From a virus: a DNA stretch of 32,642 bases. Under the pieces are notes generated by a model. It was given only the letters and a program-made list of their open reading frames with translations. It searched no databases and was not told the origin of the DNA. The stretch is taken from positions 7,016 through 39,657 of the IMG/VR virus record IMGVR_UViG_3300030106_002099; one strand, written 5' to 3'. Positions 1 through 32,642 of this stretch are shown one piece after another (within the stretch, counting starts at the first letter, position 1; each line of letters opens with the position of its first letter). Position numbers and translations under genes: made by a program.

Positions 1-154
1 GCGAGGGTAGATGCGATTATTCCTCAAAATACCATCATATAAATATTTATTACTGTAAAACATAGCTACACAATGTTCAGTCACATAACTTGACATATAG
101 GATACAAATAGTAAAATTAAGACTTAGTTATCACATTTAATAAACGGAGGAAAT
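1..154. other. Left-edge leader region
   Basis: This stretch holds no gene I can defend. It contains the promoter described separately and the untranslated leader of the first plus-strand gene, which ends in a GGAGG ribosome binding site at 146-150. On the minus strand an ATG at 63-61 opens a frame of 21 codons that runs off the left edge. It has no visible ribosome binding site, so it could be the start of a divergent gene or chance. An in-frame stop lies at 84-82 upstream of that ATG. Confidence 0.3.
90..117 (+). promoter_or_regulatory. Sigma70-like promoter of the plus-strand operon
   Basis: A perfect -35 hexamer TTGACA (90-95) is followed after 16 bases by TAAAAT (112-117), one base from the consensus -10. 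It lies about 40 bases upstream of the first start codon at 155 and points into the array of small overlapping plus-strand genes that runs to 3252. No other good promoter was seen inside that array, so this one probably drives the whole operon with host RNA polymerase. This is pattern matching only. Confidence 0.5.
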
Positions 155-580
155 ATGGCAACTAGATCAAACATAGCTTACGAACAAGCTGACGGAAAAG
201 TCATAGTCACTTACTGCCACTGTGACGGTTATCCAGAACACAACGGCAGAATACTTGACAAACACTACAACAACAAAGCCAAAGCGAAAGAATTGGCTAA
301 CGTTGGTTATTTGAGTGGACTTAAATCAACCATTGCTGAATCAATACTAGATAGAGTGCATCAAGATAAACCTGTAGTGTATGACAACATCAGACAATAT
401 TTGAATGATGTAAATTGGGATATTGAATATGCATATCTGTATAGCAATGGGCAATGGCATATCTTAGACGATATGATGAAAGTTGGTGATGATTACAAGA
501 TCATTGATCAAAACTTTAAACAAACACAGTTCAAACCATTATGGTCAGTTCTGGCACGATTAGAGAGAGTGTCAGCATGA
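155..580 (+). CDS. Hypothetical phage early protein (DGYPEHNG signature)
   Basis: A 141-residue protein of unknown function. Near its N-terminus it carries a Y-C-H-C-D-G-Y-P-E-H-N-G stretch (about residues 20-31). I recall this signature from a widespread family of uncharacterised phage proteins whose members begin with a similar 'TRSNIA' segment. No signal peptide or membrane segment is visible. The ATG at 155 is preceded by a strong GGAGG five to nine bases upstream. It is the first gene of the plus-strand operon, and its stop overlaps the next start as ATGA. Family membership is from memory; no catalytic role can be assigned. Confidence 0.75.
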   Translation: MATRSNIAYEQADGKVIVTYCHCDGYPEHNGRILDKHYNNKAKAKELANVGYLSGLKSTIAESILDRVHQDKPVVYDNIRQYLNDVNWDIEYAYLYSNGQWHILDDMMKVGDDYKIIDQNFKQTQFKPLWSVLARLERVSA

Positions 581-834
581 TTAGGAAGTTTGAACAAGAC
601 GCTATAGTTAATGAAGTTATGTTAGGCATACATGAGACTATAGAAAAGACTATGAAACGTGCTAAACGCAACAAGGACATTAAAACAATGGAGAAGGTTG
701 CGAATTGGTATAAAAACATGGAGACAACCAAGAACACCATCACGGATAAACTTGCAGTAGCTTTATTAGACAAAGCTAATCAAGGCAGAATAGAACAAGT
801 ATTAACCCAGATCATGAAAGAGTTAGAGGTATAA
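577..834 (+). CDS. Small hypothetical helical protein
   Basis: An 85-residue, charged, probably all-helical protein. I do not recognise it. The frame is open upstream to 541, but I place the start at the ATG at 577 because that codon overlaps the preceding stop (ATGA), the junction type used throughout this operon. Lysine- and glutamate-rich stretches in the middle suggest a short coiled coil. There are no cysteines and no membrane segment. Confidence 0.65.
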   Translation: MIRKFEQDAIVNEVMLGIHETIEKTMKRAKRNKDIKTMEKVANWYKNMETTKNTITDKLAVALLDKANQGRIEQVLTQIMKELEV

Positions 835-836
835 CA

Positions 837-971
837 ATGGATACATGTAATCTATGCAAAAAACAAGTAGATGAAAGATCAACGCAAGATCAAGCAGGTT
901 ATTCGTTATGCCTTACTTGTAGTAATCAATACACAGACGAAGAATTAGTTGAAATTATGGAGAATCAATAA
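837..971 (+). CDS. 44-residue putative zinc-ribbon protein
   Basis: The start ATG is two bases after the upstream stop and the TAA stop overlaps the next ATG as TAATG. The product has two CxxC knuckles: C-N-L-C near residues 4-7 and C-L-T-C near residues 25-28. The roughly 17-residue spacing suggests a single treble-clef or zinc-ribbon metal site. Such mini zinc proteins are common among phage early genes and often bind nucleic acid or host proteins, but nothing here shows which. The ordered CxxC pairs and tight junctions on both sides support its being real. Confidence 0.6.
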   Translation: MDTCNLCKKQVDERSTQDQAGYSLCLTCSNQYTDEELVEIMENQ

Positions 972-1354
972 TGGAGAATATTCTTACTTTTAAAAACAAT
1001 GAATCCCTAGTCAAGCTGGCTAGGGAAACCATTGAAGCAGATAAATTCAAACTTGCTTATCAAGATAAATACACCAAAGAAAAATGCTTTTATTTAGTCA
1101 AAGATGAAGGCATATACCTTATGGACGCTTATATTCATGATATGACAAGTAGAGATAATGGAACTGTAGTTTATGCAGATTCTTTTAATCCCAATGACGA
1201 TCCATATGATGATTTATGGGAGAGAACGTATCAAGTTAGTAGAGATGATTTTGCTGAAAATATCTACATAAATGACGACCAATTGCAACGCTTAGCAGAT
1301 GGTGGAGACATACAAATTAAACTATGCAAAGAACATTATGAGGTGAAAGCATGA
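971..1354 (+). CDS. Hypothetical phage protein, possibly DUF3085-like
   Basis: A 127-residue soluble acidic protein. The central segment with V-V-Y-A-D-S-F-N-P-N-D-D-P followed by a D-D-F-A-E motif resembles what I remember of the DUF3085 family of phage and plasmid proteins. This is a tentative recollection. There is no signal peptide or membrane segment. The start is coupled to the upstream stop (TAATG), and the stop at 1354 overlaps the next ATG. The function is unknown. Confidence 0.65.
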   Translation: MENILTFKNNESLVKLARETIEADKFKLAYQDKYTKEKCFYLVKDEGIYLMDAYIHDMTSRDNGTVVYADSFNPNDDPYDDLWERTYQVSRDDFAENIYINDDQLQRLADGGDIQIKLCKEHYEVKA

Positions 1355-1470
1355 AATCAACAGACGCAGAAAATACGATTAAGAAACTTAAATATCCAAA
1401 ACATTTACGCCATTTATCCATCGAACGTTTGGAAATTCTGGCGAAGATTTTTACACCAAGAGGGGGGTGA
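1351..1470 (+). CDS. 39-residue hypothetical peptide
   Basis: A short basic peptide lying exactly between two other genes. Its ATG overlaps the upstream stop (ATGA), and its own end supplies the purine-rich AGGGGGGTGA that serves as ribosome binding site for the next gene. It is rich in lysine, leucine and isoleucine and probably helical. The evidence is positional (translational coupling on both sides); no homology is apparent. It could instead be an untranslated spacer. Confidence 0.45.
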   Translation: MKSTDAENTIKKLKYPKHLRHLSIERLEILAKIFTPRGG

Positions 1471-1743
1471 ATGATGAGTAAAGTAATTGTTAGCAACGAT
1501 TGTTGCGATTATAAATTAGAAGATGGTGATGGAATATTGCTCTATAACGATTATAAGGGAACAGGACAAGATGAATGGGGAGAAGTTCAATTATTTGAAC
1601 ATTTCTCAAAGGGTGATATTGCATATCTTGAAAAACAATTTGGTTGTGAGGTTTGGGTTGGTTGTGGGCAATTTGGAGATTGCACAGATCAATTAATTGA
1701 TACACATGAACTTGTAGAGTTTAAAGAGGTGACAGATGAGTAA
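1471..1743 (+). CDS. Small acidic hypothetical protein
   Basis: A 90-residue acidic protein with five scattered cysteines, two of them adjacent (C-C) near the N-terminus. I do not recognise it. The start is an ATG-ATG pair (1471 and 1474). The second ATG has the better spacing from the GGGGGG ribosome binding site at about 1462-1467, so the true protein may be 89 residues. The stop codon lies within the start region of the next gene, inside the repeated junction motif GGTGAnnGATGAGTAA. Confidence 0.6.
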   Translation: MMSKVIVSNDCCDYKLEDGDGILLYNDYKGTGQDEWGEVQLFEHFSKGDIAYLEKQFGCEVWVGCGQFGDCTDQLIDTHELVEFKEVTDE

Positions 1744-1906
1744 ATTAATAACTATGGATAAAGTAATATGTAATATGTGTATGAAAACTTTTAAAGATGA
1801 TGATGAATTAAAGCTAATGGAAGATCAAGACGGATATTTTAAAGGTTGTCCGACTTGTAAAACAGATAGTTATTTAATGGATATAGAGAAGGTGAATGAT
1901 GAGTAA
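1736..1906 (+). CDS. 56-residue putative zinc-ribbon protein
   Basis: This small gene overlaps both neighbours: its ATG lies 8 bases before the end of the upstream gene, and its TAA lies inside the start region of the next. The product has two CxxC knuckles, C-N-M-C near residue 13 and C-P-T-C near residue 39, separated by acidic sequence. This is a typical layout for a phage mini zinc ribbon. It resembles the 44-residue protein at 837-971 in plan but not in detailed sequence. The AGGTGA just upstream is a good ribosome binding site. Confidence 0.6.
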   Translation: MSKLITMDKVICNMCMKTFKDDDELKLMEDQDGYFKGCPTCKTDSYLMDIEKVNDE

Positions 1907-2207
1907 AGAACAAATGATTGAAGATAAAATAAATGCCATGCAGAATTGGATTGATTTGCAAATAGCTGCAATTAAAAGTCATAACAAACCTATAACTGTA
2001 AATTCTGATGAATGGATAGAACTTATAGATATGGCTATGAAAATTGAAGAAACAGCTTTTGAAAAGTTTGGTCTTTTTGATTGTTTCGTTATTACCAAAC
2101 AAGATAGTAATGGAGAAACCTATTATGAAAGTACAAAAGCAGGATCAGATATTTATTGGTCAATAGAAGATGAAATAATGAATAAATTTGAGGTGATTGA
2201 TGAGTGA
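1896..2207 (+). CDS. Hypothetical helical protein
   Basis: A 103-residue acidic protein, predicted helical in its first two thirds and ending in an acidic segment. No family is recognised. The start is an ATG-ATG pair (1896/1899) preceded by AAGGTGA and overlapping the upstream gene by 11 bases. The stop overlaps the next start inside another copy of the junction motif. No cysteine motif, signal peptide or membrane segment is seen. Confidence 0.6.
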   Translation: MMSKEQMIEDKINAMQNWIDLQIAAIKSHNKPITVNSDEWIELIDMAMKIEETAFEKFGLFDCFVITKQDSNGETYYESTKAGSDIYWSIEDEIMNKFEVIDE

Positions 2208-2490
2208 ATATAATGAATGTTTTGATCAGCTTTATGATAATTATTATCACAAGTTGAGTAGCAAACAAAAAGAGTTGCTAGATGATTTTTCAGAATTAAC
2301 TTGTTGCGATAAGTGTGGTCTTATACAAAGATGGGAAGGAGAAGTATATTGTAAAGGAGATGATTACTGGGAAGAAAGTGTAAATTGCCACCCATACGAA
2401 GTCTTATGTGATGCCTGTTATTATGAAAATAGCAGATCTTTAAGGGCAAGATTAACTATAGCTTGGTATAAATTAAAAGGAGGTGAATGA
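2200..2490 (+). CDS. Cys-rich zinc-finger-like hypothetical protein
   Basis: A 96-residue protein with C-C-D-K-C around residues 34-38 and L-C-D-A-C around residues 69-73. Additional Cys and His residues between them (C..., N-C-H-P) make one or two zinc sites likely. The frame opens at a TTG at 2197, but the ATG at 2200 fits the AGGTGA ribosome binding site and the operon's junction pattern, so I start there. A basic C-terminus (about residues 77-95) could contact nucleic acid. The function is unknown. Confidence 0.6.
   Translation: MSEYNECFDQLYDNYYHKLSSKQKELLDDFSELTCCDKCGLIQRWEGEVYCKGDDYWEESVNCHPYEVLCDACYYENSRSLRARLTIAWYKLKGGE
2477..2486 (+). promoter_or_regulatory. Full-length Shine-Dalgarno sequence
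   Basis: AAGGAGGTGA is a ten-base match to the complement of the conserved 3' end of bacterial 16S rRNA. It is the strongest ribosome binding site noticed in the window. It lies within the last codons of the upstream gene and directly before the ATG-ATG pair at 2487/2490. The spacing favours the second ATG. Confidence 0.7.
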
Positions 2491-2660
2491 TGAGCAGACC
2501 AATAACAATTCAACGAATAAAAAATATTGCAGAAGATATAATTGCTGATGATGATTGGGTAGATGATACTTATACTGAAGCTGAACATAAAGGAGTTAAA
2601 GCTGGATTGTATGCTTTAATACATCACTTAGAGGAGATGAATGATGTCAACTTATTATAG
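2487..2660 (+). CDS. Small acidic hypothetical protein
   Basis: A 57-residue frame (56 if the second ATG at 2490 is used) behind the perfect Shine-Dalgarno sequence described separately. The product is acidic with a D-D-D-W-V-D-D cluster near the middle, and is probably helical. The start overlaps the upstream stop, and the end overlaps the next gene's start by about 20 bases. No family is recognised. The exceptional ribosome binding site supports real, strong translation. Confidence 0.6.
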   Translation: MMSRPITIQRIKNIAEDIIADDDWVDDTYTEAEHKGVKAGLYALIHHLEEMNDVNLL

Positions 2661-2985
2661 GCCAAGCAAACCAATACCACTTGACGACATTAAAAATAAT
2701 GAAGTCTTACAAGAGATTGGATTTGAGATAACAAACCTAAAAGACAAGAAATACTTTTGTCATGAAGGACACTATATTCATTTTGAGCTGAACGATAAAG
2801 ATGAAGTTATAGATCTGTTTCGTTATGGTGGCAATAACGCAGATAAAATACTCATACCATTAGAGCAAATGTTCAAAGTAGAGTTTGTATCGGAGTATGA
2901 CGCAGGTTATAACGATCTGGCACACGCAGACACTTCTGTTGTTAGATTTACTATCAAAGACGGACAGATGCATTACATAGAATGA
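2641..2985 (+). CDS. Hypothetical soluble protein
   Basis: A 114-residue protein with mixed alpha/beta character and no membrane segment, of unknown function. The start is an ATG-ATG pair (2641/2644). The GAGGAG at 2631-2636 is better spaced for the second ATG, so the first residue may be trimmed. The stop at 2985 overlaps the ATG of a 26-residue membrane peptide. The few histidines around C-H-E-G-H-Y form no recognisable motif. Confidence 0.6.
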   Translation: MMSTYYRPSKPIPLDDIKNNEVLQEIGFEITNLKDKKYFCHEGHYIHFELNDKDEVIDLFRYGGNNADKILIPLEQMFKVEFVSEYDAGYNDLAHADTSVVRFTIKDGQMHYIE

Positions 2986-3062
2986 TTGATACTCTTTTCT
3001 ATATCACTATTGCTTGTTATGTTGTATCTTATTTAGCTACACAACCAAGCGATAGTGAATAA
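2982..3062 (+). CDS. 26-residue single-pass membrane peptide
   Basis: The ATG overlaps the upstream stop as ATGA and the frame runs 26 codons to TAA at 3060-3062. Residues about 4-19 are almost entirely hydrophobic and would span a membrane, followed by a short polar tail (Q-P-S-D-S-E). A very similar design recurs at 8106-8198, which makes a real class of phage micropeptides more plausible. There is no homology evidence. Confidence 0.4.
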   Translation: MIDTLFYITIACYVVSYLATQPSDSE

Positions 3063-3252
3063 GTTAGACATCAAGATAGTTGACTTCGATGCAGCTAAAT
3101 ACGACCTAGAACGCTACGAGAATATCCATCTTAGTCCTTTTAAGGTGGGTTTTCTTGTTTATCAAGACAATAAACTCATACACACAGCTTGGTTTACCAA
3201 TGAATCGGCCTTATTCAAAGGTTTAGATAGCTATTTAGATTCTTTTGATTGA
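3055..3252 (+). CDS. Hypothetical protein, last gene of the plus-strand operon
   Basis: A 65-residue soluble protein starting at a GTG at 3055; no ATG is available near the start and no strong ribosome binding site is visible, so the start is uncertain. It overlaps the membrane-peptide gene by 8 bases. Its 3' end overlaps the convergent small-terminase gene by 22 bases, leaving no room for a terminator. No family is recognised. Confidence 0.5.
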   Translation: MNKLDIKIVDFDAAKYDLERYENIHLSPFKVGFLVYQDNKLIHTAWFTNESALFKGLDSYLDSFD

Positions 3253-3794
3253 TCTTTTACTTCTTCCAAGACTTCGCCAGAGTTTTTTTTATTCTCAATA
3301 CTTGCCTCAACAATATTACCCATAAGCTGTTTTAACCTAGCTTCGACTTCTTCCCGACTCATTTGATCTACTTTCCCGAACTTAACTTCCTTCCGATCTA
3401 CAATTAGACCCCCGACTTTTAACAAAGAGTTTTGAGCTGAGATTGCAGCATTAAATGACCCTGCTTCCATAGCTTTATCTCTAATGTCGTATAAATCTTG
3501 CACCGCCCGATCATAATTCAATTCATACTTCTTTTTGGCCTGATTCATCAAATAATTATACTCTTGCCTGATTAATGGCTTATCCATGAGCTTATTGGCC
3601 GCTTGACGAGGATCTTTATACCCAGCTTTGTAAGCACATTCTACTAACGATAAACGAGGATTATTGACTGCGATCCAAATAAAATTACGCTGTCTACGAT
3701 TTAGTTTCGTATCCAGATTGCAGTATTCTATTGGGGCTTCTTCGTCAGACGACAGGATTGGTGCATATTCTAGTTTATTTTTTCTATGTCCCAT
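3231..3794 (-). CDS. terS: Terminase small subunit
   Basis: A 187-residue protein of the small-terminase type, which recognises phage DNA for packaging and recruits the large terminase motor. Residues about 31-85 form the typical helix-turn-helix DNA-binding region: the L-N-R-R-Q-R-N-F opening, A-Y-K-A-G-Y-K-D-P in the middle and Q-A-A-N-K-L-M-D-K-P before the last helix. This is followed by a helical oligomerisation region and an acidic/basic tail. The length is normal for the family. No large subunit gene is in the window, which is unusual because the two are generally adjacent. Here it lies last in a leftward transcript after the methyltransferase block, with its own candidate promoter at 3861-3890. 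Confidence 0.8.
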   Translation of the reverse strand: MGHRKNKLEYAPILSSDEEAPIEYCNLDTKLNRRQRNFIWIAVNNPRLSLVECAYKAGYKDPRQAANKLMDKPLIRQEYNYLMNQAKKKYELNYDRAVQDLYDIRDKAMEAGSFNAAISAQNSLLKVGGLIVDRKEVKFGKVDQMSREEVEARLKQLMGNIVEASIENKKNSGEVLEEVKDQSKESK

Positions 3795-3860
3795 GTTTGT
3801 TTCGCACTAGAGCTATATTTATATACTAGCTACCCCCACTTAACTCTATAGTGTTTTCAA

Positions 3861-3894
3861 AGGATACTTGAAGATCTATAACCAGGTCAAGTAT
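3861..3894 (-). promoter_or_regulatory. Promoter with 8-bp inverted repeat upstream of terS
   Basis: Read on the minus strand, TTGACC (complement of 3885-3890) is followed after 18 bases by TATCCT (complement of 3861-3866), a plausible weak sigma70 promoter for the small terminase. A perfect 8-base inverted repeat, ATACTTGA (3864-3871) and TCAAGTAT (3887-3894), brackets exactly this promoter. It could be an operator or a hairpin. It lies in the 227-base untranslated stretch 3795-4021, the longest non-coding gap in the window. Confidence 0.4.
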
Positions 3895-4002
3895 TTTGTA
3901 AGTTTTTTATTGTATTTTTATCAATGTCTTGTGACAAAAATGAAAAAAATAAAATAATCCCGAAAAGCCCATTCTTATCATGTTTTTTGCTGTCATGCTT
4001 TT

Positions 4003-4021
4003 TTGACAATAATTGACAATA
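4003..4021. repeat. Tandem TTGACAATA repeat
   Basis: Two direct copies of TTGACAATA (4003-4011 and 4013-4021) sit one base apart at the upstream end of the gap between the small hypothetical gene and terS. The sequence may be a protein-binding site or chance in AT-rich DNA. No plus-strand gene follows that it could promote. Confidence 0.25.
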
Positions 4022-4261
4022 TTAACGAGGTATCGTTTTATCGGCATATTTCGCCAGTAATTCAACTACCAGGTTTGCTACTTCTTTGTCATCAAACTCA
4101 TTGTTAAGCTGTGAAATACAAAAACTAAGAGCAGCCAACACAATATTAAGTTTATCCTCACCCCGATATTCCATATTTTGGAACATCACATCTAGGCGCT
4201 CACAAACTTCGTGTAATGTGGGTTTCCCCATCTTTTCTTTGATTGCTACCAATTTTGGCAT
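4022..4261 (-). CDS. Small hypothetical helical protein
   Basis: A 79-residue protein from the ATG at 4261, or 84 residues if the GTG at 4276, two bases after the upstream stop, is used. No ribosome binding site decides between them. It is helical and acidic, with a leucine-rich second half. I do not recognise a family. It follows the PAPS-reductase-like gene in the same leftward transcript. Confidence 0.55.
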   Translation of the reverse strand: MPKLVAIKEKMGKPTLHEVCERLDVMFQNMEYRGEDKLNIVLAALSFCISQLNNEFDDKEVANLVVELLAKYADKTIPR

Positions 4262-4278
4262 ATCGCATAATAACACGA

Positions 4279-5028
4279 TTAGTCATTTTGCATACAAAAA
4301 ATACCACATTCAAAGTCATAACTTTTTAAATCACGACCTTTTGCATCAGCTGGTAGATCTTTCAACAGTATTCTTTCACCCTTATAACGAGCGAGTTTTG
4401 CACCTAATTTATTAGATGTTTTAACTCTTTCCTCAAATACATCAGGAAAAGTTCTTCTTACTAAGTTCCAATACGTAGGTGAGGTTGCTTTGACACACCC
4501 AATACAGTTTGCGTTTGGAAAACCGAGTTTATAGATCTCTGGCAGTTTAATACCTTCCTGCAACAAAATATCAAAACACATTTGCTTTGTTATGCCCTGA
4601 TCTATTAACACAGGCAAAAGATTGTCTTTTTGTGTTTCTTTAAACCTAGAGGCCCGTTTCTTTTCATCAAAAGTAAATCCTAGAACAATATAATCAGTAT
4701 CATGGCGTAATTCCCAATATCTTCTTGCGTTCTTTTTTAAGTGTAAGGTGCATGGCGCACCGAAATTACTAGACATAAAAGCTGTTTTTTGCCATACAGT
4801 CTCACAAGATTGATCTGGAAATTTAGGATTAATTGCATATTCTATTTTAACACCTAGCCATTGCTCAACATCTTTTAAAAATCTTCTGTTATCTTTGTGT
4901 TCTTCTTTAATCGGGTTATTGACAACTCTAATTGTGTTGTCTTGACCATATAGCTCTATAGTTTTCTTAGCCGCTACTGCACTTGCAGCACCACAACTAA
5001 ACCAAACAGTAATGCTTTTGCCTTTCAT
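4279..5028 (-). CDS. PAPS reductase-like PP-loop enzyme
   Basis: A 249-residue protein of the adenine-nucleotide alpha-hydrolase superfamily (phosphoadenosine phosphosulfate reductase-like, the group that includes DndC). The pyrophosphate-binding loop is near the N-terminus: F-S-C-G-A-A-S at residues 10-16, a variant of the S-G-G-x-D-S loop. Cysteines at about 93, 175, 178, 241 and 245 (C-I-G-C and C-G-I-F-C pairs) could hold an iron-sulfur cluster, as in DndC-type and APS-reductase proteins. The ATG overlaps the stop of the methyltransferase gene by four bases (ATGA), so the two are translationally coupled. Possible roles are sulfur or nucleotide chemistry for DNA or tRNA modification. The family is clear, the substrate is not. 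Confidence 0.8.
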   Translation of the reverse strand: MKGKSITVWFSCGAASAVAAKKTIELYGQDNTIRVVNNPIKEEHKDNRRFLKDVEQWLGVKIEYAINPKFPDQSCETVWQKTAFMSSNFGAPCTLHLKKNARRYWELRHDTDYIVLGFTFDEKKRASRFKETQKDNLLPVLIDQGITKQMCFDILLQEGIKLPEIYKLGFPNANCIGCVKATSPTYWNLVRRTFPDVFEERVKTSNKLGAKLARYKGERILLKDLPADAKGRDLKSYDFECGIFCMQND

Positions 5029-6464
5029 TTAATATTCTTATAAATATGCTTGATCACTTCTACAGTCCAACCATTGCCTAACATCTTGTATCGCTGGGTA
5101 TTTGAAACATGATTTGTATAGTTGTCTGGTACTGTTTGCAGTCTTTCACATTCCAAAGGTGTGAGTTTTCTCCAAGTAAGCTCTCCTTTTTCAATACTTA
5201 TCTCATGATCTTTGTTAAGACTAGGCGTTACTGTCCCAACTTTTCCGTCCTTTCTCGGCTCTAGCTTCTTAGATCTAAAAGGTGTGTGGTCTTTACCTGT
5301 TTTTTGTCTTGTCATCCTACGCATTTTTTTGGCTTCATCTGTTCTTACTTCCCTATAAGATTGAACGGCTACCTTTGGCTCTCTATGGCCACCACCACAA
5401 GTCGTTACTGTGGGCGACTTACCATCTGGACTATACACTCGCTTGATCTGATCGTGTCCTTTTATATCTACTGCAACACCTACTTGTTTTGGCTTAGTTT
5501 CTATTTTTGGTACTGTGCCTTTGCCTGCGTGTGCTGTAATAGTAGGACTTTTACCATCTTCACTATAAATTCTTTTAAGAATGTCATGTCCTGGTGTGTT
5601 ATCTCTGCCTACCATTTTTGGCTTAGTTTCAATCATCTGCTCTTTGTTTGATGCAAGCACCTTAGGTATGTTGTTTGTGCCACCACCGCCATTACCTATG
5701 CCATTCAAAGTAGGAGATTTACCTTTGGTGTCAAATAAACCACCACCATAATGATTACCTTTTTCACCTGCAAGTTTAATTGGCTTATTTACCAACTGCC
5801 TTCTATGTTTTTTCTTGTATTGTTCAACACTTGCACCTTTGTAATAATTTGCATCTATACAATGTGCTTTATCTCTTTCACTATCAAAGCTGTCTTCCAA
5901 TATATCTCTTAGCACTATGCCTCTATCCTCTGGTTGCTTTATACCAGGTATGTTAGTCCAGTAATATCTTTGCCTTGACTGAGCGCTTAGAAGCGAACTA
6001 TTAATAAAAATAGGCTCAAACCTCACTTCTCCTAAAACATTTAAGAATTGATTATCAACATCTTCTGGCGCATAACACTGAGACAGTTGATCTGTTATCA
6101 CTTCCAAAAACTCTTTCTTCATTCTGACATTTTCAAGTAAAAAGTATTTTGGTTTAATTTCTTTAAGTAAGCGTATGAACTCAAAAAACAACGCAGATCT
6201 AGGATCATCAAAAGCAAGCTGCTTACCTGCAAACGAGAATCCTTGGCAAGGTGAGCCAGCCTGTATAAGGTCTACATCTTTATAATCTTCTGCATTTAGA
6301 TTGCATACGTCTCCGACTTGTATAGTATTTGGAAAGTTATTCTGTGTAACCTTTATGGCATACTTGTCAATCTCACTTGCATAGTATTTTTCTACAGGTA
6401 TATCTAATTGATCTAGTGCGATCTGACCGCAACTCATACCATCAAATAAACTTAATACCTTCAT
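5025..6464 (-). CDS. DNA cytosine-5 methyltransferase with repeated TRD
   Basis: A 479-residue C5-cytosine DNA methyltransferase. Motif I is F-D-G-M-S-C-G (residues 7-13). Motif IV is G-S-P-C-Q with the catalytic Cys73. Motif VI is E-N-V (111-113), motif VIII Q-S-R-Q-R-Y-Y (162-168), motif IX around 434-440 and motif X G-N-G-W-T-V-E-V (463-470). All catalytic elements are present. The target-recognition region (about 200-430) is unusually long and contains three G-K-S-P-T units (248-252, 304-308, 348-352), the last two preceded by K-R-I/V-Y-S-x-D. A diverged G-K-V-G-T-V-T-P follows at 407-414. Likely roles are self-protection from host restriction or marking phage DNA. The specificity cannot be read from sequence. 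Confidence 0.92.
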   Translation of the reverse strand: MKVLSLFDGMSCGQIALDQLDIPVEKYYASEIDKYAIKVTQNNFPNTIQVGDVCNLNAEDYKDVDLIQAGSPCQGFSFAGKQLAFDDPRSALFFEFIRLLKEIKPKYFLLENVRMKKEFLEVITDQLSQCYAPEDVDNQFLNVLGEVRFEPIFINSSLLSAQSRQRYYWTNIPGIKQPEDRGIVLRDILEDSFDSERDKAHCIDANYYKGASVEQYKKKHRRQLVNKPIKLAGEKGNHYGGGLFDTKGKSPTLNGIGNGGGGTNNIPKVLASNKEQMIETKPKMVGRDNTPGHDILKRIYSEDGKSPTITAHAGKGTVPKIETKPKQVGVAVDIKGHDQIKRVYSPDGKSPTVTTCGGGHREPKVAVQSYREVRTDEAKKMRRMTRQKTGKDHTPFRSKKLEPRKDGKVGTVTPSLNKDHEISIEKGELTWRKLTPLECERLQTVPDNYTNHVSNTQRYKMLGNGWTVEVIKHIYKNIK

Positions 6465-6476
6465 GCTTTTTTGGTA

Positions 6477-6716
6477 TTATTCAATGGGTCGACCCCAACT
6501 GTCATAGTTATAGAAAGGTGGCTCATCTTGCACTACGTCTGCATATTTAAAGTTCTGCACTTCTTCTTGAGGATTAGAAGGGACACTTCCAATGATCTTC
6601 TTATGATGTTTAATATATGATTGCACCAAGTCTTTGGATTCGCCCATAACAATATCATTGTTGGCACAATCAAAAGCGTCTCTCTTATCCATATGTAAGT
6701 TTTTTAATTTACTCAT
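6477..6716 (-). CDS. Small hypothetical protein, first gene of leftward operon
   Basis: A 79-residue soluble protein with a basic middle (K-H-H-K-K) and an aromatic, proline-rich C-terminus (P-P-F-Y-N-Y-D-S-W-G-R-P). No family is recognised. The start ATG has AAGGAG nine bases upstream. It leads the leftward transcript that goes on to the methyltransferase 12 bases downstream, and is driven by the divergent promoter at 6771-6798. Confidence 0.6.
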   Translation of the reverse strand: MSKLKNLHMDKRDAFDCANNDIVMGESKDLVQSYIKHHKKIIGSVPSNPQEEVQNFKYADVVQDEPPFYNYDSWGRPIE

Positions 6717-6765
6717 TAACGATACTCCTTTTTCTACTTTTTTGTGAAATATGTTTTACTATATG

Positions 6766-6794
6766 TAGACATTATACACAATATAGGTTAATAT
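6766..6794 (+). promoter_or_regulatory. Rightward promoter of the divergent pair
   Basis: TAGACA (6766-6771), 17 bases, then TAATAT (6789-6794) on the plus strand, with the start codon at 6820 behind an AGGAG. It overlaps the leftward promoter almost completely, so the two would compete or share regulation. Confidence 0.4.
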
Positions 6795-6798
6795 ACAA
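6771..6798 (-). promoter_or_regulatory. Leftward promoter of the divergent pair
   Basis: On the minus strand TTGTAT (complement of 6793-6798), 16 bases, then a perfect TATAAT (complement of 6771-6776). The -10 sits in the sequence GTGTATAAT, which is identical to that of the leftward promoter at 9429-9458. This hints that the two leftward units may be co-regulated. Confidence 0.45.
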
Positions 6799-6819
6799 AA
6801 ACATTTATAGGAGAAACGT

Positions 6820-7014
6820 ATGAGTAAACCAAAAACAGATATATCTGAAATCATTGAGGGTGTAATAGATTATGCACCATCAAAGTCAAAACAAGACATT
6901 GAGCAAGAAATAGATCGTGATAATCTCAATTATCTTATCTGGCAAATCGGTGTTGCTGTTAAAGAATTACAACAAGCAATTGATAAGTTGCAACAAGACA
7001 AGGACGTATCATGA
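6820..7014 (+). CDS. Small hypothetical coiled-coil protein
   Basis: A 64-residue acidic protein, with a C-terminal helix (about 38-60) showing heptad-like L/I spacing and many glutamines. The ATG at 6820 follows a clear AGGAG. The stop overlaps the exonuclease start as ATGA, so it may act as a partner or leader for the exonuclease. No family is recognised. Confidence 0.6.
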   Translation: MSKPKTDISEIIEGVIDYAPSKSKQDIEQEIDRDNLNYLIWQIGVAVKELQQAIDKLQQDKDVS

Positions 7015-7895
7015 AGATACCAGATATGTTAGAAAACTTTGAGCATGTAATCATAGGGGATGTAGCTTACTTTCCCAACCTTGATAACAACACTTATCAC
7101 AATGGCCCTGGTATATCTTCATCAAATATAAGAAGATTTAGCCAGAGTCAGCTACATGCTTTAGAAGAAGTGATTGAACAAACACCTGCAATGATGTTTG
7201 GCTCAGCTGCACATTCATTGATTGTTGAGGGTGAGGCCGCATTTTTTAGTGATGTTGTTACTATTACAGGATCGCCTTATACCAATGCCAACAAACAACT
7301 GAAGAAAGATAGTCTTGCAAAAGGTTTGTCAGTTATAACTGAAGAACAAAGAGACACTATTTACAGTATGAATAATAGTCTAGTGCAAGAAGCAGAGCCA
7401 TACTTGCGTCCAAGTGAAGACTATCCACAAGTTTTTAAGTCACCAAAAGAAGTATCAATCTATTGGTATGAACAAGATCTATTGTGTAAAACACGAGCAG
7501 ATGTCGTTTGTAATGCGTTTGATAACAATTTTGGAGAGGATGCCATTGTGCTTGTAGATTATAAAACAACGAGTGATTGCTCGGTAAGGGGGTTTACCAA
7601 TTCGGTAAGGCGTTACTCGTATGATCTACAAGCTGCATGGTATAAGCGTGGGTTTGAACGTGCTGGTTTTAAGGTTGCAGACTTTGTGTTTGTAGCACAA
7701 GAAAAGAAACCACCGTATGCAAACAAAGTATTCAAAATGAATCATGCTGATATGGAGATTGGTTGGAACTTTCTCAGCGATTACTTGGACGATTACACCA
7801 AAGTTTTAGGTGGTAAGCCTGCTACTATTTATAACAGTCCAAACGTTGTGGAGCTGAATACTGGCAATTTTTATAGAGAGGATCAAAATGACTGA
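7011..7895 (+). CDS. RecE-like PD-(D/E)XK exonuclease
   Basis: A 294-residue nuclease of the phage PD-(D/E)XK group (RecE/Cas4-type, Pfam 'PDDEXK-like' DUF3799). It degrades one strand at DNA ends to produce single strands for recombination. Visible active-site elements are His68 in the G-S-A-A-H helix, Glu147, Asp164, the D-Y-K-T-T signature with Asp183 and Lys185, and the Q-x-x-x-Y motif (Gln207, Tyr211) that stabilises the core. The length is normal. Upstream is a small coupled gene. The annealing partners (Sak4-like ATPase and SSB-like protein) lie about 1 kb away on the other strand, so these three probably form the phage recombination system. Confidence 0.85.
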   Translation: MKIPDMLENFEHVIIGDVAYFPNLDNNTYHNGPGISSSNIRRFSQSQLHALEEVIEQTPAMMFGSAAHSLIVEGEAAFFSDVVTITGSPYTNANKQLKKDSLAKGLSVITEEQRDTIYSMNNSLVQEAEPYLRPSEDYPQVFKSPKEVSIYWYEQDLLCKTRADVVCNAFDNNFGEDAIVLVDYKTTSDCSVRGFTNSVRRYSYDLQAAWYKRGFERAGFKVADFVFVAQEKKPPYANKVFKMNHADMEIGWNFLSDYLDDYTKVLGGKPATIYNSPNVVELNTGNFYREDQND

Positions 7896-8109
7896 TAACG
7901 TAAACCACCCGCCTCACTACACAAAAGGCAAGGTTGAGTGCTTAGAGGCTATAGAATCAGCTTTGTCTTTTACGGAGTTTAAAGGATATTGTAAAGGACA
8001 GGTTATCAAGTATGTTTGGCGTGAGGATCACAAAGATGCAAACATAGAAGATTTAGATAAGGCAATGTTTTATTTGTCATACCTGCGAAACAAAATGGTG
8101 AACATGTGA
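7888..8109 (+). CDS. DUF3310 family protein
   Basis: A 73-residue protein matching the DUF3310 family, a very common phage nucleotide-metabolism-associated family of unproven function. Typical features are the N-H-P-P-H-Y start (about residues 6-11), the E-C-L-E-A-I-E helix, the K-Y-V-W-R motif near residues 42-46 and the D-L-x-K-A-x-x-Y-L end. It overlaps the exonuclease gene by 8 bases and has GAGGAT upstream. Confidence 0.85.
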   Translation: MTDNVNHPPHYTKGKVECLEAIESALSFTEFKGYCKGQVIKYVWREDHKDANIEDLDKAMFYLSYLRNKMVNM

Positions 8110-8198
8110 TTACTTCAATCAAAACCGTTCTACTAATACTTGCTCTAAGTATTGTCTTACCTTTGGCTTACATAGCCATCACAGATAGCGATAGATAA
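8106..8198 (+). CDS. 30-residue membrane micropeptide
   Basis: A GTG start overlaps the upstream stop as GTGA, and the frame runs 30 codons to TAA at 8196-8198. A strongly hydrophobic segment (about residues 7-24) is followed by T-D-S-D-R. The plan matches the 26-residue peptide at 2982-3062: one membrane span, short acidic or polar tail, last or nearly last in an operon. A terminator follows three bases later. The function is unknown and no homology is visible. Confidence 0.4.
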   Translation: MITSIKTVLLILALSIVLPLAYIAITDSDR

Positions 8199-8200
8199 GA

Positions 8201-8222
8201 AAAAGGGGCTTGCGCCCCTTTT
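8201..8222. terminator. Bidirectional intrinsic terminator
   Basis: AAAAGGGGC (8201-8209), loop TTGC, GCCCCTTTT (8214-8222): a perfect nine-base-pair stem with A-tract and T-tract on the two sides. It would therefore stop transcription in both directions. It sits between convergent genes ending at 8198 and 8224. Confidence 0.85.
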
Positions 8223-8223
8223 A

Positions 8224-8685
8224 TCACATAGTAGGGATATTCTCCCTCGGAGGAGTCATATCTGAGTCTTCACTCTGTAGATACAACTTGATCTTTGTTT
8301 TCTTAGTACTGATCTCTTTACCTTCAGCATTTGTAAAGGTGTCATCGACATTACTAAGAGATAACCTAAGGCCTTTGCCAACAAAGTCACTGTGATTCTC
8401 TGGATACTTCTTATACCCAACAGCTTTAGCAAGCCTAGTAAAAATCTCAGTGCTTATGCGCTTGTTATCCTCGTTAGTAGCCCATAGGTTATACCATTCA
8501 TTATGGTCACGATACTTACCCCCAGCAATTTGAAACGTAACTTTTAAAGTCCAGTTTCCTGCTGCAGATTTGTATTTGTCAGTTGCAATAATCTTTGCAT
8601 TGTATTCGCCCTCTGGTGCAACTGGTGTGCCAGTGGACTGCTCTTCTAAATTGTCGAAAAACTCGACATCACTAAAATCACTCAT
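8224..8685 (-). CDS. DUF669-like single-strand DNA-binding protein
   Basis: A 153-residue protein resembling the phage DUF669 family, whose members are thought to be single-strand DNA-binding proteins with an OB-like fold. Signs are the P-E-G-E-Y-x-A-K-I-I opening (about residues 24-33), a beta-rich core, an N-L-W-A-T-N-E-D-N-K segment and a L-A-K-A-V-G helix. The tail is acidic and ends D-S-D-M-T-P-P, like the acidic tails of SSBs. It overlaps the ATPase gene by 8 bases, and ATPase plus SSB-like pairs are typical of phage recombination modules. Confidence 0.75.
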   Translation of the reverse strand: MSDFSDVEFFDNLEEQSTGTPVAPEGEYNAKIIATDKYKSAAGNWTLKVTFQIAGGKYRDHNEWYNLWATNEDNKRISTEIFTRLAKAVGYKKYPENHSDFVGKGLRLSLSNVDDTFTNAEGKEISTKKTKIKLYLQSEDSDMTPPRENIPTM

Positions 8686-9400
8686 TAGATTCCCCCTTTG
8701 TGATATTTGTTAATGAAAACCCTAACTTCTCAATTAAGGCACTTATATCAGGTCTTTCAAAATCATCCAGCTTACCGCTTCTGTCTTTTGCTTTATATCC
8801 CTGACCATAGACGGTCTGCAACCATCTGTTTCTTGTGTTTCTGCCTTCCTCGTCTTGATCCTCTATGATGCGTAATGCAAGCACTTCATCAAAGAAATAG
8901 GTGACAGTTTCACCAAGTTGTTGACCAACCATTTTTGGTGCATGTCTAAGAACACCATCATCATTAATAACGGCTTCTTTACATAGAAATAAAACGTGCA
9001 TATGTAGATCTCTAAATGCACGCATAAGATTACCAACTGAATCTTGGACATTACCATATGCCATTCTAGGATCTTTACTTCTAGACTTTTCCCAATTCAA
9101 TAAAATCTCACTTATCTCAGATACTGAGTCCAAACAAACTGTGTCATATTGTAGTTCGCCAGACTTCAAAGCGTCATGAAGCTCCATGACTTCTGAGGCT
9201 TCTTTCACTTCAATAGCATCAACATTGTCAGCATCCTTAATTGCAAGTAAGCCAGCTTCTGCACTTATGACAAGCACTCGTCCAGGACATGTTTTTGCTA
9301 GGGTTGTTTTCCCCGCTCCAGCCATGCCATACACCAAGATTTTTGCTCCTTGATTTTGCACGAGCTTTTGCGGAGATACGATTCTTTTTGATAGTTCCAT
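8678..9400 (-). CDS. Sak4-like RecA-fold ATPase (AAA_24)
   Basis: A 240-residue phage ATPase of the AAA_24/Sak4 group, a RecA-fold single-strand annealing or strand-exchange protein. Walker A is G-M-A-G-A-G-K-T (residues 25-32) and Walker B is the hydrophobic strand ending Y-D-T-V-C-L-D-S (85-92). A later F-R-D-L-H-M-H-V-L-F-L segment matches the sensor strand of the family. The length is typical. It is first in the short leftward operon with the SSB-like gene, transcribed from the promoter at 9429-9458. Confidence 0.85.
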   Translation of the reverse strand: MELSKRIVSPQKLVQNQGAKILVYGMAGAGKTTLAKTCPGRVLVISAEAGLLAIKDADNVDAIEVKEASEVMELHDALKSGELQYDTVCLDSVSEISEILLNWEKSRSKDPRMAYGNVQDSVGNLMRAFRDLHMHVLFLCKEAVINDDGVLRHAPKMVGQQLGETVTYFFDEVLALRIIEDQDEEGRNTRNRWLQTVYGQGYKAKDRSGKLDDFERPDISALIEKLGFSLTNITKGESNE

Positions 9401-9425
9401 ACTTTCTCCTAAATAAATTTACTTG

Positions 9426-9445
9426 ACGATTATACACTAAATCGT
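9426..9445. promoter_or_regulatory. Operator-like inverted repeat
   Basis: ACGATT (9426-9431), eight bases, AATCGT (9440-9445): perfect six-base arms with the symmetry expected for a dimeric helix-turn-helix repressor. It covers the -10 box of the leftward promoter and lies 50 bases before the gene of a Cro-like regulator. Autoregulation plus control of the recombination operon is the obvious hypothesis. Confidence 0.4.
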
Positions 9446-9458
9446 TACCATGTGTAAA
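9429..9458 (-). promoter_or_regulatory. Leftward promoter for the ATPase/SSB operon
   Basis: On the minus strand TTTACA (complement of 9453-9458), 18 bases, then a perfect TATAAT (complement of 9429-9434). An AGGAG ribosome binding site follows before the start at 9400. A plus-strand TTGACG (9423-9428) followed by TACCAT (9446-9451) may be a weaker rightward promoter for the regulator. Confidence 0.5.
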
Positions 9459-9494
9459 ATTTATTTTTTTACAATATGATGACAGGAGAAGCAA

Positions 9495-9890
9495 ATGGAG
9501 AATATCAAGCAAGAGAACATTTCTGCAAAGGCTCGATTAAAAGAACTTTATACAAAGCAACAAGACATTACTTGGCAAGCAAATTTCTTTTTTCGTACAA
9601 AGAGTTTAGCAACAGAAAAACTTAAGGAATTAGAAACTATGGGAATCAAACCAAATCACACTACAAGAAAAGTTAAAAGATATACACTAAGAGAGTATAT
9701 AGAGTTTTTGGGACAAAGAGAATCTGCAAAACAATTTGGCTGTTCAGAAGCTGCCGTTAAGTCTTGGAGATATGGCTATAGAAATCCAACTGTCAATCAA
9801 GCTAAGAAAATTATCAGAGCAACTGATGGGAGATTAGATTACGAGTCTATTTACGGGCCTATATCTGAAATCATAGAAACAGAAGTTTAG
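9495..9890 (+). CDS. Cro/CI-like helix-turn-helix regulator
   Basis: A 131-residue protein with a basic, helical N-terminal half and a Cro-type DNA-binding domain at about residues 69-115. That domain has Q-R-E-S-A-K-Q-F-G-C, turn, S-E-A-A-V-K-S-W-R-Y-G recognition helix, then R-N-P-T-V-N-Q-A and a helix ending in D-G-R-L-D-Y. This matches the Cro/YdaS-type fold. The start has CAGGAG upstream. It is divergent from the ATPase operon across an operator-like repeat and is followed after one base by the primase-helicase gene, so it probably switches middle gene expression. No partner repressor or integrase is seen, so lysogeny is not indicated. Confidence 0.7.
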   Translation: MENIKQENISAKARLKELYTKQQDITWQANFFFRTKSLATEKLKELETMGIKPNHTTRKVKRYTLREYIEFLGQRESAKQFGCSEAAVKSWRYGYRNPTVNQAKKIIRATDGRLDYESIYGPISEIIETEV

Positions 9891-9891
9891 T

Positions 9892-12015
9892 GTGTTTCAG
9901 CTTAATATTACTGAGGACGACACATCCTTAGAGCAAGCACTTGCTTACTATGACGAAGGCTACAACGTTGTTCCATTACAAAGATCTAACAAAAAGCCAC
10001 CACCTTTTCTGAAAGGTTGGGAGCAATATAAACAGGAGCGACCGTCTAGAGACCTTGTAAAGTCATGGTTTGAGGGTAAGGATAATTTAGTTGTTGCTCT
10101 TGTTTGCGGTAAGTTTATTGTCGTAGATGCTGATTCTCCAGAGGCTATGAGTTGGGTGGAGAACAATTTACCACCTTGTCCTTTCAAAGTTGTTACTGGT
10201 AAAGGTATGCACTACTATTACAACAACCCACAAAACTACACCACCTTTGCTACAAGGAGAACTCCAGAGACACCCATTGAAAGATTAATAGATATAAGAG
10301 GTGTAGGTGGACTAATCATTGCACCTTGGAATAGACATGCTAACGGACAAATATATAAACCTATAACGTTTCCTGATTGGAAAATTACAGATCACACAGA
10401 CTTACCTGACTTTACAGAGATAGAGTTTGCAAAAATCACTGGCGTTCCAAAAACAGAAACAAGCGTGCAAACAGCACCTTTTCTATTAGATGGTGTATTA
10501 GAAGGATCAAGGAATGATGAGGCCGCAAGAATAGCAGGCTATCTAATATCTAAAAATGTAAACATTGAGTTTGTAAAGATCTTTCTACAAAACTGGAACA
10601 AAAACAATAATCCACCATTACCACAAGAAGAGATTGAAAGAGTAGTTACAAGTGTTAAAAGCACACATGATAGAAAAAATCAGATCGCACCTTTGTTTGT
10701 ACAAGCAAGTGAAACCATACACAAACCTAGAGATCTATTTAATCCACCTGGGTTACTCAAAGATATGTTTAAGTTTTGTGAGGAGATAGCACAAGTGCCA
10801 CAGCCAGAGCTGTCTTTAGTAGGTGCCTTAGCATTAGCAAGTGTAACCTGTGGACGTATCTATAGAACAAACATGAACAACTTTTCATCTATGTATTTCA
10901 TGGGTATTGCAAAGTCAGGACAAGGTAAAGAAAACATAAAAACATTTGTAGAGTCAGTGTTAAACGCTAGTGACCATGAAAAGCTTGTAGTAGGAGATGG
11001 TTACACATCATCTGGTGCAGTGCACTCAGTTCTTAAAATGCGACCAACACAAATTACAATTATGGATGAGTTTGGTAAAAGACTTGAAGCCATTGGTGCA
11101 TCACAAAACACAAACAGAGAAGATGGCATACAAACACTGATGGAAGCTTGGGGTAGGTGTCATGGAACATTGCGGCCAGATAACTATTCATTGATGAATG
11201 TGCAAGAACAATATAAAGAAATGATGATGAGCCGTGTTACACATAAGCCTGCAATCACATTGGTTGGTCTGTCAGTGCCGAAGAACTTTTACAAAGCATT
11301 GAATAGTGGGCGTATAGCTGACGGGTTTCTCAATCGTTTTGTTGTCGTTGAATCAAAAGAGCCAAGACGAGTAGGTGAGTTACGAAGATTCAAAGAGCCA
11401 CCAACATCAATTGTCAATTGGGTCAACTATATACGCAGACAAAGAGGCAATATGAGTGATGTATCACGGGATAATGCAGAGATAGATCTTGACCAGATAG
11501 TTCTTAGGTTTGATAGAGAATCAGAAGAAATACTACAAGATTTTGCCCGTGAGATCGTAAAACGCCAAGATATACTAGAAAAAGACAACCTAGAGCCACT
11601 TCTAAGCCGTTCTAAGGAGAAAGCTATGCGTTTAGCCCTGTTATGCACACTTGCCTCTAACGCTGACGCACAGACGATTACAGGCGATATTACAACGTGG
11701 GCTGTGGATTTCATCAGATATTACGATCTGTTGTTTATAGAGGCTTGTAGAGACAAGGTTGCTAGCAGTGCTATGGAAGCCAAAATTAAACAGGTGCTAT
11801 CGTTTATTAGATCTAGAAACGGTGAAGGAATATCCAAGCGTGAAGTAGATAGGCACGAACTATTTAGAAGTATGAAGTCGTATGAGGTCAAAGAGATTAT
11901 TGAAAGACTTAAAAATGCAGGTGAAATACAAGAGGTTGAGATTAAGATTGGTGGTAAAGGAAGGCCAGCTAAAAGATTTGTAGCTGTTGATCCTACTTTC
12001 TTTGAGGATATTTAA
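9892..12015 (+). CDS. Prim-Pol/D5-like primase-helicase
   Basis: A 707-residue replication protein. The N-terminal third is a bifunctional primase-polymerase (Prim-Pol/AEP) domain with the metal-binding D-A-D (79-81), the catalytic-type K-G-M-H (104-107) and I-D-I-R-G (133-137). Residues about 204-260 look like a primase C-terminal helical domain. The rest is a DUF3987/D5-like helicase with a Walker A variant A-K-S-G-Q-G-K-E (340-347) and Walker B M-D-E-F-G (391-395). It ends in a winged-helix-like region. The start is a GTG one base after the regulator stop; no better start is obvious. It would prime and unwind at the phage origin. Its stop codon overlaps that of the convergent virion gene. 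Confidence 0.88.
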   Translation: MFQLNITEDDTSLEQALAYYDEGYNVVPLQRSNKKPPPFLKGWEQYKQERPSRDLVKSWFEGKDNLVVALVCGKFIVVDADSPEAMSWVENNLPPCPFKVVTGKGMHYYYNNPQNYTTFATRRTPETPIERLIDIRGVGGLIIAPWNRHANGQIYKPITFPDWKITDHTDLPDFTEIEFAKITGVPKTETSVQTAPFLLDGVLEGSRNDEAARIAGYLISKNVNIEFVKIFLQNWNKNNNPPLPQEEIERVVTSVKSTHDRKNQIAPLFVQASETIHKPRDLFNPPGLLKDMFKFCEEIAQVPQPELSLVGALALASVTCGRIYRTNMNNFSSMYFMGIAKSGQGKENIKTFVESVLNASDHEKLVVGDGYTSSGAVHSVLKMRPTQITIMDEFGKRLEAIGASQNTNREDGIQTLMEAWGRCHGTLRPDNYSLMNVQEQYKEMMMSRVTHKPAITLVGLSVPKNFYKALNSGRIADGFLNRFVVVESKEPRRVGELRRFKEPPTSIVNWVNYIRRQRGNMSDVSRDNAEIDLDQIVLRFDRESEEILQDFAREIVKRQDILEKDNLEPLLSRSKEKAMRLALLCTLASNADAQTITGDITTWAVDFIRYYDLLFIEACRDKVASSAMEAKIKQVLSFIRSRNGEGISKREVDRHELFRSMKSYEVKEIIERLKNAGEIQEVEIKIGGKGRPAKRFVAVDPTFFEDI

Positions 12016-15000
12016 CCTAGTATAGGTCTACCAGCTACACGTTCAGCAAATTCAATACGTTCCTCTGATAACGGATCTGGTATCTGTGCTTGTGCTAGAT
12101 CGGGTGATTGCACTTGTGGTAAGGCTGGTGGTTGTTGGATTGGGCTTAACACTTGGTCACGTAATTGTTGAAAAGTATTAATACCACTTTCAGCTTGCTC
12201 TTCTATATCCTCATCAGTAATACCTACTGCTGTAGCACCTGCGTCAAAACCTTTGTCTAAGATACTAACTATTCCCTCACCAATAGGCACTATCTCGCCA
12301 TCAACGTAGCGTAAGCCAAACTGTCTTAATGAGGTGTTAAAAATACGCATGGCACGGGAAATAGAGCCAGGGTCTGATCTAGACATAACTCTTACAAATG
12401 GTGGGTAAGTCAGTAAAAACCTTGCGATTGCTAAACCAGCAACTGTTGGCAATGCTGTAAGTGGTTGAAAAACTATGGCCGCAGATATACCAGCAGCAAC
12501 CAAGCCACCAGCTGCACCACCTCTACCAGGCTCACCACCTGTAAGTATGTCTATTTGTTGTTGTAGATCACGTAGTCCTCGTCTAGTTTCAGCACCAAAC
12601 ATAGCATCAAGTGTTTCATCACCATAAGAATCAAGACTGGTTTTAAGGTTTTGTGACTTAAATAAATCAGTGATCTTACCCTGCCCATTCATATCAATTG
12701 ATTTTGATAAAAGCCTCTGCATACTAGCTCGTTGTATATCTTGGAAAACTTCTGGGCTTACTGTTTCTTTTAAAGCATTGATAGTTGATGCAGTCCCAGG
12801 TTTGAATACGGACTTAACTGTTTCTTCAATCGTTTTATCTGGCAGTTGTGATATAGCCCTATTTGCTTCAAACTTAATTCTATCTTCTGTGGCCTCTGCA
12901 AGTCTTTCTAATTGATTTACAAAAGCTCTACCTTGTGCACTAGCATCTAAACCACGTGTTGCATTTCTTTGCGTAATGTCATTAATTATATTTCTTAATT
13001 GTTGTGGTTTTGGACTAAAACCAATTTCGTTAAGTTGGTTTATAGTAGCTAACACTTCATCTGCTGTGTTTTTACCAGTGGCACTATCTTGAAATAAAAC
13101 CCTAAACTTACCGTGTTCTTTTTCAAATCTTTTTATTTCTTTTGCAAATTGTGTAAAGTTGACATCAGTAAGTTCATCTTTAGTGGCTTCACGTAAGGCA
13201 TCAGCAAACAAACGATTTTTAAGATCTGCTTTTAATTTATTCTCATAATAATTTTCTATGACGTTGCCCGCAGCATCACGTTTTTGATAAGTTTTATCTA
13301 CCTTTATGTATTCATCATAGTCACGCAAAGCTTTAAAAATATTCTCTAAATCAATTAATTTGCCATTTAATAATGCTTGTGAATAAACATCGTCAGCTTG
13401 TATAGATCCTTTAGCAGCATTTGCTATTAAACCGTTTATCTTTATAGAATCAAAAGGCTCCATTCTGTCAAAATGATTCTTATTTGCTATTCTTAGTTCT
13501 TCAAGAGTTCGATCTATTAATTTTTTTTCGTCAGGACGTAAGCGCATACCAGTATTTTCTAAGGCAAGCTCAATTTGTTTCATGCCATCTGCTTGTAACT
13601 CTGTAAGTATACTATCTGAATTTTGTATGCCTTTTTTACCAATACCATAATCATCAAACATTCTTGCTACATTAATGACAAGCTTTCTTTCATCAGATTG
13701 TTCAAGCACATCACGTAAAAACCTATTTAAAAAGTTTGAATCATTACGAACCATACGTAGATCGTATTTTCCTTGCTCTGCTAAAGACTTGGCTTTTCCT
13801 ACCAAATTTTGTAATTGTGCACGTACACTACTGTTTATCTCAGCTCCAGGAGGGGTCATGGTTTGAAATACACCTTTTTCGCTATCAAGTTTTAAAAACT
13901 CCTCTGCTTTGTTTATGTGCTTGAGAATAATATTGTTGATTGCTTTGTTAATAACTACAGATTTAGCGTATTCTTCATCTGTCTTTGTGCCTACAGGTCT
14001 TGGCATGCCATCTCTACCGACTTCATACAAATTTCTGTCGTCTGCAAAATTAACAAATTTTTGATCGACTGCATGATAAGATTCACCACTTTGCTCCATA
14101 GCTGCATTTCTTGCTTTATTCATGGTGTCTTTAAGCTCTTGTCCGAATACTCTATTTGCAGGTATGTTGCCATAATCTTTTGCTTCTATAACGCTGTCAC
14201 CTATTTCTCCTAATAATCTACGTAATTCGTTAGTAACATTCTGTTCTTGTAAACGAAGTTTTTGTGTTGCAGCATTTACCTGTTCATCAAGACCTCTTTT
14301 AGTGGATAAAGAAATAGTCTCGTTCAATGCTTCTTTTTCATTCTTTATGTTTTTTAATACACTGTTTACTGCAGCCCTTAAATAAGCAACATTTGGTTTA
14401 TCTCTACTGCTACCAAGGACTTGTTCAAAAATACCTTGATAAGTAGCAGGTAATCTTTGGTCATATACTTTTCTAGCAGGCAAAAATCCTTTTGATAAAG
14501 AGTATTCAAACTTTTGTACTTTACCCTCTTTAGCTGCTTTTAATATTTCATCATCAGAAAGTGGCCGTCCTTTTTCTCGATCCAGTTTTTTTACGTCAGC
14601 CCAACTTAAATTTCTTGACGCAACAAAACCTGCTCTTTGATTTTCTAAAGGAGCTCTTTTACCTAATATTGATTTAAAAGCCATACCAGGTAGCTCACCA
14701 AACAGAGCTTGTCCTACTGAGCCAAGCACAAATTCTTCTTTGTAAAGATCAGCCAACTCATCATTATCTTGTAATTGAAAGCCCTCTAATGCATCTAAAT
14801 ATTCCTCTCCTGCTTTACCTGCTACTGATCCAGTACCTGCCATAAATGTTCTAACTATTCTTTCTCTACCACCAGATAAAGTTGTAAGAGCTTTTAAAAT
14901 TTTAGTTTGGGGCATAAATGCAGCTATGGTGCCTATCACTGGGCCTGCGATACCTGAAAAGTCTGCCAGATCACCAGTTTTTAAATTGAAGCTATTTTCA

Positions 15001-15464
15001 TCTATAACAGTATTAAGATTTATAATTGTGCCATCTTGTAGTTTTCTTTGTTGCACAGGTAATCCCAAAAGTTGTAAGCCTTGTGGTGTCAAAGCCACTT
15101 GACCTTTAGTATTTCTTATATAGCCACCAGCTCCAACGGAATTTTGCAGTATGCCTTCTTGCTGTAGTGGCCCTTTAGATGCACGCACACGCTTCATCAA
15201 ATCGTCAAGTATTTTGTTTTGTTCTTTAAATGGGTCTTCGCCAGATATTTCAGCACGCCCTAGTTTTTGACGCAAACCTTTTGCATCTTCAGGTAAGTCA
15301 GCAGGATCAACACCTGTTTCATAATCAAAGTAAAGCTCATCGTAAAATGGTGAAACAGCTCCCTTAGCTATCTCAGCACGAGTTTTTTTTTGTGCTTCTT
15401 CTTCAGTAGCTGCATCTATGATGTGTGTTACACCTGGAGCTATTAATACTCTAAATCTTGGCAT
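12012..15464 (-). CDS. Very large helical virion protein (internal/ejection type)
   Basis: A 1150-residue protein, almost entirely helical and charged, with no recognised enzymatic motif. A glycine/alanine-rich hydrophobic stretch near residues 1005-1045 could insert in a membrane, and the C-terminus is proline- and glutamine-rich. It is the last of four consecutive large genes joined by one-base TAATG overlaps. Size, position and composition resemble the internal core or DNA-ejection proteins of podoviruses (the T7 gp14-gp16 set), but this is inference from organisation, not sequence identity. A tape-measure protein of a siphovirus is the main alternative. Its stop overlaps the convergent primase-helicase stop. 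Confidence 0.7.
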   Translation of the reverse strand: MPRFRVLIAPGVTHIIDAATEEEAQKKTRAEIAKGAVSPFYDELYFDYETGVDPADLPEDAKGLRQKLGRAEISGEDPFKEQNKILDDLMKRVRASKGPLQQEGILQNSVGAGGYIRNTKGQVALTPQGLQLLGLPVQQRKLQDGTIINLNTVIDENSFNLKTGDLADFSGIAGPVIGTIAAFMPQTKILKALTTLSGGRERIVRTFMAGTGSVAGKAGEEYLDALEGFQLQDNDELADLYKEEFVLGSVGQALFGELPGMAFKSILGKRAPLENQRAGFVASRNLSWADVKKLDREKGRPLSDDEILKAAKEGKVQKFEYSLSKGFLPARKVYDQRLPATYQGIFEQVLGSSRDKPNVAYLRAAVNSVLKNIKNEKEALNETISLSTKRGLDEQVNAATQKLRLQEQNVTNELRRLLGEIGDSVIEAKDYGNIPANRVFGQELKDTMNKARNAAMEQSGESYHAVDQKFVNFADDRNLYEVGRDGMPRPVGTKTDEEYAKSVVINKAINNIILKHINKAEEFLKLDSEKGVFQTMTPPGAEINSSVRAQLQNLVGKAKSLAEQGKYDLRMVRNDSNFLNRFLRDVLEQSDERKLVINVARMFDDYGIGKKGIQNSDSILTELQADGMKQIELALENTGMRLRPDEKKLIDRTLEELRIANKNHFDRMEPFDSIKINGLIANAAKGSIQADDVYSQALLNGKLIDLENIFKALRDYDEYIKVDKTYQKRDAAGNVIENYYENKLKADLKNRLFADALREATKDELTDVNFTQFAKEIKRFEKEHGKFRVLFQDSATGKNTADEVLATINQLNEIGFSPKPQQLRNIINDITQRNATRGLDASAQGRAFVNQLERLAEATEDRIKFEANRAISQLPDKTIEETVKSVFKPGTASTINALKETVSPEVFQDIQRASMQRLLSKSIDMNGQGKITDLFKSQNLKTSLDSYGDETLDAMFGAETRRGLRDLQQQIDILTGGEPGRGGAAGGLVAAGISAAIVFQPLTALPTVAGLAIARFLLTYPPFVRVMSRSDPGSISRAMRIFNTSLRQFGLRYVDGEIVPIGEGIVSILDKGFDAGATAVGITDEDIEEQAESGINTFQQLRDQVLSPIQQPPALPQVQSPDLAQAQIPDPLSEERIEFAERVAGRPILG

Positions 15465-17266
15465 TATGTAGGTGGTCTTAATGTGGTATCAATAATACCT
15501 TCTGATGCAAAATAACTACCAGGCTCTCTAAGGGTATTAAAATCTATACCTAGAATTTTATTTATTAATTGTTCTTCTTCGGTCACTTGTGGTGATGTTT
15601 GACCTGTCCTTGCTAAATAAGAGGTGCCTCTAATTATCGCTCTTCTGTCTTGCTCCATACTATCAACAACATTGTTTCTCGTTCTCGTTAACCTTTTCTT
15701 AATATCAGCAGGTTGTGTAAATATTGTAAGATTACCAAATATATCAGCAACGATTTGCCTGTCTAAGTTAGAAATAGTTTTACCAGATTCACCTAGTATT
15801 TCTCTAACGCTTTGTTGTGCAAGCACATCTAATGTTGTATTTATTCTTGTTGTTGGGTCTAAATCCTTCCAATCACCCAATGACATGCCTGCAGCAGCTG
15901 CTAATTTTGTCATGCTTTGTGTTAACCAACCTTTTACACCATATGCGTTTGGATCTTCTAAATCTTTAAATACTGCATCTAAATCTTTTAATGTTCTTTC
16001 ACTTCCAGAGAAGTTACGTATTGCTGTATCAATTGACTCCTCAGCTTCGCCAATAGACTCTGCTTCTTTGTAGTCCATTATGCCTGCATCTAATGCCTCG
16101 AGACTAGCTTCGTATTTTAAAAGTTCCTTTGCTTGTGTTTGTTTTCTAGCTTCTTCTTCTTGTAGTAAATCTCTAGCTGCTCTTTCCTCTGCAGCTTTTG
16201 CAGCTCCAGATGCTAAGCCTTCACCAAGTTGTCCTGTTCTTGCAAGCTCTCCACCTACATTTCTAATAAAATCTAAAAATCTGTCTGAGCCAAACACACC
16301 AGAGGTTTCTCTTGGTGGTAATTTAGATGCTCGCTCTCTACTAAGATCATCAATGGTTATTTCCGTATCAACATTCTGCAAGTCTATTTTTGGTTTTTCA
16401 AATGTTACACTTGGCTTAGTTTCAGGGACTAACTCAGGCACAGTCATACCCTCAAGTTCATCTAAAGCGTTTTGTATTTCATTTTCAACAGCTGGTGGTA
16501 AATCAACAGGCGCAGTTCTTTCTGGGCTAGGTAACTGTGATGTGAAGTCGGGTCTGTCATCTGGTAAAAGTTCTCCAAACTCATCTCTTCCTATCATGGA
16601 CTTTTCAAACTCTATTTGCCTTCTAGCTATATCAATGTCAGATGATCTTCCAAGAGTTTCGCCACCTGTCACGGGAGATGGTGTTAATGTAATAGGATCT
16701 TCAACAGCAGACACCTCTTTGTCAAGTTGACGCTCCTCTTCTAACAATTCATCTATATCTGAAGTTAAATCAACAGGTGATGATTGCAATATGTTTTTAA
16801 ATTCTTCTTCTGACCTGCCTCCACGCATGCCTGCTTCCATGGCACCTCTAAATCCAGCCCCATATATAGGTGAGTCATAGTCTGCTAATGCTCTTAGTCT
16901 AGGCTTTTTTTCCAATGTTTCTTCGGGTATTAGTTGTCTTGATATACCTGATAGTGCTGGTAGAAAAACACCTTTTGCAGTTCTACCATAATCTTCAATA
17001 AAAGACTGTGAAGATCTTAATGGCGTATCCAAATTTCTAGTCAATGGTATAGCTTTTCGATTTGTAACATCATCAAGTACAGCCTTTAAATCCATAGTTA
17101 ATGATATTTGTCCTGCATCAGAGCTATTGCGTAATGCAAACAATTCAGAATCAGATAAATTAGCTAATTGATTTGCAAAGTCTTGTGCGGTAATTCTATC
17201 AACTGAGCCATCTGCATAAGTAACAGACCCACCAGCTTGAAACATTTTTCTATTCAAAAAGTTCAT
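15464..17266 (-). CDS. Large virion structural protein
   Basis: A 600-residue acidic protein with an N-terminal helical part, a proline-rich low-complexity middle (about 190-300) and an alanine/glutamate-rich coiled region (about 355-415). No catalytic motif is visible. It sits between two other large structural genes, coupled to both by one-base overlaps. By position it is probably another internal or ejection protein, with no family name I can support. Confidence 0.65.
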   Translation of the reverse strand: MNFLNRKMFQAGGSVTYADGSVDRITAQDFANQLANLSDSELFALRNSSDAGQISLTMDLKAVLDDVTNRKAIPLTRNLDTPLRSSQSFIEDYGRTAKGVFLPALSGISRQLIPEETLEKKPRLRALADYDSPIYGAGFRGAMEAGMRGGRSEEEFKNILQSSPVDLTSDIDELLEEERQLDKEVSAVEDPITLTPSPVTGGETLGRSSDIDIARRQIEFEKSMIGRDEFGELLPDDRPDFTSQLPSPERTAPVDLPPAVENEIQNALDELEGMTVPELVPETKPSVTFEKPKIDLQNVDTEITIDDLSRERASKLPPRETSGVFGSDRFLDFIRNVGGELARTGQLGEGLASGAAKAAEERAARDLLQEEEARKQTQAKELLKYEASLEALDAGIMDYKEAESIGEAEESIDTAIRNFSGSERTLKDLDAVFKDLEDPNAYGVKGWLTQSMTKLAAAAGMSLGDWKDLDPTTRINTTLDVLAQQSVREILGESGKTISNLDRQIVADIFGNLTIFTQPADIKKRLTRTRNNVVDSMEQDRRAIIRGTSYLARTGQTSPQVTEEEQLINKILGIDFNTLREPGSYFASEGIIDTTLRPPT

Positions 17267-19506
17267 TAGCCACTTCCTTGTCTAGGAGCAAGAGCACCAT
17301 AAGCACTAAATGCAGCGCCTAGTCCTGCGGCCGTAGGATCAGTAGGCATACCATATTGAGAATCAATCTGTGTTCTAGATTGTTGATACCCAGGTAACAT
17401 ACTAGCTATTTGCCCTAGCACACCTAATGGTCTTTGCTGTTGTGCTAATTGTTGTTGGAAAATTCTAGCTAAGCCTGTCTCTGCTATGCCTCTACCAACA
17501 CCACCAAAGCCTGCTAGTTCGCCTCTTTGCCCTGCTCTAAGTTGTTCTTGGGTTGCACCAAGACCACTCATCTGTCCACCGTAGCCAGCAAGTTGTTGCC
17601 CTAGTTGTTGAGCGGCACTTCCTCTGCCAACACCAATACCAATTAATCCTTGTGCTCCTGTTCTCTTAGCTGCTTGTTGTCTGGCAAACTCGCTTAGTCC
17701 TGTCTGTTGTGCTTCACTAAACCCTCTTTGTCTAATATTACCAAGAGCCTGTGCTAAACCTTCTCCAAGAGCCTCTCTACGCTCCATAGCGCCAAGTCTA
17801 GCTCTACTGCCACCAAATGCACCAGAACCTATTTCCTGTGCTCTAGCAGCGATGTCTTGTTGCTCACCTGCCTCTAATACATCATCAATGGTTTGTTGTA
17901 CCACTGCATCTTCAAACGGGTTGAAGAACTGTTGTGTCATACTTGGGTCATAAGCACCCATAGTATCTTTGAATATTTCTTCAGCTTGAGTGTAATACGG
18001 GTCTTGTAAACCTTCAGCTCTTCTTGATTGTTCAATCGCTTGATTTATCAGCTCTCTATTTTGTTGTAAGAATGGCTCAAAACCACCCAACCCAGCAACA
18101 GCTTGTTGTCTTGCTAATAATTCTAATGGCGATAGGCCAGCTGTTTGTTGTAACGGCACATCACTGCCAATTAAGTTTGCACCTGCTTGTTGTAACTGTT
18201 GAAAGAAACCTGGCTGATCTGCTGTGCCAAAATAAAGAGATCGTATCAAAGGATCGGTTAATACTTCTGAGGCTTGTTGATTCAATAACACTGGATCAAT
18301 CGCACCTTGTTGCATTTGTTGATCTACTAAACTAGATGCATCACCAATATTGTCAGCGCCTGCGGTTACTAAGTCTGCCTGCTGACCTACAGTGCTACCT
18401 CTTAATGGTGGCTCTTCTATTGGCACTGAAGGTGGTGCTGGATCAAATGAAGGTATTGGCATACCACCACCAGGTATAGGCCTTGGTGTTTCACCTCTTT
18501 CATCAAACGTAGGTGAACCGCCTGGGAACATTAAGTCGTCTCTAACTGATATTGGCCCGCCAGGATCTCTAGCCAACGTATCTGTTGGGCCTCCACCTGG
18601 GCCGCCTATAGACATAGGGGGTGTTGGTCTTTCATTTGGTGCCGTAAATGGTATGCCCACTCCCCTCTGCATATTGCCAACAACAGGGTCATCTAGTCTG
18701 TCTATGGACATGGGGGGAGTTGGTCTAACCACATCAGGTTGTGGTGTTTGTGGAGGTGTTGGCTCTGATAATCTGTCAAAAATAGTTCCACCCTCTGGTA
18801 ATTGTTTTGCAAAATCTCTTATATCTGGTGCATCCTCTTTAATATCTAAATTAAAATCGCCTGGTGGCTGTATCGGTAAAGGTTGTTGCATAGCACCAAG
18901 TCTGTTCTCAAAATCATCTAGCCTTGACATAAGACCACTAGGATCAAAAGCTGGTGACGGTTGTGGTATATCTATACCTTGTCTAGCTATATTTAAAAAC
19001 TGTTCTCTAAAATCCTCTGGATTAAATGTTGGTGCTTGTCTATTTTCTAATGCACTGAGTCTATTTTGCAAAGCAGATGGGTCGAATTGAGGTATGTTTG
19101 ATATACGATCACTTAAACCTTGTATACCAGCTTGTAATTGTGAAGGATCAAACTGTGGTATTTCTCTGCCTTCAAGCGCTTGTAGTCTCCTACGCAACGC
19201 AGAATCATCGAATTGTCTAAAGTTTGCTAGTCTATCTTGTAAACCACCTATTTGTCTTTGCAAATTAGTAGGATCAAATTGTCTAAAGTTCGCAAATTGA
19301 TCTTGTAACCCAGCAATACCTTGTTGTAAAGCAGATGGGTCAAACTGTGGCACACGTCTGCCCTCTAGAGCTCTTAATCTTCTGCGTAGTTCAGAGTCAT
19401 CAAAACTAGGAGTGGGTGGCACAGGTCTGCCAACTGCAACTGGATTTGATATAGGTCTTCTACTAGGTCTGCCGATTGGTGACATTAGCATAGATCTTAT
19501 ATTCAT
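17266..19506 (-). CDS. Repeat-containing virion structural protein
   Basis: A 746-residue protein in three parts. Residues about 35-205 are eight imperfect 20-26-residue repeats beginning F-D/N-x-S/E-x-L/F. Residues about 210-370 are proline/glycine-rich with two copies of R-P-T-P-P-M-S-I. The C-terminal part (about 390-746) is helical and rich in Gln, Ala and Gly, with a G-S-G-A-F-G-G-S-R-A-R segment often seen in internal virion proteins of marine podovirus-like phages (from memory). It has no signal peptide. It is coupled to neighbours by one-base overlaps. It is probably an internal or tail-associated protein. Confidence 0.68.
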   Translation of the reverse strand: MNIRSMLMSPIGRPSRRPISNPVAVGRPVPPTPSFDDSELRRRLRALEGRRVPQFDPSALQQGIAGLQDQFANFRQFDPTNLQRQIGGLQDRLANFRQFDDSALRRRLQALEGREIPQFDPSQLQAGIQGLSDRISNIPQFDPSALQNRLSALENRQAPTFNPEDFREQFLNIARQGIDIPQPSPAFDPSGLMSRLDDFENRLGAMQQPLPIQPPGDFNLDIKEDAPDIRDFAKQLPEGGTIFDRLSEPTPPQTPQPDVVRPTPPMSIDRLDDPVVGNMQRGVGIPFTAPNERPTPPMSIGGPGGGPTDTLARDPGGPISVRDDLMFPGGSPTFDERGETPRPIPGGGMPIPSFDPAPPSVPIEEPPLRGSTVGQQADLVTAGADNIGDASSLVDQQMQQGAIDPVLLNQQASEVLTDPLIRSLYFGTADQPGFFQQLQQAGANLIGSDVPLQQTAGLSPLELLARQQAVAGLGGFEPFLQQNRELINQAIEQSRRAEGLQDPYYTQAEEIFKDTMGAYDPSMTQQFFNPFEDAVVQQTIDDVLEAGEQQDIAARAQEIGSGAFGGSRARLGAMERREALGEGLAQALGNIRQRGFSEAQQTGLSEFARQQAAKRTGAQGLIGIGVGRGSAAQQLGQQLAGYGGQMSGLGATQEQLRAGQRGELAGFGGVGRGIAETGLARIFQQQLAQQQRPLGVLGQIASMLPGYQQSRTQIDSQYGMPTDPTAAGLGAAFSAYGALAPRQGSG
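18895..19404 (-). repeat. Coding repeats, F-D-x-S-x-L units
   Basis: Eight tandem units with F-D (once F-N) at residues 35, 55, 77, 99, 119, 141, 161 and 187 of the 746-residue protein. The spacing alternates mainly between 20 and 22 residues. Each unit has an amphipathic L-x-x-R/G-L/I-x-x-L helix. The DNA repeats are diverged but recognisable, pointing to internal duplication. Confidence 0.75.
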
Positions 19507-20723
19507 TACACTGCACCTATGTCGTTATATTGCTCAAACATTTTCATAAGTCTATCCATGTTCCTTGCGCCCTTTTGTCTGTTAGGTTTACCACTTGGCA
19601 TAATTTCAATGCCAGTTTCTGATTTTGTAACCTTAAACCCACCTAACCCATTGTTTGCAGCAGATGTCATAACAAACTCACCATCACTGAGCATAGCAGG
19701 TATATCATCACTTGTGCCTGTACCAGGGCCTATTGACGGGCCACCCATACGCATATCTAATTCTTGTAATCCACCCATAGCTGCAGGCTTTCTAATGCCT
19801 AGATCAAAACCCGTAAACGTAGGAGCAGGCATAAGATCTGGTCTAATCGATTGTCTTATATCTTTAAGCCCACCTTCTTTCTTTTTAAAATCTTCTTTCA
19901 CAGCTTTGCCATACAATGCTGCTAAAGCCATGAGACCAGCGTTCCCACCTAGTCCACCGCCATCTCCGATTCCACTGCCAATGTTTCTTAAAAGTCCTGG
20001 GTCTTCTGCTGTGCCTAAAAACGTGTCTCTTAAGAAAGGGCCAAATTGTCCCCCTAACGGGCCTGTATTCATTGCTTGTTGATATGCTGCTAATTCCTCT
20101 GGGCTCAATTCAGCCATTTGTTCTTGTGTCAAAGTTGGCTGATTACGTCTCATACCACCAAACACATTATCAATAAAATTTTTATCGTCTGACCCTTTTA
20201 TAAAAAAGTCTCTAAATCTTCCGTCTTTACCAAACAAAGGTCTTGATTTATCTATTTTTGAAGCTGCGTCAGTAACTCCGCCTTTGCCAGCAAACTTAGA
20301 CCCAACCCCAACAGTTAATCCTGCAAGTAAAGCATCTTTTGTTGAGGCACCACCTGCTTTGCTTATGCCTCCACTGATTAAACCTTTTATGGCTGGGGTT
20401 AGAGCCTGAAAACCTGGTATAAAAGGTAAAGCAACCGCTGCTATAGGAGCGACTTTTTTTACTACTTTCTTAAGACTTTTACCTAATTTTTTAAGAAACC
20501 CAAACTCAGCCATACCTGTGATTGGATTGATTGACATGCCTTGACCTACAGTATATTCATTCGGATCAAGCCCTACAGCGATCATTTCTTGCTTAATTGT
20601 TTCTTGAGTTTCGGGAGACAGCACTGGTGGTACAACCATTTCGCCTGGTGCTACGTGGGCGATCATAGAATCTTCCCCTCTGCCTAGACCTGCTATACCG
20701 CCTGGATTATTCATTTCATTCAT
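19506..20723 (-). CDS. Virion-associated structural protein
   Basis: About 405 residues. The N-terminal part has A-P-G-E-M-V-V-P-P, a basic patch (K-K-L-G-K-S-L-K-K-V-V-K-K-V) and a hydrophobic glycine-rich region (about 90-150). The C-terminus carries the S-D-G-E-F-V-M-T motif (about residues 351-358), which I recall from many phage internal or tail proteins. The ATG at 20723 is used here; a TTG at 20729 has slightly better spacing from GAGG and would add two residues. It is first of four coupled large structural genes, just after a 2OG oxygenase gene. Confidence 0.65.
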   Translation of the reverse strand: MNEMNNPGGIAGLGRGEDSMIAHVAPGEMVVPPVLSPETQETIKQEMIAVGLDPNEYTVGQGMSINPITGMAEFGFLKKLGKSLKKVVKKVAPIAAVALPFIPGFQALTPAIKGLISGGISKAGGASTKDALLAGLTVGVGSKFAGKGGVTDAASKIDKSRPLFGKDGRFRDFFIKGSDDKNFIDNVFGGMRRNQPTLTQEQMAELSPEELAAYQQAMNTGPLGGQFGPFLRDTFLGTAEDPGLLRNIGSGIGDGGGLGGNAGLMALAALYGKAVKEDFKKKEGGLKDIRQSIRPDLMPAPTFTGFDLGIRKPAAMGGLQELDMRMGGPSIGPGTGTSDDIPAMLSDGEFVMTSAANNGLGGFKVTKSETGIEIMPSGKPNRQKGARNMDRLMKMFEQYNDIGAV

Positions 20724-20730
20724 GCTCAAA

Positions 20731-21438
20731 TCATTCCTCGTTACATGTTAACCAAAATACCAAAAGGTATCTATCTCCTGATTCTACTGCTAGCCCTCTA
20801 TGCATATGCGTAAAACTAGGAAAAATTAGAGCGTGGCCTGTAGGTAATGGCTCAACTGTACCACGTTTTAAAAACTCAGTTCCGCCACCTTTGTACTCCC
20901 CCGTGTTCAAAGGAACTACCATACTTATGTCGGCACTAGCATCGTGATGCCAAGCACCTTGTTTTTTATCCTTTAAATTATAGTTTGCTATCTGGATTCC
21001 ACCCCCGTCTACGTGCCTATTCCAAATATTCAAAAATATAGGATTACCAATAGTATATATCGTTTGCATTAAAGATTGAAATATTTGTGGACAATTATCT
21101 TGAAAAGTTATTTCTGGTATTTGTCGTAAATTATCCTCTTCTAGGTTTGGTTTGAATCCAAAAAAAGACTCAAGGTGTTTCATTTCATCTAATAATATTT
21201 CACAAAACTTAGCTGAAAAGAATGGCACAGTGTAAACATCTTTTAATGGCTCATCTATTATTTTGTCTAATGCTGTAGGTTTTGGTGAGTTGGTACCACT
21301 TTCTTCATAAAAATCTACGATCGGATTGATTGAGTTTTTAACTGCTTTGAGGGTATCTTTTTGTATGTACCAATCGCTTGGATATGTAAGTAATAAGTTT
21401 TTTGGTTGATAAATAAGGTTTTCAGCTACGTTTATCAT
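20731..21438 (-). CDS. 2OG-Fe(II) oxygenase
   Basis: A 235-residue Fe(II)/2-oxoglutarate-dependent dioxygenase of the prolyl-hydroxylase-like type. The metal triad is W-H-H-D (His164 with Asp166) and the distal histidine in T-H-M-H-R-G (His213, or His211). The 2OG-binding arginine is R223 in S-G-D-R-Y. A G-G-G-T-E-F-L strand lies between them, as in the family. The start overlaps the upstream stop as ATGA. It lies inside the structural operon, so it might hydroxylate a virion protein, but such enzymes are common in marine phages and the substrate is unknown. Confidence 0.88.
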   Translation of the reverse strand: MINVAENLIYQPKNLLLTYPSDWYIQKDTLKAVKNSINPIVDFYEESGTNSPKPTALDKIIDEPLKDVYTVPFFSAKFCEILLDEMKHLESFFGFKPNLEEDNLRQIPEITFQDNCPQIFQSLMQTIYTIGNPIFLNIWNRHVDGGGIQIANYNLKDKKQGAWHHDASADISMVVPLNTGEYKGGGTEFLKRGTVEPLPTGHALIFPSFTHMHRGLAVESGDRYLLVFWLTCNEE

Positions 21439-21761
21439 AACTCTATAGTGGTTGCTCCTGCTATCTTGATAGTGACTGAGCCTACCTCTGATGACATTTC
21501 AAAACCTTTAGCAAGCGATCGCTCACCTATATCCACCCACTTGTTACCTGTATATACCTGTAGAACACCAACAGTAGTGTTCCAAATGATGCTTCCTGCA
21601 TTAAATTGTAAGGTATTTTTTTCTGCATCAGAGATTTGCCTCACGTTGTCTGTATCAACAGCACCTAAGTTAATTTCAAGTATTCTTACTAATCTATTGA
21701 AAACATCTGAAGTAACTTGCTCTGTGGCTAATGGTAACTGTGTTTGTAAGATCTTACTCAT
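21435..21761 (-). CDS. Small probable structural protein
   Basis: A 108-residue protein with a helical N-terminal half and a beta-rich segment containing G-S-I-I-W-N-T-T-V-G-V-L-Q-V-Y-T-G (about residues 56-72). That kind of segment is frequent in phage fibre and neck-associated proteins where a short beta unit ends in a W. It overlaps both neighbours (ATGA-type). It is likely a minor virion component; no named family. Confidence 0.55.
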   Translation of the reverse strand: MSKILQTQLPLATEQVTSDVFNRLVRILEINLGAVDTDNVRQISDAEKNTLQFNAGSIIWNTTVGVLQVYTGNKWVDIGERSLAKGFEMSSEVGSVTIKIAGATTIEL

Positions 21762-23626
21762 CTTTTACCATCTGGCTTTATGTCAATCCTTGTTGCTCCT
21801 AATCTCCATCCAATAGATAAATTACCATCATTTGTAGCATCATCGTCAGACTCAAAGCGTAAAGCTATCTGTCTTGATCTGCTCCGTACATAGACTTGTT
21901 GTGTGTTTGCACTTACTACGTTTGTTGAATTGGTTGCTAATGAATCACCAGGAAAGTTCCTTGTTTTTAAAACTATGTTTACATTGCCGCTGTTTGCATC
22001 TTCAATAAACTTGTAATCAGGTATGATACGTTTTAAGAAACTAAACTGTTCACCATCGCCAATATCTAGGTCAGAACTTTCAATAAAAACATTGGTCATA
22101 GGTGAGCCATCATCATTGAAACCTTTTTCTTGTTGGTATAGATAGGCATTTGCAACTGCTCTTGGATAATTTTCTATACCAGAATCTAGCCAAGCTGTTC
22201 TAACTAATTGCCCATAAAACCATATATTTTCAACATAATTGTAAATTACGTATCTATCTATCTCATTAGAGCCACTAGAGCAATAAAACCAACCTACTTC
22301 ACTTTTATCTTTTATGGTAAACGCATGTATTTTAAATGATTGTATTAAATTTATATCGTTAAACACGTAGTTATGTACAGAACATGGCAATGTTTGCACT
22401 GATCCATTATAAGAGTAAAAATTGTTATAACTCATCCAGTACACACCACTTGGCGTAGTTATGGCAGCTTTAGGGCCAATGAGTCCTGTGCCTTCATTAA
22501 TAAGGTTAATACCAAAAGTAAAAGGCGGCCCTATAAATTGCATACTGTAAAGAGCGGTATCTGTCCAAATAAGAGTTTCCTGTCTTGCTTTTACACCACC
22601 AATAATGGAAGAGCCGCTTGACAACCTCAGTGAACCTGCAGTGTTCGTTGTCAAGGGCTCAAAATCTAACTCATTTTCTTGATCACTAAAAGCTACTAAC
22701 ATTGGATCTATAGTGCCTGTTCTTGAAGAACCAGAGATAGGATCAGCACCTAAAACTATTAAATGTCTATCTTTTTCTGACGTTAAAACTTGTAATCCTT
22801 TTGTTGGCACTAAGTTTGCACCAGAGATGGCTGAAAGTTCAACAGCTCTTGTTGTAAGACCACCAGACTCTAGCCACCTAAAGATACCACCGTTACGTTG
22901 GTTTATAATTAAATTTTCGCCAAAGTTATCGTGTGTCCATGTACGTAACTGGTTTGTATTAGACAAAGCTGATGCTTGACCAAAAGCACCTATGCCCCAA
23001 CCATTTAGTCCCCAACCTGTACCAGGAACATATACATCTAGTCCTACGTTGACTTGGTATGCTCCTACAACACTTGATCCACCATTACCACTGTCAGATG
23101 AATTTGCCGTTACCGTTGTGCCACTGGTATCTTTGGCTTCAATAGTGTAACTATTTGCATTTACTACTGTAGCTACTTGGTATTCTTGATTGAGCACAGC
23201 AGCCGTAATATTGCCACCAAGAGAAGATGCACCACTAAATGTTACAAAATCATTCTGTACAGCACCATGAGCAGTGTCAGCCACAGTAATTGTAGCGTCA
23301 CCGTTTGTTGCAGAGAAAGTTACATCACCAGCAGAAGTTGTAGATCTTATAGGTGTAACGTCATTAAAGTTACCACCAGATTCAATATAGTATTTTAGAT
23401 GTGATCCTAACCCAAGATACTTTGTGCCCTCTAAGGCAATCCAAGGATGCAAAGCTCTAACAGTGCCTAGATATGTATTTGATGTAAGTTTTTCCCAACC
23501 TCCAAACTTTTCAGGTCTACCCTTCCTAAAACGAACTAAATTACAATCAAACCAACCGCCTTCATTATCGTAAGCTGTGCCCTCTCTGTTAATACCTGGT
23601 CTGAATGTTATTTTTTGTAGAGGCAT
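21758..23626 (-). CDS. Virion protein, possibly tail/neck stabilisation type
   Basis: A 622-residue beta-rich structural protein. I take the ATG at 23626 (two bases after the lysozyme stop) because the product then begins M-P-L-Q-K-I-T-F-R-P-G-I-N-R-E-G-T, a start I recall from many uncultured marine phage proteins. The longer frame to 23689 overlaps the lysozyme. Residues about 95-185 look like an inserted Ig-like or repeat module. The remainder, with many W/Y/G-rich strands such as a T-L-I-W-T-D-T-A-L-Y segment, resembles P22 gp10-type packaged-DNA stabilisation proteins in general pattern. That resemblance is tentative. Confidence 0.7.
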   Translation of the reverse strand: MPLQKITFRPGINREGTAYDNEGGWFDCNLVRFRKGRPEKFGGWEKLTSNTYLGTVRALHPWIALEGTKYLGLGSHLKYYIESGGNFNDVTPIRSTTSAGDVTFSATNGDATITVADTAHGAVQNDFVTFSGASSLGGNITAAVLNQEYQVATVVNANSYTIEAKDTSGTTVTANSSDSGNGGSSVVGAYQVNVGLDVYVPGTGWGLNGWGIGAFGQASALSNTNQLRTWTHDNFGENLIINQRNGGIFRWLESGGLTTRAVELSAISGANLVPTKGLQVLTSEKDRHLIVLGADPISGSSRTGTIDPMLVAFSDQENELDFEPLTTNTAGSLRLSSGSSIIGGVKARQETLIWTDTALYSMQFIGPPFTFGINLINEGTGLIGPKAAITTPSGVYWMSYNNFYSYNGSVQTLPCSVHNYVFNDINLIQSFKIHAFTIKDKSEVGWFYCSSGSNEIDRYVIYNYVENIWFYGQLVRTAWLDSGIENYPRAVANAYLYQQEKGFNDDGSPMTNVFIESSDLDIGDGEQFSFLKRIIPDYKFIEDANSGNVNIVLKTRNFPGDSLATNSTNVVSANTQQVYVRSRSRQIALRFESDDDATNDGNLSIGWRLGATRIDIKPDGKR

Positions 23627-23627
23627 A

Positions 23628-24083
23628 TTAAATGTGATGCCACTCTTTGCCTTCAAACAACAAAGATTCTGCTTGTCTCCTGCGTTCAAGTCCTTCTAAA
23701 ACTACTTTTTCTCCATTAACTCTAGCCTTATTCCACTTACGCATTTGATGTGGGACTTCCTCTTTTTTGTTGTCGTTTAGCACTTTTAACATTGTACTGT
23801 TGTTAAGGTTTGTGGGGCCTAAGTTATAAGTCCATGCAACTAAAGCATCAAACTCATTCTGACTAAGTGGTATAAATACAGCGTCACTTACGTATGCTCC
23901 GTACACTGGCAACTCTTCATGCAACCATTGGTCTGCTTGTTCTTGTGTACAAGTATCGCCTTCTTTTACATTTTTTGTTCTGCCATAGCCTATTGTCCAT
24001 TTCCCTGCAGCACATTTATAGGCCTCTAACTCGCAGCCTTCAAATTTTTTTATTAAACTCACACCTTCTTGTGAAATTTCCAT
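23628..24083 (-). CDS. Endolysin, GH24 T4/P21-type lysozyme
   Basis: A 151-residue muramidase that cleaves peptidoglycan for lysis. The catalytic region is intact: Glu15 in K-K-F-E-G, Cys24 in the Y-K-C-A-A-G-K-W-T-I-G-Y-G segment (positions 22-34, in the place of the usual Asp, as in many lambdoid R/P21-type enzymes) and Thr30. The frame opens earlier (24140), but the ATG at 24083 follows AAAGGAGAATAAT and lies one base after the holin stop, so it is chosen. No signal-arrest segment is present with this start, so export depends on the holin. Confidence 0.92.
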   Translation of the reverse strand: MEISQEGVSLIKKFEGCELEAYKCAAGKWTIGYGRTKNVKEGDTCTQEQADQWLHEELPVYGAYVSDAVFIPLSQNEFDALVAWTYNLGPTNLNNSTMLKVLNDNKKEEVPHQMRKWNKARVNGEKVVLEGLERRRQAESLLFEGKEWHHI

Positions 24084-24084
24084 A

Positions 24085-24564
24085 TTATTCTCCTTTGTCG
24101 CCTGAGTGAGACGCTCCAAAATAGAACGAAATAATAGCACTCGCTAATCCTCCTAAATATCCTAGTACAAGATTTATTAAAGCTTCAGAATTTTGTTCTG
24201 GTGGTTGTAGTGTCACCAAGAATATGTAACCCAAAAAACCGCCAATAGTGGCTATGCCAATGATCCTTGCTGTCCAGTCTTTACTAAACATACCTCTTGC
24301 ATTTTGTTTATCTTCTGTTTCAAGCTTAAATACATCAACTTCGAGTTCTTTCATCTTAACTTTAAAGTCTTGTTCTGCTTTCTTAATTTCCATCATTTGT
24401 TCTGGAGTAGCGTTTTGAATTGCTGTTTGTATGTCTTTTGGATTGTTTGCACAACCAAGCACATCTGCAATCATATTACCTGCCATACCGCCCATAGGGC
24501 CGCCTAAAGCTGTACCTATAGTTGGAGCAACTTGCCCTAATAAACCTTTTAAAATTTTTTTCAT
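24085..24564 (-). CDS. Holin, GTA/3TM-type
   Basis: A 159-residue membrane protein. A glycine-rich, weakly hydrophobic N-terminus (about 8-36) precedes a charged coiled linker (about 50-90) containing the E-D-K-Q-N-A-R motif at 84-90. Two clear membrane spans follow at about 99-120 and 128-149, and then a polar tail. This matches the 'holin of 3TMs' family associated with gene-transfer agents and many phages. It lies directly before the lysozyme, overlapping the upstream small membrane gene by four bases. The annotation rests on topology plus context. Confidence 0.75.
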   Translation of the reverse strand: MKKILKGLLGQVAPTIGTALGGPMGGMAGNMIADVLGCANNPKDIQTAIQNATPEQMMEIKKAEQDFKVKMKELEVDVFKLETEDKQNARGMFSKDWTARIIGIATIGGFLGYIFLVTLQPPEQNSEALINLVLGYLGGLASAIISFYFGASHSGDKGE

Positions 24565-24776
24565 AATATCACCGTAGTAAATACTGCTATAGCTAAAGCA
24601 CCAACAAAACTAAAAACACCAAATGTTGCCATTCTTATAGTGGTGTTAATAGATGCAATCTCTTGTTTTATATCAGCAAACTCATTGAAAGCAGTTTTCC
24701 AACGTTCTGCGTTTTCTTTTTTTGATACAGCTAAATCTTTAGCTACGTCTTGAACTGTTAGTCTTTTGTTAACCAT
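24561..24776 (-). CDS. Small membrane protein of the lysis cassette
   Basis: A 71-residue protein with a polar helical N-terminus (1-48) and a single C-terminal membrane span (about 49-71). Such tail-anchored proteins next to holin and endolysin genes often act as accessory holins, antiholins or spanin-like proteins, but the sequence does not decide. It starts one base after the stop of the adenylate cyclase and overlaps the holin start. There is no lipobox, so it is not an outer-membrane spanin. Confidence 0.6.
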   Translation of the reverse strand: MVNKRLTVQDVAKDLAVSKKENAERWKTAFNEFADIKQEIASINTTIRMATFGVFSFVGALAIAVFTTVIL

Positions 24777-24777
24777 A

Positions 24778-26520
24778 TTATCTAATAGTATATATTGCTA
24801 AAGAGTGTTTTTTACCTTTAACTTTAATTGGTTTTAGTAATTCTAACTTAAAATTGCAAGATTTTTTAGTGTTATGACCTATTATTAAGTCTACCCCTAC
24901 ATCTTTTGTAGCACTTTCAAGTCTTGCAGCGGTGTTTACAGCATCGCCAATAGCACTATAATCAAAGCGTGTATCACTTCCCATATTACCTATTATTGCA
25001 AAGCCTGAATTTATGCCTATACCTATGTCTATTCCTAAATTGGATTGCTCCATGTCTGCCCGTATTTTCTGCGCTGCTAATATGGCTTTATTCTCATGAT
25101 CTTTTAAGTCTATTGGTGCATTGAAAATTGCCATCATTGCATCGCCTATGTATTTATCGACCATACCCCCATACTCTTTTACAGCATTTGCTTGAATTGT
25201 TAAAGCTTTGTTCATAATATGAGTAACTTCTTCTGGCTCTAGTTTTTCTGACAAACTTGTAAACCCTCTTACATCTGTAAATAAAAAAGTGCAATACTTT
25301 CTTTCACCACCTAGTTTTAATAAGTCAGGATTATCTTGTAATTGTTTTACTTGTCTAGGATCAAGATAATGCTCAAACTGTTTTTTAATTTCTTGTCTAA
25401 GCTTATATTGTTCTCTAAATCGTAAGTAAAAAGCTATAGAAGCAGTTATAAATTGTGATATTAAAGTCCAACTAACATCTACAAGTATTCCACGCTGTAT
25501 TAAATAGTATCCAGAAAATATTGTTAATAAAAATAATAGACTGGTAAATGTTATTCCTAGCGTTATTCCAAAAATATTTATTAAAAACCAGACAAATGTT
25601 ACTGTTATCACTAGAATTAATAATTCAACAGCTAAATGCCAGTCAGGAATATAAGGACTATCTTGTATTAAAATAGATTCTGCTAATGCAGCTTGTATCT
25701 TATGTGGCTCTAATAAACCTACAGGTGTTGCTATCTGAGGCATTACTCCACTTGCAGTAACTCCAACAATAACAAACTTACCATTAACATTCATTTCTTG
25801 TAAATCTGTTTGTGGTGTATCTACCCAACTAATCCACTTACGACCCAAAGTATCTGTTTTAACTGGTGGTATTCCTCGTATTGATATTTCCTCTATACCA
25901 TTATCACTAGTTTTTATAATGTATGTTTTAACATCAAATATTGATTTATATATTTGTGTGCCAAAACTAGGAATCCATTGATTTTCTGGAGTTTTAACTA
26001 AAAGAGGTATTCTTCTTACAAGCTGATCTACTTCAGTGGGAGCAATGGCTAAACCCTGCAATGTATTATCTGTAAGAGTGTTCAGGTTTTCCTTAACTCC
26101 CAAACTTACTATACCACCATTATCTTCGCCTTTCACTACTGTCCCTGTAGGTTTAGGATAATTACCTTTACCATCCTCAAACATAGCTATTACTGAAGGT
26201 GCATAACCAAGCGATCTAGCAAAATCTTTATCACCACCAAATCTATCAGCTTGTGGAAATGATATTGCCCAACCAACTCCTATAGCACCTTTAGCTAATA
26301 ACTCTATATTTATTTCTGCAAGTCTTTGTCTTGGCAAAGGATAACCACCTTCAACCTCTACATCTTCTTCAGTTATATTTAATATTACAAAATTTCCTGA
26401 TGGTTCTGGTGTTTTTATAAAAGTGTCATACACTCTAAGTTTTAATATTTCTGTTGGCGTTGACTGATATATTAATGGCAATAACAATAATATAACTATA
26501 GGTAATATTAGTTTTTTCAT
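24778..26520 (-). CDS. CHASE2-domain class III adenylate cyclase
   Basis: A 580-residue membrane cyclase making cAMP from ATP. An N-terminal anchor (3-18) precedes a periplasmic CHASE2 sensor (about 25-285). Three membrane spans follow (about 296-317, 320-342, 348-365), then a linker and the catalytic domain (about 405-560). The active site is complete. The metal-binding residues are Asp416 (F-T-D-V-R-G-F) and Asp460 (I-G-D). The adenine-selecting residues are Lys456 and Asp526. The transition-state residues are Asn529 and Arg533 in the D-A-V-N-T-A-A-R-L-E motif. The K/D pair predicts adenylate rather than guanylate cyclase. The start overlaps the FecR gene stop (TAATG). It is bacterial-type signalling machinery inside a phage late operon. 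Confidence 0.93.
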   Translation of the reverse strand: MKKLILPIVILLLLPLIYQSTPTEILKLRVYDTFIKTPEPSGNFVILNITEEDVEVEGGYPLPRQRLAEINIELLAKGAIGVGWAISFPQADRFGGDKDFARSLGYAPSVIAMFEDGKGNYPKPTGTVVKGEDNGGIVSLGVKENLNTLTDNTLQGLAIAPTEVDQLVRRIPLLVKTPENQWIPSFGTQIYKSIFDVKTYIIKTSDNGIEEISIRGIPPVKTDTLGRKWISWVDTPQTDLQEMNVNGKFVIVGVTASGVMPQIATPVGLLEPHKIQAALAESILIQDSPYIPDWHLAVELLILVITVTFVWFLINIFGITLGITFTSLLFLLTIFSGYYLIQRGILVDVSWTLISQFITASIAFYLRFREQYKLRQEIKKQFEHYLDPRQVKQLQDNPDLLKLGGERKYCTFLFTDVRGFTSLSEKLEPEEVTHIMNKALTIQANAVKEYGGMVDKYIGDAMMAIFNAPIDLKDHENKAILAAQKIRADMEQSNLGIDIGIGINSGFAIIGNMGSDTRFDYSAIGDAVNTAARLESATKDVGVDLIIGHNTKKSCNFKLELLKPIKVKGKKHSLAIYTIR

Positions 26521-27671
26521 TAGCTTTCCTGTTTAATTCTTATAATACTGCTACTACCACCATTTATCTTAATAGTTCTTGAAACACCATCTTGTATTAA
26601 AATTACTGTATAGCTACCATCTGAATCTATATCAACTCTTGCTGTATTATTTACACTTCTTAATATCGTAAGTTTTTCACCTGTAATAAAAGTAGTAATC
26701 TGAGTGTCTAAATCTTGACCAAATCTAGTTCCTGCAATAGCTATAGATGATACATCTGCTTGTAATTGATCCTGTTCTTCTTGTATATTTAATTCATCAA
26801 GAACATCTAATAAATCTTCTAAAAAATTAACATCTAAATAATTAATATCAAGTTCAGTAAATTCTAAATCAGCTTCATTATCTAAAAAATCTTCTTCTAA
26901 ATAATCTATATCAAGATCATTAAAATCTAAAATAGTATTTGACTGTGCAACAATTTCTTCTTGTTCTAATTGTTTTTCTTCAGGTGGTGATACTATTAAT
27001 ATGTTATCAATTAAATCAAGAGATAAATCTAATATTACTGGTTTACTAGGAGAGTTTTCAAAAACAGAAACAGTAGTAGCTTCAAAAGGTTTATTTAGTA
27101 TGACACTTCCTGTTGCTGTTATTACCTCTATTTCTCCACTAGATAATCCATATTTATCTGGTAAAAGAATAATTAAACTTTCTCCTAACTCATTAACTGT
27201 AGCTGTAAAGTCTGTTCCTCTAATAGCTATATTAGCAGTAGGAGTTTTTAAAGATATATTCTTTTTATTAAGTTTATCTATATTCCCAGAAATAAATCTA
27301 GTTGTTCCAATAGCAAATGTGAGTGCCATTTTAGATTTGCTTGGGTCTGGATCATATATATACTCGTCTATTAACAGTTGACTATGTTCTGTAAGTCTAA
27401 CTGTAGAATCATCAAGAAATGTTATAGCCATACGACCATTAGAAGTTATGGCTTCATCATTGCTTTGTATATCAAAATCTACAAAAGCATCTAAGGGTTT
27501 ATCCCTTACTATTTGTGCATTACCTCTTAGTTCAGATATGTCTCCAATATTAACATCCTGTGGTTGTGCCTTGATCGTCTTGAACGACACAAATATTGGA
27601 ATTAGAAGTATTGCTAATAATTTTAAGATAATCCCTTGCAAGGGTAGATGATTGCGTAATATCAATATCAT
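26520..27671 (-). CDS. Secreted FecR-domain protein
   Basis: A 383-residue protein with an N-terminal signal sequence (hydrophobic core about residues 14-30, cleavage probably after K-A-Q). A FecR domain follows (about 70-165 of the mature region), with a D-D-S-T-V-R-L-T-E-H-S segment and the hallmark T-P-T-A-N-I-A-I-R-G-T-D-F. Residues about 247-293 are very acidic leucine-rich repeats (L-D-I-D-Y-L-E-E-D-F-L-D, then L-D-I-N-Y-L-D-V-N-F-L). The C-terminus is beta-rich. The ATG at 27671 has GGGAG five bases upstream; an ATG at 27683 is possible. The gene overlaps the curlin gene by 122 bases. FecR proteins usually transmit periplasmic signals; next to a CHASE2 cyclase it is probably a sensor partner. 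Confidence 0.85.
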   Translation of the reverse strand: MILILRNHLPLQGIILKLLAILLIPIFVSFKTIKAQPQDVNIGDISELRGNAQIVRDKPLDAFVDFDIQSNDEAITSNGRMAITFLDDSTVRLTEHSQLLIDEYIYDPDPSKSKMALTFAIGTTRFISGNIDKLNKKNISLKTPTANIAIRGTDFTATVNELGESLIILLPDKYGLSSGEIEVITATGSVILNKPFEATTVSVFENSPSKPVILDLSLDLIDNILIVSPPEEKQLEQEEIVAQSNTILDFNDLDIDYLEEDFLDNEADLEFTELDINYLDVNFLEDLLDVLDELNIQEEQDQLQADVSSIAIAGTRFGQDLDTQITTFITGEKLTILRSVNNTARVDIDSDGSYTVILIQDGVSRTIKINGGSSSIIRIKQES

Positions 27672-28275
27672 TTGAACTCCCATCTAAATCTAGGTAAAAA
27701 TATCCAGAATCAGCAGATGTCGTTCCTGAATAACCACTAGCTGTAAAATCTATCGCATTTGAACTTCCATTAATATCAAGATAATTAATTGCATTTTCAT
27801 AATCAATATCAAAATCTAAAACATTGCTATCACCTAAAATAACCCAGTCCAAATCAAGATAAGAAGAATCAGCATTTTCTGCTATAGCTAAATCAAATTC
27901 ATTGCTTGAACCTGTAACATCAATATTAAGATTTACATAATCAGCACTTATAAGACCTGTGCTATTCATAAGTATATCCATAATATTAGAGTCACCATTC
28001 CACTCAAAATACCCAGTAAAGTTATCACCATCAATAGCATCTGATCTAAATATGTTAGAACTACCTATCTGATTAATGTCAAGTGTCATTGACACACCAT
28101 CAAGGTCTAAAGCAGTCATTGTTCCAGATGTAGCTTGTGTCCCACCTATTAAGTTTGATGACCCAAGTTGTTCTAAATCAATGGTAGCTGAGTTGCCTGA
28201 TTGATCTACATATATTTCATTATCTGCAAAAACAGACAGTGATAAAAATAAAAAAACATTTAATAATTTATTCAT
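27550..28275 (-). CDS. Secreted curlin-repeat protein (CsgA/CsgB-like)
   Basis: A 241-residue exported protein with a signal peptide (1-17, cleaved after V-F-A). It has seven G-S/D-S-N repeat units at 38-41, 71-74, 94-97, 122-125, 148-151, 170-173 and 199-202, plus edge units Q-S-G-N (25-28) and N-S-N (225-227). Units follow the curlin pattern of alternating hydrophobic strand residues around G-x-x-N. They are longer (22-33 residues) and acidic, and mostly lack the glutamines of enteric CsgA repeats. Two cysteines near the end (229, 241) may form a disulfide. It is directly downstream of csgF and csgG homologues, so it is the likely secreted amyloid subunit. A nucleator role (CsgB) is equally possible. 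Confidence 0.75.
   Translation of the reverse strand: MNKLLNVFLFLSLSVFADNEIYVDQSGNSATIDLEQLGSSNLIGGTQATSGTMTALDLDGVSMTLDINQIGSSNIFRSDAIDGDNFTGYFEWNGDSNIMDILMNSTGLISADYVNLNIDVTGSSNEFDLAIAENADSSYLDLDWVILGDSNVLDFDIDYENAINYLDINGSSNAIDFTASGYSGTTSADSGYFYLDLDGSSNDIDITQSSTLARDYLKIISNTSNSNICVVQDDQGTTTGC
27670..28164 (-). repeat. Curlin-like G-S-S-N coding repeats
   Basis: Seven units with the core G-S-S-N or G-D-S-N, spaced 33, 23, 28, 26, 22 and 29 residues apart. At DNA level several units share G-G-A/G-A-G-T-T-C-A-A-A-T, which also resembles a ribosome binding site and start codon when shifted by one frame. Confidence 0.75.
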
Positions 28276-29080
28276 ATTTCCAGTACCCTCTCTCGTACCC
28301 TATATTTATAAGTTGTAAAACTGCACCCTCAATAGCTTTCATTAAAGCTAAAGTAGTACTCTCATTCGAGGCAGAACCTATTTCTACCTCTACAAGCTCA
28401 GTTCCCATTTCTATAAATTTAAAGACATCCTGAGACTGTCCATAACTATATATTATTTTTTGCGACATAACTTCTATTAATATTTCACCTGTTGCTACTG
28501 ATACCATTCGCAAACTTACACTAACAGAATCTTCTCTATACTGCATACTAGAGCCAATGCCTAAATATCTTGCACCTATTCCGCCAGTAGATATATTACT
28601 ATCATAAGATACAACTGCACCTTCTAACAATACACCTGCAAAAAGTAAAGGTGATAAGATACTTTGATCATCTAATTGTTCTCTCGTTGATCTTATAAGT
28701 TGTCTTTCTTTTGTAAGATTATCAAGTCCTACTCTTTCTACTACACGAAAAAAATTTCCATCTGAAGCGTGTTTTAATGACCTTATAAGTATAGTATTTG
28801 GTGCTTGTGTTATTGCTGATGAAAACATAGCAAACTCACTATTACTTTTTCTTTGTCCTGTTTGATCAGTAAATGCAGTAGGATATACAGCTACAACTGG
28901 TTTTACTAAAGGTGGTTGTATATTTGCTAAATCTTTTGATTGTAGATCATAGATACTAAAAGTTTCTCTACCTTCTAAATTTAAGGTTTTTGGATTTGTT
29001 TCTCTAACTACATCTATAAGACTGCAACTAGAAAGAAAAATCCCCGAGAGGCAAAGATATTTCAGTTGTTGTACCATCAT
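28268..29080 (-). CDS. csgG: CsgG curli secretion pore lipoprotein
   Basis: A 270-residue outer-membrane lipoprotein of the CsgG family, whose members form a nonameric pore exporting curli subunits. The lipobox is L-S-S-C with lipidated Cys19. The core matches enteric CsgG closely, for example V-E-R-V-G-L-D-N-L near 114-122, the S-N-I-S-T-G-G-I-G-A-R-Y-L-G-I-G block (161-176), V-A-T-G-E-I-L (195-201) and G-Y-E-R-G-Y-W at the end. The length is normal. In the constriction loop, enteric Phe56 is kept (Phe86 here) but Tyr51 and Asn55 appear replaced by Ser and Met in my hand alignment. It overlaps csgF by 53 bases and the curlin gene by 8. Confidence 0.93.
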   Translation of the reverse strand: MMVQQLKYLCLSGIFLSSCSLIDVVRETNPKTLNLEGRETFSIYDLQSKDLANIQPPLVKPVVAVYPTAFTDQTGQRKSNSEFAMFSSAITQAPNTILIRSLKHASDGNFFRVVERVGLDNLTKERQLIRSTREQLDDQSILSPLLFAGVLLEGAVVSYDSNISTGGIGARYLGIGSSMQYREDSVSVSLRMVSVATGEILIEVMSQKIIYSYGQSQDVFKFIEMGTELVEVEIGSASNESTTLALMKAIEGAVLQLINIGYERGYWKYE

Positions 29081-29528
29081 TAGTATTAAAAATTGTTAGT
29101 ATTATCATACCATCTTCTATTTTATATGAGATGATATTACCTTCTAGTTCAAATGTGCCTTCCGTTGATTGTGTTTCACCAAACATATTTTCTACAATCT
29201 GTCTGGATATTTGTGCATAAATACGACTTTCTAAATTTCTTATAAATCTTGCTAATGTAGTATTCTCAGCATCTCTTTCTAATTCATCTTGTAATGCTTT
29301 TATTTCTTCTTTTATAGTCATCTTACGCATATGTTCTTGATTTTCTATCGTAAGATAATGAGAACTTGTATTTACACCAGAAAAAGATGGTGACTTAAAT
29401 TTAAAAGTTATTTGATCAGCACTTAAATTAATACCAATAATGCCTAAAGACATTACTAAACCTATTATTAGCAAGCTTCTAATTATAAATATTTTTTCTT
29501 GTTCTTCTTTAATCTTTTCTTTGATCAT
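29028..29528 (-). CDS. csgF: CsgF-like curli assembly factor
   Basis: A 166-residue exported protein. After a long charged n-region and a hydrophobic signal core (about 17-35), the mature part begins near Asp38 with I-T-F-K-F-K-S-P-S-F-S-G. This corresponds to the CsgF N-terminus (F-x-F-x-x-P-x-F-x-G) that plugs into the CsgG channel. The middle is helical, including L-E-S-R-I-Y-A-Q-I (99-107). The C-terminus (about 120-160) has the beta-rich pattern ending D-G-T-T-T-E-I-S-L-P, like the CsgF tail. Its position directly before csgG supports the call. It overlaps the upstream membrane gene by 20 bases. Somewhat longer than enteric CsgF because of the n-region and a helical insert. Confidence 0.82.
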   Translation of the reverse strand: MIKEKIKEEQEKIFIIRSLLIIGLVMSLGIIGINLSADQITFKFKSPSFSGVNTSSHYLTIENQEHMRKMTIKEEIKALQDELERDAENTTLARFIRNLESRIYAQISRQIVENMFGETQSTEGTFELEGNIISYKIEDGMIILTIFNTNDGTTTEISLPLGDFSF

Positions 29529-29859
29529 CTCTATCTGCCTTTGCTATTTTATTACTATCAATTAGCTGTGGTACACCTAATATAGTTTTAATTAATGTAT
29601 CTTGTCTAATAATTTCATTGTCTAAACTTCTAATTCTATCTATAAGAGCCACTAAAATACCATGCTGACTATCAAGTTTTGTACCTAATCTTTCTTCTAT
29701 TGCTGCAATTTGACTTTCTACTTTCTCATCAACAGTATCAAGTTTTGTTTCCATGCCATCTACAATACGCATAATAAGTTTATATATAAACCAACCTAAA
29801 CCTAATGCTGCTGCTATTGGGAATCCTACCTCTTGTATTAATTGAACTGCAGATTCCAT
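29509..29859 (-). CDS. Membrane-anchored coiled-coil protein (holin-like)
   Basis: A 116-residue protein with one N-terminal membrane span (about 11-32) containing G-F-P-I-A-A-A-L-G-L-G-W. A long coiled coil follows (about 35-95) and a charged tail. I recall similar small proteins from many marine phages, sometimes labelled holin-like or BhlA/UviB-like. It is separated from the lysis cassette by 5 kb, so a lysis role is uncertain. It could instead be an accessory of the neighbouring export genes. Confidence 0.6.
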   Translation of the reverse strand: MESAVQLIQEVGFPIAAALGLGWFIYKLIMRIVDGMETKLDTVDEKVESQIAAIEERLGTKLDSQHGILVALIDRIRSLDNEIIRQDTLIKTILGVPQLIDSNKIAKADRDDQRKD

Positions 29860-30278
29860 TATTCTATTGGTGTATATGCACCTGCATCAATAAGTTTTTG
29901 TCTATTAATAAGATGTTCTGCTTCTATATCTAATTTACTTTGACCATGATAAGAAACTGCTAAATTTTCATCAATCATTGACTGATTAATATCTTTCCCA
30001 TCAATTAATATCTTACCTAATATTCTTCCAAATTTACCTTTGCTATCTTTTTCAGTTTTAATAATAGTATCTGTGCCATTATCAATATGATCTTGTATGT
30101 ATTTTGCAGCTAATTTACCTCTAGCTTTTTCATCTAAATCTCTTGTCCTAGATTCTGGAGTATCAATACCATACATCCTAACTCTAGTTTTGTGTAATAT
30201 AGAAAAACCACAATCAATTATTACATCAACTGTGTCACCATCAACTACTCTAGTTATTTCACATTTATATTCATACAT
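29859..30278 (-). CDS. Staphylococcal-type thermonuclease (SNase)
   Basis: A 139-residue SNase-family nuclease with the standard active site: D-G-D-T (13-16), Arg34 in V-R-M-Y-G, Asp39 and Glu42 in I-D-T-P-E, and Arg85 in F-G-R-I-L-G. It would cut DNA or RNA non-specifically with calcium. No signal peptide is visible, so it would act inside the cell or after lysis. The length is the family minimum. The start overlaps the upstream stop (TAATG). Small SNases are frequent phage accessory genes. Confidence 0.9.
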   Translation of the reverse strand: MYEYKCEITRVVDGDTVDVIIDCGFSILHKTRVRMYGIDTPESRTRDLDEKARGKLAAKYIQDHIDNGTDTIIKTEKDSKGKFGRILGKILIDGKDINQSMIDENLAVSYHGQSKLDIEAEHLINRQKLIDAGAYTPIE

Positions 30279-30520
30279 TATCTTTTTTTTCCTTTATGTA
30301 ATCCATGTTTTGCGTGTTGTTTACCTTTTCTAGTAGCTGCTCTCTTTTTTCTATTTGCTGCTGCTAATTTTCTTCTACCTTTTTTTGTTGATTTTAATCT
30401 TTGTATTTGTTTTTTAGGAGCATATACCTCTCCTGTTTCGCTAGATTTTTTACCACTAGGAGTAGTCCAATCTTGATCTGTCCAATTCTTTAGACTTTTT
30501 TGCGTTTTTTTTAAGGGCAT
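30278..30520 (-). CDS. Small very basic protein (DUF5872-like)
   Basis: An 80-residue, strongly basic protein. It begins M-P-L-K-K-T-Q-K-S-L-K-N-W and has a T-P-S-G-K-K-S segment and an E-V-Y-A-P-K-K segment, then a Lys/Arg/Ala-rich histone-like tail. Similar small proteins occur widely in marine phages (I recall them as DUF5872). Likely nucleic-acid-binding; possibly packaged. It overlaps both neighbours by one base. Confidence 0.65.
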   Translation of the reverse strand: MPLKKTQKSLKNWTDQDWTTPSGKKSSETGEVYAPKKQIQRLKSTKKGRRKLAAANRKKRAATRKGKQHAKHGLHKGKKR

Positions 30521-31200
30521 TAATTTTCCTCATTATATAAATTATCAAATACTTGATTTACATCTAAAGCATAATCTAAATCATTTCTACTATAGTGTAT
30601 ATGTTGAGATGGTTTAAAATCTGGTGCTCCATGACCAGCTTCAAACCAAGCTGGATGTGTTACTCTAACTCTATTATTTGGTAAAGCTACAATATTACCA
30701 GTCCATTTCCCAGCATCTAACAACTCTAATACATGACTTTGTTTATGTTGTGCTGGATCATCTGCTATTTCATTTTCTGCATAGTCTACTGTAAATAAAT
30801 ATCTAGCAGGATACATATCACCATCTATCTTAGCTAACCAAGGAGAAGGTGTTGCTCTATCTAAAACATATACTGAGTGATTATAAGAAGAACAATCCCA
30901 AGGCTGTGCTGCCCAAACAGGCATTGGTTCTGCCCATTCATCTACTGGTATATCTGCAACTAAAGCTGTTATAGGCATCCTTGCCCACATAGCTCCACCA
31001 TGAAAATTATCTTGATCAAGATCGTCATAGGTTTCTGCACCTGTAAATATTACTTGAAAACTCAAACAACGACATGGCATTGTAGTTACAGCTATTGCCA
31101 TAGCGTGTAAAAATTCTCCATGATATTTTTCGTGATTATGTGTATATTCTTTTCTAACCCAACATTTAAAATGTGGTATATTGCTTTGTAAATAAGCCAT
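30520..31200 (-). CDS. Hypothetical protein, marine phage type
   Basis: A 226-residue soluble protein rich in His, Trp and Tyr, with a W-D-C-S-S-Y-N-H segment (about 121-128) and P-S-Q-H-I-H-Y near residues 198-204. No catalytic motif I can name. It has a good start with no competing upstream ATG. It is one base from coupling with the basic protein gene. The conserved-looking aromatic clusters suggest an enzyme or binding protein, but the function is unknown. Confidence 0.6.
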   Translation of the reverse strand: MAYLQSNIPHFKCWVRKEYTHNHEKYHGEFLHAMAIAVTTMPCRCLSFQVIFTGAETYDDLDQDNFHGGAMWARMPITALVADIPVDEWAEPMPVWAAQPWDCSSYNHSVYVLDRATPSPWLAKIDGDMYPARYLFTVDYAENEIADDPAQHKQSHVLELLDAGKWTGNIVALPNNRVRVTHPAWFEAGHGAPDFKPSQHIHYSRNDLDYALDVNQVFDNLYNEEN

Positions 31201-31221
31201 AACTCTTTCCCTTAGTTTTAA

Positions 31222-31404
31222 TTATTTATATCCACCACCTGCTTTTTTATAAGCTTTAGCAAGCATTTGTGCTTTTCTTGCTGACCATTGACCAGGTCTA
31301 CCGCCTTTGCTACCAGCTTTTATTCTGTTAAAAATACGCTTACGCATACCTGGTTTAGTATAATTACCAGCTTTATTTACTGTAGATTTTTTTTGTCTAC
31401 TCAT
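31222..31404 (-). CDS. Small basic protein ending K-A-G-G-G-Y-K
   Basis: A 60-residue basic protein from the ATG at 31404, which overlaps the upstream stop as ATGA; the frame is open further upstream but lacks a better start. It contains G-S-K-G-G-R-P-G-Q-W-S-A-R-K-A-Q and ends K-A-G-G-G-Y-K, a pattern I recall from many cyanophage and other marine phage genomes. Probably DNA-binding or virion-packaged; the role is unknown. Confidence 0.7.
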   Translation of the reverse strand: MSRQKKSTVNKAGNYTKPGMRKRIFNRIKAGSKGGRPGQWSARKAQMLAKAYKKAGGGYK

Positions 31405-31586
31405 CCTATAAACCTCGATAAAATTACGCTTCCCACTATAAATGGATATACTGCCCAAAGCATCATTTCTAACTTATCAAAACGGCTAGAACCATCTTCA
31501 AGTCTTTTATCAATGCTTTTATATATAGCTTTACATTCTCTTTCGTGAGATTCAATAGCATTTAAAGCGTCTTTAACAGTAGTCAT
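31401..31586 (-). CDS. Small tail-anchored membrane protein
   Basis: A 61-residue protein with a charged helical N-terminus (about 1-38) and one C-terminal membrane span (about 41-58). The design resembles the 71-residue protein at 24561-24776, but the sequences differ. The start overlaps the previous stop. It could be an accessory holin or envelope protein; no family can be named. Confidence 0.6.
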   Translation of the reverse strand: MTTVKDALNAIESHERECKAIYKSIDKRLEDGSSRFDKLEMMLWAVYPFIVGSVILSRFIG

Positions 31587-31786
31587 TATTTTTCTTTTTT
31601 CTCTTTAGTTTTTTCTACAACTTCTTCTGCAGCATCTTTAGTATATTCTGCAAGAAGATTAGTAAAAACTGATTTGCTTGCTTTTATTTGATCAAGTTGA
31701 AAATTTAATTGTGATTCTTTAGTGGTTAAATCTTCTATTTGTGCTTTACAATATTGTTGTTCTTTAGTTAGTTCTTTATCTGTCAT
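31586..31786 (-). CDS. Small coiled-coil protein
   Basis: A 66-residue highly charged protein, predicted as one long helix or coiled coil with a Lys/Glu tail. No membrane span and no known family. It follows a 59-base gap with a possible promoter, after which all leftward genes overlap or nearly touch. It may be the first gene of the accessory operon that includes the curli block. Confidence 0.55.
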   Translation of the reverse strand: MTDKELTKEQQYCKAQIEDLTTKESQLNFQLDQIKASKSVFTNLLAEYTKDAAEEVVEKTKEKKEK

Positions 31787-31814
31787 AATATTCCCTGTTA
31801 AAAATTAATAACTA

Positions 31815-31844
31815 ATTATAATGCATAATGCAATCAAACTGAAA
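31815..31844 (-). promoter_or_regulatory. Possible promoter of the accessory operon
   Basis: On the minus strand a perfect TATAAT (complement of 31815-31820) lies in the only real gap upstream of the 24.8-31.8 kb gene block. The best -35 at proper spacing is weak (TTTCAG, 18 bases away). TGCATTATGCA next to the -10 forms a small palindrome. Confidence 0.25.
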
Positions 31845-31845
31845 T

Positions 31846-32538
31846 CTATGCATCCCAACAGTTAAGGTTAGAAGCTATTGTTCGCCTTTCACCTTCACCT
31901 TTGAAAGGATAAACCATATGTTGTAACCAAGATGGAAATATCAACAACTTGCCTATTTCTGGTGTCATTACAAATGATTGTGCTGGTTTAAGTCTATCAC
32001 TATCTATAACTGAAACTTGTCCGTATTGAAAAGCTATACAGCCATCTGAATGTCCTGATTCATTATACAAAGAATACGTTGGACTATTAGCTGTTGCTTT
32101 TTTGCCTATCTGTGAAGGTACTTTAGTCCAAGCTGTAGTAGATATACCCATAAGAGTTTTAGTGCCATGATCGTGAATAGGATTATAGTCACCATCGTAA
32201 CTATGAACTGACCAAGTTTCATCAATTTCAACTCTTTTTGCATTTTTTAATTTATTACCCATATTAGCAAAGTTTCTAATATATTCAGCACCCAAACCAC
32301 ATATAAAATCATTATATGCAATCAAACGCTTGTCTGTGTGATCTAATAATAATTGTTCTCCACTATGTATTTGACCAACTAATGTTTTAGCTAATGACTC
32401 TTTATTTTTACTTTCTCTATATTCATCCATATAGTCGTTGACATCATCAATCATGTCTTGCGGCATCTGTGTTTCTAAGACATATACCGCAGGCATATTA
32501 TGGAATTTATATTCTACTTTTGCTTCCCCATTATCCAT
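31846..32538 (-). CDS. Second 2OG-Fe(II) oxygenase, PF13759-like
   Basis: A 230-residue putative 2OG-Fe(II) oxygenase of a type common in marine phages. The proximal metal site is N-P-I-H-D-H-G (His122, Asp123, His124). The distal site is F-P-S-W-L-Q-H-M-V (His207), followed by an arginine (Arg218/219) that would bind 2OG. It is a different subfamily from the enzyme at 20731-21438. The start at 32538 is two bases after the upstream stop. Substrate unknown. Confidence 0.82.
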   Translation of the reverse strand: MDNGEAKVEYKFHNMPAVYVLETQMPQDMIDDVNDYMDEYRESKNKESLAKTLVGQIHSGEQLLLDHTDKRLIAYNDFICGLGAEYIRNFANMGNKLKNAKRVEIDETWSVHSYDGDYNPIHDHGTKTLMGISTTAWTKVPSQIGKKATANSPTYSLYNESGHSDGCIAFQYGQVSVIDSDRLKPAQSFVMTPEIGKLLIFPSWLQHMVYPFKGEGERRTIASNLNCWDA

Positions 32539-32540
32539 CC

Positions 32541-32642
32541 TTAACTAGGTACGCTAAATGCTTGATCTGGTGTGCTCTCAACAGGTGGGTTAGTTATAAC
32601 GCTATCTACTTGACTAGCAAATACTGTATCCCAATGAGATAC
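32541..32642 (-). CDS. C-terminal fragment of a gene cut at the right edge
   Basis: An open minus-strand frame enters from the right edge and ends at TAA (32543-32541), giving the last 33 residues of a protein, polar with a P-P-V-E-S-T-P-D segment. It is two bases from the next start, as expected in this operon. Too little is present to identify it; a structural or tail protein is a guess. Confidence 0.55.
   Translation of the reverse strand, partial: VSHWDTVFASQVDSVITNPPVESTPDQAFSVPS

Follow-up and report, generated by a model that had tools for sequence, protein, structure and literature searches.

The locus analysed here raises the question of whether a PP-loop enzyme and a DNA methyltransferase, encoded by overlapping genes of a marine phage, act together in the modification of phage DNA, and of what the PP-loop enzyme does. 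The window, i.e. the whole stretch of DNA under analysis, comprises 32.6 kb out of a 39.7-kb IMG/VR virus record. In a search for the nearest cultured relative of this phage, the 1150-aa ORF at 12012-15464 gave no match among 50,697 phage records, and the primase matched at less than 60% identity only. The features of the gene pair and its surroundings are as follows:

4279-5028, minus strand: putative sulfurtransferase (PP-loop protein, PptA family) of 249 aa, ATG start, loop SCGAAS at residues 11-16
5025-6464, minus strand: C5-cytosine DNA methyltransferase, 479 aa, ATG start, with tandem target-recognition-like cassettes
5025-5028, minus strand: ATGA stop/start overlap (4 bases) of the PP-loop and methyltransferase genes
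5358-5792, minus strand: approximate extent of three methyltransferase cassettes, with GKSPT[LIV][TN] units at residues 248, 304 and 348 (boundaries set by eye)
4022-4276, minus strand: 84-aa ORF that follows the PP-loop gene after 2 bases and is retained beside it in close relatives
6477-6716, minus strand: 79-aa ORF upstream of the methyltransferase, retained in close relatives

Family searches, including PHROGs, gave no match for the 84-aa and 79-aa ORFs; beyond them, a weak match to a terminase small subunit was found at 3231-3794. ORF calls and family models agreed with the original prediction as to the elements of the pair: the ATGA overlap of four bases, a protein of the PP-loop/PAPS-reductase type and a C5-methyltransferase are all present, as are the altered loop S-C-G-A-A-S and the cysteines of the PP-loop protein.

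The overlap had been taken as a sign of joint function. In mechanical gene calls of this genome (the longest non-overlapping ORFs, by which some small genes are missed), overlaps of 1-8 bases occur in 12 of 31 pairs of adjacent genes on one strand, three of which share exactly 4 bases. Since small overlaps are ordinary in this genome, the ATGA overlap is weak evidence for joint function. We then considered the neighbourhoods of the PP-loop gene, with genes called in the same mechanical way, counting methyltransferases of the C5 type and leaving N6 and N4 enzymes aside. A C5-methyltransferase gene was directly adjacent in 14 out of 167 loci, namely the window itself, 11 loci of related phages, where it also lies directly upstream, and two weaker matches, while most of the named phages examined carry the PP-loop gene without a methyltransferase next door. 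When 109 non-redundant viral loci were compared, C5-methyltransferases accounted for 6 of 368 genes at a distance of 1-2 genes, 5 of 498 at 3-5 and, beyond that distance, 7 of 823, so that enrichment near the PP-loop gene was not significant (near versus far, Fisher p 0.25). Within three genes on either side, no cluster of neighbours occurred in more than 9 of the 109 loci; two clusters reached 9, the C5-methyltransferase being one of them, at scattered positions. The pairing is thus kept in close relatives but shows no significant enrichment over the wider set, and, by the criterion set in the original prediction, the near-random surroundings refute the coupling while leaving the sulfur chemistry untouched.

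The methyltransferase itself matches TIGR00675 with 166 bits, against a cut-off of 100.65, and contains the PCQGFS and ENV motifs. Its enlarged variable region is a series of cassettes, each built around GKSPT[LIV][TN], with ETKPKxVG-like linkers between them. Multi-specific C5-methyltransferases of phages are known, for example from Bacillus phages. The number and order of the cassettes vary between relatives, near-identical phages included, even where the PP-loop proteins are 98% identical (window versus locus L001), and the length of the enzyme varies from 479 aa in the window to 519 (L001), 595 (L002), 613 (L010), 570 (L011), 572 (L018), 586 (L023) and 496 aa (L068). In the window enzyme, one cassette is followed without a break by the tail (LASNKEQMIETKP) of a different one, which looks like the product of recombination. 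That the cassettes vary while the PP-loop protein remains 98% identical suggests that the methyltransferase evolves rapidly and on its own, under pressure from restriction. We propose that the methyltransferase is a separate, fast-diversifying anti-restriction enzyme, which shares a transcript with the PP-loop gene in this phage lineage; its place beside that gene is mostly a local coincidence. A single combined system for base methylation and sulfur modification, for which the overlap and the 11 related loci might speak, seems very improbable in view of the lack of significant enrichment, the methyltransferase-free surroundings in most named phages and the unequal pace of change of the two proteins.

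Next, the family of the PP-loop protein was addressed by profile searches. In PHROGs it falls into phrog_424, "phosphoadenosine phosphosulfate reductase" (E 4e-39), and it gave no match in Pfam or NCBIfam; Pfam PAPS_reduct matches 27 of 68 aligned family members, the window protein not being among them. The SspD model of PADLOC matched it at E 2.9e-8 over residues 41-208, with true SspD proteins from eight loci scoring far better on that model (E 1e-91 to 1e-136). Among the 68 family members, the PADLOC model of SspD matched 65 (best 6.7e-18), that of BrxP two and that of DndC none (E 0.01). Comparison of profiles with hhalign, using profiles built from fetched loci, gave 98.3% and E 2.3e-14 against nine SspD proteins, 77.5% and E 1.9e-5 against APS/PAPS reductases, and 4.1% and E 0.01 against DndC. 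By these profiles, SspD, the PP-loop subunit of single-strand phosphorothioation, is the nearest sequence family, DndC and APS reductase being much more distant.

The protein had originally been described as DndC-type. This assignment was rejected, since, besides the absence of DndC matches among the 68 members and the low hhalign score, no TIGR03183 match was present in the record. What is shared with DndC is the PP-loop fold and, by eye, the core cysteine pattern (WCT, GCWTC), whereas the DndC proteins are larger (382-519 aa in the gene calls of four fetched examples), keep SGGKDS and work with DndD and DndE. Membership of the CysH/APS reductase family was rejected as well: there was no TIGR02055 match, and only the fold is shared. 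The fold was predicted with a pLDDT of 93.2 and a pTM of 0.88, the last eight residues lying below 50. Its best structural matches, in a library covering entries to April 2026 except 21fy (see below), were PAPS/APS reductases with Z 14.4-12.9, the top one being 7rge (Z 14.4, rmsd 3.7 over 169 residues); matches at Z 11.6-12.7 followed, with GMP synthetase, LarE (12.1), NcsA (11.8) and TtuA (11.6). This fold is common to the whole PP-loop superfamily and does not fix the function.

In order to identify residues under constraint, 11 homologues from named phages, retrieved by tblastn and hence free of motif bias (15 of 71 matching phage records were fetched), were compared with the window protein. 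C93, C151, C175, C178, C241 and C245 are kept in all 11, and are also present in the window protein; in one named phage four residues are inserted between C175 and C178. In larger sets the cysteine counts are partly biased by the retrieval patterns FECGIFCM and NNC, and with this reservation C93 and C175 were found in 237, C178 in 236, C151 in 235, and C241 and C245 in 234 of 237 proteins, i.e. those of at least 225 aa from 247 loci. One comparison of relatives left out L049 and L051 (the latter because of a stop codon), and another left out L156, L160 and L168, the partial loci L171 and L173 never having been included. Cultured phages with the gene include Vibrio phage VH-5, Rhizobium phage RHph_N65 and Puniceicoccales phage P8625. 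In Synechococcus phage S-SRP01 (L058, 6001-6734), the PptA-family gene extends over two frames, which may reflect a real frameshift or a sequencing error.

The loop cysteine C12 also seemed near-invariant (64 of 68 and 225 of 237 proteins). This was discarded as an artefact, because the DNA patterns used for retrieval contained the loop. In the 11 named-phage homologues the second loop position is occupied by C in six, N in two, and A, H and G in one each; since it varies, the loop cysteine is no hallmark of the family. The Lys and Asp positions of the SGGKDS loop, on the other hand, are always lost in these homologues. In the alignment, SCGAAS stands where SspD keeps SGGKDS or SGGRDS, and the replacement makes an ordinary ATP-dependent adenylation of phosphate doubtful. 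Phage "PAPS reductases" at a greater distance, those of Mycobacterium phage Lizziana, coliphage Huey and a PinkBerry-associated phage, have an SGGxxS loop and lack C151.

The core cysteines and a DE..R motif, in contrast to the loop, align with SspD: C93 (APCT) pairs with its WCT, and C175-x2-C178 with its GCxFC. C93, C175 and C178 are candidate ligands for a [4Fe-4S] cluster. C241-x3-C245 lies in the low-confidence C-terminal tail of the model and looks like a mobile arm; the same segment, ECGIFC, recalls the ECGLH tail that is present in eight of nine APS/PAPS reductases, E. coli CysH included. The loop of E. coli CysH is altered too (SFGIQAA). Together with the phrog_424 label and the top structural match, the resemblance of the tails would speak for the public annotation, which makes the protein a PAPS/APS reductase of the CysH type with an auxiliary role in assimilatory sulfate reduction. 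However, sequence similarity is weak, the curated family model is not matched, SspD is much closer, and the window protein shows no sign of sulfate metabolism. CysH, moreover, has no need of IscS, with which a homologue was co-deposited. We regard the annotation as highly implausible.

This homologue was the only real match in the PDB sequence set: chain C of entry 21fy, named PptA (phmmer E 1.5e-47 over residues 7-246; E 1.6e-87 in a profile search). Over 234 aa this chain has the same sequence as a protein of Vibrio phage vB_VhaP_VH-5 (GenBank QGH73774), annotated as hypothetical. The window protein resembles it with about 40% identity over residues 7-246 and the same six cysteines, and both are encoded by a single phage gene without a fixed partner; they differ in the loop (SCGAPS versus SCGAAS) and in that the VH-5 gene follows an RNA polymerase gene instead of a methyltransferase gene. 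As judged by sequence, the window protein is a further member of a kind of which a homologue has already been solved. A search with E. coli cysteine desulfurase IscS found its sequence in two PDB entries, one of them being 21fy. Since this entry contains both chains, PptA and host IscS are present in one solved structure, and presumably form a complex, as the co-deposition and the name suggest. Our guess is that PptA stands for "phage phosphorothioation"; a literature search that took in few subscription journals and no preprints found no paper on it. By analogy with VH-5, the window protein may likewise bind the cysteine desulfurase of its host.

According to PMC11662687 and PMC8569181, IscS is the sulfur donor for phosphorothioation in IscS-DndBCDE systems, where it forms a complex with DndC, DndD and DndE, so that a partnership of this kind is described for DndC as well. 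SspD is fed by a cysteine desulfurase, as we propose for PptA-type proteins. We checked whether the phages carry a desulfurase of their own. The cysteine desulfurase domain PF00266 was found in none of 36 phage records carrying the gene (11 named phages and 25 IMG/VR records, the latter possibly fragments), while 14 of 14 controls were positive. The lack of a detected phage-borne desulfurase fits host IscS as the source of sulfur, and very probably the PP-loop protein is a sulfurtransferase fed by IscS. Alternatively, by binding host IscS or SspA, the SspD-like protein would serve as a decoy or inhibitor that deprives phosphorothioation-based defence of its sulfur. The presumed complex in 21fy, the stand-alone gene in many different phages and the supply of host phosphorothioation systems by IscS (PMC11662687) would agree with this. 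Nevertheless, the 237 proteins, a set partly biased by retrieval, hardly vary at the six cysteines and at many polar positions, a constraint that a pure decoy would not be expected to show in full; we consider such a role quite improbable.

The question of where an IscS-fed sulfurtransferase would place its sulfur was approached through partner genes. PADLOC found no Ssp or Dnd family among the 32 other ORFs of the window, the first 7 kb of the 39.7-kb record lying outside the scan. In Thalassotalea sp. 42_200_T64, in contrast, a cluster (L176, 483-7982, the same region as L164) carries SspB, SspC and SspD on the plus strand and SspA on the minus strand; a PptA-like gene comes next, upstream of sspA and in the same orientation, with 85 bases between the two. 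Adjacency to sspA is a single case, one out of the 167 loci first analysed and still one among 247 after additions. The gene is rare in bacterial chromosomes: it was found in 3 of 369 genomes of one class sample, including the centre genome, chosen for having it, and one broken copy, and in 2 of 385 genomes of a second class sample, the centre genome again included. One bacterial genome that also carries dndC contains a PptA-family copy with internal stop codons (L206). In some viral contigs (L051-L053, 4771-5604; L233, 860-1705), the PptA-family gene is preceded, at a distance of two to four genes, by one for a second, SspD-like protein.

Taken together, our preferred interpretation, to which we assign a probability of roughly 0.6, is that this phage protein of the PptA family is a sulfurtransferase that works alone, draws on IscS and most likely makes phosphorothioate DNA, DNA being the presumed substrate. 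The protein would dock on host IscS, in line with the co-deposition of its VH-5 homologue, and take over sulfur as a persulfide, probably through C-x3-C on its flexible C-terminal arm. From there, sulfur may be handed to an SspD-like active site made up of C93 and C175-x2-C178, whose core perhaps holds an iron-sulfur cluster, and would most likely be placed on the DNA backbone as phosphorothioate, a modification that might mark or protect phage DNA. All this would proceed without a phage desulfurase or an Ssp or Dnd partner, and independently of the methyltransferase. Of the DNA sulfur modification that had been anticipated, a sulfur transfer related to phosphorothioation is retained, with the PptA/IscS co-deposition, SspD as nearest family and the one sspABCD-linked homologue in its favour, while the joint function with the methyltransferase is not.

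Against the phosphorothioate reading counts that no DNA-targeting partner, be it SspB/SspC or DndD/DndE, is present. SspD is encoded together with SspA, SspB and SspC, whereas phage proteins of the PptA type are encoded without such partners and have C-x3-C at their C-terminus. Given the degenerate ATP-pyrophosphatase loop and the absence of such a partner, the protein may depart from Dnd and Ssp in how phosphate is activated or in whether sulfur is introduced into DNA or into nucleotides. The same absence, along with the matches of the predicted fold to NcsA, TtuA and LarE, would also suit a protein that uses IscS-derived sulfur to thiolate RNA, like the tRNA thiolases TtcA and NcsA, or free nucleotides that are then incorporated by a polymerase. 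Since SspD is the nearest family in sequence and one homologue lies inside an sspABCD cluster, we think this alternative unlikely.

Other genes of the phage include a curli (type VIII secretion) set at 24778-29528 on the minus strand, which comprises a CHASE2-adenylate cyclase, FecR, a curlin-like repeat protein, CsgG and CsgF; a similar arrangement of curli genes in pelagiphages is described in PMC9599517. The ORFs at 31846-32538 and 20731-21438, both on the minus strand, code for proteins that resemble 2OG-Fe(II) oxygenases and belong to two different Pfam families.

Viral "cysH" is counted among the globally conserved auxiliary metabolic genes, and in Baltic Sea sediment it was, according to PMC9301287, the most abundant auxiliary gene outside DNA modification and was read as viral sulfur cycling. 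The family studied here is publicly labelled as PAPS reductase, yet CysH is more distant from it than a phosphorothioation protein is, and the homologue of known structure shares its PDB entry with IscS. Tentatively, and with the odds rather against it, one may envisage a widespread one-gene viral route to sulfur-modified DNA, in which a PP-loop enzyme lacking the ATP-pyrophosphatase signature takes sulfur from host IscS and acts without Dnd or Ssp partners or a target-recognition subunit, perhaps on nucleotides before polymerisation; viral "cysH" would then often be a DNA-modification gene. In this way a common viral annotation becomes a hypothesis on DNA modification, the overlap of published "cysH" genes with the PptA family still being hypothetical. 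Detection of phosphorothioate in the DNA of a PptA-bearing phage would bring to light a common way in which phages modify their DNA, and would call for the revision of a far-reaching ecological claim.
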